From NCBI GenBank assembly GCA_028280845.1, contig JANQKZ010000006.1, forward strand, positions 62,001 to 126,000: 64,000 nucleotides of DNA, in the 5' to 3' direction. The translations under genes and the position numbers were made by a program. Source of the stretch: Opitutales bacterium. GTDB lineage: Bacteria > Verrucomicrobiota > Verrucomicrobiia > Opitutales > JABSRG01. This document shows, piece after piece, positions 1 to 64,000 of the stretch. A model generated the notes under the pieces. The model was not told the origin of the DNA, did not search any database, and worked only from the letters and a program-made list of their open reading frames with translations. How positions within the stretch are numbered: the first letter of the stretch is position 1; the number at the start of each line of letters is the position of its first letter.

Positions 1-1145
1 CCAATCGCGTCGAACAGCGTGAAAGCACGCACACTGAACCCGAGATCACTGAAGTATTCGCGTGGAGCATCCCTCAGGTGCGTAGGGGCCTGCCCCACTT
101 CAAAGGATAACTCCTCGCGGGCTCCCCCGTCTCCGCGAACCACAGCCAGGGTCACGGTATCCCCGGGACTTTTTTTCCGGAGGCGTTCTTCAAATTCACG
201 AAGGACGATACTATCCGGCCGGAACTTGGGAAGTGGTTCACCGTCAACCCCGGTGACAATATCACGCCCGAGGAGCCCGGCGGCGGCAGCGGGTCCACCC
301 TCAATCACATTACTGATCATGACCGCTCCCTGGTTTTCCAGTCCCAGAAACTCGGCCGCATCCTGGTCCACCGGTTGCATGCCCGCGATGCCGATCCAGG
401 GTCGAGGGGAACCGGTGACCATTGCTGGCACCCGGAAGGCACGCTCCAAGAAATCAGCGGCATCATGAAAGACTCGGGTGCCTCTTGGACTGACCAGCCC
501 CACCGAGTAGGACTCACGCCCCATATACATGATTTTATCCTCGGGAACACCTTGATTACCCCACCCTATAAAGTCTCCATGCATGTTGAAAATGGGTGCC
601 CCGGGAGATGCTATATCCTGGTCCGTGAAATGCATACGGTGAGGCATGTCCCGGGTCAGGCCCAGGTAAGCCTTCAACAGACCAGGGGCAAAGTCATAAT
701 CCTTGGGGAGGAGGGCAATCCCCCAGATGCTTTCTCCCAGTCGCGGTTCCGCCACCTCAAAGTTCTGAATAGCCATGACCTCTTCCAGGGCAGCCTCCTC
801 GACCCGAATATAGTCCCACCCGGTCAGGTAGTCCTGTCCGAGATATTCTGCATCGTAGCCTTTGTGATCCTTTCCCGGGATATAGACCGTAAAGTCTTCA
901 AATTTGGACACCGGGGTCCAGCTGGGTACCGTTCCCTCAGCCAGAATGATCAGGCCATTGTCGTCCAGAACCAGCCCGATAGTCTCCCGAGACTCCCGGT
1001 CGATTTCTTTCTGGATGAAGAACTCCACCGATACGACAGATTTAATCCGCTCTTCAAAGAGCGTGCTTAAATCCACCTCATTGGCACTTAAAGAAGCCAG
1101 CCCGACGATCAGGCTGGCTGCGAGAATGAGCGTGTTGCGATACAT
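1..1145 (-). CDS. degenerate HtrA-like PDZ protein (3' end outside window)
   Basis: Open frame running off the left edge; the start is the ATG at 1143-1145. It begins with a signal peptide (MYRNTLILAASLIVGLASLSA). A trypsin-like region follows (about residues 25-230), then a PDZ domain that starts near the segment RPWIGIAG and carries GGPAAAAGLLGRDIVTGVDG. Where HtrA proteases have GNSGGP, this protein reads ASPGAPIF, so the catalytic Ser position is occupied by Pro, and no TNAHV-like His motif is seen. It therefore looks like a periplasmic pseudoprotease that keeps substrate-binding PDZ modules. The start lies 5 bp after the stop of the intact HtrA gene, so the two are almost surely co-transcribed. 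Role unknown; a regulatory or chaperone partner of the active paralogue is an inference. Confidence 0.75.
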   Translation of the reverse strand, partial: MYRNTLILAASLIVGLASLSANEVDLSTLFEERIKSVVSVEFFIQKEIDRESRETIGLVLDDNGLIILAEGTVPSWTPVSKFEDFTVYIPGKDHKGYDAEYLGQDYLTGWDYIRVEEAALEEVMAIQNFEVAEPRLGESIWGIALLPKDYDFAPGLLKAYLGLTRDMPHRMHFTDQDIASPGAPIFNMHGDFIGWGNQGVPEDKIMYMGRESYSVGLVSPRGTRVFHDAADFLERAFRVPAMVTGSPRPWIGIAGMQPVDQDAAEFLGLENQGAVMISNVIEGGPAAAAGLLGRDIVTGVDGEPLPKFRPDSIVLREFEERLRKKSPGDTVTLAVVRGDGGAREELSFEVGQAPTHLRDAPREYFSDLGFSVRAFTLFDAI

Positions 1146-1150
1146 ATTGA

Positions 1151-2494
1151 TTAATTCGGTTGCATCACCTTGAGGGAAATCTGGTGATTCCGTGAGATCT
1201 CCAACAATACCTTGTTGGGATCCGACTCAAAGGATTCATAAATACTCTGAAGCTGGGTCAAGTCTTCCAGCGATTGCTGGTTTACTTTTGTAATAATGTC
1301 CCCGGGGTGCACCCCGGCGCGCGAGGCCGGAAACGCGGGCTGCGTCCCAATAATCATGACTCCATTGTCATTATCCAGTTGGCGCTCACGCGCAATCGCG
1401 CGCGAGACGTCGCGCACACTGAGTCCCCAGTCTTCAAACGCAAACTCTTCCCCCACCCGACTTTCCAGCCCTTCGGTCACGACCTCGATCACTTCCAGGG
1501 TGTCCCCGCGTTTGATCTCAAACCGGATAGGATCCCCCACCGGGGTGCTGGCGATAATATTACTGATCGGGGGCAGTTGCTCCGGAAACCGGCCATCCAC
1601 CGCTTGCCCATCGATCGACAAAACGATATCGCCCGGACGTAGACCGGCAAGCTTGGCTGGTGACCCCGGATCCACACTGTTGACGAGCATCCCCTGGTTC
1701 ACGTCCAGGTTGAAAAAGTCTTCCAGATCCTGTAGCGGCCCCGGTACGATCCCAACATAACTTCGCGTGATACGCTCAGAGTCCATCAAGGCATACATCA
1801 CATACCTTGCAGTATTGGCCGGAACAGCAAATCCCAGGTTATTGGAGCCGAGGTAGCCCCGGGTATTGATCCCCACCACATGACCATCGTCGGTTACGAG
1901 CGGGCCCCCACTGTTACCCGGGTTAATCGCCGCATCAGTTTGAAGCCAGGTGTTAAAGTGGCCGGTCTCATAGCCCCCAAATCCCAAGGCCCCCTCAAAA
2001 TACCGCGTCGCGTTGGATATGATCCCCTTCGTCACCGTTCGCGAGAGCCCGTTCGGGGTGCCCACCGCAAACACCTCCTGTCCCGGAAAGAGGATGGTCG
2101 AATCCCCAAATTCCGCATGGGTAAACTGCATGCCCCGTTCCGCTACCTGCTCAATATCGAGCTGGATCAGGGCCAGATCAGTCCAATGGTCCCATCCCAC
2201 CAGGTTTGCCTCAACCCGTTCGAGATTGGCCAGGGTAACCCGGATGCGCTCCGCCTTGGGGCTGACCACGTGGGCATTGGTCAGGATATGCCCCGCCTCT
2301 GTCATGATGACCCCAGACCCTACCCCGCGCGTCGTGCGCTTGCTGCCCTGATCATAACTGGCTTGCCAAACGTCGATGCGAACCACGGATTCAAGCAAGT
2401 TCTTAAATGATCCATTAGATTCCGGACCGGCGTGAAGGAAAAACGGGGCAAGACAGAGGAGGCCTGCCAGGCGATTTATCTGCTGAATGATCAT
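1151..2494 (-). CDS. HtrA/DegP-family periplasmic serine protease
   Basis: Protein of 447 residues for periplasmic protein quality control. An N-terminal signal peptide (to about residue 22) precedes a trypsin-like domain with the complete triad: His75 in LTNAHVV, Asp106 in TDLALIQLD and Ser195 in PGNSGGPLV. Two PDZ domains follow (about 250-340, containing GSPAKLAGLRPGDIVLSIDG, and about 360-440, containing FPASRAGVHPGDIITKVN). Length and layout match DegP/DegQ/HtrA. It is first in a minus-strand unit with the degenerate paralogue 5 bp downstream, and it diverges from leuS across a 130-bp gap. Family assignment is firm; which HtrA subtype is not. Confidence 0.93.
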   Translation of the reverse strand: MIIQQINRLAGLLCLAPFFLHAGPESNGSFKNLLESVVRIDVWQASYDQGSKRTTRGVGSGVIMTEAGHILTNAHVVSPKAERIRVTLANLERVEANLVGWDHWTDLALIQLDIEQVAERGMQFTHAEFGDSTILFPGQEVFAVGTPNGLSRTVTKGIISNATRYFEGALGFGGYETGHFNTWLQTDAAINPGNSGGPLVTDDGHVVGINTRGYLGSNNLGFAVPANTARYVMYALMDSERITRSYVGIVPGPLQDLEDFFNLDVNQGMLVNSVDPGSPAKLAGLRPGDIVLSIDGQAVDGRFPEQLPPISNIIASTPVGDPIRFEIKRGDTLEVIEVVTEGLESRVGEEFAFEDWGLSVRDVSRAIARERQLDNDNGVMIIGTQPAFPASRAGVHPGDIITKVNQQSLEDLTQLQSIYESFESDPNKVLLEISRNHQISLKVMQPN

Positions 2495-2624
2495 AAATGA
2501 TTGAAAAACTGGGGGGAAGGGGCATTGACGATCCCCTCAAACCATACTTTTTTTAACTCTTTTTCTCTGTATCAGGTTCCGAACTTTTTACAGTTACCAG
2601 GATAGTTCTAAAATTACAAACCCG

Positions 2625-5222
2625 ATGGCCACAACCTGTAGTGACTACGAATTCACAAGTATTGAGCCCCACTGGCAAGCATGGTGGGAGGAAAACCGGT
2701 GTTTCCAGACCCCTGATGATTCGGACAAGCCGAAGTTTTATCTCCTCGACATGTTCCCTTACCCTTCCGGGGCCGGGCTCCACATGGGTCATACCGAAAA
2801 CTACGCCGCGACCGATATCCTCGGCCGGTATAAAGTGGCCCGTGGATTTAACGTCCTTCACCCCATGGGTTGGGATGCCTTTGGCCTCCCCGCTGAGCAA
2901 TACGCATTGAAGACAGGCACCCACCCGGCCATTACCACTCAAACCAACGTCGATAACTTCCGTCGCCAGCTGAAGCGCACCGGTCTTGGGCTCGATTTCT
3001 CCCGTGAGGTAAACACAACCGATCCCAGTTATTACAAATGGACGCAGTGGATCTTCATGCTGTTGTTCAAGCATGGCTTGGCCTACGTCGATGAACGCCC
3101 GGTCAACTGGTGTCCGGAGCTCGGAACCGTCCTCGCCAATGAGGAGGTCATCGACGGAAAGAGCGACGTGGGTGGACACCCTGTCGAGCGCCGCAACCTA
3201 CGGCAGTGGGTCCTGCGCATTACCGCCTATGCTGATCGCTTACTGAAAGGGCTCGAGGGCCTGGATTGGCCGGAGTCCACCAAAACCCAGCAGGCCAACT
3301 GGATCGGCCGGAGTGAAGGAGCGGAAGTACACTTTAAAATTGCCGGACGACAAGAGGAGGAGCTGGTCGTCTTCACGACCCGTCCGGACACGCTCTTTGG
3401 GGCCACCTACATGGTGGTTTCTCCGGAACACCCCCTTGTGCCTTCGCTGACCACCCTCGACCAGAAGGAAAAAGTGGAGGCCTATGTCGCCCAAGCCGCC
3501 AGCAAGTCCGACTTGGACCGCACCGAGCTGGCCAAGGAGAAAACCGGTGTCTTCACCGGTGCCTACGCGATCAACCCCGTCAACGGTCAGGACATTCCCA
3601 TCTGGGTGGCTGACTACGTGCTCATGACGTACGGGACTGGGGCCATTATGGCCGTCCCCGGCCATGACGATCGCGACTTTGAATTTGCTCAAAAGTTCCA
3701 GATTCCCATCCAACGCGTCGTCGAGAAGGAGCGTGGCACAACCAACGGGGGAGTCGAGGGGCTCCCCTACACCGGTCCCGGATTCATGGTGCATTCCGGC
3801 GATTATACCGGAATGGATAACGCGACCTGCAAAACCAAAATCACTGCCGACCTGCAGGCCAAAGACGAAGGGAAGCAGACCGTCCATTTTAAGTTGAGAG
3901 ACTGGCTCTTTTCCCGGCAGCGCTACTGGGGAGAACCCTTCCCTATCGTCTGGGTGTGTGAAACGGTCTATGAGAAAGCAAAAGCCTTGGGAGGCGAAGT
4001 GGCCGCGTGGATGCCAAAAGAACCCATCTTCCTCGAAACGGACGAGGGGAACCGAATGTTCGCCCTGCCTATCCCTCCCTCGCAACTTCCGGTCATCCTG
4101 CCGGAAACGGATAATTTCAAGCCCTCCGGGGAAGCGGAAAGTCCCCTTGCCAACGTGACGGATTGGGTCAATTGCCGGATCAATCTGGAAACCGGTGAAG
4201 TTATCAGCGAAGCCGGGCCCAGCCCGGAAACAGGGGAATGGGCCCCCGGGCGGCGTGAAACGAATACCATGCCCCAATGGGCCGGTTCCTGCTGGTACTA
4301 TCTGCGCTTTCTGGATCCCCACAATACGGAGGCCATGGTGGGTGAAAAGAACGAACAATACTGGGGCGTCCCCGATCTCTATATGGGCGGAGCCGAGCAC
4401 GCTGTGCTCCACCTCCTCTATGCCCGGTTTTGGCATCTCTTTCTTTACGACCAGGGCATCCTTACCACTGAAGAGCCCTTCAAAAAGCTCTTCCATCATG
4501 GGGTTATTCTCGGGGAAGACGGGGAGAAGATGTCCAAAAGCCGAGGGAATATAGCCTCCCCCGATGAGTTTTTCGAAAGTCATGGCGCAGACGCTATTCG
4601 ACTTTACCTGATGTTCATGGGCCCGCTCGATAAGAAGAAGCCCTGGAATTCCAAAAACATCGAAGGGATCAGCCGCTTCCTCCAGAAGATATGGAGAGAG
4701 TTCATTGACCGTGATGGCCAATTGAATTCCAAAATTGTTGACCGGAACCAAGAGATGGAAGCGACCGACCGCCTGCTCCACCAGACGATTGAAAAGGTCA
4801 CCCATGATACGGAAACACTCGGCTTCAATACCGCAATCTCGCAGCTGATGATCATGGTGAACCAGCTGGCAAAATCGGAATCCTATACCCGGGAAACGGC
4901 GAAGACCTTTCTGCAGATGCTCGCCCCATACGCCCCCCATCTGGCTGAAGAATTGTGGGAGCGCCTCGGCGAAGCTCCGTCCATTATGAATGCCGGTTGG
5001 CCGGAAGCCGATCCGGCTAAACTCGTCCAGAACACCGTAGAGATCGTCTTCCAGGTAAATGGAAAAGTCCGCAGCCAGGCGGTTGTCCACAAAGACGCTG
5101 ACAAAGCGGACCTCATTGCCATGGCTAAAACCGATCCTAAAGTCCAGGGCTTCATTGAAGGAAAATCGATCAAGAAAGAAATCGTCGTGCCCAACAAGCT
5201 GGTCAACCTCGTGGCCGTTTAG
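2625..5222 (+). CDS. leuS: leucyl-tRNA synthetase
   Basis: Class I aminoacyl-tRNA synthetase of 865 residues that charges tRNA-Leu in the cytoplasm. The HIGH-type motif is HMGH at residues 53-56 (within PYPSGAGLHMGHTENY) and the KMSKS loop is intact at 635-639. The CP1 editing domain lies between (about 220-420, with the threonine-rich FTTRPDTLFGATYMV segment), and the anticodon-binding and C-terminal domains end in NGKVR...VVPNKLVNLVAV. Length is normal for bacterial LeuRS. The ATG at 2625 opens with the usual bacterial N-terminus (YEFTSIEPHWQ), but no clear Shine-Dalgarno sequence precedes it. A long reading frame on the opposite strand (3240-5090) is a shadow. Confidence 0.97.
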   Translation: MATTCSDYEFTSIEPHWQAWWEENRCFQTPDDSDKPKFYLLDMFPYPSGAGLHMGHTENYAATDILGRYKVARGFNVLHPMGWDAFGLPAEQYALKTGTHPAITTQTNVDNFRRQLKRTGLGLDFSREVNTTDPSYYKWTQWIFMLLFKHGLAYVDERPVNWCPELGTVLANEEVIDGKSDVGGHPVERRNLRQWVLRITAYADRLLKGLEGLDWPESTKTQQANWIGRSEGAEVHFKIAGRQEEELVVFTTRPDTLFGATYMVVSPEHPLVPSLTTLDQKEKVEAYVAQAASKSDLDRTELAKEKTGVFTGAYAINPVNGQDIPIWVADYVLMTYGTGAIMAVPGHDDRDFEFAQKFQIPIQRVVEKERGTTNGGVEGLPYTGPGFMVHSGDYTGMDNATCKTKITADLQAKDEGKQTVHFKLRDWLFSRQRYWGEPFPIVWVCETVYEKAKALGGEVAAWMPKEPIFLETDEGNRMFALPIPPSQLPVILPETDNFKPSGEAESPLANVTDWVNCRINLETGEVISEAGPSPETGEWAPGRRETNTMPQWAGSCWYYLRFLDPHNTEAMVGEKNEQYWGVPDLYMGGAEHAVLHLLYARFWHLFLYDQGILTTEEPFKKLFHHGVILGEDGEKMSKSRGNIASPDEFFESHGADAIRLYLMFMGPLDKKKPWNSKNIEGISRFLQKIWREFIDRDGQLNSKIVDRNQEMEATDRLLHQTIEKVTHDTETLGFNTAISQLMIMVNQLAKSESYTRETAKTFLQMLAPYAPHLAEELWERLGEAPSIMNAGWPEADPAKLVQNTVEIVFQVNGKVRSQAVVHKDADKADLIAMAKTDPKVQGFIEGKSIKKEIVVPNKLVNLVAV

Positions 5223-5311
5223 AGTTAGTAGCGCTTAGGGTCAGCCTTCAGATATTGTCGTGACGCGCGATAGCGAAGTAATTCCATGGACCAATCTGCA
5301 TCCGGCACTAC

Positions 5312-5346
5312 ACACTAGACACCAGACACTAGACACGAAACACTCG
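5312..5346. repeat. five-unit heptamer array upstream of lpxI
   Basis: Five consecutive 7-mers in phase: ACACTAG, ACACCAG, ACACTAG, ACACGAA, ACACTCG. They occupy the leuS-lpxI gap and end 5 bp before the lpxI ATG. The same 7-nt phasing, with GAC in each unit, recurs before the next gene (6230-6257) and after 22126. Function unknown. Confidence 0.6.
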
Positions 5347-5351
5347 TTCCC

Positions 5352-6206
5352 ATGCCTTCTCGATTCCTGCCCGCCGATTTCGATGCAAGCCGCCCCATCG
5401 CAATCATCGCCGGCCGCGCAAAGTATCCCCTCCTCATGGCCAACACCATGAAAGAGAAAGGCATCCAGACCCGCATCATTGCATTCGAGGGAGAAACCCT
5501 ACCGGAACTGTTCGAGAGCTTTCCCAAGGAACATCGGATCATGGCCAAAGTCGGCCAGCTCGGCAAAACCCTGAAAGCCTTGCAGAAGCTGGATGCCGGC
5601 TACGCCGTCATGGCCGGGCAAATCACACCGCGCCGTCTCTTCCGCGGCCTGCACCCGGACTTGAAGGCCATTCAGATTTTGACAAGTCTTAAAGAAAAGA
5701 ACGCCGACACGATTTTTGGTGCACTGGCGGATGAGATCGAAGGCGTAGGGGTGCGCATGATCGATGCCCGCGCCTTTTTTGATCATGATCTGGCCGAGGA
5801 AGGACTCATGACCGGGGGCAAACTTGCCGCCGAATCCGGAGATATCGACCATGGTGTGCAGATTGCAAAGGAGATGACTCGACTCGATGTGGGTCAGGGC
5901 TGCGTCGTATGTAAGGGCACCGTATTGGCCGTAGAAGCCTTTGAAGGCACCGACCCCATGCTCAAGCGCGCCGGCACCTTTCACGCCCAGCCCTCCATCT
6001 TTGTCAAGACGGTGAAACCCAACCAGGATTACCGCTTCGATGTGCCCGTCTTCGGCCTCCGGACACTCGAGGTCATGGAAGAAGCCAGCATCCGAGTGGC
6101 CGCCCTCGAAGCAGGGAAAGTCATCATCCTTGAAAAGGAAGCCGTCCTCGCTGAAGCGAAAAAGAAAAAGATTCAGATCTACGGCTATCCCACCCCCGAC
6201 GAATAA
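5352..6206 (+). CDS. lpxI: LpxI-type UDP-2,3-diacylglucosamine pyrophosphatase (DUF1009)
   Basis: Protein of 284 residues matching LpxI, which hydrolyses UDP-2,3-diacylglucosamine to lipid X in lipid A synthesis; it replaces LpxH in some Gram-negative lineages. Recognisable features are the N-terminal IAIIAGRAKYPLLMA, the central GQITPRRLFRGLHPDLKAI segment, the AD-rich stretch NADTIFGALADEIEG, and the C-terminal domain with VCKGTVLAVEAFEGTD. Length is normal for the family. The product implies a true LPS outer membrane. The ATG at 5352 is the first in frame and lies just after a heptamer array; no Shine-Dalgarno sequence is visible. Confidence 0.9.
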   Translation: MPSRFLPADFDASRPIAIIAGRAKYPLLMANTMKEKGIQTRIIAFEGETLPELFESFPKEHRIMAKVGQLGKTLKALQKLDAGYAVMAGQITPRRLFRGLHPDLKAIQILTSLKEKNADTIFGALADEIEGVGVRMIDARAFFDHDLAEEGLMTGGKLAAESGDIDHGVQIAKEMTRLDVGQGCVVCKGTVLAVEAFEGTDPMLKRAGTFHAQPSIFVKTVKPNQDYRFDVPVFGLRTLEVMEEASIRVAALEAGKVIILEKEAVLAEAKKKKIQIYGYPTPDE

Positions 6207-6229
6207 AGTCGGAATTCAAAAATCTCCAA

Positions 6230-6257
6230 GACCACCGACTTCCGACCTCTGACCACC
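6230..6257. repeat. four-unit GAC-phased heptamer array upstream of the SLC13 gene
   Basis: Four consecutive 7-mers in phase: GACCACC, GACTTCC, GACCTCT, GACCACC, ending 5 bp before the next ATG at 6263. The layout repeats that seen before lpxI. An imperfect hairpin is also possible between AAGTCGG (6206-6212) and CCGACTT (6235-6241). Confidence 0.55.
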
Positions 6258-6262
6258 GGACT

Positions 6263-7759
6263 ATGAACAAAGTCATCGATAGCATTGAACATCCTTCCGA
6301 TTACGGCTTGCGCCAGTGGTCCGGTTGGATAATCGGCCCCGGATTTCTCCTCCTTACCTTGATAACGGATCCGCCTGCTGGCCTCAGTGTGGAAGGGTGG
6401 AGAACCGCCGGAGCCGCCGGGCTCATGGCAGTCTGGTGGATTTCAGAATCGGTTCCTATTTCCGTTACCGCTTTGGTGCCGCTTGCTCTGTTTCCCATGT
6501 TGGAGTTGGGGTCGATCAAGGAGGTAGCTGCCCCCTACGCCCATCCCTTGGTTTTCCTCTTCCTCGGTGGCTTCATTATCGCCTTGGCCATGCAGCGGTG
6601 GGGACTGCATCGGCGCGTGGCTATCGGGTTGATCGGCCTATTTGGAGCCCGACCCAACCGTATTATAGCCGGCTTCCTCTTATCTGGTTGCCTTATCAGC
6701 ATGTGGGTCAGCAACACGGCCACCGCCCTCATGATGCTACCGATCGCCACATCCGTCATTGCCCTCCTACCTGCAGGGAGCAAGGGGTCCATCTCAACCT
6801 TTGGCCCTGCTCTCCTGTTGGCTGTCGCCTACGGTGCCACCACCGGCGGCATGGCTACCCTCATTGGAACGCCTCCGAACGCCTTGCTCGCCGCCTATAT
6901 GAGCCGGGTTTACGAGTTCGAAATTGGCTTTGCGCAGTGGATGGCTGTGGGCCTCCCCATGACCATAGTCGCGCTTCCGCTTGTCTACCTCATCCTGACC
7001 CGAGTAGCCTTTCGGTTCGAGGGATCTAAAGTTGAGGGCATGGAGGAACTGATCGCCGAGGAAAAGGCGAAGATGGACAAAATCTCCAAGCCCGAGCTCA
7101 TGGTGGCCCTCGTCTTTTCCCTGACCGCCCTGGCCTGGGTGTTTCGCCCCTTGATCCAACAGATCATCCCCATGATCTCAGACACGAGCATCGCCATCAC
7201 CAGTGCAATCATCCTTTTCATGCTTCCGGTTAACGCAAAGAAGGGTGAATTTGTCATGAATTGGGAAACCACCAAAGCACTACCTTGGGAAGTCCTGTTA
7301 CTCTTTGGGGGGGGACTCAGCCTGGCCAGTGTCATCCAGGGAAGCGGGCTATCTGCTTACCTGGGCCAATTGAGCGGGGGCCTGGAAGGCTTACCTGTGA
7401 TCCTCATCCTGGCTATCATTGCTTTCGGAATCCTGTTACTCACAGAACTGACCAGCAATACCGCCACCGCCGCTACCTTTCTTCCTCTGATAGGAACCAT
7501 CGCCATCAGCATGGGGCAAAACCCGCTCCTCTTCCTCATTCCCACCGCCTTTGCCGCCAACTGTTCCTACATGATGCCTGTTGGCACCCCCCCAAACGCC
7601 ATCGTCTTCGGAAGCAACCTGATCAGACTCCCCCAGATGGCAAAAACCGGACTGATCCTCAATATCCTCCTTGTCCCCATCATGCTCCTCATCATGTGGG
7701 TCCTCGCACCTATGGTCTTTGGACTGGAATATGGTGTCCTCCCCCAATGGGCAAAGTGA
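6263..7759 (+). CDS. SLC13/DASS-family sodium:di- or tricarboxylate (or sulfate) transporter
   Basis: Inner-membrane protein of 498 residues with about 11-12 hydrophobic segments. It has the internal duplication of the divalent anion:sodium symporter family: the SNT motif occurs twice (SNTATALMMLPI and SNTATAATFLPL), each followed by a GTPPNA loop (LIGTPPNALLAAY and VGTPPNAIVFGS). These pairs form the sodium and substrate sites in VcINDY-type transporters. The likely substrate is a C4-dicarboxylate such as succinate, by family inference; citrate or sulfate are alternatives. It is 56 bp downstream of lpxI in the same direction but functionally unrelated to it. Confidence 0.9.
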   Translation: MNKVIDSIEHPSDYGLRQWSGWIIGPGFLLLTLITDPPAGLSVEGWRTAGAAGLMAVWWISESVPISVTALVPLALFPMLELGSIKEVAAPYAHPLVFLFLGGFIIALAMQRWGLHRRVAIGLIGLFGARPNRIIAGFLLSGCLISMWVSNTATALMMLPIATSVIALLPAGSKGSISTFGPALLLAVAYGATTGGMATLIGTPPNALLAAYMSRVYEFEIGFAQWMAVGLPMTIVALPLVYLILTRVAFRFEGSKVEGMEELIAEEKAKMDKISKPELMVALVFSLTALAWVFRPLIQQIIPMISDTSIAITSAIILFMLPVNAKKGEFVMNWETTKALPWEVLLLFGGGLSLASVIQGSGLSAYLGQLSGGLEGLPVILILAIIAFGILLLTELTSNTATAATFLPLIGTIAISMGQNPLLFLIPTAFAANCSYMMPVGTPPNAIVFGSNLIRLPQMAKTGLILNILLVPIMLLIMWVLAPMVFGLEYGVLPQWAK

Positions 7760-7836
7760 TTTCGGAAGCCAGAAATTGGGAGTCGGGGGGTCTGCAGAAG
7801 AGAGGATCCACTCCCTATGCAAGGGACTACCCCCCC

Positions 7837-7872
7837 AAAAAAAGCCCCTCCGCCTGTGCCGTATAGAGGGCT
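7837..7872 (-). terminator. intrinsic terminator-like hairpin at the 3' end of the candidate 6S RNA
   Basis: On the minus strand AGCCCTC pairs with GAGGGGCT (one bulge) around a 15-nt loop and is followed directly by seven T residues (A-run at 7837-7843 on the plus strand). It is placed to end transcripts coming from 8022. Confidence 0.55.
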
Positions 7873-8022
7873 GCTCTTTGACCTTACGAATTCAGGTGGG
7901 TGCTATCGCTAACATTTCTGTCTTCCGATTTACGGCCTGACATCCACGCCAGCGTTTCTAGCTCCCTATAAAACAATGTAAGGAAAGAACGAATTTAGGT
8001 CACGAACACTGCAGAGGGAAGT
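7838..8022 (-). ncRNA. ssrS: candidate 6S RNA
   Basis: The roughly 340-bp gap between the SLC13 gene and the DUF2017-like gene holds what looks like a 6S RNA, the RNA that mimics an open promoter and sequesters sigma-70 RNA polymerase. Seen directly: a promoter-like pair (8049-8054 and 8027-8032), about 180 nt of transcript, and a T-run terminator. The 5' end (CCCTCTGC, GTG, then TTCG) can pair with the 3' end (CAC then GCGGAGGG) to form a closing stem. A second stem forms from TGACCT and AGGTCA further in, enclosing a large weakly paired centre. The 5' segment CTCTGCAGTGTTCG resembles the start of known 6S RNAs (CTCTGAGATGTTCG in E. coli). Length fits the family. No covariance model could be run, so this stays a candidate. 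Confidence 0.55.
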
Positions 8023-8026
8023 GTGT

Positions 8027-8054
8027 ATCGTAAATTATCGGCCACACGGGTCAA
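8027..8054 (-). promoter_or_regulatory. sigma-70-type promoter for the candidate 6S RNA
   Basis: On the minus strand TTGACC (8049-8054) and TACGAT (8027-8032) are separated by 16 bp. Transcription would start near 8020-8022, just before the first strand of the closing stem. Confidence 0.5.
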
Positions 8055-8100
8055 CCCCTTACGCCAAAATATCCGAGAACCAGAATCGCACCTCCGGGCC

Positions 8101-8562
8101 CTATAAATCGCCAGCCTCAGGGTCCAGTTCCTGGATAAGGAGCGCCTGGACGGAAGCGAGGAATAAATAACAGGCATAACCACGCTGCGTTTCCGGAGCT
8201 AGGGCCTTTACCTGCAACTCACCGGTTTCCAGGCTGTATTCGGGAATATCCCGTAACAGGCTATCCTGAATTTTTAAGCGGAGCGCGGAACAGGAACGAA
8301 GGATCGCCTCGGCATCACGCTCCTTCACCTGGACCGGACTTCGCCCGAAACGCCGATCCCGCAGTAAATGCATCAGCGCGGTACAATCTTTCTCCTGTTC
8401 TTCTCGGAGCGATCTCACCCAATAGGAAGAGAGATATTCATCCTCCTCGGGAATCAACTCCTTCCCCGGAAGCACACTTTCCAGATTCCCCATGATGGCC
8501 TCGATCAATTCAATCAAGGCATCTACCATGAAGGGGTTGATTTGCATATCCAGCTCAGGCAT
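8101..8562 (-). CDS. DUF2017-like protein encoded with clpS
   Basis: Protein of 153 residues, mostly helical and acidic, without signal peptide or membrane segment. The ending (SALRLKIQDSLL... then ETQRGYACYLFLASVQALLIQEL) resembles DUF2017, a family known mainly from actinobacteria where it also follows clpS. Its ATG overlaps the clpS end by 8 bp, so translation is probably coupled. Function is not established; the fixed linkage to clpS suggests a role in ClpS/ClpAP or ClpCP substrate selection, which is inference. Assignment to DUF2017 rests on pattern recognition and gene order. Confidence 0.6.
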   Translation of the reverse strand: MPELDMQINPFMVDALIELIEAIMGNLESVLPGKELIPEEDEYLSSYWVRSLREEQEKDCTALMHLLRDRRFGRSPVQVKERDAEAILRSCSALRLKIQDSLLRDIPEYSLETGELQVKALAPETQRGYACYLFLASVQALLIQELDPEAGDL

Positions 8563-8863
8563 CTCGCTCCAACGTCGCAGTCAATTTCCAGGATTGGAGG
8601 GTATATACATAGGCCTCCGCTTTTTCAAATTCCCCGATCCAGAGGACACTGCGTCCTGTCTGGTGAACCTCCATCATATGCGTCTTCGCTCTCTCCAAAT
8701 CGTACCCAAATACCTTTCTGAATACCATAACGACATATGACATCAGGTTTACCGGATCGTTCAGCACCACCACCGTCCAGGGCGGCTCCTGCTGGAGTTC
8801 TGACTGCGTATCCTGCTCTTCGACGGGCAATGGCATGGATTCTCTCGATGAATTATACGGCAT
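8555..8863 (-). CDS. clpS: ATP-dependent Clp protease adaptor ClpS
   Basis: Protein of 102 residues that delivers N-degron substrates to the Clp AAA+ unfoldase. The core starts at PWTVVVLNDPVNLMSYVVMVFRKVF, the standard ClpS signature (VVLxND then a helix and VF), followed by the family's His/Glu-rich MMEVHQTGRS region and a C-terminal strand with alternating hydrophobic residues. The first 25 or so residues are a charged flexible tail, as is typical. It leads a two-gene minus-strand unit with the DUF2017-like gene (8-bp overlap). No clpA or clpC is in the window. Confidence 0.92.
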   Translation of the reverse strand: MPYNSSRESMPLPVEEQDTQSELQQEPPWTVVVLNDPVNLMSYVVMVFRKVFGYDLERAKTHMMEVHQTGRSVLWIGEFEKAEAYVYTLQSWKLTATLERDA

Positions 8864-8918
8864 GTCAGTTTACGGGATGTGGAAAGATGCAGCAATATAA
8901 GCCCTTGCCCATAGAATG

Positions 8919-8943
8919 AAAGGGAAAAGCCGTTTTTCCCTTT
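8919..8943. repeat. perfect 10-bp inverted repeat between clpS and the small membrane peptide gene
   Basis: AAAGGGAAAA (8919-8928) and TTTTCCCTTT (8934-8943) flank a 5-nt loop. It lies in the divergent region upstream of both neighbouring genes and could be an operator or a leader hairpin; I cannot tell which. Confidence 0.5.
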
Positions 8944-8976
8944 TCCTTCCCCGGGATTTCCCCGAATAGTGAAAGA

Positions 8977-9138
8977 ATGGACGATAAGGACTCCCCGCCG
9001 GCCCCACAACATTCAGATCCTCCGAAGGAACCCAAGGAGCTGCTCTCCAAAGCTATCCCCATGAAATGGGTCCTCGGCGCAATTATCCTCTATATGGTCA
9101 TCTACAACTTTATCCTTTTCATCAACTCCAGGCCTTAA
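8977..9138 (+). CDS. small single-pass membrane protein, 53 residues
   Basis: Short frame from the ATG at 8977 to TAA at 9136-9138. The first 30 residues are hydrophilic and rich in Pro, Lys and Asp. They are followed by a clear membrane helix (about 31-48, WVLGAIILYMVIYNFILF) and a five-residue tail. The composition (charged tail, then one aromatic-rich helix) is coding-like, but no family is recognised. It is divergent from clpS and convergent with nrdG. Only a weak GAAAGA lies before the start. Topology (cytoplasmic N-terminus) is inferred from the Lys next to the helix. Confidence 0.5.
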   Translation: MDDKDSPPAPQHSDPPKEPKELLSKAIPMKWVLGAIILYMVIYNFILFINSRP

Positions 9139-9227
9139 CCCCAATTCACAAACTGCGTTTAGCAGCAATCCGCCCCCACCCGTACCGACCCCTGAACCCC
9201 GCAACCGGTATCCAAATCCCACCCCTC

Positions 9228-9265
9228 GTGTCAATACACTGTGTATATACACTGTGTATTGACAC
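9228..9265. repeat. 38-bp near-perfect palindrome between convergent genes
   Basis: The sequence is three 12-bp blocks (GTGTCAATACAC, GTGTATATACAC, GTGTATTGACAC) joined by single T residues. Each outer block is the reverse complement of the other and the middle block is self-complementary, so only the two joining bases break the symmetry. It is AT-rich against GC-rich surroundings and lies 12 bp beyond the nrdG stop. It may be a bidirectional stem-loop or a binding site. Confidence 0.8.
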
Positions 9266-9277
9266 CCCGGTCGGAGC

Positions 9278-9979
9278 TTACCGGACTACCAGCTCCCCGA
9301 CCCACTCCTCGATCTGCGGGCGGGCGGACTCGATGAGGAGAGGCACTTCGCCAGCACGCTGGTTGAGCGAATCGGGCAATCCAGGACTGGGCCGGAAGTG
9401 TTGCAAGGCATAACGGTCTACACCCTCCAGACTTCTTCCAATGGCTTCTAGATCTGCTTTGACGTGGAGGCCTGGAACCACTGTGGTCCGGAACTCATAG
9501 GGGACACCAGACTCACAAATGTAGGCAATGGATTCACAGATATGATCAAGAGGTAGTGGCTTACCACAACCGGAGGCATAATGCTCTGTATCCAGGCGGT
9601 GTTTTACATCCATGGCAAAGTAATCGACGAGCCCCTTTTCCACTAGATCGGCAAGCACCTGCGGCCGGGTTCCATTGGTATCCAGCTTCACGAGGTAGCC
9701 CTGGCCCTTTATTTGAGTTAGAAATCGAGCCAGGTCCAGATGCTGGGTAGGCTCCCCTCCCGTCACACACACCCCTTCAAGCAAGTCTTTCCGCTCCTGA
9801 AGAAAGCGAAAAAACGCATCGATCTGAATCGAATGCCCGGAGACAGGGGGACGCATGGAAATGAGGGACTGATTGTGGCAGAAGCTACACCGCAGATTAC
9901 ATCCCTGAGTAAAAACCGTCGCCGCCACTCGACCCGGAAAGTCAATGAGTGAGCACTTGATGAGCCCGGCTAATAACAT
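9278..9979 (-). CDS. nrdG: anaerobic ribonucleotide reductase activating protein
   Basis: Radical SAM protein of 233 residues that installs the glycyl radical on NrdD. The iron-sulfur motif CX3CX2C is at Cys27, Cys31 and Cys34 (QGCNLRCSFCHN). A GGEPT motif follows (VCVTGGEPTQHLD) for SAM binding. At about 230 residues it belongs to the longer NrdG class rather than the 154-residue E. coli type. It lies 42 bp downstream of nrdD in the same direction, so the pair forms the class III reductase operon. Confidence 0.93.
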   Translation of the reverse strand: MLLAGLIKCSLIDFPGRVAATVFTQGCNLRCSFCHNQSLISMRPPVSGHSIQIDAFFRFLQERKDLLEGVCVTGGEPTQHLDLARFLTQIKGQGYLVKLDTNGTRPQVLADLVEKGLVDYFAMDVKHRLDTEHYASGCGKPLPLDHICESIAYICESGVPYEFRTTVVPGLHVKADLEAIGRSLEGVDRYALQHFRPSPGLPDSLNQRAGEVPLLIESARPQIEEWVGELVVR

Positions 9980-10021
9980 GGCTTTATGGTTTCATGAATA
10001 GAGGGGCGTGGTCCCTCGAGT

Positions 10022-12229
10022 TCATGGCTGGGCAGTGGTTCCATGATCGCACCCACAGGCATCCACTTTATATGTCAGACGGTCCTTGAATTCGGCTTGC
10101 TTTCCATCATGCCACTGACGAACCGGCCTCAAATACCCTACGATTCGGGAATACACCTCGCAGCTCTTTCCACAGCTGGGACACTCAAAGTGCTCTCCAG
10201 GCAAATAGCCATGGTCTCGACAGATGCTGAAGGTCGGTGTGAGCGAGAAATACGGAAGCCGGTAGTTTTCGGCCACCCGTCTGACAAACTGTCGGACGGA
10301 GCTCGGGTCCGTAATCTGCTCTCCAAGGAAGAGGTGTAAGACTGTCCCTCCGGTGTAACGCGTCTGAAGTGCGTCCTGGTATTCAAGGGCCTCAAAAGGA
10401 TCATCCGTAAAGCCCACCGGCAGATGACTGGAATTGCTATAGTAAGGTTCGTCCCCGTCGGCAAAACCCTCTGTATTCGCAACCTGGATACCAGGATACT
10501 GCTCGGTGTCCAACAAAGCCAGGCGGTAACTTGTCCCCTCAGCAGGGGTCGCTTCAAGGTTGTAGTTGTGTCCGGTTTCCTTCTGATAATCGACCAGGCG
10601 CTGTCGCATATGGTCTAAAATCTCCGCTGAAAACACCTGGCCTTCTTCAGTGCCAAGACCGACGTCCAGAAAATTGGTGCAGGCCTCGTTCATCCCCACC
10701 AAGCCGATCGTTGAGAAGTGATTGGCCCAGTACTTCCCGAAACGCTCATGAATATGGCGGAGGTAATGCCTGGTGTAGGGGAAGAGCCCTTTACTGGTGA
10801 GATCTTCAATCAGGACTCGTTTCTTTTCCAGCGAGTCTTTGGCGATATCCATCAAGTAGTTCAGGCGTTCGAGGAAATCCGTCTTCGACTGGGAAAGAAA
10901 TGCAATGCGGGGAAGGTTGATGGTAACCACGCCGATACTTCCGGTCAGGGGATGAGCACCGAACAGGCCCCCACCTTTCATGGCCAGTTGCGTGTTGTCG
11001 ATCCGCAGGCGACAGCACATCGACCGGGCGTCCTCCTCTGACATGTCGGAATTGATGAAATTGGAAAAATACGGGATCCCATACTTTCCGGTCATCCGCC
11101 ACATAGGTTCCAGATTCGGGTTCTCCCAATCGAACCGCTTCGTCAGGTTCAACGTGGGAATGGGAAAACTGAATAGACGACCCTCTGCATCGCCTTCCTC
11201 CATAATCTCGAAGAAGGCTCGGTTGAACATATCCATTTCCTGCTGAAATTCACCATAGCACTCAGGTTGAAATTCTCCCCCGATCACGACAGGCTGTTCG
11301 GCATAATGCCGGGGTACCGTGAGATCCAGGGTGATGTTGGTGAACGGACTTTGAAAGCCGACCCGAGTGGGTGTATTCATATTGAAGATGAAAGCCTGCA
11401 TACACTGACGAACTTCTTTATAAGTCAGACCGTCATAACGAATAAAGGGGGCCAGCAGGGTATCCACATTGGAAAACGCCTGTGCCCCCGCAGCCTCCCC
11501 CTGCATGGTGTAGAGAAAATTGACCACCTGGCCCAAGGCCGCCCGGAAATGCCGTGCAGGAGAGGCCGCGGTTTTACCCGGAACTCCCCGAAAACCTTCC
11601 TGGAGGAGCTGGTAGAGATCCCAGCCGACACAATAACTACTCACCAGGTTGGTGTCATGCACATGGATGTCCCCACCCTCATGGGCTTGTCGAACATCGC
11701 GGCCATAGACCTCATACATCCAGAATGCCCGGCTGAGCTTGCTGGATACATAGTGATTCAGCCCCTGGAGGGAAAAGGTCATGTTACAGTTTTCGCGAAC
11801 CGACCAGTCCAGATCGTCCAGATATTCCCGGATGATCTGGACATGCTCCTCCTGGACCTTGTCCCGCAGTTGGGCATGCCGCTCGCGATATAAGATGTAA
11901 GCTCGGGCTGTTTTGAAATAACCCCGGGCCATTAAGGTTTCCTCCACAATATCCTGGATGGCTTCAACCCGCGGAGTGGATCCGTCCGCAGTGCGCTCGA
12001 TCAAGGCTTCTACCACGTGGTCGGCTAGTCGGAGGCTGATAGCCTGTTCAAATTCGTTCGTCGCCTGACCGGCCTTGAAGATGGCCTCCTCAATCCGGCG
12101 TGGTTCAAAGCGGACCTTGCGTCCGTCGCGTTTAACTATCTGGACCGGGGTCGATCCCGATCCGTTATCCGTTTCCACTCTTTCAGCTATCATCACTCGA
12201 TTTGTAAGGATCACCATTAGACTCCTCAC
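10022..12229 (-). CDS. nrdD: anaerobic (class III) ribonucleoside-triphosphate reductase
   Basis: Glycyl-radical enzyme of 735 residues that makes deoxyribonucleotides without oxygen. An ATP-cone regulatory domain occupies about residues 29-120 (VQIVKRDGRKVRFEPRRIEEAIFKA), followed by the catalytic barrel. Near the C-terminus a zinc-site region (CRDHG then CPSCGKSC) precedes the glycyl radical loop RIVGYL, with Gly698 as the predicted radical site. The first ATG is at 12229; an ATG at 12193 is an alternative. A tandem NrdR box lies 25-72 bp upstream, and nrdG follows. No aerobic reductase is in the window. Confidence 0.96.
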   Translation of the reverse strand: MRSLMVILTNRVMIAERVETDNGSGSTPVQIVKRDGRKVRFEPRRIEEAIFKAGQATNEFEQAISLRLADHVVEALIERTADGSTPRVEAIQDIVEETLMARGYFKTARAYILYRERHAQLRDKVQEEHVQIIREYLDDLDWSVRENCNMTFSLQGLNHYVSSKLSRAFWMYEVYGRDVRQAHEGGDIHVHDTNLVSSYCVGWDLYQLLQEGFRGVPGKTAASPARHFRAALGQVVNFLYTMQGEAAGAQAFSNVDTLLAPFIRYDGLTYKEVRQCMQAFIFNMNTPTRVGFQSPFTNITLDLTVPRHYAEQPVVIGGEFQPECYGEFQQEMDMFNRAFFEIMEEGDAEGRLFSFPIPTLNLTKRFDWENPNLEPMWRMTGKYGIPYFSNFINSDMSEEDARSMCCRLRIDNTQLAMKGGGLFGAHPLTGSIGVVTINLPRIAFLSQSKTDFLERLNYLMDIAKDSLEKKRVLIEDLTSKGLFPYTRHYLRHIHERFGKYWANHFSTIGLVGMNEACTNFLDVGLGTEEGQVFSAEILDHMRQRLVDYQKETGHNYNLEATPAEGTSYRLALLDTEQYPGIQVANTEGFADGDEPYYSNSSHLPVGFTDDPFEALEYQDALQTRYTGGTVLHLFLGEQITDPSSVRQFVRRVAENYRLPYFSLTPTFSICRDHGYLPGEHFECPSCGKSCEVYSRIVGYLRPVRQWHDGKQAEFKDRLTYKVDACGCDHGTTAQP

Positions 12230-12253
12230 CTAATCGTTTGAAAAGCGGAAAAA

Positions 12254-12301
12254 CCACTAAATATAGGGATAATTCAATTTAATTAACACAATATATAGTG
12301 G
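12254..12301 (-). promoter_or_regulatory. tandem NrdR boxes upstream of nrdD
   Basis: Two 16-bp sites, ACACAATATATAGTGG (12286-12301) and CCACTAAATATAGGGA (12254-12269), match the NrdR consensus ACACWATATATWGTGT at about 15 and 12 of 16 positions. Their starts are 32 bp apart, about three helical turns, the usual spacing for paired NrdR boxes. NrdR is the nucleotide-sensing repressor of ribonucleotide reductase genes. Confidence 0.85.
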
Positions 12302-12314
12302 CAATCACATTCAT

Positions 12315-12626
12315 TTATACACCATCCCTCAGATCGGCATTGTCATTGGATTGGGCCTCCTCCGGATTAGAATCGCGGGACGGATCCCCCATCTGGATCA
12401 GCCACTGAAAGAGAACCACAGGAGCAAGCACGACAAAGACCACGGCTTTCCATATCCAACCAAAATGGAGGTCCCCGCTTCTCGATATCATGATTAGGTC
12501 GATGATAAACCAGACGGTAGCAACAACCACCACGGCGAGGAGAATCCAAAACGTGGATTTCCTCGGATTCCTCCCGGAAGTCGGTTTGGATGGCGGAGAT
12601 CTGTCTGTTTGCTTCTCATTGATCAT
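12315..12626 (-). CDS. small two-helix membrane protein of the KAS/ACP/desaturase-like unit
   Basis: Protein of 103 residues with a hydrophilic N-terminus (about 27 residues rich in Lys, Pro and Ser), two membrane helices (about 28-48, ending WFIIDLIMI, and about 58-78, VFVVLAPVVLFQWLIQM), and an acidic tail. No family is recognised. It lies 69 bp after the desaturase-like flavoprotein gene on the same strand and may be the last gene of that unit. A cytoplasmic N- and C-terminus is likely from the charge pattern. Confidence 0.65.
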   Translation of the reverse strand: MINEKQTDRSPPSKPTSGRNPRKSTFWILLAVVVVATVWFIIDLIMISRSGDLHFGWIWKAVVFVVLAPVVLFQWLIQMGDPSRDSNPEEAQSNDNADLRDGV

Positions 12627-12695
12627 GGAGCCCGCACATTAAACACAAACGGGTAATCCATCCAGACCAACCGTCCAAAACATTTCGTACCCAAC

Positions 12696-14123
12696 CTACC
12701 TTCCACCGAGGCAGTAGGCATTGGCGATGGAGATGCCGCTCAGCATAGCGCCAACAATTCCCAGGAAGCCCTGGTCGGTCCCCGCAATGTAGACATTGTC
12801 CAAATCGGTCCGTCCATCTTTGCGCTTGTAGGGGGCCCCGTAAACGGCCCCGCCCAGGTGGCCGGTAAACTTGGTAATCGTCCGTGGGGAAAACATATCT
12901 ATATCCCCGCACAAATCGGCAAAAGTGCCCTTCTCTGCAGGAATATCCGGGAGCAAATCCACGGCCTGGGTCATGAGGATTTCATACCAGTCGCGTTTAG
13001 CTTGCTGGTAGTCGATTTCCTCTAACGCACACCACCGGTCATAATGGGCGATGGCAGTAACCCGCAACCAACCTTCGTCCAAAGTCTTCCCGTCGGGGTA
13101 TTGGTAGTTGTTTGGAAAACAGATAACCCCACTGCCAGGATCCACGAGTTCTATGGCCGGCCGCCGGTACTCAAATGTATCCGAGGTATTGAAAAAGATA
13201 ATGGTGTCTTCCCAGCCCAGATTCCGGGGCTGCTCCTCAAAGAGCTGGATACACTCAACGAAGCTGAGCTTGCCGATATTGTCGGTTTCGCCCTGGGCTA
13301 ATCCAGCCAACCGATTCGTTTCCACCAAGCCAATTGTGGAAATCACCTGCTCGGCGGATAGGATCGACCCATCGTCCAACTCCAGGGTTTGAGCACGATT
13401 CCCATAGGTTTGAATCTGCTTCACTCCCAGGCGCATTTTCCGGATTCCACCCAGCTCGGCATACTTCTTGGTCAGGGCCCGGATTATCTGTCGCACCCCC
13501 GCAAAGGGTCGGGCAAACCCCTCTAAAAACAGGGATTGGAACATAATCACAAACTGTCCCAGGTCGATATCATCTTCGCGGGCACTCCCATAGTAAAAGA
13601 TAGGACAGCAGAGCATGTCCACCAGGAGCGGATCGGTCAGAAACTTGGCCAAGACCGGACGTGCCGGAGTTTCAGCTGCATCGAGGTTAGTCGCGTCAAA
13701 AGACTTAACAAAGCCGGTCAATTGGCGAAACCCGTCGATCTGATCAGGAAAGGTCCGGTCGATTTCCGATTCAAGAAGGGTAAAGTCATTACTGAATCGG
13801 AGTTCGGCCCCGGGAAATTGGATGCGGGAGCTACACTGCTCCGAAAGATCAAACGCATCCCGTGGAATCCGCAGTTGCCGGAACAACTTACCGAGAGGAG
13901 TGCCTTTAACCCCCGCAGGCACATAGTTCGTCATGGCATGCAGGCCAACATCATACTTGCGGCCCTGCAGATTATAAAAACTATTCAGGCCCCCGGGCGC
14001 TTCATGCCGCTCCACAATGATAACCGTTTTTCCGCCAAGACGGAGACGAATGCCGGCTGCTAAACCGGCCATACCTGCCCCAATTACGACGACGTCGAAA
14101 TGTTGTCCGTTTAAGGAACCCAA
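12696..14123 (-). CDS. FAD-dependent oxidoreductase of the phytoene desaturase/carotenoid isomerase type
   Basis: Flavoprotein of 475 residues. The N-terminal dinucleotide-binding fold is complete (VVVIGAGMAGLAAGIRL, then VERHEAPGGLNSFY), and the C-terminal FAD motif reads DNVYIAGTDQGFLGIVGAMLSGI. The overall pattern fits the CrtI/CrtISO/retinol saturase group, which desaturate, saturate or isomerise polyene lipids. No phytoene synthase or other carotenoid gene is nearby. Instead it follows an ACP gene by 21 bp, with a ketoacyl-ACP synthase before that. A fatty-acyl or polyketide-derived substrate is therefore more likely than phytoene; that is inference. Confidence 0.85.
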   Translation of the reverse strand: MGSLNGQHFDVVVIGAGMAGLAAGIRLRLGGKTVIIVERHEAPGGLNSFYNLQGRKYDVGLHAMTNYVPAGVKGTPLGKLFRQLRIPRDAFDLSEQCSSRIQFPGAELRFSNDFTLLESEIDRTFPDQIDGFRQLTGFVKSFDATNLDAAETPARPVLAKFLTDPLLVDMLCCPIFYYGSAREDDIDLGQFVIMFQSLFLEGFARPFAGVRQIIRALTKKYAELGGIRKMRLGVKQIQTYGNRAQTLELDDGSILSAEQVISTIGLVETNRLAGLAQGETDNIGKLSFVECIQLFEEQPRNLGWEDTIIFFNTSDTFEYRRPAIELVDPGSGVICFPNNYQYPDGKTLDEGWLRVTAIAHYDRWCALEEIDYQQAKRDWYEILMTQAVDLLPDIPAEKGTFADLCGDIDMFSPRTITKFTGHLGGAVYGAPYKRKDGRTDLDNVYIAGTDQGFLGIVGAMLSGISIANAYCLGGR

Positions 14124-14144
14124 GGCAGGAGCTGACGGACAAGG

Positions 14145-14411
14145 TTAGGAAGTCGCCGCCGTCTTTGCCTCAAACCTGGGCAACAGATAGTCTGCACAAC
14201 TTGTGAGGCTGGCCAGTTGCGGGTAATCTTCCTCAGGAACTTCGATCCCGTGTTGCTTACGCAGTTCCATGACGATGTCGAGGAAGTCCATGGAGTCTAA
14301 CTCCAGCTGATCACGCAGGCGTTCATCATCGTTGAGATTACTCAGATCTTCATCGGGAGCGATCTCCTCAATGATGTCTTTGACGATTTGCTTAACGTCT
14401 TCTTTAGTCAT
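14145..14411 (-). CDS. acyl carrier protein (specialised)
   Basis: Acidic protein of 88 residues with the ACP fold. The phosphopantetheine site is Ser40 in LELDSMDFLDIVMEL, within the usual DSxD/E context. It differs from housekeeping AcpP (LGADSLDTVELVM) in that Met follows the Ser and Phe-Leu replaces the usual residues, and it carries an Ala/Thr-rich C-terminal tail. It sits between the ketoacyl synthase (35 bp upstream) and the desaturase-like flavoprotein (21 bp downstream), so it probably serves as the carrier for that dedicated pathway. Confidence 0.92.
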   Translation of the reverse strand: MTKEDVKQIVKDIIEEIAPDEDLSNLNDDERLRDQLELDSMDFLDIVMELRKQHGIEVPEEDYPQLASLTSCADYLLPRFEAKTAATS

Positions 14412-14446
14412 CTGCTTTCTTCTTAAATTCAGTTTCGGAGTATTGT

Positions 14447-15682
14447 CTAGTCTGTAAAACGCTTTACAATAAGCGAAGAATTGATTCCCAGCATCCCAAA
14501 CGAATTGTTCAGGATGTAGTTTACCTCCCCAACCGCCTTGGGTTCATTCAGCACGAGGTTGGGGAGATCACAGGCGGGGTCAAGCTTATCCACATTGATG
14601 GTCGGGTGGATGATTCCGTCCTGAAATGAAGGAAGATTGCCCGCCAGCTCCAGAGCTCCGGCCGCACCCATGGCATGCCCAATGAAACTTTTCGCATTGT
14701 TGACATAGGTAGTCGGGCTATTTCCAAAGACCGTTTTGATCGCTTCACATTCCTGAATGTCACCTTGGGGCGTCGACGTCGCATGGGTCGAGACCAGATC
14801 GATATCGCTAGCTTCCAGCCCGGCTGACCAAAGCGCGCGCTGCATGCAAACGGCCTGTTGCCTCGGATTAGGCAAAACATAATCGCTGGCGTCACTGTTG
14901 ATGCTGTGCCCCACAATCTCTGCGATGATCCTAGCCCCCCGGGCCTTGGCATCCTCCAGACGTTCGAGGACGTAAACCGCCCCCCCTTCCGATACGACGA
15001 TACCATTGCGATCGAGGTCGAACGGTCGGCTGGCTTTGTTCGGATCCTCATGGTGGGCCAAAGCCCCCTGACTCTTGAAGCCGGCAAAAATTCCAAAGGT
15101 ATGAATACTCTCGCTCACCCCGCCGGCCAACGCAAAATCCACTTCCCCCAGCTGCAGCATCTGCATGCCTTGAATCAAGCCGGCATTCCCTGCCGCGCAG
15201 GCTGCTCCCACAGTATAGTGAGGTCCCGTAATCCCCATATTGATCGTAACCTCTCCAGCCGGATTATTGGCAACAGTGCGCGGATTATGATGATGGGTCC
15301 AGAACTTGGTATCGTAATCAAACTGCTTGATATTATAGATCTCGTTCTCCGTCTCCACATTTCCGTGCTCAGTGGTACCCAGGTAGACTCCCACTCGATC
15401 TTTGGATACCGCTTCCCAATCAATTCCACTATTCAGGACCGCCTCATGGGAACAGTAAATGGCCACGCTGGCCGCCCGAGTACCCACCCGAAGTTCTTTG
15501 CGCTTTTGATACCGGGTATTTTCAAAATCACAGACCCCTGCTGGCACGTCCCCCATGTAGCGCATATCAATGACCTGGATGCGCGGACGACCCTCCAATA
15601 AATTGGCCCGAAACTCCTCTAGCGAGTTTCCGTTTGGGGCTGTCAGCCCCAGACCCGTAATTACAATGCGGCTTTTTTCCAT
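14447..15682 (-). CDS. beta-ketoacyl-ACP synthase II-like (FabF family) condensing enzyme
   Basis: Thiolase-fold condensing enzyme of about 411 residues from the ATG at 15680-15682 (MEKSRIVITGLG, the normal FabF-type start); an in-frame start 21 bp earlier would add seven residues. The Cys-His-His triad is visible: Cys in VGAACAAGNAGL, His in DLVSTHATSTPQGD and His in KSFIGHAMGAAGALE. The second motif reads STHAT rather than the canonical NAHGT of FabF. It is first in a unit with an ACP and a desaturase-like FAD protein. This points to a dedicated acyl-chain pathway rather than housekeeping fatty-acid synthesis, whose fabD/fabG neighbours are absent. Confidence 0.9.
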   Translation of the reverse strand: MEKSRIVITGLGLTAPNGNSLEEFRANLLEGRPRIQVIDMRYMGDVPAGVCDFENTRYQKRKELRVGTRAASVAIYCSHEAVLNSGIDWEAVSKDRVGVYLGTTEHGNVETENEIYNIKQFDYDTKFWTHHHNPRTVANNPAGEVTINMGITGPHYTVGAACAAGNAGLIQGMQMLQLGEVDFALAGGVSESIHTFGIFAGFKSQGALAHHEDPNKASRPFDLDRNGIVVSEGGAVYVLERLEDAKARGARIIAEIVGHSINSDASDYVLPNPRQQAVCMQRALWSAGLEASDIDLVSTHATSTPQGDIQECEAIKTVFGNSPTTYVNNAKSFIGHAMGAAGALELAGNLPSFQDGIIHPTINVDKLDPACDLPNLVLNEPKAVGEVNYILNNSFGMLGINSSLIVKRFTD

Positions 15683-16058
15683 GGGCAGCAAAAGGGTGAA
15701 CAAGTCAAAGAGAACACAGCCCTGTCAATAGAGTTTTTTCAATCCAGAGGTGTGAACTATCCAAGGCCACGTTGGAACCAGGGCACACTGAACTCCACTT
15801 AACCGTTAGAGAGCTTGTCGGATAAGACCTCGGCGACCATCGGATCCTGGTCATACTTTCACCAATCCAGGTGAATAAGCACCGAAAGCGGGCTCAACCA
15901 ACCTCACTCCAGGTCCTGAAAAGAAACCTCCATAGCCTCGGTCGCCAGGGACGAGTGAACTTGGACAAGCCCCGTTTTCCCCCGCATTACACCATCAGCC
16001 CGGAAATTGAGAATTTGCTGATTGAAACACGAGGGTTTTCCCTAATGCTGGCCACAAG
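15683..16058. other. intergenic region without a convincing gene
   Basis: A 376-bp divergent gap between the condensing enzyme and galE. The only sizeable frame (GTG at 15871 to TGA at 16060-16062) would encode 63 residues and overlaps the galE ATG as ATGA. Its C-terminal stretch HYTISPEIENLLIETRG faintly resembles the N-terminal helix of Fic-family proteins. I see no strong promoter, RNA or repeat. Confidence 0.4.
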
Positions 16059-17048
16059 ATGAAGATACTAGTTGTAGGCGGGGCCGGCTATATTGGAAGC
16101 CATTGTGTTCGGCAGCTGAAGGAGGCGGGGCATGACCCCGTGGTCCTCGATAATCTGGTCTTTGGACACCGACAGGCCATCGCCAACAGTATTCCTTTCT
16201 ATGAAGCGGATCTCGGCGATCTAACCACCGTAAGGGAAATTCTCAAGCGGGAGGCGATTGAAGGAGTCATGCACTTCGCGGCCTTCGCCTATGTAGGCGA
16301 ATCCGTGGAGAACCCTCTGAAATACTACCACAATAATGTATCAGCGACCTATAAATTGCTCCAGGCCATGGTAGATGTAGGGGTGAACCAGTTTGTCTTC
16401 AGCTCAACTTGTGCCACCTTTGGCAATCCCTCTACACTGCCGATTACCGAGGATCTTCCCCAGGCCCCGATTAATCCCTACGGCCAGACCAAACTGGATG
16501 TGGAGCAGGCCCTCAAAAACATTAGTCATGCCCATGGACTGTCCTTCGCCGCATTTCGTTATTTTAACGCGGCGGGAGCCGCGGCGGACGGCACTATCGG
16601 CGAAGCTCACGACCCGGAAACTCATTTGATTCCAGTGATCTTCCAAACCCTCCTCGGCCAGCGGGACCATCTTAAGATTTTCGGAACGGATTACCCCACC
16701 CCGGACGGGACCTGCCTCCGCGACTACATTCATGTGGATGACCTGAGCCGGGCCCACATCTCGGTCTTCGATAAATTAAAGCATCCAGCGACCGGCCTGT
16801 TCTACAACCTCGGCGTAGGGAAACCCTATTCCGTCCGGGATGTCATTAATGCAGTCGAGACCGTCACCGGGAAAACCGTTCCCGTAGTGGAAACCAATCG
16901 CCGACCCGGTGACCCTCCATCCCTTTATGCCGACAACACCAAGGCCACATCCGAATTAGGATGGACGCTTCAATATAAGGATCTGGAAAGTATTGTGGAA
17001 ACAGCCTGGCGATGGCACAGCACTCACCCCAACGGCTATGCTTCCTGA
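16059..17048 (+). CDS. galE: UDP-glucose 4-epimerase
   Basis: Extended short-chain dehydrogenase of 329 residues interconverting UDP-glucose and UDP-galactose for LPS and polysaccharide sugars. The NAD-binding GGAGYIGSH is at residues 7-15, the catalytic pair is Tyr141 and Lys145 (NPYGQTKLDVE), and Thr117 stands in the FSSTCATFG segment where E. coli has the catalytic Ser/Thr. The family segments SVENPLKYYHNN and PDGTCLRDYIHVDDL are intact. A rhomboid gene follows after 32 bp in the same direction. Confidence 0.95.
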   Translation: MKILVVGGAGYIGSHCVRQLKEAGHDPVVLDNLVFGHRQAIANSIPFYEADLGDLTTVREILKREAIEGVMHFAAFAYVGESVENPLKYYHNNVSATYKLLQAMVDVGVNQFVFSSTCATFGNPSTLPITEDLPQAPINPYGQTKLDVEQALKNISHAHGLSFAAFRYFNAAGAAADGTIGEAHDPETHLIPVIFQTLLGQRDHLKIFGTDYPTPDGTCLRDYIHVDDLSRAHISVFDKLKHPATGLFYNLGVGKPYSVRDVINAVETVTGKTVPVVETNRRPGDPPSLYADNTKATSELGWTLQYKDLESIVETAWRWHSTHPNGYAS

Positions 17049-17080
17049 TCGTTTCAAATCTCCCATTTGAAAAATCCAGC

Positions 17081-17752
17081 ATGTCCAATCGGTTCCCACC
17101 CTCCATCACCCCCGTTGTCACCTTCCTTCTCATCAGCAACGGGGTCCTGTTTTATCTAACCAAGGATAGCTTCATGATCCGCGGCGGGATTCTCGAGAAC
17201 CCCATCACCCGCCTGGCTACGCTTTGGCCCCTTCAAGCCCGTTTGGATAACGGCGAAACCCTGTTCCGGTTCTGGCAGGTCGTTTCCTATGGATGGCTTC
17301 ACGGCAGCTTTCAGCATTGGGCCGTCAACATGTTTGGGGTCTTCATGTTTGGAAAGGTAATCGAAGCCGTTTGGGGATCATGGCGCTTTTTGGTCTATTA
17401 CCTGGTCTGTGTGATCGGGGCCGCCATCACCCAACTGGCGGTTCCGTTTTTCGGTGGGATCGCCGCGCCCACCGTTGGGGCATCCGGAGGTTTATTTGGA
17501 TTACTCCTCGCCTTTGGGGTGATGTTCCCCAATCAGAAAATCCTGCTCCTCATTCCTCCCATTCCTTTGAAGGCAAAATATTTTGTCGTGGGCTATGGCG
17601 CGCTGGAGCTCTTTCTGGGTATTTCCGGAACCCGTACCGGCATCGCTCACTTCGCCCACCTCGGTGGGATGGTCTTCGGACTCTTTTTCATCTGGATTTG
17701 GAAAGCCAGGAATGCCGCCCGGCGTGCAGAGACCAACAAAGATTATAGATGA
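17081..17752 (+). CDS. rhomboid-family intramembrane serine protease
   Basis: Inner-membrane protease of 223 residues from the ATG at 17081, which gives a normal rhomboid N-terminus; a frame-start 69 bp earlier lies inside galE and is not preferred. About six membrane helices. The oxyanion HxxxN motif is His79/Asn83 (FQHWAVNMFG), the nucleophile is Ser135 in GASGG, and the catalytic His is His193 in HFAHLGGMVFG. It cleaves membrane proteins near or within the bilayer; substrates are unknown. Downstream lies a strong hairpin (17812-17830). Confidence 0.93.
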   Translation: MSNRFPPSITPVVTFLLISNGVLFYLTKDSFMIRGGILENPITRLATLWPLQARLDNGETLFRFWQVVSYGWLHGSFQHWAVNMFGVFMFGKVIEAVWGSWRFLVYYLVCVIGAAITQLAVPFFGGIAAPTVGASGGLFGLLLAFGVMFPNQKILLLIPPIPLKAKYFVVGYGALELFLGISGTRTGIAHFAHLGGMVFGLFFIWIWKARNAARRAETNKDYR

Positions 17753-17811
17753 TCTCCCCGGCTTATTAATCCAGGTTAAATTACCCGCTTTCCTTATAAA
17801 AGACCCCCGGA

Positions 17812-17830
17812 CCCCTTATGAAATAAGGGG
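17812..17830 (+). terminator. hairpin after the rhomboid gene
   Basis: CCCCTTAT (17812-17819) and ATAAGGGG (17823-17830) form a perfect 8-bp stem with a 3-nt loop, 60 bp after the rhomboid stop and 57 bp before the histidine kinase start. Only a short AATTTC follows, so it is a weak intrinsic terminator or an attenuator. Confidence 0.4.
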
Positions 17831-17887
17831 AATTTCATCTTGTAACGGGAAGGGAATTTAATGAGTTTTAGACTCAGCCACTAAGCA

Positions 17888-19750
17888 ATGACGATTGATT
17901 ATCAGGGGGTTCGCCAAATTCTTACCGCAGCCGAAATGACCCCGGCAACCAAACCGGAGGAAACCTTAAAGCTCGCTAAAGACGCGGAGCAACAGATCCG
18001 GGAACATCCGGACATTGGAGGCGGTAACGAAATGGAGTTTCTGGCAAAAAGTATGATTTTGCAGGCAGGAGCCCATCGCATCATGGGCAACCATCGCCAG
18101 GCCCTGGATAAGTGCGAACTGGCGCTGGAACTCTACGAGAAGGTGAATGACATGAGTGGCATGGCAACCTCCTACGTCATCAAGGGGGCCATCTATTCCG
18201 TCTTGGGAAACAATCCAAGGGCTCTTGAAATGTGCCAGGAAGCCCTGCAGTTAAACCGAGAAATCGGAGATGTCATCGGGCAGATCAAGGCTCTCAATAA
18301 CCTGGGAATTGTTTACCGGGATATTGAACAGGCCGACCGGGCAATCGAGTGCTTTGAAGAGGCCTACGATTTATCGCAACGGGACGAAGCTCATGCCTGG
18401 TCCGCCTATCATATCTTAAACAACCTGGGCCTCGTTTATCGAGACCTGGAGGATTATGATACCGCCCTCGACTATTTTCAACAGTCGCTCGACCTACCCG
18501 AAGAAATCCGGCGCACCGGGCCAGCGGCTACTTACTGCCATATTGGTGAAATCAAGAAACTCCTCGGCAAACATGCAGAGGCCAGGTCCTTCTTTCTTCA
18601 AGCCCTGGACCACGCCGAAAAGGAACAGTTTCACGAATACATCATCACGGTTCTGGTGAATCTGGGTGAATTGTACCTGCTGCCCGAATACGCAGAAAAA
18701 AGCCTCGAACGGGCCAAAACCCATCTTCTCAAAGCCCGCGAAATGGCTCAGGAAAGCAACTTCCAACGCCTGCTTGCTCGGGCCAATCAAAACCTGGCCC
18801 TGCTGTATGAGGAGAGCGAGGATTACAAAAACGCGCTCACTTACTATAAGGCCTTCCACCAATCAGAAGAGGCAACGCACAATGAAGACACCTCACGCCG
18901 CATTGCCGACCTGCAGATTTCGTACGACCTCGATAAATCTCTGCAGGAACAGAAAGTAGTCGAAACCCGCAACCGGGAACTTTCCGCCCTCAACAGCCAG
19001 ATCGAAGAACAACGGCGTGACCTCTCCCGGGTGAATGAAAAACTGCAGCGCCTGATTACCGAGAAAAATGAATTCCTTGGCATCGCTGCTCACGACCTCA
19101 AATCACCCCTTGCCGTCATTAGCGGCTACGCGCAAGTCGTCCAGGATGAAGCGGACCGGGATCCCGACATGGTAAAGGAATATGCCAGTGTCATCGAAAT
19201 TACGGCCACTCGCTTGGGCCTGCTCGTCCTGAACCTTCTCGATATCGATGCCATCGAATCCGGCGCCCTCGAATCCAACCTGAAGCAGATAGACCTCACA
19301 CTCGTGGCGGAAGCGGTCCTGCGTGAATTCAAGGACCAGGCCGGCAAAAAGAACATTAAGATGGACAACGATTTCCCGGAAGCGGGAGCTCCCCTCATGG
19401 GGGATTTCCTTTCCGTCGAGCAAATCCTCCGGAACCTCATATCCAACGCATTAAAGTTTTCGCCCCTGGGCTCCACCATTCATATCAAAATCGTTCCTGG
19501 TGGTCAAACCACCCAGGTAATCGTGAAAGACAACGGACCGGGTATTTCCGAAAGCGATCAACGGAATCTCTTCCAACGCTTCTCGCGCTTGTCCGCCCGT
19601 CCGACGGGGGACGAACACTCATCCGGGCTTGGCCTCTATATCGTGAAGCAACGGGTTAAGGCCCTGGGAGGAAAAGTCTGGTGCGAAAGTCAGATCGGAA
19701 AAGGGGCCGCTTTTATCGTGGAGTTGAACAACCGCCCCCACCACCGTTAG
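17888..19750 (+). CDS. TPR-domain sensor histidine kinase
   Basis: Cytoplasmic kinase of 620 residues with no membrane segment. Residues about 60-320 contain tetratricopeptide repeats (for example YYxLGLVYRDLEDYDTALDYFQQSL-type units), then a coiled coil (about 330-395). A HisKA domain follows with phosphoacceptor His402 in FLGIAAHDLKSPLAVISGYAQ. The HATPase domain has N box NLISNALKFSP, G1 DNGPGIS and G2 SGLGLYIVKQR. TPR sensor modules usually read protein partners or peptides. No receiver domain is present. Its end lies 4 bp from the end of the convergent NtrC-type regulator gene, which may be its partner. Confidence 0.92.
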   Translation: MTIDYQGVRQILTAAEMTPATKPEETLKLAKDAEQQIREHPDIGGGNEMEFLAKSMILQAGAHRIMGNHRQALDKCELALELYEKVNDMSGMATSYVIKGAIYSVLGNNPRALEMCQEALQLNREIGDVIGQIKALNNLGIVYRDIEQADRAIECFEEAYDLSQRDEAHAWSAYHILNNLGLVYRDLEDYDTALDYFQQSLDLPEEIRRTGPAATYCHIGEIKKLLGKHAEARSFFLQALDHAEKEQFHEYIITVLVNLGELYLLPEYAEKSLERAKTHLLKAREMAQESNFQRLLARANQNLALLYEESEDYKNALTYYKAFHQSEEATHNEDTSRRIADLQISYDLDKSLQEQKVVETRNRELSALNSQIEEQRRDLSRVNEKLQRLITEKNEFLGIAAHDLKSPLAVISGYAQVVQDEADRDPDMVKEYASVIEITATRLGLLVLNLLDIDAIESGALESNLKQIDLTLVAEAVLREFKDQAGKKNIKMDNDFPEAGAPLMGDFLSVEQILRNLISNALKFSPLGSTIHIKIVPGGQTTQVIVKDNGPGISESDQRNLFQRFSRLSARPTGDEHSSGLGLYIVKQRVKALGGKVWCESQIGKGAAFIVELNNRPHHR

Positions 19751-19754
19751 TTCC

Positions 19755-21314
19755 CTATTTCAGGTCATACTGCTCTATCCGCTTCCGAAGCGTTCCCCGC
19801 GTAATACCGAGCAGGGCGGATGCTTTCACCTGGTTACCGCTGGTCTCCTTCAACACGCGCTCAATCATTGCTTTTTCAAATCGGGGAAGGAGCGGCTGAT
19901 CGGATTCATTCCGCATCTTTTGATAGGCATTATCGAGAGAATCCTCCAAAGTCCCGGCAGGGATGGGTGAGTCAGGGGAGCTCACTCCAAAAATCATGGG
20001 GTCGGCAGGGTCAGTTTCAGAACTGGGCTCGATCTCCGTGGCCAAGACGCCTGCCTGGGGAGATGACGGGGGGGGAGTATCAGGAGCCGGCTCTCCTGCC
20101 GGATCCGATACGACTACCGGCCGTGCGGCCACCATACGCACTTCTTCCGGCAAGTCTTTCACGAGTACGGTATCTCCCTGTGCGATAACTGCGCTGCGGT
20201 AGACCACATTTTCCAGCTCGCGGACGTTGCCGGGCCACTCATAGCTCGTCAACACATCCATGGCATCCATGGACAGTTGGCGGGCACTAATTTTGCGCTC
20301 TTTGCCGAGACGCTGCAAAATGAAGTCTACCAGCTGGGGAATATCATCTTTCCGCTCGCGCAGGGCGGGTAGCCGTAAACGCACCACGTTTAATCGGTAG
20401 TACAGGTCTTCCCGGAATCTCTTCTTTTGAACCTGCTTCTCAAGATCCTTGTTTGTCGCCGCAATCATGCGGACGTCGACCTTGATCGTGTCCATCCCTC
20501 CGACCCGTTGAATCTCTCCTTCCTGCAGGGCGCGCAGGATCTTGGTCTGAGTCGACAGGGACATGTCCCCAATCTCATCGAGAAAGATTGTTCCCCCATC
20601 ACAAAGTTCGAATTTCCCTATGCGTTGGGCGGTGGCGCCGGTGAAAGACCCCTTCTCGTGGCCGAATAATTCACTCTCAATCAAATTCTCCGGAATCGCT
20701 GCACAATTGACAGCAATGAACGGCCTGCCCTGCCGGTGACTGTGTTTATAGAGCGCACGGGCAATAAGCTCCTTACCCGTTCCACTTTCCCCAGTAATCA
20801 TGACCGTCGCATCACTGGAGGCGACCTGCCCGATCATTTTAAACACCTCCTGCATGCGGTCAGACGTCCCCACGATTCCCTCCTGGTAATCCTCACTATT
20901 CAGCAGGGGTTGGTAATCCTGTTTCTCTTTGCTGAGATCCTGATGCGCCGCCAAGGCCGACTCCACCAGGCTACTGATCTTCTTCAGATCAAAGGGCTTG
21001 ATGACGTAATCGAAGGCCCCGAACTTCATCGCCTCAATCGCGGTCTGCGTATTGCCATAGGCGGTCATGAGAATGACCATTGCATTCGGCACGACGGAAC
21101 GCAGGTGTTGCAGCGCCTCCATCCCGGACATCCCCTTCATCCGATTATCGAGCAGAATCACATGTGGCTGTTCGGCCTCAGCTACGGGTATCCCTTCCTC
21201 GCCGCTCCCGGCTTCCACGATAGAGAATCCTTGTGAGGAAAGCACCCGCTGGAGGGAATAGCGGATTTCATCATCATCGTCGATTACGAGGATTTTTCGA
21301 TTCGATTCGGACAT
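19755..21314 (-). CDS. NtrC-family sigma-54-dependent response regulator
   Basis: Regulator of 519 residues: receiver domain (about 5-120, phosphoacceptor Asp56 in [11 protein letters not shown]), sigma-54 AAA+ activator domain (about 145-385) and a C-terminal Fis-type helix-turn-helix ([24 protein letters not shown]). The Walker A reads [11 protein letters not shown]. The sigma-54-contacting loop reads GSFTGA instead of the canonical GAFTGA, a substitution at the second position. A Pro/Ser-rich linker separates AAA+ and DNA-binding parts. The gene is tail-to-tail with the TPR histidine kinase and divergent from the ABC transporter genes at 21463. Confidence 0.95.
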
Positions 21315-21462
21315 AGGCTGTGTTGGAAACCCCTTATACCAAGCGAAAGCCTCTCACCAAATCCAGAAAAAAGGGAGTCCCACTCCAAGTTGAAAGTTCT
21401 CTGTTATCCGTTAAGACTATCTTCGCCCTCGCGAACCAACATCCATCGGCCATCGAAAAACC

Positions 21463-22125
21463 ATGTCACCCATCTTATACGTCCAATCCCTTCGAAAATC
21501 TTACGGAGCCCGGGAGGTGCTTCGCGGAGTATCCTTCTCTTTGTCCAAGGGGGAACGGGTCGCCTTGATGGGTCCATCAGGAAGCGGAAAGAGCACGCTT
21601 CTCAATTGTATTGGGGGCATCGACCGCCCCGATTCGGGGTCCGTCATTCTTGAGGATGCAGATTTAACCGAAATCGATGCGACCACCCTGGACCGCATTC
21701 GCCGCAGCCGCCTGACACACATTTTTCAGTTTTTCCACCTGCTGCCCACTCTATCGGCTCGGGAAAACATCGCCTTCCCCCTTCAGCTCATGAAAACGAA
21801 CCCCAAGGAGGTGGAGGAGCGCGTAAGTGATCTTCTGACTCGAATTCAACTTGAACACCGTGCGGACGCCTTCCCTTCCGAACTCAGCGGGGGCGAAATG
21901 CAGCGGGTCGCCATCGCACGAGCCCTCTCACCCAGGCCCGCCATCATCTATGCAGATGAACCCACCGGCAACCTCGACAGCAAGACCGGAGCCACCATCC
22001 TCGACCTCATCGAAGGTCTGTGCGATGAGACAGAGACTACCCTCCTCCTCGTCACCCACAGCCAGGAGGCGACCCGCATTTGCCGCCGCACCCTCCATCT
22101 CCTCGACGGCCAGTTCGTCAACTGA
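21463..22125 (+). CDS. LolD/MacB-type ABC transporter ATP-binding protein
   Basis: Nucleotide-binding protein of 220 residues. Walker A is GPSGSGKST, the signature is LSGGEMQRVAIARAL and Walker B is IIYADEPTGNLD, all with the spacing typical of the LolD/MacB/FtsE group that powers FtsX-like permeases by mechanotransmission. The large FtsX-type permease encoded at 22368 is the likely partner. The system may act in lipoprotein release or export of an envelope substrate; a LolC/LolE pair is not present, so a true Lol role is uncertain. Confidence 0.93.
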   Translation: MSPILYVQSLRKSYGAREVLRGVSFSLSKGERVALMGPSGSGKSTLLNCIGGIDRPDSGSVILEDADLTEIDATTLDRIRRSRLTHIFQFFHLLPTLSARENIAFPLQLMKTNPKEVEERVSDLLTRIQLEHRADAFPSELSGGEMQRVAIARALSPRPAIIYADEPTGNLDSKTGATILDLIEGLCDETETTLLLVTHSQEATRICRRTLHLLDGQFVN

Positions 22126-22146
22126 GACACCAGATACCAGACCTCC
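22126..22146. repeat. short GAC-phased heptamer array after the ABC ATPase gene
   Basis: Three heptamers in phase (GACACCA, GATACCA, GACCTCC) begin right after the stop codon. They resemble the arrays at 5312-5346 and 6230-6257. Confidence 0.4.
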
Positions 22147-22367
22147 CGCATCCCTGTCTCGCATACAAGCCAAGCTCATTCAAAGGGCCGAATGTTGAAG
22201 TCAGTCTCTTGACTCGCCGTAGGGCTCAAAGGCGGTTGCAGACGATAAAGCACAGTCCAGCACGGCTCAAAAAATCTTCCACTTCATCTCCATCCGAACC
22301 CCGATAGACAAAGAGCCAGCAGCCCGGCACCACGCCCATTCACAATTCACATCTCACAATATAAAAA

Positions 22368-25004
22368 TTGAATTATTTCACCCAGTTCACCCTTCGCCAC
22401 TGGATCCAATCCTGGAAGGAGACCTTGATGTTAATACTCCTCCTGGCCTCGGGCGTCGGAGTCTATCTGTCCATCCGCATGGCCAACCGGGCAGCCGTGG
22501 TCAGCTTCCAGGCATTTACGGAAACCCTGACCGGTGAGAGCGACTTTATCGTCCGCTCACAATCCGGTGTCCTCAAAACCGAAACCCTAATCCTGATCCG
22601 GCAGGCATTGGGACACACTCCCGTCCAATTGATCCCGGTTCTGGAAGTCCTCGGAACGGTCCCGAGAGATGAGGGCGATGCCACCATCATGGGGCGCCCA
22701 ACCATTCAACTCGTGGGCTTGGACCTGGTCACACTGCAAAACCTCCCCAGCATTTCGGGCCAGGACAACCGGATACTGTTTACTCTCGAAGACACGCCTC
22801 CGGAAGAACAACCCGTGGCGGACGACATTTTCGACGTCCTCGGCAACCGGGTCGCCATCTTTGCCACGAAGGCCTTTTCCCAGAGCAATGACCTCCGCCC
22901 CGGGGATACCTTTGATCTCCTTCTCAATGACGGAGCGGTTGGATTTACCCTGTTCGGCCTGTTGCCCTCCGACCCAGCCTTCCCACAGCCTCCTGACAAT
23001 ATGTTGGTCATGGATTTACCAGCCCTTCAAATTGCCGCCCGCCAGGAGGGGCTTATCAGCCGCATCGAGTTGACGGTCGAACCGGGCCGGGCCGCTGATG
23101 AGGTCCGCCAGCAACTGCGCTCCCAACTGGAAGCCCTGAACCCAGGGGATTGGATTATCGAATCCCCCGGGGCGCGCAAACAATCCGGAGCCGTTATGAC
23201 CCAGGCCTTTCGCTACAACCTGACGGTCCTGTCCTTGATTGCCCTGGTCGTGGGCATCTATCTGGTTTTCCAGGCCTTGGAAGCCGCGGTGGTGAAGCGG
23301 CGGCAGGAAATCGCAACCCTTCGCTCGCTTGGGGTCACGCGTGAACGCATCCGGCGTATGTGGATGTGGGAAGCCGCCGCTCTGGGATTAACGGGAGGCG
23401 TTTTGGGGACTCTATTCGGTTGGCTTGCCGCCCAGTTTTCAGTTCGTGCCATCGCGCAAACCGTCAACGCCCTTTACCAGGCCAGCGCCGCCCAGGCCGC
23501 CCATCTCACTCCGGCAGATGTGGGAATTGGGTTATCCCTGGGAATCGCAGCCAGCCTTGTCGCAGGCTGGGTCCCCGCCCGGGAGGCCGCTCAAACACCG
23601 CCAGCTCAAATTCTGGTTCGCGGCTATATCGATCCCGGCATCTCCCTCTTGAATAAACCCTGGCTTGGCGCCGCCATCATCCTGCTCGGCATCTTTACTT
23701 ACTTCCTGCCCCCGCTTACCCTTGGAGCTGGGGGCCGCTTTCCCCTCGCCGGCTACCTCTCGGCCTTTTGCTGGATGATCGGCGGCAGCCTCCTGCTGCC
23801 CAGCCTTATGAAGGCGCTCGCCCGTCAGCTCCGCAAACCCACTGCCCTTCAGCGGGTCCCCACCCTCGATCTTGCCCTCAGCCGCCTCGCCCGCCCCAGT
23901 GGGCGACATAAGTTAGCCGCCGCCGGTCTCTTTATCGCGGTGGGAATGGCTTGTGGAATGTCACTCTTGATCGGGAGCTTTGAGGAAACCATGGAAAAGT
24001 GGATCACCCGGACTCTGGCAGCAGATATTTATACGGCCAGCGATGCAAATCAAAGTGCCTCCAGTGCTGCCCGTATTCAGCCAGAGACCTGGGCCCAATT
24101 GATCCAACATCCTGCCGTGGCGGACTATGAATTTTATCGCGGGTACCGCATCGTGGTTGAAGGACTGGACACCTTTGTGGCCGGTGTGGCCCTGCCCAAA
24201 GTCCTGGAAAGCGATCGCATGACATGGGTCCAGGCTCCGGGCACGAGCGCCAAAGCAGATGATTTCTGGAATCAGAACCCAGCGCCGGCCCTCATCAGTG
24301 AAAGCTTTTCAGAGCGTTTCCGAAAATATCAAGATGATCGACTCAAGGTTCCCACCCTCGAAGGATTCATCGACGCCGTAGTCGTGGGAATCTATGCAGA
24401 CTATGGCAATGAACGCGGGACGATCCTGCTCAATGAGCCATTAATCCTCAGCGGGTTTCAATCCCGCGCTGCCAGCAGCGTGGCCCTTACCTTGAAACCA
24501 GGAGTCGATGCTGAATCAGTCCGTCTGGAGCTGCAGGAACAATTTCCCACCCTCGTCATCCGGACCACACGATCCCTTCGTGAAGCCGCTCTGACCATCT
24601 TTCACCAGACTTTCTCTATCACCTATGCCTTAAAGACCATCGGGATTGCTGTCGCCATGGGGGGTCTCGCACTCGCCCTCGTCGGCCTCATCCTCGAAAC
24701 CCGGGCCGACCTGACCACCCTGCGCTCCCTCGGCATGAACCGAAAAGAAATCGGCTGGACCACCGCTTGGGAAGGAACCGGTATCACCCTCACCGGCGTG
24801 ATCGGCGGATGGGCCTTGAGCTATTTCCTGGGTCTGCTCCTGATATTTGTCATTAACAAGCAGAGCTTCGGGTGGACGCTCGCCTTCCATATCCCCTGGT
24901 TGCAGATTCTCACTATCGGTATCCTCGTCCTCGCTATCGGATTCACCGTTTCTCTCTTCGTAGGCCGCTGGTCGGCTAAGCTACCAGTCGACCGGGAAGA
25001 GTAA
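22368..25004 (+). CDS. large FtsX-like ABC permease with two FtsX domains
   Basis: Membrane protein of 878 residues starting at TTG (22368), giving MNYFTQFTLRHWIQSWKE, a typical amphipathic start before the first helix. The layout is one N-terminal helix, a large periplasmic domain (about 50-280), three helices with the coupling sequence RRQEIATLRSLGVTRERIRRM, a central helix pair, then a second periplasmic domain. A final three-helix FtsX unit contains TRADLTTLRSLGMNRKEIGW. The duplicated FtsX layout matches permeases that pair with LolD/MacB-type ATPases, and one is encoded 242 bp upstream. Likely an envelope lipid, lipoprotein or peptide exporter; substrate unknown. Confidence 0.88.
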   Translation: MNYFTQFTLRHWIQSWKETLMLILLLASGVGVYLSIRMANRAAVVSFQAFTETLTGESDFIVRSQSGVLKTETLILIRQALGHTPVQLIPVLEVLGTVPRDEGDATIMGRPTIQLVGLDLVTLQNLPSISGQDNRILFTLEDTPPEEQPVADDIFDVLGNRVAIFATKAFSQSNDLRPGDTFDLLLNDGAVGFTLFGLLPSDPAFPQPPDNMLVMDLPALQIAARQEGLISRIELTVEPGRAADEVRQQLRSQLEALNPGDWIIESPGARKQSGAVMTQAFRYNLTVLSLIALVVGIYLVFQALEAAVVKRRQEIATLRSLGVTRERIRRMWMWEAAALGLTGGVLGTLFGWLAAQFSVRAIAQTVNALYQASAAQAAHLTPADVGIGLSLGIAASLVAGWVPAREAAQTPPAQILVRGYIDPGISLLNKPWLGAAIILLGIFTYFLPPLTLGAGGRFPLAGYLSAFCWMIGGSLLLPSLMKALARQLRKPTALQRVPTLDLALSRLARPSGRHKLAAAGLFIAVGMACGMSLLIGSFEETMEKWITRTLAADIYTASDANQSASSAARIQPETWAQLIQHPAVADYEFYRGYRIVVEGLDTFVAGVALPKVLESDRMTWVQAPGTSAKADDFWNQNPAPALISESFSERFRKYQDDRLKVPTLEGFIDAVVVGIYADYGNERGTILLNEPLILSGFQSRAASSVALTLKPGVDAESVRLELQEQFPTLVIRTTRSLREAALTIFHQTFSITYALKTIGIAVAMGGLALALVGLILETRADLTTLRSLGMNRKEIGWTTAWEGTGITLTGVIGGWALSYFLGLLLIFVINKQSFGWTLAFHIPWLQILTIGILVLAIGFTVSLFVGRWSAKLPVDREE

Positions 25005-25351
25005 TTTTCCTGAAATCACCTCATCACTTCAGCACTCGCCGTTATGAAGGAACAACGGCTAAATACGTAGCTCATGTCACGCTCTTCTCCTTCTGTAAGG
25101 GATATGTTATACTCTTAGGCCGCCTGGGGACGCTGTTTTTGCGTGGTTCCGGATACGGCAAAAAGGAAACCCTGTTGAAAAGTGATACCCTGGAAGGGCT
25201 CCTTCGCCATTGGAAAGAATGGTCTATCCGCAAATTGAAACTAGCTGATCAAACCTGAATTGCCCATGGAACCACGGGAAATCGGTCTAGAATCAAAATA
25301 TTTCCATTTTATAGAAAATAGATAAGGTTGGTGCCGCTTTCTTATCTTATT
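25005..25351. other. intergenic region without a gene
   Basis: A 347-bp gap. It contains a 7-bp stem (TTTTTGC 25136-25142 with GCAAAAA 25158-25164) and one frame open back from the TGA at 25256-25258 for about 80 codons but without a usable start. No tRNA, repeat or mobile element is recognised. Confidence 0.4.
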
Positions 25352-27760
25352 ATGCACTATCTCAAAATCGGCTTTCGGCAGTTATTGAAATCTCCGGGGT
25401 TCTTCCTGGTGGCGGTGGTTACCCTGGCCTTGGGAATAGGATCCTGCACAGCCATGTTCAGTGTGATCCACGCTGTGTTGTTGAAGCCCCTCCCCTTCAA
25501 AGAGCCCGACCGGTTGGTTTGGATTGAGAACGGTTCCTCTGGCGGGCTTTCTGCCCGAACTTCCCGAACCGACGTCCTCAGGGCATGGAGGGAGCAGAAT
25601 CAATCCTTTGAAAGCATCAGTGCCTATTTCGCCTTTTTTGATTATGGGAGGCTCACCATCACCGGACATGGAGAACCGGAAAGGCGAGTCGGGGTGGCGG
25701 TGTCGGAGAATTTTATCGACTCCCTTGGCATTCCTTTGTCGCACGGTCGCAACTTCACCGCAGAGGAATCGGAATCCCTGAATAGTCCAGGAGCGGTAAT
25801 TCTCAGTCATGATTACTGGCTCAAACAATTTGGAGGCGATCCCTCGGTTGTTGGGTCCACCCTCACCATCAACAACCGGTCCACCACCATTGTGGGAGTG
25901 CTGGACCCTTCCTTTGATTTCTCGTCAACCTTCTCCCCCGGGTCGGGGATCGATATGATTACCCCGTTTCCCATTAATGGGGAAACCGCCCGGTGGGGGA
26001 ATACGGTGTTTGCCATCGGGAGATTGAAACCCGGCATAACTCTTGAGGACGCCCGGGCGGAGTTCGAGATTCTGACTCCAAGGATCGTCGAAGAGCTGGA
26101 TTTTGGCTATGGAGGGGGATTCCACATGCAGGACGTGAATGAGGCCTTGAGGGGCTCCTTCCGAACCCCATTTTTCGTTCTAGCGGGAGCCGTTGCCTGC
26201 GTGCTCGCCATCGCCTGCGCAAACCTCTCCAACCTGCTCCTTGCCCGACTCAACCACCGGAGGCGGGAAATCGCCGTCCGGGTGGCCCTGGGAGCGGGTA
26301 AACGTCATCTATTGCAACAGACCCTTACCGAGAGCATGATCCTCGCCGTAAGCGGAACCCTGCTCGGAATCCCCCTGGCGGTGGCGGGCACTCACTTACT
26401 GGTTCAGCTGGAAACCTTTGGCGTGCCCTTACTCCAAAATGCAGCGGTTAACCAATACGCAATGCTGGTCACGGTCGGGCTCACGATCCTGGCGGGAATC
26501 GCCTGCGGGGTCCTGCCCGCTCTCTTCCTGGCGAGGAGCCAGCAGGGGTCTACCACCACTGGCGGTACCCACCAGCAAACCGCGGGACATGCATTTTCCC
26601 TGGCTAGAGATTCACTAATTGTAGCTGAGGTTGCCCTCGCGTTTGTCTTGCTGGTCGGGGCCGGATTGCTGGTTCGCAGTTTCGGGAAACTCCTGGAGGT
26701 TGAACTTGGGTTCAAACCGCAACAGGCGCTGGCTATTCGGGTGGACACCATAAGAGAATTTGAAAACCGGAGTGAGGAACTGCCCCGCTACTACGATGAC
26801 CTGGTGGACTCCGTAGCCCGCTTACCAGGGGTGGACTCGGTGGGACTCAGTGATTGCCTCCCATTTGGCCGGAACCGTACTTGGGGCGTGGGGGTCAAGG
26901 ATGTCCAATACCCTCAGGGTGAATACCCTATCGCTTTCCCACGGATTGTTGATTCCGGTTACCTGGAGACGATGAATATTCCCCTGATTTCAGGTAGGTA
27001 CTTTGATGAGGGGGATGCTCAACCGGACGCTCCGCGCACGGTCATCATCAATGAGAACCTGGCTCGCCGCCTGTTTGGGGACGGGGACCCCCTCGGGCAG
27101 ATTCTGACGGTGAATGGGGATTCCAGGGTGATTGGTGTGGTAGCCAATGTCCGTCATGGGAGCTTGGAGGAGGCTGGGGGAAACGAGATGTATTTAAATT
27201 ATCACCAAGGCGTAGGTATACCCGGCATGGAAATGGTCATTCGCAGTTCGCGGCCTCTGGATTCTCTCCTCCCGGAAATCCGGGCCACCTTGGCTGAAAA
27301 GGATCCCATGTTGCCAACGAGTGAATCCTACCCCCTTGAATTACTGATAAAAAATGCGGTGGGTCCACGGCTTCTGATCACGCAGTTGTTAGGGATCTTT
27401 TCCGTCATTGCCCTCAGTTTGGCTGCCATCGGGCTCTATGGGGTCATTGCTTTCTCAGTGGCGCAGCGGACCCGGGAAATTGGAATCCGCGTCGCCATTG
27501 GTGCACAACGGAAAGATGTTTTGAGCATGGTCATGTCTAGCGGACTCAAACGGGTGGGTTTAGGAACCGGTATTGGACTGTTGGCCTCCCTTGCACTGAC
27601 CCGCATCCTGCAAAGTATGCTTTTCGGGGTTGAAGCCTTTGACCCGATCACCCTGTCTCAAATCACTATGATCCTCATGGCGGTTTCCGTCGCGGCCTGT
27701 CTCTTGCCTGCCCTGAAGGCGACCCGGGTGGACCCAATTACCGCCCTGCACTGCGAGTAG
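25352..27760 (+). CDS. ADOP-type MacB/FtsX permease (1)
   Basis: Membrane protein of 802 residues from the ATG at 25352 (MHYLKIGFRQLLKSPGFFLV), the usual start of acidobacterial duplicated orphan permeases; a TTG 24 bp earlier is the alternative. It has a first membrane helix, a MacB-type periplasmic domain (about 50-240), an FtsX unit with RRREIAVRVALGAGKRHL, a second periplasmic domain, and a final FtsX unit with RTREIGIRVAIGAQRKDVL. 'Orphan' means such genes usually lack an adjacent ATPase, as here. Probable role in efflux or envelope homeostasis by family inference. The N-terminal permease prefix domain seen in the third copy is absent. Confidence 0.88.
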   Translation: MHYLKIGFRQLLKSPGFFLVAVVTLALGIGSCTAMFSVIHAVLLKPLPFKEPDRLVWIENGSSGGLSARTSRTDVLRAWREQNQSFESISAYFAFFDYGRLTITGHGEPERRVGVAVSENFIDSLGIPLSHGRNFTAEESESLNSPGAVILSHDYWLKQFGGDPSVVGSTLTINNRSTTIVGVLDPSFDFSSTFSPGSGIDMITPFPINGETARWGNTVFAIGRLKPGITLEDARAEFEILTPRIVEELDFGYGGGFHMQDVNEALRGSFRTPFFVLAGAVACVLAIACANLSNLLLARLNHRRREIAVRVALGAGKRHLLQQTLTESMILAVSGTLLGIPLAVAGTHLLVQLETFGVPLLQNAAVNQYAMLVTVGLTILAGIACGVLPALFLARSQQGSTTTGGTHQQTAGHAFSLARDSLIVAEVALAFVLLVGAGLLVRSFGKLLEVELGFKPQQALAIRVDTIREFENRSEELPRYYDDLVDSVARLPGVDSVGLSDCLPFGRNRTWGVGVKDVQYPQGEYPIAFPRIVDSGYLETMNIPLISGRYFDEGDAQPDAPRTVIINENLARRLFGDGDPLGQILTVNGDSRVIGVVANVRHGSLEEAGGNEMYLNYHQGVGIPGMEMVIRSSRPLDSLLPEIRATLAEKDPMLPTSESYPLELLIKNAVGPRLLITQLLGIFSVIALSLAAIGLYGVIAFSVAQRTREIGIRVAIGAQRKDVLSMVMSSGLKRVGLGTGIGLLASLALTRILQSMLFGVEAFDPITLSQITMILMAVSVAACLLPALKATRVDPITALHCE

Positions 27761-27853
27761 TCTCGTTTAACAGGTGCTTCCTGTGGATGGATGGAGAGTT
27801 TGGACTGGCCAGTGAGGTCCAGCTCTACCTCAAATGGTCATGGTCGCCCCATA

Positions 27854-27870
27854 ACTTTTGGCATGACAGA
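27854..27870 (+). repeat. ACTTTTGGCA-TGACAGA element, copy 1
   Basis: The 17-bp element ACTTTTGGCATGACAGA recurs at 30589-30607 with a 2-nt insertion. The two copies flank the iorA-iorB-like gene pair, 120 bp before the first gene and after the second. Confidence 0.5.
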
Positions 27871-27989
27871 ACGAGCGGATGCTCAGGTTCGACTTCCTTA
27901 AGCCAAAGTTCATCAAATTCTTGTTCCTAAGGGGATCGACAAAAGATTGCCGGCTCTATAACCAGAAGAGGGAACGGATTGGAGTTATC

Positions 27990-28460
27990 ATGAGCAGCAT
28001 AGATTTAACCATCAACGGCAATTTGCATCCCCTGGCGGACGTCGATCCTGCCATGCCTTTGCTATGGGCCCTCCGGGATGAGCTGGGATTGACGGGCACT
28101 AAATACAGCTGTGGCGTTGGCGTCTGTGGAACTTGCGTCGTCTTGATGAATGGTCAGGCTGTGCGATCCTGCATCCTTCCCGTAAGGGCAGCCTCCACTG
28201 CGGAGATCACCACCATTGAAGGCTTGTCAAAAGACGGCACCCACCCGGTCCAGGAGGCGTGGATCGAAGAAGATGTATCCCAATGCGGTTACTGCCAGGG
28301 TGGCCAGATCCTGTCGGCGGTAGCCTTCCTGGAACAGAATCCCCAACCGGATGAGAATTCGATTCGGCAATCCATGGCTACCAATCTCTGCCGCTGCGGC
28401 ACCTATCCGCGTATCCTCAAAGCGATTCAGCTTGCCGCCGGCAAGAAAACCGTTTCATGA
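27990..28460 (+). CDS. (2Fe-2S) subunit of an IorA-type molybdenum hydroxylase
   Basis: Iron-sulfur subunit of 156 residues from the ATG at 27990, preceded by GGAG at a 5-nt spacing; a frame start 111 bp earlier adds an unlikely basic leader. Plant-type cluster ligands are Cys41, Cys46, Cys49 and Cys61; the second cluster uses Cys99, Cys102, Cys134 and Cys136 (QCGYCQGGQ and NLCRCGTY). This is the small subunit of xanthine dehydrogenase-family enzymes, closest in layout to isoquinoline 1-oxidoreductase alpha. It overlaps the large-subunit gene by 4 bp (ATGA). Confidence 0.93.
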   Translation: MSSIDLTINGNLHPLADVDPAMPLLWALRDELGLTGTKYSCGVGVCGTCVVLMNGQAVRSCILPVRAASTAEITTIEGLSKDGTHPVQEAWIEEDVSQCGYCQGGQILSAVAFLEQNPQPDENSIRQSMATNLCRCGTYPRILKAIQLAAGKKTVS

Positions 28461-30547
28461 AGCCCATCACCCATTCCCGCCGCGATTTTCTGAAGGCCAC
28501 GGGATTGTCCGCCTCGGGGCTCATCCTGGGATTTCCGCTTCAGATTCAGGCGGCCTCTCAGCCAGGAGATCTTCCCTTTGAACCCAACGCGTTCATCGCG
28601 ATCAGTCCGGAAACTGGAATCACCCTAACTATCCCGGTTCCCGAAGTCGGCCAGAATACCCGCACCGCCCTGGCTATGATCCTGGCCGATGAACTCGGAG
28701 CCGACCTGCAAGCCGTCAATCTGCATCAGGCCGGCCCTCGCAATGATGTCGGCCAACAGATGGCCGGCGCCAGCGCCGGGCTCAAACGTGCCTATCCGGT
28801 TTTACGGATTGCCGCCGCCAGTGCTCGAGAGATGCTCATTACCGGCGTGGCCAAACACTGGAATGTGAACCCGGACCGATGCCACACGGATAACAGCCAG
28901 GTATTTGGCCCCGATGGACAGTCCATGTCATTCATCGAGGCCGCGGCTTATGGTGGCAACCAATCCGTGCCCAACGCTCCAACGCTGAAGCTCGCTTCTG
29001 ATTTTAAATATATCGGCCAGGATATCCGGATCCTCGATGCGCAGGAGATTGGCATGGGAAAAACCCAGTTTGCGGTGGATGCCCTTCCCGAAGGGGTCCG
29101 CTTCGCCGTGTTATTACGCTGCCCCGTCCTGGGTGGGAAACTCCTGGAGTTTGATGCTGCAGCAGCAGGCAAAATGCGGGGAGTGGTCGATATCCTTCAA
29201 GTGGGTGACAAAGTGGCGGTGACGGCGACCAATACCTGGATCGCGATGGAAGCCGCCAAACGCGTGCGGGCCCAATGGGACGAAGGAGAATATGCCAGCG
29301 AAAGCACCAAGGGGATCTTAGCGCGACAAAAGGCTGCCCTCGACAACCCTGCGGAAACCCGAGTCGCTCAGGGTGATTTTGAAAGTGCCTTCGCAACTGC
29401 ACCAATTCAACTGGAACAGGAATTTTCAGGGCCCTTCCTCTGCCACTCCCCGATGGAACCTCCCAATTGCACCGCATGGTTCCACAAAGACAGGGTGGAA
29501 ATCTGGACCGGCTGCCAATCATTGAATGGCCTTTATGAAGCCCTGCCGGAATACACGGGATTACCCCACGAGCGTATCGCTTGCCACCAACTTCGGATTG
29601 GCGGAGGGTTCGGCCGCAAGCTGGATCACGATTTCATTATTGAGGCCTTGGAAATAGCCAAACTGGTGGACTACCCGGTCAAGCTCATGTTCACGAAGGA
29701 GGACGATATCCGTCATAGCGTCTATCGGGCGGCTGACCGCTATCGCTATCGGGTGGGTATGGACCTCAACGGCTATCCACTCGCCCTTCAGGAGATTAAT
29801 TGCCAGCGCGCTCGGTCTTGGCGAGACAGCGCATTCACCCGTTACTTCAAGCACGCCGAGCGCAAGTTCACTCGGCTGGACCTCCCCCTGGTTACCGGGC
29901 CGCTGCGAGGACCCCATGATAATGTGTCCTGCTTCACCCAGCATTCCATGATCGATGCCATGGCAGACCGAGCGGGGATCGACCCGCTGGATTTCCGCCT
30001 TGCCCTCCTTGGCGATCAAAAGGTCTTTCGCCTACTCGGGTGGGCCGAGCCTCCTGCCGAGGACCCGGTCATGGCTAACCTGGTGAGGATCATACGGGAC
30101 CGATCCAATTGGAAAGGGGATCCCTCATACGGTTATGGTATAGCCTATTTCGAAAAAAACCAAAGCAAGGTAGCTGTCGCCGCCCTGGCTCCCAAAGCAG
30201 GGGGCAGCCGACCGATAGAGAAAGTTTTTGTCGCCCTCCATTGCGGACGCATCGTCAATCCGCTCAGTGCTCGTGCACAGATGGAAAGTGGTGTCATCGA
30301 TGGCCTCGCCGCCGCCCTCTATCAAAGAATCGATGTCCAGGATGGGCGCGTCATCCAGAAGAACTATCAGGATTACCCCATGCTGGCTATGCCCGAATGC
30401 CCCGAGATCGATATCTTCCTTTCCCCAAGCGAGGCCGAACCGAAGGGCCTCGGCGAAACCGCCTATCCACCCACGATGCCGGCTACCATAAGTGCCCTGG
30501 CCGACGCCACCGGCCGACGCACGACCGATATGCCGGTTTTTGGTTAG
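28457..30547 (+). CDS. molybdopterin-binding subunit of an IorB-type aldehyde/xanthine/isoquinoline oxidoreductase
   Basis: Molybdenum-cofactor subunit of 696 residues. A twin-arginine signal (SRRDFLKATG) at the N-terminus predicts export of the folded enzyme, with the small subunit co-exported. The C-terminal KGLGETAYPPTMPA contains the expected catalytic Glu (about residue 667), and Gly-rich loops such as RIGGGFGRKLDHDF fit the molybdopterin site. Length fits IorB (about 700-770). The substrate (an N-heterocycle or aldehyde) cannot be read from the sequence. No cytochrome electron acceptor or XdhC-type maturation gene is adjacent; modAB lies about 15 kb away. Confidence 0.92.
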   Translation: MKPITHSRRDFLKATGLSASGLILGFPLQIQAASQPGDLPFEPNAFIAISPETGITLTIPVPEVGQNTRTALAMILADELGADLQAVNLHQAGPRNDVGQQMAGASAGLKRAYPVLRIAAASAREMLITGVAKHWNVNPDRCHTDNSQVFGPDGQSMSFIEAAAYGGNQSVPNAPTLKLASDFKYIGQDIRILDAQEIGMGKTQFAVDALPEGVRFAVLLRCPVLGGKLLEFDAAAAGKMRGVVDILQVGDKVAVTATNTWIAMEAAKRVRAQWDEGEYASESTKGILARQKAALDNPAETRVAQGDFESAFATAPIQLEQEFSGPFLCHSPMEPPNCTAWFHKDRVEIWTGCQSLNGLYEALPEYTGLPHERIACHQLRIGGGFGRKLDHDFIIEALEIAKLVDYPVKLMFTKEDDIRHSVYRAADRYRYRVGMDLNGYPLALQEINCQRARSWRDSAFTRYFKHAERKFTRLDLPLVTGPLRGPHDNVSCFTQHSMIDAMADRAGIDPLDFRLALLGDQKVFRLLGWAEPPAEDPVMANLVRIIRDRSNWKGDPSYGYGIAYFEKNQSKVAVAALAPKAGGSRPIEKVFVALHCGRIVNPLSARAQMESGVIDGLAAALYQRIDVQDGRVIQKNYQDYPMLAMPECPEIDIFLSPSEAEPKGLGETAYPPTMPATISALADATGRRTTDMPVFG

Positions 30548-30583
30548 GGAGTCTGGCGACCGGGTCTACTGACCTATACGACC

Positions 30584-30610
30584 GCATGACTTTTGGCACA
30601 TGACAGATCG
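30584..30610 (+). repeat. ACTTTTGGCA-CA-TGACAGA element, copy 2
   Basis: Second copy of the element at 27854, located 18-44 bp upstream of the NarL-type histidine kinase gene. CATGAC occurs twice within it (30585-30590 and 30599-30604), which would suit binding of a response regulator dimer. Confidence 0.5.
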
Positions 30611-30627
30611 TTTCGGTCCCTCCTATA

Positions 30628-31884
30628 ATGGTCCACATGCCACTTTCAAAGGCCAAGGCAGGGCTCAAACAGGGTGAGTTGGTCCTAGGGCTCACCTTTT
30701 ACACCATCGTCGCCACCGTGGTGCTGACTTCCCTGGTGTTCGGTCCCTCCCCTAAAAACCCAATAGATGTGACGGGCATGCTGGTCGCCGCGCTCCTCTT
30801 CGCCTGCTTTCCCTACTGGCTGGAACGATGGGTGATGAAAATACCGGAATGGGGTGATCCCCTCGCCGCGTCTGTCGCTCCCCCCCTAAAAGCCCAATGG
30901 CTCTTCCTCTTGGTTTTTATTCCAGTCGGTGTGGCGTTCAGCTACTTTGCCTTGAGGGTGACCCGTGGAGGTATGCTGCCCTTGATACCCCTGTTCATCC
31001 TCGCCGGGTACAGCACGATGTTTTTCTCGTTCGCGGGTTCCCTTCTCTGTTCCCTTGCCCTTTTACTTTTGCTCCAGGGGGTCATGTGGATGGTTCACCA
31101 TTACCTGTTCGATCTCTCCAGCTTTTTATCCATGGGGGTCGGCCTGGTCATTTTTAATTCTTTTTTCCTCATCGCCAAAGGTGCAGAAAATGCCCGCATG
31201 GAAGCCGAATCCCTCAGTGCGAAATTGGAAGAAAGCAATGAGAAGCTGCGATCCTACGCCCTCCGGGTGGGGGACCTAGCCGTGGCCGAAGAACGGAATC
31301 GTCTCGCCCGGGAGATTCATGACTCGATCGGTCATACGCTGACGGTGGTCAATGTCCAGGTAGAGGCCGCACGAACTGTCTTGAATAGTGACCCTGACAA
31401 AGCCCGAAGTGCCCTGGAGGCGGCCCAGGCCTATACCCGACAGGGATTGACCGAAGTCCGTGAGGCTGTGTCCTCCCTGCGCCAATCTCCACTGGAGAAT
31501 AAATCCCTGCCCCAAGCCCTGGAGGAACTGCTCCAGAAGGCGAGTACGACCGGCCTGAAGGTCAATTTAAAGGTGAATGGAACCCCCTTGGAACTTCCGG
31601 CCCCCTTGGCCCATACCCTCCATCGGGTGGCCCAGGAAACCTTGACGAATACCCTCCGGCACGCCCAAGCCAGCCGGTTGGAACTCCAGCTCGATTTCGC
31701 CCAGGAGTCCACCGTCATACTGAAAGTGAAAGACAATGGGAAAGGGTATTCCCCAAGTGAGGAACCCTCCGGCTTTGGCCTCCTCGGCTTAAAGGAACGC
31801 GTCGGCCACCATGGGGGGGAAACCCGGATTGAATCCGGTGAGGGTTCCGGGTTTACTTTGGAGGTCAAACTACCGCTTCCATGA
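30628..31884 (+). CDS. NarL-type (HisKA_3) sensor histidine kinase
   Basis: Membrane kinase of 418 residues with about five or six helices in the first 190 residues and little periplasmic sequence, so it probably senses something in the bilayer. A short coiled coil follows, then a HisKA_3 domain with His231 in REIHDSIGHTL and an HATPase domain ending in GFGLLGLKERVGHHGGETRIES. An ATG 9 bp downstream (30637) is an equally good start. It overlaps the response regulator gene by 4 bp. Together with neighbouring ADOP permeases it may form a stress-sensing efflux module, as in LiaS- or DesK-type systems; this is inference. Confidence 0.92.
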   Translation: MVHMPLSKAKAGLKQGELVLGLTFYTIVATVVLTSLVFGPSPKNPIDVTGMLVAALLFACFPYWLERWVMKIPEWGDPLAASVAPPLKAQWLFLLVFIPVGVAFSYFALRVTRGGMLPLIPLFILAGYSTMFFSFAGSLLCSLALLLLLQGVMWMVHHYLFDLSSFLSMGVGLVIFNSFFLIAKGAENARMEAESLSAKLEESNEKLRSYALRVGDLAVAEERNRLAREIHDSIGHTLTVVNVQVEAARTVLNSDPDKARSALEAAQAYTRQGLTEVREAVSSLRQSPLENKSLPQALEELLQKASTTGLKVNLKVNGTPLELPAPLAHTLHRVAQETLTNTLRHAQASRLELQLDFAQESTVILKVKDNGKGYSPSEEPSGFGLLGLKERVGHHGGETRIESGEGSGFTLEVKLPLP

Positions 31885-32531
31885 AAACCATCCGCCTCCT
31901 CCTTGTTGATGATCAGGCCCTGTTCCGGGAAGGCCTGCGGACCATCCTCTCGGCCAGGTCCCGGTTTGAGGTGGTGGCCGAAGCTGCCAATGGAGACGAG
32001 GCCATTCAACAAGCCGCCCGCCACCGCCCCGATGTCATCCTCATGGACCTCAACATGCCCATCCTCGACGGCGCTGCCGCCACTAAGCGTATCAAACAGG
32101 ACAATCCTTCCGCCCGCATTCTGGTCCTCACCACCTTCCACGAGGATGAGCGAATCTTTGAAGCCCTTCGCGCTGGAGCTGCCGGATACCTCTTAAAGGA
32201 CAGCGACTCGAATCACCTCGCCGAGGCTATAGAAGCTGTACATCGCGGGGAGTCCTTCTTGCAGCCTGCCGTCGCCGCCCGGGTCATCGCTGAACTGAAT
32301 CGATTGTCCCCCAAACCTAAAGAAAAAATGCAACCTGTTGAACCCCTTTCCGACCGGGAAGAAGACGTACTTCGTGAGCTGGCTCGAGGTGGCAGCAACA
32401 AGGAAATCGCGGTCGCCCTGGGCCTGGCCGAAGGCACGGTGAAGAATCATATCTCCAACATCCTGGCAAAACTAGGAGTCCTCGACCGTACCCAGGCCGC
32501 CCTCAAGGCCCGCGACCTTGGAATACTGTAG
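31881..32531 (+). CDS. NarL/LuxR-family response regulator
   Basis: Regulator of 216 residues. The receiver domain carries phosphoacceptor Asp56 in DVILMDLNMPILDG, acidic residues at 10-11 and the conserved Lys in YLLKDSD. The C-terminal LuxR-type helix-turn-helix reads LSDREEDVLRELARGGSNKEIAVALGL... and then VKNHISNILAKLG. It is translationally coupled to the upstream kinase (4-bp overlap). Candidate targets are the CATGAC-containing sites upstream of the kinase and of the second ADOP gene. Confidence 0.95.
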   Translation: MKTIRLLLVDDQALFREGLRTILSARSRFEVVAEAANGDEAIQQAARHRPDVILMDLNMPILDGAAATKRIKQDNPSARILVLTTFHEDERIFEALRAGAAGYLLKDSDSNHLAEAIEAVHRGESFLQPAVAARVIAELNRLSPKPKEKMQPVEPLSDREEDVLRELARGGSNKEIAVALGLAEGTVKNHISNILAKLGVLDRTQAALKARDLGIL

Positions 32532-32580
32532 CGGAATGAGCAGGGTCGCTCCTACAAATCCGGAAATCCCGCACTACGAA

Positions 32581-32612
32581 AACCATGACTCCCGGCCGCC
32601 CCAAACCATGAC
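32581..32612 (+). promoter_or_regulatory. direct repeat AACCATGAC x2 upstream of the second ADOP gene
   Basis: AACCATGAC occurs at 32581-32589 and 32604-32612, 23 bp apart, ending 45 bp before the permease start. The core CATGAC also occurs in the elements at 27862 and 30585/30599. A response-regulator site is possible. Confidence 0.35.
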
Positions 32613-32657
32613 CATCAGCACTGCCTCCACAAGCAGTCATAGGGTATCCTGACCCCC

Positions 32658-35075
32658 ATGATTACACTATGGCTCCTTTCCACTCGCCGCGTCTTCCGCC
32701 GCCTGGCTGCTCGCCCGGGGTTTACCCTCATGGCAAGTGGGCTGCTCGCCATAGGCCTGTCCGGAACCATCGGTTTCATGGTGCTGATCCGCACGATTTT
32801 ACTCTCCCCCCTCCCCTATGAGGACCCCGATTCCCTTTATGGCTTTCGCTCCACCAATGCACGCGAGGGGATTGTCAAGGATGGTGTCTCTCTGGCGGAC
32901 TTTGCCGACCTCCACCAAAGCCTGACCGTATTCACCACGTTTGCCGCCTACCGCGGCGATTTCATGACCTACCAACCGGTGGAGGGATCCTCCCGACAAT
33001 GGCTCGGGGCCCAGGTCACCGCCGACTTCTTTCCCATGCTCGGGGTCACCCCTTTGCACGGTCGCCTCCTCAATGCGGACGACTTCTTGCCTGGAGCCCC
33101 TGTAGTCATGGTTCTGAGTGAACAGACCTGGGTCACGGAATTCGGAAGCGACCTCGGTATTCTCGGGACCACGCTGGAGATCAACAGCGAACCGATCGAA
33201 GTCGTGGGAATTCTCCCCCGTGAAGCACGCGACCCGGCCTTTGCCGGTGCCTGGTTCCCCTTTCCACGATCCAACCCCGAGTACTTCGTCCGTGACAGTC
33301 GCCATTGGGCTGCCACGGGCCGGATTGCTCCGGGAATTACCCAAGCTGCCGCCCAGGCGCAAGTCGACACCCAGGTGGCCGCCTTGGCGAGAGCCTATCC
33401 CAACACGAACAAGAACTGGGAAATGCAAATCGTCCCCCTCCTCGAGATGCGGGTCAGCGGGATCCGTCGCACCCTGGTCATCGGAATCAGCACCGCCTGC
33501 CTCCTCCTCTTTGTCACCGCGCTCAACCTGGCCAACCTGCTCCTTGCTCGCCGACTGAATCGACAGGGAGAAATTGCCCTGGAGCGGGTCCTGGGCGCTT
33601 CCCCAATTCAGATGGTAGGAGAAATCCTGTTCGAAGCCGCCATTCTGGCCCTAACCGGGGCCATGCTCGCCGCCGGTTTCCTTTTCTACGCCTTCAACAT
33701 CTTTTTGCCCGGGGTCGAGGCCGACATCATTCCTCGGGTCAATGAAATTTCTTTTGGCCTCTCCGACGCCTTGGCTCTCCTCGGAGTGGCCCTGGCCACA
33801 GCCCTGCTCTGCGGGTTTGCCCCATCCTGGCAAACGAGCCGGGAGGGCTTCGTGACCCTGCTCAACCAAACTGGCGGCAAGGCGACCCAGTCTCGCAGCA
33901 CGAAACGCCTGCGAGCAGGCCTCCTCATCCTCCAGATTGGAATTACTCTACCCATCGTTGTATCCGCCACCGTAGTCACCGAACAATTGATGAGTTTGGA
34001 AAACGAACCCTTGGGTTTTAAAACCGAGGGCGTGGAAGTCTTCATCTTATCCCCCGACCAGAAACTATATCCCAATTTCATGGACCTGCGTGGGTTTTAC
34101 CAGCGGATCACCGACCACATACGCGAAAAACCGGAATTTGAGAGCGCAGAAGTGCTCACCTTTCCCCCGCTCTTTGGGGCTTCCCTGGATTTTGCCTTCG
34201 AGGTCCAGAATTACCAGGATCCGGAAGGGCGGTCTCTTCAGGCGTCCCACCAATTCGTCAGTCCTGGTATTTTTGAATTGTTAGAGATCCAGCTCCTGGA
34301 GGGTAGAGCCTTCTCCGAACAGGACGTGCTCGGGGCCCCCATGACCGCCATCGTGAATCAAGCCTTTGTCGATCGCTACTTCGACGACGGCCTCGTTCTG
34401 GGGCGTAGGATCAAGGCCATGACCTGGATATCCAACGAATGGCGCGAAATTGTCGGTGTGGTCCAAACCACCAAACAAGCCTCCCTCACGGAGGCCCCCA
34501 CCCCCCAGATTTATCTTCCCATGGACCAAACCCCCTGGATTTTTGGCCACCTGCTCGTCAAGGCCAGTAACCCCGGGCAACCCATCTCGACCATGATCGA
34601 GCAGAGCATCAAAGAAATCTTTCCCGATATGGCGACCCTCGGCACTACTTTAGATGCCTTGCACGATGTCCAAACCCTTAGCGCACGAACCCTCGCCCGC
34701 ATCATGGGAGGCTTTGCCCTGGCTGCCGCTGCCATGACGGCTTTTGGCGTCTACGCCCTGCTCACCTTAATGGTGGTGGATCAACAGCGCGAAATCGGCC
34801 TCCGCATGGCTATCGGGGCCAATGGCAACACCGTGCTCCGCCACTATCTGCTCCGGGGTCTCAAAACAGTTGCCTGGGGAATCGCCGGAGGGTGCGCCAT
34901 AGCTTTGGCCACCGATCAGATCCTGCGACCCACCTTGGGCATGGAGGGCTCCACGTCCATCCTGCTCTTTCTCGGATCAGCGGGGGCTCTCCTCCTGATC
35001 GGACTCCTCGCCAGTGCCTTTCCCGCTATCCGGGCGGCACGCCTCGAACCGGTGGATGCACTCCGCCTCACTTAA
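32658..35075 (+). CDS. ADOP-type MacB/FtsX permease (2)
   Basis: Membrane protein of 805 residues, a second member of the duplicated orphan permease family. The N-terminal helix is followed by a MacB-type periplasmic domain, an FtsX unit (with LNRQGEIALERVLGASPIQM), a second periplasmic domain, and a last FtsX unit (DQQREIGLRMAIGANGNTVLRHY). It is more divergent than the first copy: the N-terminus reads FRRLAARPGFTLMASGLLAIG. It lies 126 bp after the NarL-type regulator on the same strand and is a likely target of that system. No ATPase gene is adjacent. Confidence 0.87.
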   Translation: MITLWLLSTRRVFRRLAARPGFTLMASGLLAIGLSGTIGFMVLIRTILLSPLPYEDPDSLYGFRSTNAREGIVKDGVSLADFADLHQSLTVFTTFAAYRGDFMTYQPVEGSSRQWLGAQVTADFFPMLGVTPLHGRLLNADDFLPGAPVVMVLSEQTWVTEFGSDLGILGTTLEINSEPIEVVGILPREARDPAFAGAWFPFPRSNPEYFVRDSRHWAATGRIAPGITQAAAQAQVDTQVAALARAYPNTNKNWEMQIVPLLEMRVSGIRRTLVIGISTACLLLFVTALNLANLLLARRLNRQGEIALERVLGASPIQMVGEILFEAAILALTGAMLAAGFLFYAFNIFLPGVEADIIPRVNEISFGLSDALALLGVALATALLCGFAPSWQTSREGFVTLLNQTGGKATQSRSTKRLRAGLLILQIGITLPIVVSATVVTEQLMSLENEPLGFKTEGVEVFILSPDQKLYPNFMDLRGFYQRITDHIREKPEFESAEVLTFPPLFGASLDFAFEVQNYQDPEGRSLQASHQFVSPGIFELLEIQLLEGRAFSEQDVLGAPMTAIVNQAFVDRYFDDGLVLGRRIKAMTWISNEWREIVGVVQTTKQASLTEAPTPQIYLPMDQTPWIFGHLLVKASNPGQPISTMIEQSIKEIFPDMATLGTTLDALHDVQTLSARTLARIMGGFALAAAAMTAFGVYALLTLMVVDQQREIGLRMAIGANGNTVLRHYLLRGLKTVAWGIAGGCAIALATDQILRPTLGMEGSTSILLFLGSAGALLLIGLLASAFPAIRAARLEPVDALRLT

Positions 35076-35092
35076 ACTCTGCTCAATATATC

Positions 35093-35677
35093 ATGAAAAC
35101 ACACCTCCTCCCCCTCATCCTCCTAACCCTGGTTCCCCTCGGCCTCCTCGCTGCCTCTACGGACGAAATCGACGGATTGATTTTCGCCGGTCAGCTCGAC
35201 ACCGCAGAAGCGGCCATCGCCGAAATGGCCAAAACTGATCCCGACTCCCCCGACATCCTCTATTTGAACGGCCGCCTCTACCTGGCTAAGGGCCAGACCG
35301 GTGACAGTCTCGCCGCCCTCCAGAAGGCCGTTAAAATGGAGCCGGATCGGGCGCAATTCCATTCAGCGCTGGGCACCGCCTATGTCCGCCACGCCGAAAC
35401 CCTCCCCTTCATGGAGCGGCCTATGTTCTACATGCAATCCATCGACTCCTGGAAAAAAGCCGTCTCTCTGGATTCCGACTCCCTTGAGGGCCACATGGGC
35501 CTGGCCTATTACTACATGAACGCCCCGGCCATGGGTGGAGGGAGCCTGGTCCTGGCGGCCGACCACGCCAAAGAGGTGATTCGCCTCAACCCGGAACTGG
35601 GTGAACCCCTCCTCGAGCAAGTCAAGGCCCGCAAAGAACCGGGGATGCCCCCACCAGAAGCTCCAAGCGGAAATTAA
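35093..35677 (+). CDS. periplasmic TPR protein
   Basis: Protein of 194 residues from the ATG at 35093, 17 bp after the permease stop. A Sec signal peptide (MKTHLLPLILLTLVPLGLLA, cleaved near AAS) precedes tetratricopeptide repeats (about 22-170): DTAEAAIAEMAKTDPDSPDILYLNGRLYLA, then GDSLAALQKAVKMEPD..., and a last unit around HAKEVIRLNPEL. The C-terminus is Pro-rich. Position right behind the permease suggests an accessory or partner-binding protein of that system. The exact function is unknown. Confidence 0.82.
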   Translation: MKTHLLPLILLTLVPLGLLAASTDEIDGLIFAGQLDTAEAAIAEMAKTDPDSPDILYLNGRLYLAKGQTGDSLAALQKAVKMEPDRAQFHSALGTAYVRHAETLPFMERPMFYMQSIDSWKKAVSLDSDSLEGHMGLAYYYMNAPAMGGGSLVLAADHAKEVIRLNPELGEPLLEQVKARKEPGMPPPEAPSGN

Positions 35678-35689
35678 TCAAACCGCCTT

Positions 35690-38368
35690 CTACTCCCATC
35701 GTAGCGCGCGGGCCGGATCCACCCGGACGGCCCGCAAGGCCGGCTTTAAGCTGGCCAACACAGCCACGATGGCGATGATCGCAGCGGCGCTGACAAACAC
35801 CCAGGGATTCATGGGATTGATGTCGGTAAAGACCGGAGTCAGAAGGAAGCAGACCACCGCCCCCGCGGCGATGCCGAAGAACAGCCCGAGCAAAACCCAG
35901 ACAATGCTCCAGGTCCCTACCATCGAGAGGATGGACCGGGGCGTGGCTCCAATCGCCATACGTATCCCAAATTCCCGGGTGCGCTCGGCCACGACATAGC
36001 TGACCAGACCGTATAGCCCAATCGCGGTAAGAAAGAGCGCAAGCACACTAAACAATGTCGTAAGTTGCATGGGCAGCTCCTGGGCAAAGACCATGAGTCC
36101 AAACACTTCCTCAAAGGTGGTAATGGTCATAGTCAGGTTGGGGTCCACTTCCAACATCGCCTGGCGAATCGTATCGATATAGGCCTCCGGTCTCCCCTGT
36201 ATATTGAGTATGAAGGTCGTGGCGTATGCATACATTTCCCACTGGCTCAGTGGGAAATACAAGGTGAAATCAGTTTCCGGAATGAAGAAGGGTTTGTCCT
36301 GAATTTCTTCAACAACTCCAACGATCGTCAGGTCATTTCCCCAGAAACGAATCTGCATTCCAAGCGGATCTAAGTCCTTAAAATAACGATCCACCACGTT
36401 TTCACTCACAATCACAACCTTTTGAGATTCCCAGGTATCGGTATCGGCAAAGTCCCGGCCCAGGACGATGTCACTCCCAATGGTTTCAAAAAAGCCTGGG
36501 CTGATGTTGTTTCGGAGGGCATTGGGGTTCACCTCATTTTCCCCTATGGTATAATGCGGCATCGTAAAATCGCTGTGCCCCATATCATCTATACTTCCCG
36601 GTATCCGATTGGCCGCGGATACATGGATGACGCCAGGCAGTTCCGATAAGCGCTCCAGGGCTCGTCGACGAAACGGCTCTTTCTGTTCCAGGTAAGCTGC
36701 CTGGTCTCGCCCAAACCGGTAGCTCGGCAAGGGAACGGATACCCCCACCCGGCCCTGTCGCTCAAACCCCAGGTCCCGTTCTAATACGGCTCTCAAATTC
36801 AATAAGGATACCCCCGACAGCACCAGCAAGAGGGTGGAAAACGCAATTTGCCCCATAACAAAGAAGGCGTGAAACCTGTGTTTTCCTTTACCTCCGCTAT
36901 GCGTCAAAGCATTCGCCTGAATTAACCCCTGGAGGTTACTCCGGAGGACCCCAATGACGGGTAAACTCCCTGTCAGTACAGTCAACACAGCAGCCAGGCC
37001 CAAAGATAACCAGAAAAGATTATAGTCGAGGGAGAAGGATTGTCCCCAGGGAATTTCATCGAGCTGCAAGACATAGGTCAGGTGGATAAACCCATCAAAA
37101 ACGAGGTAGCTGACCAGGAGGCCGAAGAAGAATAGAAGGGCAACTTCAGTCAGAAGCTGTCGAGCCAAACGAAATCGCCCCGCCCCCAGCGAATGCCGAA
37201 TGGCTAACTCTCGCAAACGGGCCAAACCGCGGACCATAATCATGCCACTCACATTCAGGCAGCCGATGATGAGGACCATCAAGGTCACCACCTGGAACGA
37301 GATAAAGGCTGTCTTGATCATCGGGACCTGCGCCGTGACCACATCATTAACCGGAATCCCGTCAAAGGTTTTTCCCGTCACTTCCACCTCGCGTTGATCT
37401 TCAGGATACTGCTCGGAATAGCTTTTAAATAACTGGTCCAATTCAATCGAGGCCTGCTCCAGGGTGTGTCCTGCCTTCAGTCGCCCAAGCGCCCAGTAGC
37501 TGTGATTATTCCGGTGTGCATCCACCGAATAGATATCCCGGGGTATCCAGACATCTGACCTGTCAATATTCAGGTAAAAACTTTCCGGCATCACTCCCAC
37601 GACCTTATAGGTGTTCCCATCCAAGCGGATATCGTCAGCGAAGACATCCTGTCCTGCGCCGAGCACCCTTCGGTAAAGTCGCTCGCTGATGACCGCCACC
37701 CGGCTCCCAAACGTATCCAGATCGGCCTGGGTAAAGGTTCGGCCCCGAATAGGTTCAACCCCCGTCGCTTCCCATACGCCTGGCGTCACGCGGTCTCCCG
37801 GAATGCGCTCCAGTCCGCCCTCGGCTTCCATGTCAAATTCCAGGTAGGGATCGATAAATCCAAGCGACTCAAAAACCGTCTGGTTCTCCTCGATGTACCG
37901 GAATTGGGGAATTGATAAATTGCTAATGCCATTTGCATATTCGGGGATTTTGAGATAGCGCGTTCCAATCAGGACGACATTCCGGGTATCCTTGTAGGCA
38001 TAGGGCTCAAGAATCAGGTTCTTGAGCAGGCTCATAGCCGCCGTGTTGGCTCCCAGGCAAAGCCCCAAAGTCAGGATCACCACCGTGGAGAACCCCTTGT
38101 TTCTCCACATCTGCCGTAGCCCGTATCGAATGTCCTGCATCGTGTCGCGAATGATCCGCCAACCCCACGCGTCCCGCGTTTTTTCTTTATACTGCTCTAC
38201 CCCTCCAAAATCGCGGAGAGCCGCTCGTTTTGCCGCTGCTTCAGTCATCCCGGCTTTCATTTTCTGCTGCTTGCTCATCTCCAGGTGAAAACGGATCTCT
38301 TCATCCAGCTCATCTTCCCAACGGTTGTTCAAGAGTTGCCTCCTCAGGCTAAACAGAAACTTCTTCAT
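35690..38368 (-). CDS. ADOP-type MacB/FtsX permease (3) with prefix domain
   Basis: Membrane protein of 892 residues. The first 80 residues are the soluble 'permease prefix' typical of full-length ADOPs (DELDEEIRFHLEMSKQQKMKAGM then AALRDFGGVEQYKEKTRD). They are followed by QDIRYGLRQMWRNKGFST and the first helix, a MacB-type periplasmic domain, an FtsX unit (RLRELAIRHSLGAGRFRLA), a second periplasmic domain and a final FtsX unit (RTREFGIRMAIGATPRSIL). It lies 29 bp after a PadR regulator gene on the same strand, the standard PadR-ADOP arrangement, and is presumably repressed by that regulator. Confidence 0.9.
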   Translation of the reverse strand: MKKFLFSLRRQLLNNRWEDELDEEIRFHLEMSKQQKMKAGMTEAAAKRAALRDFGGVEQYKEKTRDAWGWRIIRDTMQDIRYGLRQMWRNKGFSTVVILTLGLCLGANTAAMSLLKNLILEPYAYKDTRNVVLIGTRYLKIPEYANGISNLSIPQFRYIEENQTVFESLGFIDPYLEFDMEAEGGLERIPGDRVTPGVWEATGVEPIRGRTFTQADLDTFGSRVAVISERLYRRVLGAGQDVFADDIRLDGNTYKVVGVMPESFYLNIDRSDVWIPRDIYSVDAHRNNHSYWALGRLKAGHTLEQASIELDQLFKSYSEQYPEDQREVEVTGKTFDGIPVNDVVTAQVPMIKTAFISFQVVTLMVLIIGCLNVSGMIMVRGLARLRELAIRHSLGAGRFRLARQLLTEVALLFFFGLLVSYLVFDGFIHLTYVLQLDEIPWGQSFSLDYNLFWLSLGLAAVLTVLTGSLPVIGVLRSNLQGLIQANALTHSGGKGKHRFHAFFVMGQIAFSTLLLVLSGVSLLNLRAVLERDLGFERQGRVGVSVPLPSYRFGRDQAAYLEQKEPFRRRALERLSELPGVIHVSAANRIPGSIDDMGHSDFTMPHYTIGENEVNPNALRNNISPGFFETIGSDIVLGRDFADTDTWESQKVVIVSENVVDRYFKDLDPLGMQIRFWGNDLTIVGVVEEIQDKPFFIPETDFTLYFPLSQWEMYAYATTFILNIQGRPEAYIDTIRQAMLEVDPNLTMTITTFEEVFGLMVFAQELPMQLTTLFSVLALFLTAIGLYGLVSYVVAERTREFGIRMAIGATPRSILSMVGTWSIVWVLLGLFFGIAAGAVVCFLLTPVFTDINPMNPWVFVSAAAIIAIVAVLASLKPALRAVRVDPARALRWE

Positions 38369-38397
38369 CGATTTACATCCGGTGAATCAGGACCTGC

Positions 38398-38751
38398 CTA
38401 ACCCATTTTTAGAATTAAATGCACAGCCCGGGCAAACTGTTCCCAGTAGGCCGTCTCTTCCGCGAGCTGTCGTTTTCCATCGGATGTAAGCTGGTAAAAC
38501 TTCGCCCTGCGGCGATTCTCAGATTGTCCCCACTCGGCGCGAATCCATCCCTGGCGCTCCAAGCGATGAAGCGCGGGATAGAGGGAGCCCTCTTTAATTT
38601 GTAAGACTTCTTGGGATACGGTGTAGATCGACTGGGAAATCCCCCACCCGTGCATCGCCCCTCGCTGCAAGGTCCGTAAAATCAACAGATCCAGTGTCCC
38701 CTGCAGCAGGTCCCCCCGCTCTTGTTTACGCTTGAATATGCCTTTTGCCAT
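38398..38751 (-). CDS. PadR-family transcriptional regulator
   Basis: DNA-binding protein of 117 residues. The winged helix reads LLQGTLDLLILRTLQRGAMHGWGISQ, followed by the wing segment LYPALHRLERQGWIRAEWGQSENRRRAKFYQLT, both canonical for PadR. Unlike long PadR proteins it has only a short C-terminal dimer helix (class s1/s2). It is first in an operon with the third ADOP permease. A perfect 15-bp palindrome 9 bp upstream of its start is a candidate autoregulatory operator. Confidence 0.95.
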   Translation of the reverse strand: MAKGIFKRKQERGDLLQGTLDLLILRTLQRGAMHGWGISQSIYTVSQEVLQIKEGSLYPALHRLERQGWIRAEWGQSENRRRAKFYQLTSDGKRQLAEETAYWEQFARAVHLILKMG

Positions 38752-38759
38752 CTGCTTTC

Positions 38760-38774
38760 CCTAGATAATCTAGG
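38760..38774 (-). promoter_or_regulatory. palindromic PadR operator candidate
   Basis: CCTAGAT-A-ATCTAGG is a perfect palindrome around a central base, 9 bp upstream of the padR-like start codon. Position and symmetry fit a dimer-binding repressor site. A second inverted repeat (CTTTCCCC 38790-38797 with GGGGAAAG 38809-38816) lies just beyond it. Confidence 0.6.
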
Positions 38775-38896
38775 TTAGAAGACCACTCCCTTTCCCCTAG
38801 AGTGTCAAGGGGAAAGCTCCCAGCTCTCATAATCACTACTCCATTGCCCCACCCTGCCAAACCGCTAACACTCACCTTCACCGCCCCACTTCATCC

Positions 38897-40465
38897 GTGA
38901 AAGCCGTCGCCTACAACTGGAAAACCCACGCCACCCTGGTCGTGCTTCTCATGGCAATTATGGCCCTTCGATTTCCTGCACTCGTTGAGGGGGGTCATTT
39001 CACAGCCGAAGACGGGCGGGTCTTTTTTGCTGAAGCCTGGAGTCTCCCTCTATGGGAATCCCTGCTGACCCCGTATGCCGGATATTTTCACCTTCTACCC
39101 CGGATTCTGGCCGAACTGCTCTCTCCGCTGCCGCTGGTCTGGCTCCCTGCCACCTACTCCCTCATAAGCCTCGGCCTTACCGCAGGAACCTTATCTGTAT
39201 TTTATCTGCCCGGGTTCAGAGCTCTGGTGAAGTTGGATGGGAATCGACTCGGTGTTTGTCTGCTTCTGGGCATCGCTCCTCACGCTGAGAATCTGGGATT
39301 CCTCTTTGGCCTCCACTGGTACCTGGCCTTCGCTCTGACTCTTTTCCTCGTCATGGAACCGCCCACCGGCCGAGTTGGCTACCGGGTCCTACTCCTTGTA
39401 TCCATCCTGATCATCTGGTCATCTCCATCGGCCTTCGTCCTTGTCCCTCTGATACTCTGGAAGTGGATTAACGCGCAAGACAAGCGAACTCGATTCTTCC
39501 TCCTCAGTCTGTTGGTGAACCTTGGGCTGGTCTTCGGGTTTGTCTTGGTTTTTCGGATACAAGGTGAAGACCGTACCGCTTTGTTCACCTTCCCGGATCT
39601 CCTTGCCGCCCTCGACCGGATGGTGCTCCGGGGGTGGTTGGGAACAACCTGGATCGGCCGTGGAAATGCAGCCTGGATTGCCACATACTTTCCGCCTCTC
39701 CTCTATGCCATAGCAGCCCTGACCACAGGAGCCGGCCTCGGCCTGCTCTGGAAGCATCGATCATCAGAGCAAACCAAGGCCGCAATCCTTATTCTTCTTG
39801 CTGCCCTGGGCATGATCGCTTTGAGCCTGACCCGTTCCCTCTATTTGGCCGAAATGACGACCCTCGATTTGCCGCGCCATACTCGCTATCTGACTGCCCC
39901 CAGCCTGCTCCTCCTCATCACCCCTTTTATCCTCATCCCCTCCACTTACTGGAACAAACCATGGCGCACCATGGGTGTATTTACACCCCTCGTTCTCCTG
40001 TTGGTTTCGGGCTCCACCGGTGAGATCCATTGGGCCAAACCAGCTCAGGAGTTCAGGATCGGCAGCTATGTTGAGGACATCCGTCAGTTCGAAATCAGTT
40101 ATGTGAGGGAGAGGCGGCCAGGGAATCTCTACATCCCCCACGATATTCCTTATGATGGACCCATTCTGAGCTCTGAACCGGGAATCACACATTTGCCCGA
40201 AGAAGGCCTGTCCCCTGTCGCTCAGATCGAACAGGGTGGAACGACCGCTTATTCCGCCTGGATCGAATCCCTCGCCATGAAAACCACCGATACCAGGGTA
40301 GAAATGCCCGGCATGGGGTTGATGCAATACCTGGGATATTGGGGAGGATGCCTCTGGTTCGAGGACGAGGCAGGAGCCTTATTGTTCACCAGCCGGCTCC
40401 TTTATCCTCAAATGTGCTGCATCCAGGAAGACCAATTCCTTCTGATCCCTCTACCCTCAGGATAA
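38897..40465 (+). CDS. polytopic membrane protein, possibly GT-C-like
   Basis: Membrane protein of 522 residues starting at GTG (38897), with about 10-11 hydrophobic helices in the first 385 residues and a soluble C-terminal domain (about 390-520). An acidic motif after the first helix (FTAEDGRVFFAEAW) is followed by LTPYAGYFHLLPRIL. That pattern, an early Asp/Glu in the first periplasmic loop plus a conserved aromatic loop, resembles GT-C glycosyltransferases using lipid-linked sugars. No named family is recognised with certainty. Its stop overlaps the end of the convergent DUF374 gene by 9 bp. Confidence 0.7.
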   Translation: MKAVAYNWKTHATLVVLLMAIMALRFPALVEGGHFTAEDGRVFFAEAWSLPLWESLLTPYAGYFHLLPRILAELLSPLPLVWLPATYSLISLGLTAGTLSVFYLPGFRALVKLDGNRLGVCLLLGIAPHAENLGFLFGLHWYLAFALTLFLVMEPPTGRVGYRVLLLVSILIIWSSPSAFVLVPLILWKWINAQDKRTRFFLLSLLVNLGLVFGFVLVFRIQGEDRTALFTFPDLLAALDRMVLRGWLGTTWIGRGNAAWIATYFPPLLYAIAALTTGAGLGLLWKHRSSEQTKAAILILLAALGMIALSLTRSLYLAEMTTLDLPRHTRYLTAPSLLLLITPFILIPSTYWNKPWRTMGVFTPLVLLLVSGSTGEIHWAKPAQEFRIGSYVEDIRQFEISYVRERRPGNLYIPHDIPYDGPILSSEPGITHLPEEGLSPVAQIEQGGTTAYSAWIESLAMKTTDTRVEMPGMGLMQYLGYWGGCLWFEDEAGALLFTSRLLYPQMCCIQEDQFLLIPLPSG

Positions 40466-41203
40466 TGTGTCCTCATCCTCCTCCGGGTAGCGCCCTGCAT
40501 CAAGCTCCCGCCGCAGTCTATTCAAGGCCTCCTCTAACTCCACGCGCTTGGCCTCCACTTCCGCTTCACTGGCCCGGCGGTCCACTACAATAGGGTCTCC
40601 CCAATGAATCGTGACCGTTGTAAACGGTTTGGGAATCCGGAAACGGTCCCAGGCATTAGTCAGGAGCCATTCCCTTTCTCCCACTGACATAAGCGGAACG
40701 ACCGGACAACCGGTCAACTTGGCCATTTGCACCGGCCCTTCCTTGGCGATATAGCGAGGCCCTCGTGATCCATCGATCATCATGAGCAAGGAGTGGCGGT
40801 CCTTCGAAAGCATCCGGAAAAATGTTAGAGCGGCTTCCCGTCCCCCCGTGCCGCTCGACCCTTCCACCACACGAGCACCAGCCATCTCTCCCATCTTGAT
40901 CCCGATCGTCCCATCCCGGGATCGACTGATCATCACCCCCATCTTCCACCCTCTCTGAATCCCAAACTTCTGGAAAAAGGAGGTCCAGAAAATGAGCCGG
41001 TTATGCCAGGTGCACAGAATTAAGGGATCCCGGGCGGCGAAGGCCGCCTTATAGCGCTCCTCCCCTCCGGCCCATTTGATCTTCCAGGTATAAAACAACA
41101 TCCCCACCAGGAGTCGCAGCAACCGGGCAATCAACCAGGCCTTCCATTCATATGTTTTTCCGTGTCTCGCCAAATCTAATTTACTGCCAGAAATTAATCC
41201 CAA
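40457..41203 (-). CDS. DUF374-family lysophospholipid acyltransferase-like protein
   Basis: Protein of about 248 residues with a membrane-associated N-terminus (about 25-45). The DUF374 pattern is clear: ILCTWHNRLIFWTSFF supplies the acyltransferase-type His, then MISRSRDGTIGIKMGEM, RVVEGSSGTGGREAAL, and MMIDGSRGPRYIAKEGPVQMAKLTGCPVVPL. Related proteins add acyl chains to lipid A precursors or phospholipids. The start (TTG at 41203) is uncertain because no ATG with a good upstream site is present. It is convergent with the GT-C-like gene and divergent from the GH13 gene. Confidence 0.85.
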   Translation of the reverse strand: MGLISGSKLDLARHGKTYEWKAWLIARLLRLLVGMLFYTWKIKWAGGEERYKAAFAARDPLILCTWHNRLIFWTSFFQKFGIQRGWKMGVMISRSRDGTIGIKMGEMAGARVVEGSSGTGGREAALTFFRMLSKDRHSLLMMIDGSRGPRYIAKEGPVQMAKLTGCPVVPLMSVGEREWLLTNAWDRFRIPKPFTTVTIHWGDPIVVDRRASEAEVEAKRVELEEALNRLRRELDAGRYPEEDEDTLS

Positions 41204-41341
41204 GTGAATCCATCCAATTCACAATCACATTTCCCAGATCACAACATCTAAGTTTCTTCCAATCGATCCAAGACCTGTCATAGCTTTTGGTTTCCCCAAA
41301 CCAGGTTTCGTTCCTTCAAATAAAACGTATCCCCAACTTCC

Positions 41342-42727
41342 ATGAGAACTCCCATGAAACAACCCCTGATCCCCTTCCTTCTGTTTGTCCTCTGGCTCGG
41401 CTTCCTGCAGGCCGGAGAAGAATTTGATGGTATCCCCCTTTCCCAGAAAAAGGCCCTCGGCCTGCCCGACTGGATTCAAAACCGGGTCATTTATGAGGTG
41501 AACGTCCGCCAGTATTCCGACGAACACTCCTTCAAGGCGGTCGAACGGGATTTGCCAAGACTCAAGGAACTGGGAGTTGGCGTCCTTTGGTTCATGCCGA
41601 TTCACCCCATCGGCGAGGTGAATCGCAAGGGGACGCTCGGGAGTTACTATTCTATCAGTGACTACAAGGCCGTAAATCCGGAATTTGGCACGGCCGCCGA
41701 TTTCAAAAGCTTCGTCGATGCCGCCCACGCACATGACATAAAGGTAATTCTCGACTGGGTGGCCAACCATACGGCATGGGATAATCCCCTGACCGAAACC
41801 AATCCGGACTTCTTCGCCACTGACGAAGCGGGTTCTTTCGTCCCTCCCTACGGGTTCGATTGGACCGACGTAATCCAGATGGACTACACCAATCGCGAAC
41901 TCTGGGACTATCAGGCTGAGGCCATGGAGTACTGGCTCCGTGAGTTCGGGGTGGATGGATTCCGTTGCGACTATGCGGTTGGCCCGCCCACTGAGTTCTG
42001 GGCCAACGCGACCGCTTTCATGCTCCACGAGTATCCGGATATGTTCATGCTGGCTGAAGCCGAGCATCCCCCGCACCAGCTCAAGGGCTTCCACGCCGCC
42101 TATGGCTGGGACATGATGCACACCATGAATGACATCGCTCGCGGTGAAAAAGATGCCACCGCCATCGATTCCAGCCTGGCCAAAACCAAGGTCAACTTTC
42201 CCGAGGGATCGAACTTCCTGTATTGCACGACCAACCACGATGAAAACAGCTGGAATGGCACCGTACTGGAGCGACTGGGCGGAGGCGCCCAAGCGTTTTC
42301 CCTCGTAACCTACGCCCTGGACGGGATACCCCTGATCTACAACGGACAGGAGGCCGGCCTCGAAAAACGGCTCGAGTTTTTTGAAAATGACCCCATTCCC
42401 TGGCGCCCCCACCCTCACTTCGACTTCTTTAAAACCCTGAATGCCCTGCGGCGCGCAAACCCCGCTCTATTCACCGGCAGCCAATTCACCAGGATCCCCA
42501 CCACCGACAATGCCAAGGTATTTGCCGTAAGCCGGGAGGCGGGCACCGATCAGGTCGTCATGGTGGCCAACCTGTCCGCAGTAAATAATGTGGAGGTCAC
42601 CCTGGCCTCCGCTTCCCTCAATGGCACCTATCGCGACGTCTTTACCCGTGAAAAGATGGATATCGACCATTGGACCACTTTCACCTTCCCGACCTGGGGC
42701 TTCAAAGTTCTGGAAAAAGTCAGGTAA
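41342..42727 (+). CDS. secreted GH13 alpha-amylase family glycosidase
   Basis: Enzyme of 461 residues with a signal peptide (PLIPFLLFVLWLGFLQAG); either ATG 41342 or 41354 could start it. The (beta/alpha)8 barrel carries all GH13 landmarks: DWVANHT (139-144), GFRCDYA with nucleophile Asp210, LAEAE with acid/base Glu239 and TTNHDEN with Asp300. A small C-terminal beta domain follows. It hydrolyses or transfers alpha-glucans in the periplasm or outside. No maltose transport genes are adjacent, so the physiological substrate is open. Confidence 0.93.
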   Translation: MRTPMKQPLIPFLLFVLWLGFLQAGEEFDGIPLSQKKALGLPDWIQNRVIYEVNVRQYSDEHSFKAVERDLPRLKELGVGVLWFMPIHPIGEVNRKGTLGSYYSISDYKAVNPEFGTAADFKSFVDAAHAHDIKVILDWVANHTAWDNPLTETNPDFFATDEAGSFVPPYGFDWTDVIQMDYTNRELWDYQAEAMEYWLREFGVDGFRCDYAVGPPTEFWANATAFMLHEYPDMFMLAEAEHPPHQLKGFHAAYGWDMMHTMNDIARGEKDATAIDSSLAKTKVNFPEGSNFLYCTTNHDENSWNGTVLERLGGGAQAFSLVTYALDGIPLIYNGQEAGLEKRLEFFENDPIPWRPHPHFDFFKTLNALRRANPALFTGSQFTRIPTTDNAKVFAVSREAGTDQVVMVANLSAVNNVEVTLASASLNGTYRDVFTREKMDIDHWTTFTFPTWGFKVLEKVR

Positions 42728-43022
42728 GCCAACCTTGGCGGGGCGGGCGTCTGCCTTCAGACAGTGAGGGTCGACACCTGTCGGCTGAAGCGTGGGTGAA
42801 GCTTGGTGCGGGGCTCGGTCCCACCCCTGTTAACTGATTTTTTACCGTATATTTGCATCTCTTATTTGAGCTCTGGCATAACGTGTTTATGATTAATGGC
42901 TGCTTGAATTCGCCATTCCAGTCTAGACAGGCACTCGAATTCACTTTCCAATAATCCCTTGTCAGCCAACGAGTTTTAATTCTTCCCACCTCGTCGGCTC
43001 AACCCCAATCCAGGCGCACCCC

Positions 43023-44963
43023 TTGAAACTTGACCGGCACGTAGCTCCCTTCCCCTTCGAATTCCATACGCTCCCTCAGATCTACAAGGGCGCTGCGGAA
43101 GCCTACCAGGACCTGCCCGTGGTAGCCGCGCCGCTGAAAACAGGTGATTTTAAAAAGGTCTCCTATGCGGAAATGTACGAACTTGGCTTGAACTTGGCCA
43201 CCGCCCTGATCGACAACGGACTACGCCCACGGGAACACGTTGGAATCCTGGCTGATAACCGGATCGAGTGGTTAATCAGTGATTACGGCATCCTCATTTC
43301 CGGCGCGGCCAATGTCCCCCGGGGAACCGATATTACCGAGCAGGAAATCGTCTACATTTTGACCCATGGCGATGTCGAACTGGTCTTTGTCGAAAACGCC
43401 AAGATCCTCGAAAAACTGGAAAATGTCCGCGACCGCCTCCCCGCCATGCTGCAGGTCATCATGATGGACAAGGACACCCCTGCCCCGGACGGCGTACTCC
43501 ATCTCTACAATTTGCTTGCACAGGGAGAAGAGCTGCGTCGCAACGGAGATACCCGGGCTGAAGAACGGATCGCCCAGACCAAGGCGGAAGACCTGTTCAC
43601 CATTATTTATACCTCCGGCACGACAGGAACACCCAAGGGCGTTCAACTCACCCACGCCAACATGGTCTCCCAGTTAAGGAATGTGTCCTGGGAGATTCTG
43701 AAGGAAGACCGCATGTTGTCCATCCTGCCCATTTGGCATAGTTATGAGCGAGTTTGTGAGGTCATCTCCATCGGCCGGGGGGCCTGCACCTACTACACCA
43801 ACATCCGGCGCATATCAGAAGACTTGAAAGCCGTCCGGCCTACCATGATGGCCTCGGCTCCACGGCTATGGGAAAGCGTCTATCAAAAAATTAAAAAGAA
43901 CGTCGAGACTGCTCCCCCGGCTCGCCAAAAACTGTTCAACGTCGCTTATTTTTGCTCCCGTATGGTCCAGGGCAGCTGGTACTTCCTTGCCGGCCGCACC
44001 CTCGACCTGACCGGTCGCTCCCTTCCCGAAAAAATCATCAAGGGAGCCTTTCATGCCGTCCGAGCCCTGATATTTTTGATCCCCTACCTCATTCTGGACA
44101 AAGTCGTCCTCAGCAAACTCCGCCAAGTCGTGGGGGGGGCCTTCCGGGGAACGGTCTCCGGCGGGGGGGCCCTACCTCCGTACGTGGACGAATTTTTCAA
44201 TTATATCGGTATTCCGGTCCTCGAAGGGTACGGTATGACGGAAACCACCCCTGTTTCCGCAGTCCGAACCAAGGACAAGTTGATTATCGGCACGGTGGGC
44301 CCGTTGGTCAACAATACCCAAGTCCGAATTATCAGCCTCGAAAACGGAGAGATCCTCTACCCTAATCCTGGCCGGAAAGGTGAAGGGCGTGGCATGAAAG
44401 GGGAAATCCACATCAAAGGGCCCCAAGTCATGAAGGGGTATTACAAAATGCCCGATGAAACCGCCCGCGTCCTCAAAGAAGGTTGGATGAATACCGGGGA
44501 TATCGGGATGGTCACCTACAATGACTGCTTGAAAATTATGGGCAGATCCAAAGAGACCATAGTTCTCCTCAGCGGAGAAAACGTCGAACCCAATCCCATC
44601 GAGGACAAGTTGAAAGAGTCACCCAAAGTCGACCATTGCATGGTCATCGGAAACGACGAAAAACATCTCGCGGCCCTGATCATTCCTTCCCTCGAGTTTT
44701 ATCAAAACAACGGCCAACCGAGCGTCCAGACCCTGCAAGAACTCGTCGAGCTTCCACAAGTCCAGCAAGACTTGGAACTGGAAGCTAAAGTTCTCGTTAA
44801 CCAGGACAATGGCTTTAAACCCTTTGAGCGCGTCCTCGGCATTCATCTGATCGGCAAACCTTTCGAGCTGGGACAGGAATTGACCAACACATACAAACTC
44901 AAACGCCACGTCATCACCGAGATGTACGAGGAGGCGATCGACCGGATTTACGGAAGGGACTAG
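43023..44963 (+). CDS. long-chain acyl-CoA synthetase (AMP-forming)
   Basis: Adenylate-forming enzyme of 646 residues that activates fatty acids to acyl-CoA. The P-loop IIYTSGTTGTPKGVQLTH (about 198-215), the GYGMTETTPVSA motif and the C-terminal MNTGDIGMVTYNDCLKIMGRSKE hinge are present. The insert with hydrophobic segments (about 330-370) is common in bacterial long-chain enzymes that dock at the membrane. Start is TTG at 43023 (MKLDRHVAPFPFEF); no better in-frame ATG exists before the conserved region. Downstream by 32 bp is the signal-peptidase-like gene, unrelated in function. Confidence 0.94.
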   Translation: MKLDRHVAPFPFEFHTLPQIYKGAAEAYQDLPVVAAPLKTGDFKKVSYAEMYELGLNLATALIDNGLRPREHVGILADNRIEWLISDYGILISGAANVPRGTDITEQEIVYILTHGDVELVFVENAKILEKLENVRDRLPAMLQVIMMDKDTPAPDGVLHLYNLLAQGEELRRNGDTRAEERIAQTKAEDLFTIIYTSGTTGTPKGVQLTHANMVSQLRNVSWEILKEDRMLSILPIWHSYERVCEVISIGRGACTYYTNIRRISEDLKAVRPTMMASAPRLWESVYQKIKKNVETAPPARQKLFNVAYFCSRMVQGSWYFLAGRTLDLTGRSLPEKIIKGAFHAVRALIFLIPYLILDKVVLSKLRQVVGGAFRGTVSGGGALPPYVDEFFNYIGIPVLEGYGMTETTPVSAVRTKDKLIIGTVGPLVNNTQVRIISLENGEILYPNPGRKGEGRGMKGEIHIKGPQVMKGYYKMPDETARVLKEGWMNTGDIGMVTYNDCLKIMGRSKETIVLLSGENVEPNPIEDKLKESPKVDHCMVIGNDEKHLAALIIPSLEFYQNNGQPSVQTLQELVELPQVQQDLELEAKVLVNQDNGFKPFERVLGIHLIGKPFELGQELTNTYKLKRHVITEMYEEAIDRIYGRD

Positions 44964-44995
44964 ACAGTGCGGTTTCTTCTCTTAGAATCTGCTAC

Positions 44996-45523
44996 ATGGT
45001 CAAAAGAATGAATGCACGGGGACTCATCCTGCTGATTCTCGGGCTACTCAGCTTCTCAGGATGCGCATCCGGCCCTTCCATTGTCATGAAAACCGCCGCC
45101 ATGCAGCCCACCATTCCTGAGGGAAGCACCTTCTCCGTCCAATTGGATGCCTTTGAATCAGAGGCACCCTTTCGTTATGAATTGGTTATGTTTCAGTACC
45201 AGGCACAGGAACTCTCTCCCCCCATACAGCAACCCGCTGATGGATCAGTCATTTGTTTCCGCATCGTAGGCCTGCCGGGGGAAACCATAGAACTGACGAA
45301 CGCTGGCCTGTTCATTAATGGCCAACCTGCTCCCCCCCTGCCCGGTATCCGCTTTGAGCCCGCCCCGGACTCCAGCGAGTTCCAACGCTTCAATAGCGTT
45401 ACCCTGCCCGAGGGAGCTTATTTCCTTCTCGGCGATAACTCTCCCCGAGCCCTTGATGGTCGATACTGGGGTTACGTGACTATCGATCAGATTCAGGGCA
45501 AAGTGGTCCCACGCAACTCCTGA
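44996..45523 (+). CDS. signal peptidase I-like lipoprotein lacking catalytic residues
   Basis: Protein of 175 residues with a lipoprotein signal (LILLILGLLSFSGC) instead of the usual type II anchor. The S26 fold is clear: an AAMQPTIPEGSTF segment in box B, FRIVGLPGETIEL in box D and LGDNSPRALDGRYWGYV in box E, then IQGKVV. Two catalytic residues are absent: the nucleophile Ser of the SM motif is Ala (TAAMQP), and the general-base Lys before RxxGLPG is Phe (CFRIVGLPG). It is thus a predicted pseudo-signal-peptidase anchored in the envelope. It precedes modA by 18 bp. Function unknown. Confidence 0.85.
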   Translation: MVKRMNARGLILLILGLLSFSGCASGPSIVMKTAAMQPTIPEGSTFSVQLDAFESEAPFRYELVMFQYQAQELSPPIQQPADGSVICFRIVGLPGETIELTNAGLFINGQPAPPLPGIRFEPAPDSSEFQRFNSVTLPEGAYFLLGDNSPRALDGRYWGYVTIDQIQGKVVPRNS

Positions 45524-45541
45524 TCCGTCCCCGTCACTGCA

Positions 45542-46360
45542 TTGAAATCTGCGCATAGCAAAGGCGGACTCTGGATTCTGATCACTTTGGTCCTGGGGGC
45601 GTGTGTGGCCTGTTCGCCTCCGGCCAAACCCATCGTACTTACCATTTCAGCCGCGAGCAGTCTGGCCCCTGTCATGGCCACTTTTGAACCCGGGTTTGAA
45701 ACTACCCATCCGGAAATCGACATCCGGTTTAACTTTGCCTCCTCTGGCTCCCTCCGCGCCCAGATCGAGAATGGAGCCCCGACCGACCTCTTCATCTCAG
45801 CCAATCAGGACCACTTCCAATCCCTCGCGGATCAAAATCTCCTCTCTCCCCCCGACGGCATCCCCCTCGCCATGAACCAATTGGTCCTGGCCGTTCATTC
45901 CCGGCTTGCCGAAGACATCAGGGACCTGAATTCGGTATTCTCCCACATTGTTTCTCAACAGGATAGATCCCTCGCAATCGGTGAACCGGACTCTGCCCCA
46001 GTGGGGTATTATGCCCGCGAAGCCCTGGAAACACTCAACACTTGGGAAACCCTCCACACCCATCTCATTTACGCCAAAAGCGCGCAACAATTGCTCACCT
46101 GGATCAACGAAGGTATGGTGGAAGCCGCTATCATTTATGCAAGCGATCAGGAGCGTGTTCAAGCCGAAGTGGTGGTGATGCCCTTCCCCGAATCCGTCCA
46201 TACTCCCATCATTTACCTCGGGGGGATCGTAAACCGGTCGGACTATCCCCACGAGACGGCCCTTCTGCTGGACTATTTAAAAAGTAACCCGGCCAAACCG
46301 GTATGGAATCAGTTTGGATTTCAGCTTTTACCGGAGGAAGTCATCGCTCATACTTATTAA
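45542..46360 (+). CDS. modA: molybdate ABC transporter substrate-binding protein
   Basis: Lipoprotein-type binding protein of 272 residues (TTG start at 45542; ITLVLGACVACSP with a lipobox-like Cys). The ModA motifs ISAASSLAPVM and FNFASSGSLRAQIENGAPTDLFISA, which coordinate the oxyanion, are present, as is the later IGEPDSAPVGYYAREALE. It binds molybdate (or tungstate) for the permease encoded directly downstream: modB starts at the base after its stop. Family assignment is firm; molybdate over tungstate is an inference. Confidence 0.93.
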   Translation: MKSAHSKGGLWILITLVLGACVACSPPAKPIVLTISAASSLAPVMATFEPGFETTHPEIDIRFNFASSGSLRAQIENGAPTDLFISANQDHFQSLADQNLLSPPDGIPLAMNQLVLAVHSRLAEDIRDLNSVFSHIVSQQDRSLAIGEPDSAPVGYYAREALETLNTWETLHTHLIYAKSAQQLLTWINEGMVEAAIIYASDQERVQAEVVVMPFPESVHTPIIYLGGIVNRSDYPHETALLLDYLKSNPAKPVWNQFGFQLLPEEVIAHTY

Positions 46361-47029
46361 GTGATTCCGATGTTTGAGCCATTCCTGTTTTCGCTCCGCA
46401 TTGCACTCATCGCCACCCTCCTCGCGTTCATTATCGCGATTCCCCTTGCCCGACTGCGCTTCTCTCGCCGTGGCCCGCTTTGGGATATCTTCGATGCCAT
46501 CCTGGTCCTCCCGATTGCGTTGCCTCCCACCGTTGTGGGTTTAGTTCTGTTGACCACCTTTGGTAGCCGCTCCCCGCTTGGTCTCGCTCTTCAGGATCTG
46601 GGAATCACCATTCTCTTTAACTGGCCCGGAGCGGTCCTGGCCGGAACCTGCATTGCTTTTCCCCTCATGTATCAGACATCGCGCTCTGCCTTCCGTCAGA
46701 TCGATCCAGAGCTACTCGATACCGCAAAGATTTTTGGCTATAAGGGCCACCGCCTGACCTGGGAAGTCATGATCCCACTCGCTTGGCCGGGCATCGCAGC
46801 TGGACTGGTACTCACCTTCCTGCGAGCTCTCGGCGAATTCGGGGCCACCCTCATGGTAGCGGGTAACATCCCCGGGCGAACACAAACCGCCCCGGTCGCC
46901 CTCTACTTCGCTGTTGAAGGCGGAAACTATGCGTTTGCCTGGTTGATGGCCCTGCTTGTCTTTGCTGTCACTTTCATCGCCCTCCTCCTCTCCGGGTACT
47001 CCAACCGCCGGCGAGACCAGGGGGGGTGA
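46361..47029 (+). CDS. modB: molybdate ABC transporter permease
   Basis: Inner-membrane permease of 222 residues with about five helices. The EAA loop, which contacts the ATPase, is recognisable (TAKIFGYKGHRLTWEVMIPLAWPGI), and the family signature FLRALGEFGATLMVAGNIPGRTQT is intact. The start is GTG at 46361, immediately after the modA TAA; an ATG at 46370 is the alternative. No modC ATPase follows: the next 216 bp hold no gene, and no other ATPase of this type is in the window. Confidence 0.93.
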   Translation: MIPMFEPFLFSLRIALIATLLAFIIAIPLARLRFSRRGPLWDIFDAILVLPIALPPTVVGLVLLTTFGSRSPLGLALQDLGITILFNWPGAVLAGTCIAFPLMYQTSRSAFRQIDPELLDTAKIFGYKGHRLTWEVMIPLAWPGIAAGLVLTFLRALGEFGATLMVAGNIPGRTQTAPVALYFAVEGGNYAFAWLMALLVFAVTFIALLLSGYSNRRRDQGG

Positions 47030-47245
47030 CCGTTCTACCTTTTGCAGAAAGGGAATGACGAAATGCCCAACTACCTGAGCCTCAAAGAATGGCCCATCGG
47101 TTCGGTCCTAGGTTTCATATTCTGATGCAGGGGCGGTGCTCGCGCCGGCCCATCCCATATCCCGGTCCCCTCGAGGCCTTGGGGAAGGCGTGCAGCCTGT
47201 ATCTAGAAACTCGACCTCCACCCATACATCACCTTTACTCCCACC

Positions 47246-47497
47246 ATGGATAGAGCTGAAGCTAACCGTATCCGGGCAGAACTCCGATCTGAGATCGAAC
47301 AGCTTAAGGCCTCGATTGCCGAGATGAAGGAGGATACCAAACCCGTCGAGCCGGACGTGTCTCTTGGACGACTCACCCGCCTGGATCAGATGCAGGCCCA
47401 GGAAATCAAAGGAGCCACTATTCGCAATCTGGAAGAACGGCTTAGTGAGCTGGAATACAAAGTCGCCGTGGTCGGAACTCCACTCTACCAACCCTGA
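47246..47497 (+). CDS. DksA/TraR-like coiled-coil protein lacking the zinc finger
   Basis: Helical protein of 83 residues. The segment KPVEPDVSLGRLTRLDQMQAQEIKGATIRNLEERLSEL resembles the coiled-coil half of small TraR/DksA-family proteins, which bind the RNA polymerase secondary channel. In those proteins a CxxC...CxxC zinc finger follows at once. Here the frame stops after VVGTPLYQP without any Cys, and neither of the other frames restores a CxxC pair. It is followed after 5 bp by another small gene. Either a naturally shortened variant or a decayed gene; the resemblance is by eye. Confidence 0.6.
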   Translation: MDRAEANRIRAELRSEIEQLKASIAEMKEDTKPVEPDVSLGRLTRLDQMQAQEIKGATIRNLEERLSELEYKVAVVGTPLYQP

Positions 47498-47502
47498 AGG
47501 TA

Positions 47503-47853
47503 ATGGAGCTTTCTTCCAGATCCGATGCGGACATCCTCGTAGTGGCCGAGCCCATTATGGACAACTTGATGGAAGGTTCCACCCGGATCGATCACGCGCA
47601 GCACACTCGCGACTTTTCCACACGGATGAAGGCGATCGTAACCCCCGAACACCTCAAATCCGTGTGTCGCCGTTACCAGGCTGAGTGGGGTGTGTTTACA
47701 GAGAGAGAAGTCGCTGCGATCTTCCGCCGACCAGAATCCGTCGTCATCATCTGGAAACAACGGTGCAGCCAGGTCGAGGGCGAAAAAGTAGCTGAGATCG
47801 AGCTCATCGAGGAAGATGGAGCAATCAAAGTAGGCCACGCCCTCGTTTTCTAA
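47503..47853 (+). CDS. small conserved-looking cytoplasmic protein, NTF2-like fold possible
   Basis: Protein of 116 residues, ATG at 47503 preceded closely by GAAGG. Predicted to be alpha/beta: an N-terminal helix region (ADILVVAEPIMDNLMEGS) followed by strands (REVAAIFRRPESVVIIWKQR, EKVAEIELIEEDGAIKVGHALVF). The strand-rich end with W..., E...E and H-LVF resembles NTF2/SnoaL-type proteins, but I recognise no family. It is 5 bp downstream of the DksA-like gene and probably co-transcribed with it. Confidence 0.6.
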   Translation: MELSSRSDADILVVAEPIMDNLMEGSTRIDHAQHTRDFSTRMKAIVTPEHLKSVCRRYQAEWGVFTEREVAAIFRRPESVVIIWKQRCSQVEGEKVAEIELIEEDGAIKVGHALVF

Positions 47854-48093
47854 ATCCAGGCAGGCAGGTCGTCGCCGAGGACACGCCGAAGCGCGTGGAG
47901 ATGTTCCGCGCAGTCGGATAGTATCCCATAACAATTGAATTTCAAATACCCAGCACGAAATCCCCCCCACTCCCTTCCTCTGCTCCCTCCCCCACTCAAC
48001 GGTTTACCCGACAAAGGCACCAATTCTTGCCTAACCCAAGAGGATCCCTTTTCCTAGCAGCCTTAGCCCCTTTTTAACTTAGCAAATTACCCT

Positions 48094-49620
48094 ATGGCGG
48101 ATCTTGATTTACGGACCCTCGATCTCATTGTTATTGTCCTGTATTTGGCAGGCACGGCCGCACTCGGCCTCTACGTAGCCCGAAAAAATGACTCCACAGA
48201 AGCCTACTTCCTGGGAAGTCGCTCGTTTCCCGGATGGGCTGTAGGACTCTCCATTTTAGGCACCTCGATCAGCTCGCTGACTTTTCTTACCATTCCCGCT
48301 GCGGCCTATATCATTGATTGGCGGCAACTCGCCTCAAACCTGATGTTACCCTTTGTGGCCATCGTAGCGGTCATCTTCTTTGTGCCTATTTTCCGGCAGC
48401 GTCGGATCACTACGGCTTACGAATACTTGAACCTCCGCTTTGGCGCCACGGCCCGATGGTTTGCCGTCGTAACCGCCCTGGCCTTTCAGTTCGTCCGCCT
48501 CAGCATGGTCCTTTTTCTCGTCTCCATCCCCGTCAATCTGGCAACCGGCATTCCCATTGAAATCGTCATCACCTGTATGGGGATTTTCATCGGGTTTTAT
48601 ACCATTCTCGGGGGAATCCAGGCAGTGATCTGGACTGATGTGATCCAAGCTATCATTCTCTGGATCGGGGGCATCATATCCTTTATTTTTATTTTCACTC
48701 AACTCCCTGGAGGTATTGGTCAAATCCTGGAAATCGGCATGGCCAACGATAAATTCAGTCTCGGGGAGATGCGCTGGGATCTGGGTGAGCGCACCTTCCC
48801 GACCATGATTCTCTTAGGGATCTTTGCCTGGTTAGGCTATTACACTACGGACCAGACGGTCATCCAGCGCTACGCCGCGGCGAAGTCTACCAAGGCGGCA
48901 CAGTTTGGCACCGCCCTGTATTCGACAGTCGTGGTCCCCACCTGGGCCTTCTTTTATTTTATCGGAACCAGTCTCTATGTCTTTTACTCCATTAACGTCG
49001 ATCCTCGCGTAGCCGAGCTCCAGTCCGACCAGATCTTCCCCTTCTTCATCCTCACGCAACTTCCCGTCGGTGTGGCCGGCGTGATCATCGCCGGCTTGCT
49101 GGCCGCAGCCATGTCCACCCTCGATTCGACGATAAATTCCATTTCCACGGTGCTGACCACCGATGTGATGAAACCCTATCTGATTAAGGGGAAATCCGAT
49201 GCGTTCTACCTGCGGGCGGCCAAAGTCGTTTCCTTTGTCACAGCTGGCATCATGATCCTCGGCGCCATCTACTTTAATCACATCCCGAAGGAGAGCATGA
49301 ATGACATCAACTGGATCGCCGCCTCTGTGCTGTCGGGCGTGCTCATCGGTCTCTTCATGAGCGGTATCTTTACGACCCGAATCAACAACAAAACCATCAT
49401 TATCGCCCTGGTTCCCGCCTTTCTCCTGAACCTCTATCTCGGCCTGGGTACCCGGGGTATTGTTCCCTCCGGTGGTATCCACGCCTACTGGGTTGGCCCA
49501 CTCGTCAACTTCTTCTTCCTCGCCCTGGCTTATGGCTTGAGTTTCTTCATCAAAGAGGACCAGGGCCCTGAAAAACTCCGGGGCCTCACCGTCTGGACCC
49601 GGGTCAAGGGACTCGATTAA
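48094..49620 (+). CDS. sodium:solute symporter (SSS/SLC5 family)
   Basis: Inner-membrane transporter of 508 residues with about 13 helices. Family landmarks are the N-terminal YLAGTAALGLYVARKNDSTEAYFLGSRSFPGWAVGLSILGTSISSLTFL, the central GGIQAVIWTDVIQAIILW and the TDQTVIQRYAAAKSTKAA motif, followed by AAAMSTLDSTINSISTVLTTD, which carries the Na2-site Ser/Thr residues. It takes up a sugar, carboxylate or sialic-acid-like compound with sodium; the substrate is not determinable. A TonB receptor gene follows 73 bp downstream, so the two may form an uptake pair. Confidence 0.93.
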   Translation: MADLDLRTLDLIVIVLYLAGTAALGLYVARKNDSTEAYFLGSRSFPGWAVGLSILGTSISSLTFLTIPAAAYIIDWRQLASNLMLPFVAIVAVIFFVPIFRQRRITTAYEYLNLRFGATARWFAVVTALAFQFVRLSMVLFLVSIPVNLATGIPIEIVITCMGIFIGFYTILGGIQAVIWTDVIQAIILWIGGIISFIFIFTQLPGGIGQILEIGMANDKFSLGEMRWDLGERTFPTMILLGIFAWLGYYTTDQTVIQRYAAAKSTKAAQFGTALYSTVVVPTWAFFYFIGTSLYVFYSINVDPRVAELQSDQIFPFFILTQLPVGVAGVIIAGLLAAAMSTLDSTINSISTVLTTDVMKPYLIKGKSDAFYLRAAKVVSFVTAGIMILGAIYFNHIPKESMNDINWIAASVLSGVLIGLFMSGIFTTRINNKTIIIALVPAFLLNLYLGLGTRGIVPSGGIHAYWVGPLVNFFFLALAYGLSFFIKEDQGPEKLRGLTVWTRVKGLD

Positions 49621-49693
49621 ATTCGTTAATGATTCGCTCTATTCAGACTCAAATCCTTGCAAAAGTTAAATTTATATCTTGGCTAAAACTCCG

Positions 49694-51799
49694 ATGAAAC
49701 GGGCTATTATCAGTGTTTGGATATTACTTCTTCTCCTGTTTGCGGGCGGGCAAGGTTGGGCTCAGTCGCAACCCGCCCCACCCGCAGTTTCGGGAGAGCA
49801 TCAATCAGGAGAGGAAGAGGAAATCCAGGAATTGGAGGAATTTGAAATCCAGGGGAAAGCCTTTGACCTGATCGGAATCTCCAGCACGGCCAGCTTCGGG
49901 ATGGCCAACCATGAAGAACTCAGCCAGCGCCCCTTTCTTCGCCGAGGTGAACTCCTTGAAGTGATCCCCGGCATGGTGACGACCCAGCACGCCGGCGGTG
50001 GTAAAGCGAATCAATACTTCATTCGGGGCTACAACCTTGACCACGGAACCGACTTCCATGTGGGCCTGGAAGGAATGCCGGTCAATCTACGGACCCATGC
50101 TCACGGCCAGGGATATGCCGATATTAATTTTATCATTCCCGAGTTCACGGAACGGCTCGACTATTTCAAAGGACCCTTCTTTGCCGAGCTCGGGGACTTA
50201 TCCACCGCAGGAGGGGCCCAGTACTATCTCTTTCGCCGCCTGCCTGGGGGCATCGCTTCCACCACTCTGGGTGAAAACAATTTCCAGCGATATCTCTTGG
50301 GCGACACATTTGAGATCGGTAATCATGCCCTGTCCCTCGGGGGAGAGTATACCCACGAAGATGGCCCGTGGGATATTCCTAACAATTACGACCGGTTCAA
50401 CGGCTTTGCGCGCTTCGATACTGGAGATGAGTCCAACTTTTTTAGTGTCATGGCCTTAGGGCACCAGGGAAGCTGGGATTCGTCTGATCAGATACCCATG
50501 CGTGCTCTGGAAGATGATCGAATAGATCGATTTGGCACCGTGGATGAAACTACGGGTGGAGACACCTCCCGTTTCAGCCTTCAGGCCGCCATGCGCCGGT
50601 CCCATTCATTAGGCATCACCCACCTAGACGCCTGGGTGGGCCGCTACCAGTTGGACCTGTTCTCCAACTTCACCTATGCCCTCGGCGATCCAGATCGCGG
50701 CGACCAGTTTGAGCAACAGGAATCCCGCATATTTTCCGGGTTCAATTTCTGGCACCAGATGGACCATCCCCTTGGCTCCCTGGAATCGCGCACCAAAATC
50801 GGGTTGCAGTCTCACAACGACTGGATTGATGACATCGGTCTATACCTGACCGAAGAGCGTGATCGGATCGATACCGTGCGCGTCGATGATGTGTTCAGCG
50901 GCAACCTGAGCGCCTATGTGGATAATGAAACCCGGATTAATGAACAGTGGCGGGTGGGCCTGGGCGCGCGTACGGACTGGTTTTATTTTGATGTGGAAAG
51001 CGACAACCCATCCAATTCCGGAACGGACTCCGATTTTATTTTCAGCCCGAAACTCTCTATCATTTATAACCCAAACGAGTCGACTGAACTGTATTTCAAT
51101 ACTGGTCTCGGGTTTCATAGCAATGATGCCCGAGGGGTTACCATCGTCGAGGATCCTGTGGATGGCTCACCTGCCGAATCGGTCGACCCGCTGGTGCGCA
51201 CCCGCGGTGCCGAAGTTGGCCTACGCACCCGACCCGGCTCCACCCTCACCCTGGCCGCAACGCTCTGGTGGCTCGAAAGCGATAGTGAGCTGCTCTTTGT
51301 CGGCGATGGTGGAGGCACAGAAGCCAGCGATGGCTCTGAACGCTGGGGAACCGAGTTCCTCGCCTACTGGCGCCCCACCGATTGGATCTCTCTGGATGCC
51401 GAATACACTTATGCCCATGCTCGCTTTACCGGGGTGGATCCCGACTTTGACCAAATCCCCAATTCTATCCCGCACACCTTTTCTGCAGGTGCCGCGCTGG
51501 GGCGTGACCTTGGTTGGCAGGGCAGCCTGCGTGCCCGATATTTTTCGTCCAGGCCCCTCGAGGAAAGTGGGTCCGTCGAATCGATCGACAGCCTTATTTT
51601 CAACCTCCGGGCGGGCTACCGCTGGAATCAGTGGGACCTCCACCTCGACGTCCTCAACCTGTTTGATGCCGCCGACAACGACATTGAATACTTCTACACC
51701 AGCCGACTCCCCGGGGAACAGCTGAACGGGTTCGACGACATCCACCTCCACCCCATGGAGCCCCGTCAGTTCCGGCTCACCCTGGCCTACCATTGGTAA
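49694..51799 (+). CDS. TonB-dependent outer-membrane receptor
   Basis: Outer-membrane protein of about 701 residues from the ATG at 49694 (a TTG 15 bp earlier is possible). A signal peptide (ISVWILLLLLFAGGQGWAQ) and an acidic stretch with a TonB-box-like ELEEFEIQG precede the plug domain (about 60-190: LLEVIPGMVTTQHAGGGKANQYFIRGYNLDHGTDF). The 22-strand barrel follows and ends in an aromatic residue (LTLAYHW), as outer-membrane proteins do. The repeated HAHGQGYADINFIIPEF region is the substrate-facing loop of this subfamily. Ligand unknown; an organic solute shared with the upstream symporter is plausible. Confidence 0.93.
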   Translation: MKRAIISVWILLLLLFAGGQGWAQSQPAPPAVSGEHQSGEEEEIQELEEFEIQGKAFDLIGISSTASFGMANHEELSQRPFLRRGELLEVIPGMVTTQHAGGGKANQYFIRGYNLDHGTDFHVGLEGMPVNLRTHAHGQGYADINFIIPEFTERLDYFKGPFFAELGDLSTAGGAQYYLFRRLPGGIASTTLGENNFQRYLLGDTFEIGNHALSLGGEYTHEDGPWDIPNNYDRFNGFARFDTGDESNFFSVMALGHQGSWDSSDQIPMRALEDDRIDRFGTVDETTGGDTSRFSLQAAMRRSHSLGITHLDAWVGRYQLDLFSNFTYALGDPDRGDQFEQQESRIFSGFNFWHQMDHPLGSLESRTKIGLQSHNDWIDDIGLYLTEERDRIDTVRVDDVFSGNLSAYVDNETRINEQWRVGLGARTDWFYFDVESDNPSNSGTDSDFIFSPKLSIIYNPNESTELYFNTGLGFHSNDARGVTIVEDPVDGSPAESVDPLVRTRGAEVGLRTRPGSTLTLAATLWWLESDSELLFVGDGGGTEASDGSERWGTEFLAYWRPTDWISLDAEYTYAHARFTGVDPDFDQIPNSIPHTFSAGAALGRDLGWQGSLRARYFSSRPLEESGSVESIDSLIFNLRAGYRWNQWDLHLDVLNLFDAADNDIEYFYTSRLPGEQLNGFDDIHLHPMEPRQFRLTLAYHW

Positions 51800-51863
51800 C
51801 CCAAGCGAAGGGCTGAGATGACCGAGCAGTTCATTCCCAGGCTCCGGCTCCGGGTTGAACTCG

Positions 51864-53186
51864 TCATTCCTTCAAATTGATCTTAATGCCCCGCCGCAGG
51901 TAGGTGGGAACATCAAGGTCTTCGCCATCATAGAGGTTGCGCTCTGTGTTATCAAAAAAACCCCGCTGCTCCTCTTCCGACAGAAACATGAATTCGTTCT
52001 GGTCGAACAGGTTAGCCTGCTGCTTTTTCTTTTTCAGTTTGGACTCATGAACTTCATATCGAGAGCGAGTGAAGTCTTCAGGAGGAGCTGGCGTCTTTCC
52101 AAGGGCCTCAGCTTGCTCAGGCTCATCCAGGACGAGGGGTTCATCCGAATTGTGAGACACTGCCGCTGCAGGTGGTTTTTCGTAGTTCGATTTTTTAGAC
52201 AGCACCGTCGTACCAATCACTACAATTTCGACCGAGTTCGTTCGACTCTCGTCGATGGTAGCACCCATCACAATATTGTCCCGGCAGCCGAGCTTCTCAG
52301 ATACCGTGGCCATGATCTGGTTGACCTTGCCCATGGTTAAATCGGTCCCTCCTGTGATTTGAACCAGGAGATTGTCCGCTTTTTTTGAATACTCCTGGAT
52401 GTGGAGCAGCGGACAGAGCAGGAGATCATCCAGGGCTTGCTGAACGGCATTCTCCCCATTGGCGTAACCGAGACTGAAAACGGTCTTTCCACCTCGCTCG
52501 ACAAAGACCTGTTTTAAACTGGAGAAATCCTGGTTGATTAATCCGGTTTTCAAAAGCATCGCACAGATAGATTGGATAGCCCGGCGGATCCAGTCATCCG
52601 CCATGCCAAAGGCATCCAGGACGGTGGCTTCATCCCCCTCGGTCTGCAGCAGCACATCATTAGGGAGGGGAATGACGGCATCACAGGATTTCCGCAACAG
52701 GCCCATGGCTTCATCGGCCGCTTTCTTGCGCCGCCCCCCTTCAAAGGTAAAAGGGAGCATGGTAAATGCGATCGTCAACGCGCCCTGAGCTGCGGCTAAT
52801 TCGGCGATCAAGGGAGCGGCTCCACTGCCAGTTCCACCTCCCAGACCGGCGACGATGAAGACCAGGTCACACCCGTTAACGAGCTTTTCAAGTGCAGGGC
52901 GATCGGCTTCCACCGCATCCCGACCCAACGCGATCTCTCCACCAGTACCCATTCCACGGGTAACGCCGCGGCCAATCATGATCTTTTCGGAAACCAGGGA
53001 ATTAGCCAGGGCTTGCATATCCGTGTTCACCGAGGCCAGGTGTACCTCAGTCAAATCACTCAGCTTGAGCCGGTCGATGGCATTGGTCCCTGCGCCTCCC
53101 ACTCCGATAATTTTAACCCGAATGGGCTCCCCGGAGAGATTGCCGGTAAACATCGTGTCGGGCTTGTTGAAGTTGTCTCCTTGCAT
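51864..53186 (-). CDS. ftsZ: cell division protein FtsZ (T7 loop atypical)
   Basis: Tubulin-like GTPase of 440 residues that forms the division ring. The GTP-binding T4 signature GLGGGTGSG is at 115-122, with NTD, FEGGRR and NDVLLQ segments all present, and the C-terminal anchoring peptide VPTYLRRGIKI is recognisable. The T7 catalytic loop reads NQDFSSL (218-224) instead of NxDFxDV: the first Asp is kept (Asp220) but the second, E. coli Asp212, is Ser223. The nucleotide sequence supports this reading. The linker before the C-terminal peptide is charged (KKKKQQ, EEEQ). It is the last gene of the dcw cluster. Confidence 0.95.
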   Translation of the reverse strand: MQGDNFNKPDTMFTGNLSGEPIRVKIIGVGGAGTNAIDRLKLSDLTEVHLASVNTDMQALANSLVSEKIMIGRGVTRGMGTGGEIALGRDAVEADRPALEKLVNGCDLVFIVAGLGGGTGSGAAPLIAELAAAQGALTIAFTMLPFTFEGGRRKKAADEAMGLLRKSCDAVIPLPNDVLLQTEGDEATVLDAFGMADDWIRRAIQSICAMLLKTGLINQDFSSLKQVFVERGGKTVFSLGYANGENAVQQALDDLLLCPLLHIQEYSKKADNLLVQITGGTDLTMGKVNQIMATVSEKLGCRDNIVMGATIDESRTNSVEIVVIGTTVLSKKSNYEKPPAAAVSHNSDEPLVLDEPEQAEALGKTPAPPEDFTRSRYEVHESKLKKKKQQANLFDQNEFMFLSEEEQRGFFDNTERNLYDGEDLDVPTYLRRGIKINLKE

Positions 53187-53204
53187 GATTTCGGCCCTCT
53201 CCGC

Positions 53205-54422
53205 TTATGAAAAATTCAGGTTTAGCATCCGGGCGACCTTCCTCAGGAGACCCTTAGATGACGTTTGTTGCACATCCCCATCCTGATGTCCTGTCAAGGC
53301 GTAGTGAAGCAAGCCAAGCGCAGTGCTGTAATCCGGCCCGCGCAGGCCCTCCTGCACCCAATCCGGGCTACGTCCCAGGGAAGCTTCCAGATTCAAGGCC
53401 TCCCCCGCAAGGAGGTCAATCCCCGGCAGTTGGGAGGTGCCACCAACCAGCTTGACCCCGGCGGGTAAGTAATCCCGGGTGCCCAAGCGACCCAGCTCCT
53501 TCTTCACGATTTTGAAGAGTTCTTCCAGGCGGGCATTCAAAATCTGGCAAATCGCAAAGCGGGGTAAATTTCGGTCACCAATCGTAAAGTCACCAATTAA
53601 CCAGACTTTTTCATCCCGCGCCTTTTTGTTCACCAGAGCGTGGCCGTAGTTGAGCTTCAGGTATTCGGCATGTTTGCGGTTCACCCGCAGTCCGATGCTC
53701 AGGTCATTCGTTAAATGGTCACCCCCGACAGGGATCACGCCGGTCTGCACAATGTATCCATCTTTGTAGACCACGTAGTCTGTCGTGCCGCACCCGATAT
53801 CCAGGACCAGGACCCCCGCCTGCTTTTCACTCTCCTCGGTTACCATTGAGCCCGCCGCGATGCTGGAAATGATCATGTCTTCAACATTCAACCCGAAGGC
53901 ATTAATCACTCGGATTTGATCGCTCAGTTTGCGCTCCGATCCATGGACACTCCAGTAGCCAACCTCGAGCCGGCTACCTTCCATGTGGAGGGGTTCGTCT
54001 ACTTGCTGACCATCCAGGTAAAAAGGATTGCGGATATGATGAATGTACACCCGCTCCACCGGCAGCTGCTTACACTTCGCGTCTTCAACGGCCCGTTCAA
54101 TATCCTGTCGCCCCACGATGTTGTGAGAACTACTGACCTGGGCCATGCCCCGATTAAAGGAGCCTTTCAAGTGTCGACCGGTTTGCGCCAGGTAAATAGA
54201 GTCAATCGTGACCTGAGCAGATTTTTCCGCCGCAAGGATAGCCGCATGCGTACAATTACTGGCTGCTTTAAAATCGTGAACCTCCCCCTTTTTGATCCCC
54301 TGCGAAGAGCATGCACCCTTGCCGATAATGTTGCAGGTGCTGTCACCCACCAGTTCCCCCACGAGAACTACGGTCTTTGCCGTTCCAATTTCTACGGCAC
54401 CTATAATTTTACTTTGGCTCAT
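53205..54422 (-). CDS. ftsA: cell division protein FtsA
   Basis: Actin-like protein of 405 residues that anchors FtsZ to the membrane. The start is the ATG at 54420-54422 (MSQSKIIGAVEIGTAKTVVLVGE), the usual FtsA N-terminus; an earlier frame start would overlap ftsQ. ATP-binding motifs include VLDIGCGTTDYVVY and VKLVGGTSQLPGIDLLA, and the C-terminal amphipathic helix KGLLRKVARMLNLNF fits membrane targeting. It lies between ftsQ (46 bp upstream) and ftsZ (18 bp downstream). Confidence 0.94.
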   Translation of the reverse strand: MSQSKIIGAVEIGTAKTVVLVGELVGDSTCNIIGKGACSSQGIKKGEVHDFKAASNCTHAAILAAEKSAQVTIDSIYLAQTGRHLKGSFNRGMAQVSSSHNIVGRQDIERAVEDAKCKQLPVERVYIHHIRNPFYLDGQQVDEPLHMEGSRLEVGYWSVHGSERKLSDQIRVINAFGLNVEDMIISSIAAGSMVTEESEKQAGVLVLDIGCGTTDYVVYKDGYIVQTGVIPVGGDHLTNDLSIGLRVNRKHAEYLKLNYGHALVNKKARDEKVWLIGDFTIGDRNLPRFAICQILNARLEELFKIVKKELGRLGTRDYLPAGVKLVGGTSQLPGIDLLAGEALNLEASLGRSPDWVQEGLRGPDYSTALGLLHYALTGHQDGDVQQTSSKGLLRKVARMLNLNFS

Positions 54423-54468
54423 TTTGTTGTAAGGAGTGATTGGTAGTGTATGAATCGGGTCGAGCTTC

Positions 54469-55410
54469 TCAACGTCGGGCAACCTTCCCAAAACTCACCA
54501 CCGCTGGTCCGCGGAGAGAGAGGTCAATAGATTCGATGTCTTGTAAACCAGCGTTGCCGCGTCGGCGCTGCAGATCTCTCAGGATCACATCCAGCTTTTC
54601 CAGCTGCTGGCGATAATCTGTGGTGGAAAACACCAGCTCCGGCCCCTTGCGTGGGCGAACGATAAGGGAAGCCGGGAACGGCGAGGCCTCGGGAGTGACC
54701 ATTTTCAGTGAGACAATGCGCCAGGACTCGGCCAGGTCCGGATAGTCCCGGCGAGCCATACCAAAGAGGGCATTCACCTCGTCCATTCCTCGAATCGGTT
54801 TGTAAGCTCCAGAATCCAGCTTCGCCAGCTTCACACCATCCAGATAAGGAAGGGTTTTTACGAAACCTGAATCGTAGTGCTGGCTGGGATACACCGTCCC
54901 ATCGACTGCGACAAACAGGGTTTCCAGAACCCCAAACTCTCCCTGCACCGCCAGACGTGCGCTGGGCATGCGTTCTTCCAACTCAATGAACAGTGTATCC
55001 GGAAAATGCCGCTCCACGTGCGCCGCAAACACCTGGCCGTGGGTTTCCAGGCCCTGCTTAAGTTGAAAAATATCCACCTCGGTCAGGGACGTCCCCCTGG
55101 GAATGGACAGCTTTTGCGCTAACCACGTCTCATTCAAGGTGCCGTCCGTTTCAAACAAGATCCGACGAATCGGATCATTGTGGTCCGAAAGCTCCAGCAT
55201 CGCCCCGCTGCTCTTCCAGGCAGTAACTCCCCAGGTGATCCCGCCGATCAGGGCCACGAGACCAACTAGCGTGGCGGACGCCTTTATCAACTGAATCCGT
55301 TTGCGCTTCTGCGCAGCTACGGTGACCGAATTGTTCGGAGCCGCCTGCCGAATCTGCCGCCATGATCGATTGGTAGCTTGGGAAGATTTAGACTTATTAC
55401 TGGGTGGCAT
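54469..55410 (-). CDS. ftsQ: cell division protein FtsQ
   Basis: Single-pass divisome protein of 313 residues from the ATG at 55408-55410. A basic cytoplasmic tail (about 1-45) precedes one membrane helix (about 46-66, ATLVGLVALIGGITWGVTAW). A POTRA-like domain follows (LSDHNDPIRRILFETDGTLNETWL...VERHFPDTLFIELEERMPSAR), then a beta domain with FVAVDGTVYPS and LPYLDGVKL. It is weakly conserved, as FtsQ proteins are; position between ddl and ftsA confirms it. Confidence 0.88.
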   Translation of the reverse strand: MPPSNKSKSSQATNRSWRQIRQAAPNNSVTVAAQKRKRIQLIKASATLVGLVALIGGITWGVTAWKSSGAMLELSDHNDPIRRILFETDGTLNETWLAQKLSIPRGTSLTEVDIFQLKQGLETHGQVFAAHVERHFPDTLFIELEERMPSARLAVQGEFGVLETLFVAVDGTVYPSQHYDSGFVKTLPYLDGVKLAKLDSGAYKPIRGMDEVNALFGMARRDYPDLAESWRIVSLKMVTPEASPFPASLIVRPRKGPELVFSTTDYRQQLEKLDVILRDLQRRRGNAGLQDIESIDLSLRGPAVVSFGKVARR

Positions 55411-55429
55411 AGGGGACGAGTGGCGCCGG

Positions 55430-56365
55430 TTAGCTCGGTTCGGCGATAGAATTAAAGCGGTTAATAGCTGGTTGTACAAGCTCTTTTATAATGCCTTCGA
55501 AAGAAAAACCAAAAACCGAGGCACTTTTGGGGAGCAGACTCGTAGGCGTAAGGCCGGGAAGTGTATTGATCTCTAAGAAATAGGGAGTCGAATCGGGACC
55601 CATCATAAAATCGACCCGGGCAAAATCTCGACAACCACACACCGCGAACGCGGTTTCCGCCGCGGTGCGGATTCTGCCTTCGATATGTGGATCAATTTCT
55701 GCAGGAAACCGATACTCCGTTTCCCCTGTTGTATATTTCGCAGTATAATCGTAAACCCCGCTCCTGGGAATCAGCTCCACCACGCCTAGTCCTTTTCCAT
55801 GGACTACCGCAATGCTGAGTTCTCGACCGCGAATCCGCTTTTCCACCAGCCAGGATCCTTTTTCCAGCGACCCGAGGGTCTGCACCAGGTCTACTTCCGA
55901 TTCAATCAGGTGAAGGCCCACGCTGCTCCCCTTGTCCTCTGGTTTGAGAACCAGATCGAGACCAAATTCAGATTTTATCTCAGCTACCGAGGGGACTGTC
56001 CCTGGCACGTCAAAGGTACGGCCCGGCACGACAGTCACCCCCTCCGCTTCGACCGTTCGTTTGCTCAGCGTTTTCCGGATACAAAGGCGGCTGGATGCTG
56101 CATCGCTTCCGCAGTAGTGGATCCCCTGCGCTTCCAAGAGGGCCTGCACTTGGCCATCCTCCCCGAATTCCCCATGGAGCGCAGGGTAGACAATCGTCGT
56201 TTCCGGATTCAGAGAGGTTGGTAAACTCGCGGTATTCACTTCTACCCGGTTCACCTGGAAATCCTGTTCAAGGGCTTCAGAGAGACACCGTCCGGTGATT
56301 AATGCGATTGCTCGCTCGTCTCCAACTCCCCCGGAAAGCACCGTTATGGAAGGATCTTTACTCAT
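55430..56365 (-). CDS. ddl: D-alanine--D-alanine ligase
   Basis: ATP-grasp ligase of 311 residues making the D-Ala-D-Ala dipeptide of peptidoglycan. Motifs are the N-terminal VLSGGVGDERAIAL, the central YPALHGEFGEDGQVQALLEAQGIHYCGSD, the ATP-grasp LVLKPEDKGSSVGL and the C-terminal YFLEINTLPGLTPTSLLPKSA with the metal-binding Glu and Asn. It overlaps the murC-murB fusion gene by 8 bp and is 19 bp upstream of ftsQ. Confidence 0.95.
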   Translation of the reverse strand: MSKDPSITVLSGGVGDERAIALITGRCLSEALEQDFQVNRVEVNTASLPTSLNPETTIVYPALHGEFGEDGQVQALLEAQGIHYCGSDAASSRLCIRKTLSKRTVEAEGVTVVPGRTFDVPGTVPSVAEIKSEFGLDLVLKPEDKGSSVGLHLIESEVDLVQTLGSLEKGSWLVEKRIRGRELSIAVVHGKGLGVVELIPRSGVYDYTAKYTTGETEYRFPAEIDPHIEGRIRTAAETAFAVCGCRDFARVDFMMGPDSTPYFLEINTLPGLTPTSLLPKSASVFGFSFEGIIKELVQPAINRFNSIAEPS

Positions 56366-58664
56366 CCTCGACCAGGACCTCCTCCCATTTGGTTCCCAGG
56401 AGCAGTACCTCGGGCTCCAACAGAATCCCGCGTTCGGCTTTTACGCGATGGCGAATGCGTTTCACAAGGGTGATCACGTCGCGACTGGTAGCCTGGCCCT
56501 TATTGATGATAAAATTGGCATGGATGTCCGAAACCTGAGCATCTCCCTCGCGCATGCCTTTCAATCCGAGTTGGTCAATGATGCGCCCCGCTCCGTCATT
56601 TTCCGGATTCTTAAAGATACAACCCGCACTCGGCTCCTTAGGTTGGCTCGCCTTCCGGGTCAGCATATATTCCTGCATGCGTTTCCGAATAACCTCGCTC
56701 TCCTCTTTGCCTGGGCTCTTTAAAATAGCCCCCAGGGCCACCGCCGTTTTCAGTTCTTCCACACTGCGGTAGCCCACCCGGAAGTGGGATTTATCCAGAT
56801 CGAGTATACGTCCATCGTTTTGCACCAGGAGGACGCGTTCCACCACATCAAACATCCAACTCCCCATGGCGCCTGCATTCATCCGGAGCGACCCGCCCAG
56901 GGATCCCGGGATGCCCTCCATAAATTCAAACCCAGTCAACTCCGAACGAGCCGCAAACGCCGCCAGGTCACGTAGCCGGATCCCCGCCCCGGCGAAGAGA
57001 CGGTTGCCGTCCAGGATGTCGACCCGCCTCCAGGTCTCGTGCTGAAAACGGATCACGAGCCCATCAAACCCATCGTCGTGAATGATCAGGTTGGAGCCTC
57101 GGCCCAGGGTAAAACTGGGGAGGCCCAGGAGACGGGCGTTCCGCAATAAAACCCGCAGATCGGCGACGGATACCGGCTCCGCGTAGCACTGCGCTGCACC
57201 GCCGATACGAATGGTCGTCTTACCCAGCAGGGGTTCATCCACCGATACCACGGTATCCGGATTGACCCGGTCCTTTACAATATCAATGAATTGATTTTTC
57301 AGTTCGGAAGGATATCGCCATTTAGAAGCAAAAGCGGAAGCAACCTCGGTTATATCACCGGCCCCGATAAACAGATACAGGGTGCGTCTGCGGTGACAGT
57401 CCCGCAGCGATGAAAACAGCTCCGGCCCGGCCTCCGGCGTGATCGGGTCCAGCTCCTGATCCTTAAACTCCACCACCAGGTCTTCCAACATGCCACCGCG
57501 CAGCGGCCGCTCACTCGCCCCGTAGACAGGCAGCAGGAATAATCGATCCACCCCGGAAAAGGCGTGAGCCAATTCACGCTTAAACATCTGGGTCCGGGTG
57601 TAGCGATGCGGTTGGAAGATGACGACGACATCCGATTCCGGATGATTGGCTGCCATGACCGACAGAAACTCTTTGATCTCCGTAGGATGATGGGCGTAGT
57701 CCTCCCAGATCGAAATTTGTTCGTTTTGAAATAAACACTGTTGGCGCCGCAACACACCTGGCAGATTTTCCAGATCCTCGGGGTGAGCCTCCCCGGTGAT
57801 CCAGTGAACCGCCGCCAGGGCCGCTGCCGCATTGCGGGCATTAAATCCTCCCGGGGCTTTGACGGAGATCTCCCGGTCGCCAAATGGAGCCCGCGTGGTC
57901 ATCTTGACCCGCTCGGAAGTGGAGTCCTTGATCGCAAAAGTGTAATCGGCGTCCTCTCCAAAGGTCCGGATTTCGGGTATATTGACATCCCGGGCAATAG
58001 CTTCCATGCGAGACTCCTTGGGCACGATCACGCCATACTTGGTCCGCGCGAACAGGCGAGCCACCGTCGCCTCGAACTCTTCTACCGACCGGTATTGATC
58101 CACATGATCCAGGTCGAGGTTGAGCGCGACGGTGATGAAAGGGTCAAATCGCTCAATGGTTCCATCGCTTTCATCCACTTCGATCACCACCCAGGGACAA
58201 TCCTCAGCGTATTGGGAAGGGAGCATGGACGGGTCTGCAAACAGACCACCGAGGACATAGCCAAATTCAAATTCCATCTGGCGAAGCAGGTGGATAATCA
58301 TGGCCGTGGTGGTCGTTTTTCCATGGCTGCCGATGATGGCCACCACCTTCTTATCTTTCACGACTTCAGCCAGCATCGCCCCGCGGCGCCATATACGGCT
58401 CCCCGCTTCCTGGGCTCGCACCAGTAGCGAATGGGTCGGACCAATGGCGCTGGAAATTACCATGCGGGGAGGTGGTGATCGAAATGTATTGAAATCATCA
58501 ATACGTACCCCGGACTCAACCAATAGTTTCCGGCAGTTTTCCGGCATATGCATATCTTCACCTGTCAAGGACCAACCCGCTTGCGAAAGGTAAATGGCCA
58601 GGGGGGTCATTCCCATGCCCCCAACACCCAGAAAGTGCGCCGTTTGTGATCCGTCCTCGCTCAT
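56358..58664 (-). CDS. murC-murB: MurC-MurB fusion (UDP-MurNAc-L-alanine ligase and UDP-MurNAc dehydrogenase)
   Basis: Bifunctional protein of 768 residues. Residues about 1-460 are MurC: FLGVGGMGMTPLAIYLSQAG, the ATP loop IGSHGKTTTTAMI (111-122), EVDESDGT, and LNLDLDHVDQY. From about 475 it is MurB: NTVVSVDEPLLGKTTIRIGGAAQ-type start, RGSNLIIHDDGF for FAD, GIPGSLGGSLRMNAGAMG, SAGCIFKNP with Cys at the proton-donor position, and EPEVLLLG. It thus reduces the enolpyruvyl UDP-GlcNAc and then adds L-Ala. It overlaps murG by 4 bp upstream and ddl by 8 bp downstream. Confidence 0.93.
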   Translation of the reverse strand: MSEDGSQTAHFLGVGGMGMTPLAIYLSQAGWSLTGEDMHMPENCRKLLVESGVRIDDFNTFRSPPPRMVISSAIGPTHSLLVRAQEAGSRIWRRGAMLAEVVKDKKVVAIIGSHGKTTTTAMIIHLLRQMEFEFGYVLGGLFADPSMLPSQYAEDCPWVVIEVDESDGTIERFDPFITVALNLDLDHVDQYRSVEEFEATVARLFARTKYGVIVPKESRMEAIARDVNIPEIRTFGEDADYTFAIKDSTSERVKMTTRAPFGDREISVKAPGGFNARNAAAALAAVHWITGEAHPEDLENLPGVLRRQQCLFQNEQISIWEDYAHHPTEIKEFLSVMAANHPESDVVVIFQPHRYTRTQMFKRELAHAFSGVDRLFLLPVYGASERPLRGGMLEDLVVEFKDQELDPITPEAGPELFSSLRDCHRRRTLYLFIGAGDITEVASAFASKWRYPSELKNQFIDIVKDRVNPDTVVSVDEPLLGKTTIRIGGAAQCYAEPVSVADLRVLLRNARLLGLPSFTLGRGSNLIIHDDGFDGLVIRFQHETWRRVDILDGNRLFAGAGIRLRDLAAFAARSELTGFEFMEGIPGSLGGSLRMNAGAMGSWMFDVVERVLLVQNDGRILDLDKSHFRVGYRSVEELKTAVALGAILKSPGKEESEVIRKRMQEYMLTRKASQPKEPSAGCIFKNPENDGAGRIIDQLGLKGMREGDAQVSDIHANFIINKGQATSRDVITLVKRIRHRVKAERGILLEPEVLLLGTKWEEVLVEDE

Positions 58665-59824
58665 GTCGTCGGGTTGAGTGCTTCAGTGCGCCGTTTATTA
58701 GAAGGGGGAGTACCGGCGCGTTGGGCCTCAACCGCTTCGAGCAGGTCATAGATATCCTGCAGGATGCTCTGCCGGCTATCCTGCTTATCCAGCCGCTCCA
58801 GATTACTCCTGAACTTGTCCAATAACCATTCGTTGAAAATGATGTCTTTCACTTCGTCCCGCAGCGAGATAAGGTTGGCCTGAGCTACTACAATGCCTCC
58901 ACCTTGCTGCTCGTGAAAACGGGCATTGTGAAACTGGTGATTGTCCGCAGCAAAAGGATACGGAATGAGGATCGATGGTTTGTGACATCGAATGAGTTCA
59001 GCAATGGTTCCCGCACCCGCCCGCGACAGGACCAGATCCGCGGCCGAAATCACGGTCCCCATGTCATCGGAAAACGGAATAAACACCGCCTGGACCGTCG
59101 ATCCGTCAGCAGCTACCGTCTTGAGTGAACCCTGGGAGCCCTTCCCCATTCCGGTAACGGTTAAGAAGTTGATCCCCATGGCCCCTAGCTGTTCAAAGTT
59201 CTGGGCCACCCAGTCGTTGAGGGCAGCAGCCCCCTGGCTCCCGCCAAGGACGGCCAGCCATCTTCCCTTTTGCGGAATTCCCAGCTTGGCACGGGCCTGC
59301 TCCTTGGCCGTAGCTCGGATCTCATCCCGAACTGGAAATCCGTGATGCCGGATGACCCGCGGGGCCACCCCGCCCAGGCGAACTCCCGGCGGTAAATAGA
59401 TTCGATCAGCCAGGTTGCGAAGAAAGCGGATGGCACGCCCGGGTCGCCGGTTGGCCTCATGCAGAGCGACGGGAATTTTTTCCAGACGAGCCCCAACCAC
59501 AGCCCCAAAAGAGGTGAACCCACCAAATGCAATCACGATGGCGGGCCTCTCCGATTTGAGTAGTGCACGCGAAGCCATGACCCCCTTGATCTGGGAAGTG
59601 AAAAACCTCACCAGCTTGAACGGGTGCAAGAGCAGCGGAGCAGAGGGTATGGCAGTAACCGGAATCTGGGGATACTGCTGAATGAGACGAGCATCTACCT
59701 CTTTCTGGCTAATGATCAACCGACAGGTATGACCATCTTTCTGTAAACCCTGGGCAAGGGAAATTCCGGGGGCCAGATGCCCTCCGGTCCCCCCGCACAC
59801 GATGATGAAGTGTTTGGGTGTCAT
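58661..59824 (-). CDS. murG: UDP-GlcNAc:lipid I N-acetylglucosaminyltransferase
   Basis: Peripheral membrane glycosyltransferase (GT28) of 387 residues that converts lipid I to lipid II. The N-terminal GGTGGHLAPGISLAQGL loop, the central LAVLGGSQGAAALNDWV (UDP-GlcNAc fold) and the later DLVLSRAGAGTIAELIRCHKPSILIPYPFAADNHQ are characteristic. The C-terminal tail of about 30 residues is longer than usual and rich in Arg. It overlaps ftsW by 4 bp and murC-murB by 4 bp. Confidence 0.95.
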   Translation of the reverse strand: MTPKHFIIVCGGTGGHLAPGISLAQGLQKDGHTCRLIISQKEVDARLIQQYPQIPVTAIPSAPLLLHPFKLVRFFTSQIKGVMASRALLKSERPAIVIAFGGFTSFGAVVGARLEKIPVALHEANRRPGRAIRFLRNLADRIYLPPGVRLGGVAPRVIRHHGFPVRDEIRATAKEQARAKLGIPQKGRWLAVLGGSQGAAALNDWVAQNFEQLGAMGINFLTVTGMGKGSQGSLKTVAADGSTVQAVFIPFSDDMGTVISAADLVLSRAGAGTIAELIRCHKPSILIPYPFAADNHQFHNARFHEQQGGGIVVAQANLISLRDEVKDIIFNEWLLDKFRSNLERLDKQDSRQSILQDIYDLLEAVEAQRAGTPPSNKRRTEALNPTT

Positions 59825-60882
59825 AGCTCACGAGGGGTTTGCCACACGGGCCGTTCCCAAGAGCGGAAGGCATTGATCAGGAATCCGGTAAAAATAAACA
59901 TCAGGACCAGGTTGCTGCCTCCGTAACTGATGAAGGGCAAGGACATCCCTTTCGTAGGGAGGAGCCCAGTCACTACTCCAAAGTTTATCAGTGCCTGGAA
60001 CACGATGAACAGGAGGATACCCTGGACAAAGAGGAACTGGAAGAGATTGGGAGCCTTTTTCAATTGCCAGATTCCCAGCAGAAAAATGGCCAGAAAGACC
60101 AGGACAATTCCGGTGGTGAAGATCAGACCCAGTTCCTCCCCCACAATGGCAAAAATAAAATCGGTATGCGCCTCCGGCAAAAAGGACATCTGCTGGCGAC
60201 CATTGCCCAGACCCACCCCCTGCACTCCACCCGCGGCAAAAGCGAGGATGCCTTGCCAGAGTTGATATGCCCCGTCGTTTTTGTTACCCTCCAGGTCGAG
60301 AAAGGCTGTAATGCGTCGCCATCGCACAGGGTCGAGGAACACCATCACCCCAAACAAGATTCCGCCGGCCAACCCGGCCGGTATCAAATAGAGCAATCGG
60401 GTCCCGGCCAGGAAAAGCAGGGTCATCGCCACCACACCACAGAGAGCGGCAGTCCCAAAATCCGGCTGCAGAAAGATCAACCCGCACCATAGCCCAATGA
60501 TCGTGCAGGGAATAATAAATCCCTTGAATAGGCTGGGAATCTGTCGAGGACGGCTCCCCAGGTAGTGGGCCAGGACAAACAGCAGTCCGATCTTGGCAAA
60601 CTCAGCCGCCTGCAGCCGTAAAGGACCCAGACCAATCCATCGTTGCGCTCCATTGACCCGCACTCCGATTCCCGGAACCAGAACCAGGACCAATAAGGCA
60701 ATGGAGCCCAGCCCGATGATCCAACTTAGGGGTCGCAAGCGCTCGAGTGGAACAACCGTAGCCATTCCACCTGCCACAACCGCCAGGACCAGCCAGATGA
60801 GCTGCTTTTGTAGCAGGACCGTAGCGTTCTCATGCATCGCCCGGGATGCACTGAAGAGAACCGCCAGCCCGATCATGACCAA
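59821..60882 (-). CDS. ftsW: lipid II polymerase FtsW (SEDS); N-terminus probably longer
   Basis: SEDS-family membrane protein with about ten helices. Recognisable segments include GAQRWIGLGPLRLQAAEFAKIGLLFVLAHYL, LQPDFGTAALCG and AGGVQGVGLGNGRQQMSFLPEAHTDFIFAIVGEELG, which hold the conserved catalytic Asp region. The first possible standard start is TTG at 60882 (MVMIGLAVLFSAS), but this cuts into the first helix. The frame stays open upstream to 60999 and adds a hydrophobic run (ILLLCLCVGAL) without any ATG, GTG or TTG. A non-canonical start (ATT 60912 with GGAAAGGA upstream) is possible. Coordinates give the minimal gene of 353 residues. Confidence 0.9.
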   Translation of the reverse strand: MVMIGLAVLFSASRAMHENATVLLQKQLIWLVLAVVAGGMATVVPLERLRPLSWIIGLGSIALLVLVLVPGIGVRVNGAQRWIGLGPLRLQAAEFAKIGLLFVLAHYLGSRPRQIPSLFKGFIIPCTIIGLWCGLIFLQPDFGTAALCGVVAMTLLFLAGTRLLYLIPAGLAGGILFGVMVFLDPVRWRRITAFLDLEGNKNDGAYQLWQGILAFAAGGVQGVGLGNGRQQMSFLPEAHTDFIFAIVGEELGLIFTTGIVLVFLAIFLLGIWQLKKAPNLFQFLFVQGILLFIVFQALINFGVVTGLLPTKGMSLPFISYGGSNLVLMFIFTGFLINAFRSWERPVWQTPREL

Positions 60883-61028
60883 CGCTCCAACACAAAGACA
60901 AAGAAGCAGAATGGGGAGAAAGTCCTTTCCCCCCTGGGGAGTGGCTGAAAGTTCAGCTGGTTGGCTTTGGGATTTCAGTGGAAGTTGAGCTGTTGTGGAT
61001 TACTGCTATCCTAGATATAAAATGCAAT

Positions 61029-62276
61029 TTATCCTTCGGGAGCACGCTCCACAGGGATGACCGGAATCTCCTCAACATCGTCTAGCAGCAGGGCAGGATC
61101 TACCGGGTCTGCGGATTCCGGCGGAGTGGTAGTCACTTGCATGCGAATGGGCTGCGGGGACCTGCGCTGTTCTTCTACCGAAGGAATGCTTCCTCCCGTG
61201 TTGGTGTTGGGAGGAGGCGTGGAGGACAGGGAAGAGGATGACCCGCCCCCACCCGCGGCAGGTTCTCGACCAGGAGCCGGCTGAATCAGCAACACCCTGC
61301 CCACCGGCAATCGGCGCGGATCAAAATTCCCATTTAAGCGGATCAGATCGATGGTGCGCATACCGTAGCGGGCCGCGATACTGGCAGGAGTTTCACCCGA
61401 GGCCACAGTGTGGGTAAACTGCCCGGGGCCTGTGGTTGGGCCTTGTGAGACGGGCGGTGTCACAGAACTCGGCGCAGGAGTGGAAGCAACAGGAGAAGAA
61501 TTTGAGGCCGGGGAGGATGCAGCCGGCACCATGAGGGTCTCGCCGACCCGGATCACATCATTTCTCCGGTTGTTAGCCGCCTTGATCGCCCCCACGCTGG
61601 TTCCAAACCGATTGGCAATTTTAGTTAGGTTGTCTCCGGGCTGAACCGTATAGGGTTGCATATCGGAGGAACTCACCCCGGTACCTTCATAGGCGAGGGC
61701 CTCGTTGGGAATCGGAACCAACTCCGGTGCGGTCAGAGGAATGGAAATTCTCTGTCCAACTTGAATGACCGAGTTCTTGGCCAGCCCATTGGCTTCCAGG
61801 AGTTGGTTTACCGTGACTTTGTAATCCCTGGCTATCTTCCACAGGCTGTCTCCGGATTGAACCGTGTAGGTTTCATAACGAGGCGTGTTGGAAACGAGTT
61901 CAATGGTCTCTGTCGGTTCCGCTGGAAGTGGATCCGTATAGGTCATCTCCGGTCGGGTTGGTACAGCCCGGGAATCCGCATAACTTGAAGGCCGGGAGGA
62001 TGACGATTCCACCGGTTCCACCGAAAATCCGGCATTGAAGGCCTCGTCCAGAGAAGAGGGTTGAGACTGAGCTCGGGCTGGCGTGGGCGCCGGCCGGGTC
62101 ACTGACGGATTCACCGTGGTGGTCATGGAAGTACTTCCGGTCCCCATGGACGAGGGATCTGCGGTCGAAGCAGTATCAACGGATGGAGAGGACTGGCAAC
62201 CGGGTTGCACAATCAGTAGGCTGATAACAACAAAGTGAATTGCTAAAACAATTCCAAAGACGGGCGTGATTTTCAT
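61029..62276 (-). CDS. LysM-repeat envelope protein in the dcw cluster
   Basis: Protein of 415 residues with an N-terminal membrane anchor or signal (FGIVLAIHFVVISLLIV, then QPGC). A Ser/Thr/Pro-rich linker (about 30-130) precedes three LysM domains, which bind peptidoglycan GlcNAc chains: about 136-180 (YTVQSGDSLWKIARDY), 208-251 (YTVQPGDNLTKIANRF) and 288-333 (HTVASGETPASIAARYG). A low-complexity C-terminal tail follows. No peptidase domain is present. Lying between murD and ftsW on the same strand, it may link the divisome to septal peptidoglycan; that is inference. Confidence 0.88.
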   Translation of the reverse strand: MKITPVFGIVLAIHFVVISLLIVQPGCQSSPSVDTASTADPSSMGTGSTSMTTTVNPSVTRPAPTPARAQSQPSSLDEAFNAGFSVEPVESSSSRPSSYADSRAVPTRPEMTYTDPLPAEPTETIELVSNTPRYETYTVQSGDSLWKIARDYKVTVNQLLEANGLAKNSVIQVGQRISIPLTAPELVPIPNEALAYEGTGVSSSDMQPYTVQPGDNLTKIANRFGTSVGAIKAANNRRNDVIRVGETLMVPAASSPASNSSPVASTPAPSSVTPPVSQGPTTGPGQFTHTVASGETPASIAARYGMRTIDLIRLNGNFDPRRLPVGRVLLIQPAPGREPAAGGGGSSSSLSSTPPPNTNTGGSIPSVEEQRRSPQPIRMQVTTTPPESADPVDPALLLDDVEEIPVIPVERAPEG

Positions 62277-62299
62277 GGTAAAAGAAATGCGATTGGTGG

Positions 62300-63604
62300 T
62301 TAGACAGGATGACTGACTGGATAGTTCAATGCTCGGACAATAGATTTAAACGCGTCGCCGCGTTCGGCATACCCCTGGAATTGGTCGAAAGAGGCAAAAC
62401 CTGGGCTGAAGAGGACATTACCCGGAGCTCGTGCTTCACGGTGGGCGGCTTTCACCGCCGCTTTCAAATCGATGACTGCCTGACAGGAAATTCCAATTTC
62501 CAGACTCACCGATTTGAGAGAATCGGCCGTTTCCCCAATGAAGTAGGCCGACCCCACGTAGGGAGCCGCCTGCTGAAGGAATTTCCGGAGATCTCCACCC
62601 TTTGCTCGCCCCCCCGCAATCCAGTATACCGGCTGGTCAAACCGCTTAAGGGCTGCCAGGGCGGCGGAGAAGTTGGTGGCTTTAGAGTCGTTCCAATAAC
62701 GGATGCCATGCACCTCGGCGACCTGTTCGATCCGGTGGGGAAGTCCTCGAAATTGGTTAGCCACCTCAACAAGCTGGTCATGGGCTTGGCCCAGGGAGGC
62801 CCAGAACGCGGAACCGAGGCAAAAGTTTTCTGCCTGCGGAAGAGTCTTAAAGGGAGAGGTTTCCGCCAGGGGCTGAAGGAGGCTGCGAGCCAGCCTAACC
62901 GTCACCCAGTCATCTCCAAACGCTGCACCCAAATGGTCCGCCGCCTCAACAACCGAGGGCCCGACCCAGGCCGGAGCCCCTGTCTTGCGTTGCGTCAATA
63001 AATGATGCTTCGCTAGAAAATAATCCCGAACGGAAGGATACCGATCCAGATGGTCTTCGTCAAAATTGGTCCAGAGGACGGCATCCGGCCGAAGATGTTG
63101 GAGCATTTCCGCCTGGAAGGAACTGATTTCACAAACAGCCCAACTCTGCTCATCAAAGTCCTGGTTCAGCTGGTCGAGGAGGGGTTGACCAATGTTTCCA
63201 CAGGCCACCGCCCGGATTCCGGCTGCATTCAGGGCCGATTCCATGAGCAGGGTCAGGGTGCTCTTTCCGTTCGTTCCCGTTATGCCAAGAACCTTCCCAG
63301 GCCAGTAAAAGGAAGCCAGATCCAAGTCTCCCATACAGGTGATCTGCTGCTCGTGGGCTGCGCGTACCCAGGGATGCCTCGGGGCAAATCCCGGGCTCAT
63401 GACAGCCAGGTCATGCAGGCCGACCGGAGCGGCCAGGAAATCGTTGACAGCGTCTCCACTGAATTGCGGCTGTTCGTCATAAAAGACCGTCTCCACCCCT
63501 CTGCCCTTCAGATATCGATCTACCGAACGACCCGTAATGCCGGCCCCAAAAATGGCGACCGGCCGGCTCAGGAGTTGATCTAAACTATTAAATGAGAAGG
63601 GCAT
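62300..63604 (-). CDS. murD: UDP-N-acetylmuramoylalanine--D-glutamate ligase
   Basis: Mur ligase of 434 residues from the ATG at 63602-63604 (MPFSFNSLDQLLSRPVAIFGAGITG), which restores the usual N-terminal Rossmann start; a longer frame would run into mraY. The ATP loop GITGTNGKSTLTLLMESAL, the EISSFQAEML segment and the C-terminal YWIAGGRAKGGDLRKF and NVLFSPGFASFDQF are all present. It adds D-Glu to UDP-MurNAc-L-Ala in the cytoplasm. It lies 5 bp after mraY and 23 bp before the LysM gene. Confidence 0.95.
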   Translation of the reverse strand: MPFSFNSLDQLLSRPVAIFGAGITGRSVDRYLKGRGVETVFYDEQPQFSGDAVNDFLAAPVGLHDLAVMSPGFAPRHPWVRAAHEQQITCMGDLDLASFYWPGKVLGITGTNGKSTLTLLMESALNAAGIRAVACGNIGQPLLDQLNQDFDEQSWAVCEISSFQAEMLQHLRPDAVLWTNFDEDHLDRYPSVRDYFLAKHHLLTQRKTGAPAWVGPSVVEAADHLGAAFGDDWVTVRLARSLLQPLAETSPFKTLPQAENFCLGSAFWASLGQAHDQLVEVANQFRGLPHRIEQVAEVHGIRYWNDSKATNFSAALAALKRFDQPVYWIAGGRAKGGDLRKFLQQAAPYVGSAYFIGETADSLKSVSLEIGISCQAVIDLKAAVKAAHREARAPGNVLFSPGFASFDQFQGYAERGDAFKSIVRALNYPVSHPV

Positions 63605-63609
63605 ACCGA

Positions 63610-64000
63610 TTAACGTAGTTTCAGGGTGCTCAGGCCCATAATGGCAAAGATGAGTGAGAGTATCCAAAACCGGATCACGACTTTGTTCTCATGCCATCCC
63701 TTGAGCTCAAAATGGTGGTGGAGCGGGGACATCCGAAATACCCGCTTTCCCGTGGTTTTAAAAGAAATAACCTGGATGATGACCGATAGGGCCTCAGCCA
63801 CAAATATTCCGCCCACAATGACTAGGGTAAAGGGCTGATGAATCAGAAAAGCAATGGTCCCGATCAGCCCCCCCAGCGCGAGGGAACCGGTATCCCCCAT
63901 AAAGACCTCCGCTGGGTGCGCATTATACCAGAGGAAGACCAGGCTCGCGCCGAGCATAGCCGTGCAGACAATGGTCAGTTCCCCGGTCCCGGGTAGGTAG
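63610..64000 (-). CDS. mraY: phospho-MurNAc-pentapeptide translocase (5' end outside window)
   Basis: C-terminal part of MraY, the membrane enzyme that makes lipid I. The frame is open to the right edge and reads YLPGTGELT, then [21 protein letters not shown], which holds the catalytic/Mg-binding Asp loop, and ends with the conserved [19 protein letters not shown] and a last helix. About 130 residues are visible; the rest lies beyond 64000. It is the first dcw gene seen and is followed by murD after 5 bp. Confidence 0.95.

Follow-up and report, generated by a model that had tools for sequence, protein, structure and literature searches.

Descriptions of FtsZ present the two aspartates of its T7 loop as conserved across species and as catalysing together; D212-type mutants serve as standard low-GTPase controls in studies of treadmilling and constriction. 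The window analysed here, a stretch of 64,000 nucleotides from the genome of an Opitutales bacterium (Verrucomicrobiota), encodes an FtsZ with serine in the place of E. coli Asp212. This raises the question of whether the protein is an artefact, a failing enzyme, or a working FtsZ that manages with one T7 aspartate. The features on which the analysis draws are as follows.

51864..53186, minus strand: ftsZ coding sequence, 440 aa (open reading frame; PF00091 at 128.7 bits, cut-off 33; PF12327 at 56.4 bits, cut-off 27; AlphaFold2 model)
51879..51920, minus strand: conserved C-terminal peptide DLDVPTYLRRGIKI, FtsA-binding type (invariant residues in alignment A1)
52515..52535, minus strand: T7 loop N218-Q-D220-F-S-S223-L224 (LINQDFSSLKQVF) (translation and alignment to E. 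coli FtsZ)
52518..52520, minus strand: AGT codon, Ser223 at the place of E. coli Asp212 (sequence)
52527..52529, minus strand: GAT codon, Asp220, equivalent to E. coli Asp209, the T7 acid that is kept (sequence; column acidic in 90/90 Opitutales of the tree sample)
52821..52841, minus strand: GGGTGSG nucleotide-binding signature, residues 116-122 (translation; Ser common in the phylum)
53205..54491, minus strand: ftsA, directly upstream of ftsZ (TIGR01174 at 293.7 bits, above cut-off; PF14450)
54469..55479, minus strand: ftsQ with FtsQ-type POTRA domain (PF08478)
55430..56365, minus strand: ddl (PF07478 and PF01820)
56358..58664, minus strand: murC-murB fusion (PF01225, PF08245, PF02875, PF01565, PF02873)
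58661..59824, minus strand: murG-like open reading frame of the dcw cluster (position and sequence)
59821..60882, minus strand: ftsW (open reading frame; PF01098 match at G000:C26:121866-122906)

A lone ftsZ at the end of an intact dcw cluster

The original prediction named no strand; the gene is on the minus strand. Alignment to E. coli FtsZ equates N218 with N207, D220 with D209 and S223 with D212, bearing out the original prediction that the second T7 aspartate is replaced and the first retained. The loop reads NQDFSS where the canonical two-aspartate motif is NxDFxD, so we file the protein as a variant rather than a canonical FtsZ. Its identity as an FtsZ rests on both Pfam domains, its fold, a single copy 3' of ftsA in the dcw cluster and the C-terminal peptide. 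An AlphaFold2 model from this FtsZ and 44 relatives (pLDDT 83.8; a monomer, so the interface lies beyond its reach) aligned by Foldseek to B. subtilis FtsZ 2vxy with a target TM of 0.94, and the best 50 PDB matches were all FtsZ, with about 32–38% identity to solved FtsZs. A putative FtsA-binding peptide, EDLDVPTYLRRGIKI, lies at the C-terminus, and its core is invariant among relatives (D423, L424, D425, P427, T428 and R431 across alignment A1). The protein fell short of the equivalog threshold of TIGR00065, the only such model matched (276.2 vs 295.2 bits; E 4.6e-82); the shortfall is one of classification threshold, not a biological feature, and fits the known divergence of verrucomicrobial FtsZs (PMC9871819).

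Searching the source genome (4.79 Mb, 97.7% complete, 62-contig draft) with PF00091 returned one match, this ftsZ, in agreement with the prediction of a sole copy. Pfam matches and open reading frames likewise recovered the predicted dcw operon in full: murD, a LysM protein, ftsW, murG, the murC-murB fusion, ddl, ftsQ and ftsA, overlapping or closely spaced, with ftsZ as the last gene. A murC-murB fusion has also been reported for Verrucomicrobium spinosum. The gene had been called presumably functional, which we judge right as a presumption. Compared with canonical FtsZs (E. coli, B. subtilis, S. aureus), the protein shares the fold, the GTP signature, the Mg/K-site residues, R142, N207, D209, the C-terminal peptide and the dcw position; it differs in Ser223 for D212, NQDFSS for NxDFxD, and GGGTGSG.

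That last substitution had been flagged in the original prediction as a second departure. The motif is present as described, but its unusual status was overstated: serine occupies this place in 74/101 Opitutales FtsZs and 18/40 from the other orders of the class, and GGGTGSG conforms to the tubulin signature [SAG]GGTG[SAT]G. Both the divergence and the serine of GGGTGSG were reported in 2007 for the FtsZ of V. spinosum (PMC1845146). GGGTGSG is ordinary for the phylum.

Breadth and age of the Asp212 loss

Searches across 177 genomes from the order and 384 from the class yielded 141 aligned FtsZ sequences covering most families; 80 named loci were added through an alignment query, a single-protein query having returned none. 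In Opitutales (n = 101) the 212 column holds Thr in 41 sequences, Ser in 17, Ala in 16, Asp in 10, His in 6 and Met in 4, with other residues in the rest; it is acidic in 38 of the 40 sequences from the other orders of the class (Asp 37, Glu 1). Among the named loci, all those labelled Opitutia lack the 212 acid, including Cerasicoccus maritimus NBRC 105382, Opitutus, Lacunisphaera and Rariglobus, and the outgroups Pedosphaera, Chthoniobacter and Lentisphaerae retain it. The closest relatives of the window's FtsZ are labelled Opitutia/Puniceicoccaceae, which backs the original guess at Opitutia.

A maximum-likelihood tree of the 141 sequences, inferred with T7 columns excluded under a quick LG+G4 model in which the deep order is not firm, recovered Opitutales as a single clade (90 rows, SH-aLRT 100, stem 0.42). 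The 212 acid is missing in 86 of these 90 FtsZs and the 209 acid is present in all 90. The four rows with Asp at 212 (two from family f24, one each from f8 and f2) lie nested within the clade, which suggests regains or retained states; the nearest outgroups (f29, f31, f37) carry FADL or FNDL. The tree requires a minimum of six changes at position 212 and seven at 209, and one loss of the 212 acid on the Opitutales stem is the simplest history. This loss is an ancient trait of nearly the whole order Opitutales and is not private to the source genome. The very divergent families f3, f19, f22 and f26 (e.g., loci L049, L083 and L095) were excluded from the tree; their complete-looking reading frames carry broken nucleotide-binding signatures (LGGGFSGG, LGRGFASG, LSGGTGSG) and degraded T7 loops.

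Probable GTP hydrolysis with one T7 aspartate

We consider it probable that this is a normal, functional FtsZ running a one-aspartate (D220) GTPase with Arg153, likely slower or retuned. As FtsZs generally do, one subunit would insert its T7 loop into the GTP pocket of the next, where the retained Asp220 (E. coli D209, S. aureus D210) would swing and position the catalytic water. The partner Arg153 (E. coli R142, the "arginine finger") and the Mg/K-site residues N54, D56, Q58 and N218 are also retained. The second acid, which normally holds the same water and bridges to the arginine, appears to have been discarded once on the Opitutales stem, and position 212 has since drifted among Thr, Ser, Ala, Met, His and Gly. 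Other, putative Opitutales changes would hold the T7 loop in place. GTP hydrolysis would continue with D220 alone doing the chemistry.

Such a division of labor has a precedent in high-resolution S. aureus FtsZ filaments, in which D210 (equivalent to D209) swings to position the catalytic water and the static D213 (equivalent to D212) helps keep that water and is water-linked to R143 (equivalent to R142) (PMC8936486), making a 209-only enzyme plausible. The laboratory mutants E. coli D212G and D212A, B. subtilis D213A and S. aureus D213N lost the same carboxylate as here, and slow hydrolysis is a fair prediction by analogy with them. There are functional precedents for life without it: low-GTPase E. 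coli D212G is reported to work in division (cited in PMC4383033), and B. subtilis D213A slows treadmilling while cells co-expressing it still make rings and constrict (PMC8079713). S. aureus D213N does not assemble at all (PMC8936486) and E. coli D212G replaces FtsZ only with genomic suppressors (PMC5405962), so that loss of the 212 acid is normally harmful and compensating changes may exist. In contrast to these harmful or suppressor-dependent mutations, the Opitutales loss arose in nature, is ancient and has become fixed across an order.

The pattern of constraint among 74 Opitutales sequences is consistent with a one-aspartate enzyme. Column 212 has an entropy of 2.40 bits (rank 240 of 305 columns) and column 209 one of 0.24 bits (rank 25), with R142 ranked 41st, E138 13th and D45 9th. 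That 212 is among the most variable columns indicates that a constraint was lifted there rather than another residue installed. Among 70 sequences without D212, R142 is Arg in 65, and G71 shows no variation. In a Cerasicoccus-like group, one clade only, Met at 212 coincides with His at R142, a pairing that fits the water bridge between both residues described for S. aureus.

An unlikely alternative is that a residue gained on the Opitutales stem stands in for the D212 carboxylate, leaving hydrolysis near normal. Compensation is possible, since numerous Opitutales-specific columns date to this long stem (0.42); moreover, an acid can move within T7, as it has at position 211 in a sister clade described below. 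Position 211 in Opitutales, however, is mostly A, S or G. At the T3-loop position of E. coli N73 the protein carries an acid (Glu84; compare alpha-tubulin Glu71), but Asp or Glu occupies this position class-wide, with or without D212, and we rejected it as a replacement. Scanning all columns for acids gained in sequences without D212 turned up, within T7 and T3, D209 alone; the most enriched acids lie at E. coli positions 253, 277, 284, 307 and 315 and in the tail, among others. No acid conserved in this group can be placed at the catalytic site, and the original suggestion of hydrolysis by another residue is so far unsupported. GGGTGSG was also considered as possible compensation. Thr110 is present in 23/30 two-acid and 17/188 one-acid FtsZs (Fisher 1.4e-14, uncorrected for kinship), but independent tree pairs supply about three informative events (median p 0.5) and the association may be shared ancestry; we rejected this candidate too.

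It is quite unlikely that the protein is a hydrolysis-dead or very slow scaffold that polymerises with GTP, hydrolyses minimally and is turned over by other proteins. In its favour, D212A/G mutants hydrolyse GTP much more slowly, yet their rings still constrict (PMC4383033; PMC8079713). The more degraded signatures of f3, f19, f22 and f26, and reduced genomes that are apparently FtsZ-less, would also fit a relaxing role. Against this, the strict 209 acid, R142, D45 and E138 argue for ongoing selection on catalysis or GTP-coupled assembly.

An artefact is highly improbable in spite of the draft assembly and the TIGR00065 shortfall: a sequencing error at residue 223, one of two objections raised with the original prediction, fails since AGT is two substitutions from GAT or GAC, which no single base error explains, and since dozens of independent genomes, isolates included, share the loss; a pseudogene is at odds with the intact reading frame; and the other objection, a second canonical ftsZ, fails on the lone PF00091 match.

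Loss of Asp209, apparently FtsZ-less genomes and significance

A Verrucomicrobiales/Akkermansia-like clade (17 rows, SH-aLRT 99; the names of its coded families are given by similarity to named loci) mirrors the one-aspartate FtsZs of Opitutales. The 209 acid is wholly gone, the 212 acid is kept, and most members carry an extra Asp at 211 (NxGxDD). Class-wide, Asp or Glu is found at 211 in 16 of 29 sequences that lost the 209 acid vs 0 of 112 that kept it. V. spinosum/Akkermansia-type FtsZs (PMC1845146) belong to the same phylum, have GGGTGSG and, in the Akkermansia-like clade, one canonical T7 aspartate; they differ from the FtsZ described here in which aspartate is kept and in the added acid at 211. 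While right about the replaced aspartate, the single ftsZ and the dcw setting, the original prediction missed both the order-wide trait and the loss of D209 in this sister lineage.

Over 221 FtsZs, both T7 acids are present in 30, only 209 in 157, only 212 in 31 and neither in 3, giving 188 with exactly one, all counts being of sequences rather than independent events. Sampling the phylum's other classes gave 38 FtsZs (divergent rows, with a less sure alignment): 14 with both, 13 with only 209, 10 with only 212 and one with neither. The window's FtsZ falls in the single-acid group, defined by an acid at just one of positions 209 and 212 within a single clade. Mutual exclusivity of the two losses was non-significant in independent-pair tests, which had too few informative pairs, and retention of at least one T7 acid is a pattern and no proven rule. 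We give even chances to the broader idea that the verrucomicrobial T7 loop needs one acid whose choice is negotiable, taking the forms NxDFxD, 209-only NxDFx[T/S/A] (Opitutales), and 212 with an acid shifted to 211, NxGxDD (Verrucomicrobiales/Akkermansia-like). If true, evolution has uncoupled two aspartates that textbooks pair.

Further T7 loops lacking Asp at 209 (TTADL, GLPDL, TTLGDL) were seen at loci L140 and L143 and the f40 loci L312/L313, TTLGDL occurring in complete 0.9 Mb genomes. One Opitutales genome carries a second, Akkermansia-type FtsZ (NVGLDD; L098, G069:C5:60200-62300) beside an ordinary one, either by contamination or by transfer.

Tubulins pair their T7 loops differently, with Glu254 in alpha-tubulin and Lys254 in beta-tubulin; beta-tubulin has no acid at the place corresponding to D212, and the site facing that place does not hydrolyse GTP. 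Unlike tubulin, every FtsZ subunit here is without this acid and has no alternating partner subunit. A full-text literature search, with subscription papers beyond its reach, found no report of natural FtsZs without either T7 aspartate, and the word "loop" is absent from the text of the 2007 V. spinosum paper (PMC1845146). Natural T7-aspartate loss in FtsZ is thus, provisionally, new to the literature.

FtsZ was not found in 13 Opitutales genomes of 0.8–1.0 Mb, mostly about 90–95% complete, in families f6, f25, f27 and f28 (G006, G076, G087, G025, G042, G057, G072, G028, G060, G074, G086, G097 and G033; loci L236-L242 for some). A clear FtsA was not found in these 13 either, the family matches being MreB-like by length and score, or absent. 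Two FtsW/RodA proteins and Mur ligases are kept in 11/11 of the FtsZ-less genomes checked, and murD-LysM-ftsW synteny persists in several of them without the murG-to-ftsZ stretch after it. These reduced genomes may represent one more, possibly independent, origin of division without FtsZ among PVC bacteria. Two f16 genomes, G035 (2.7 Mb, three contigs) and G080 (2.3 Mb, one contig), gave no FtsZ match, and same-genus relatives have one; G080 also lacked FtsA/MreB, FtsW and Mur ligase candidates, reflecting either a wall-less cell or a data problem.

A D212-less order beside a D209-less sister clade offers natural proteins for separating the roles of the two aspartates. The Opitutales FtsZs raise the question of whether division needs fast GTP turnover, and they bear on the route by which certain PVC bacteria arrived at division without FtsZ.
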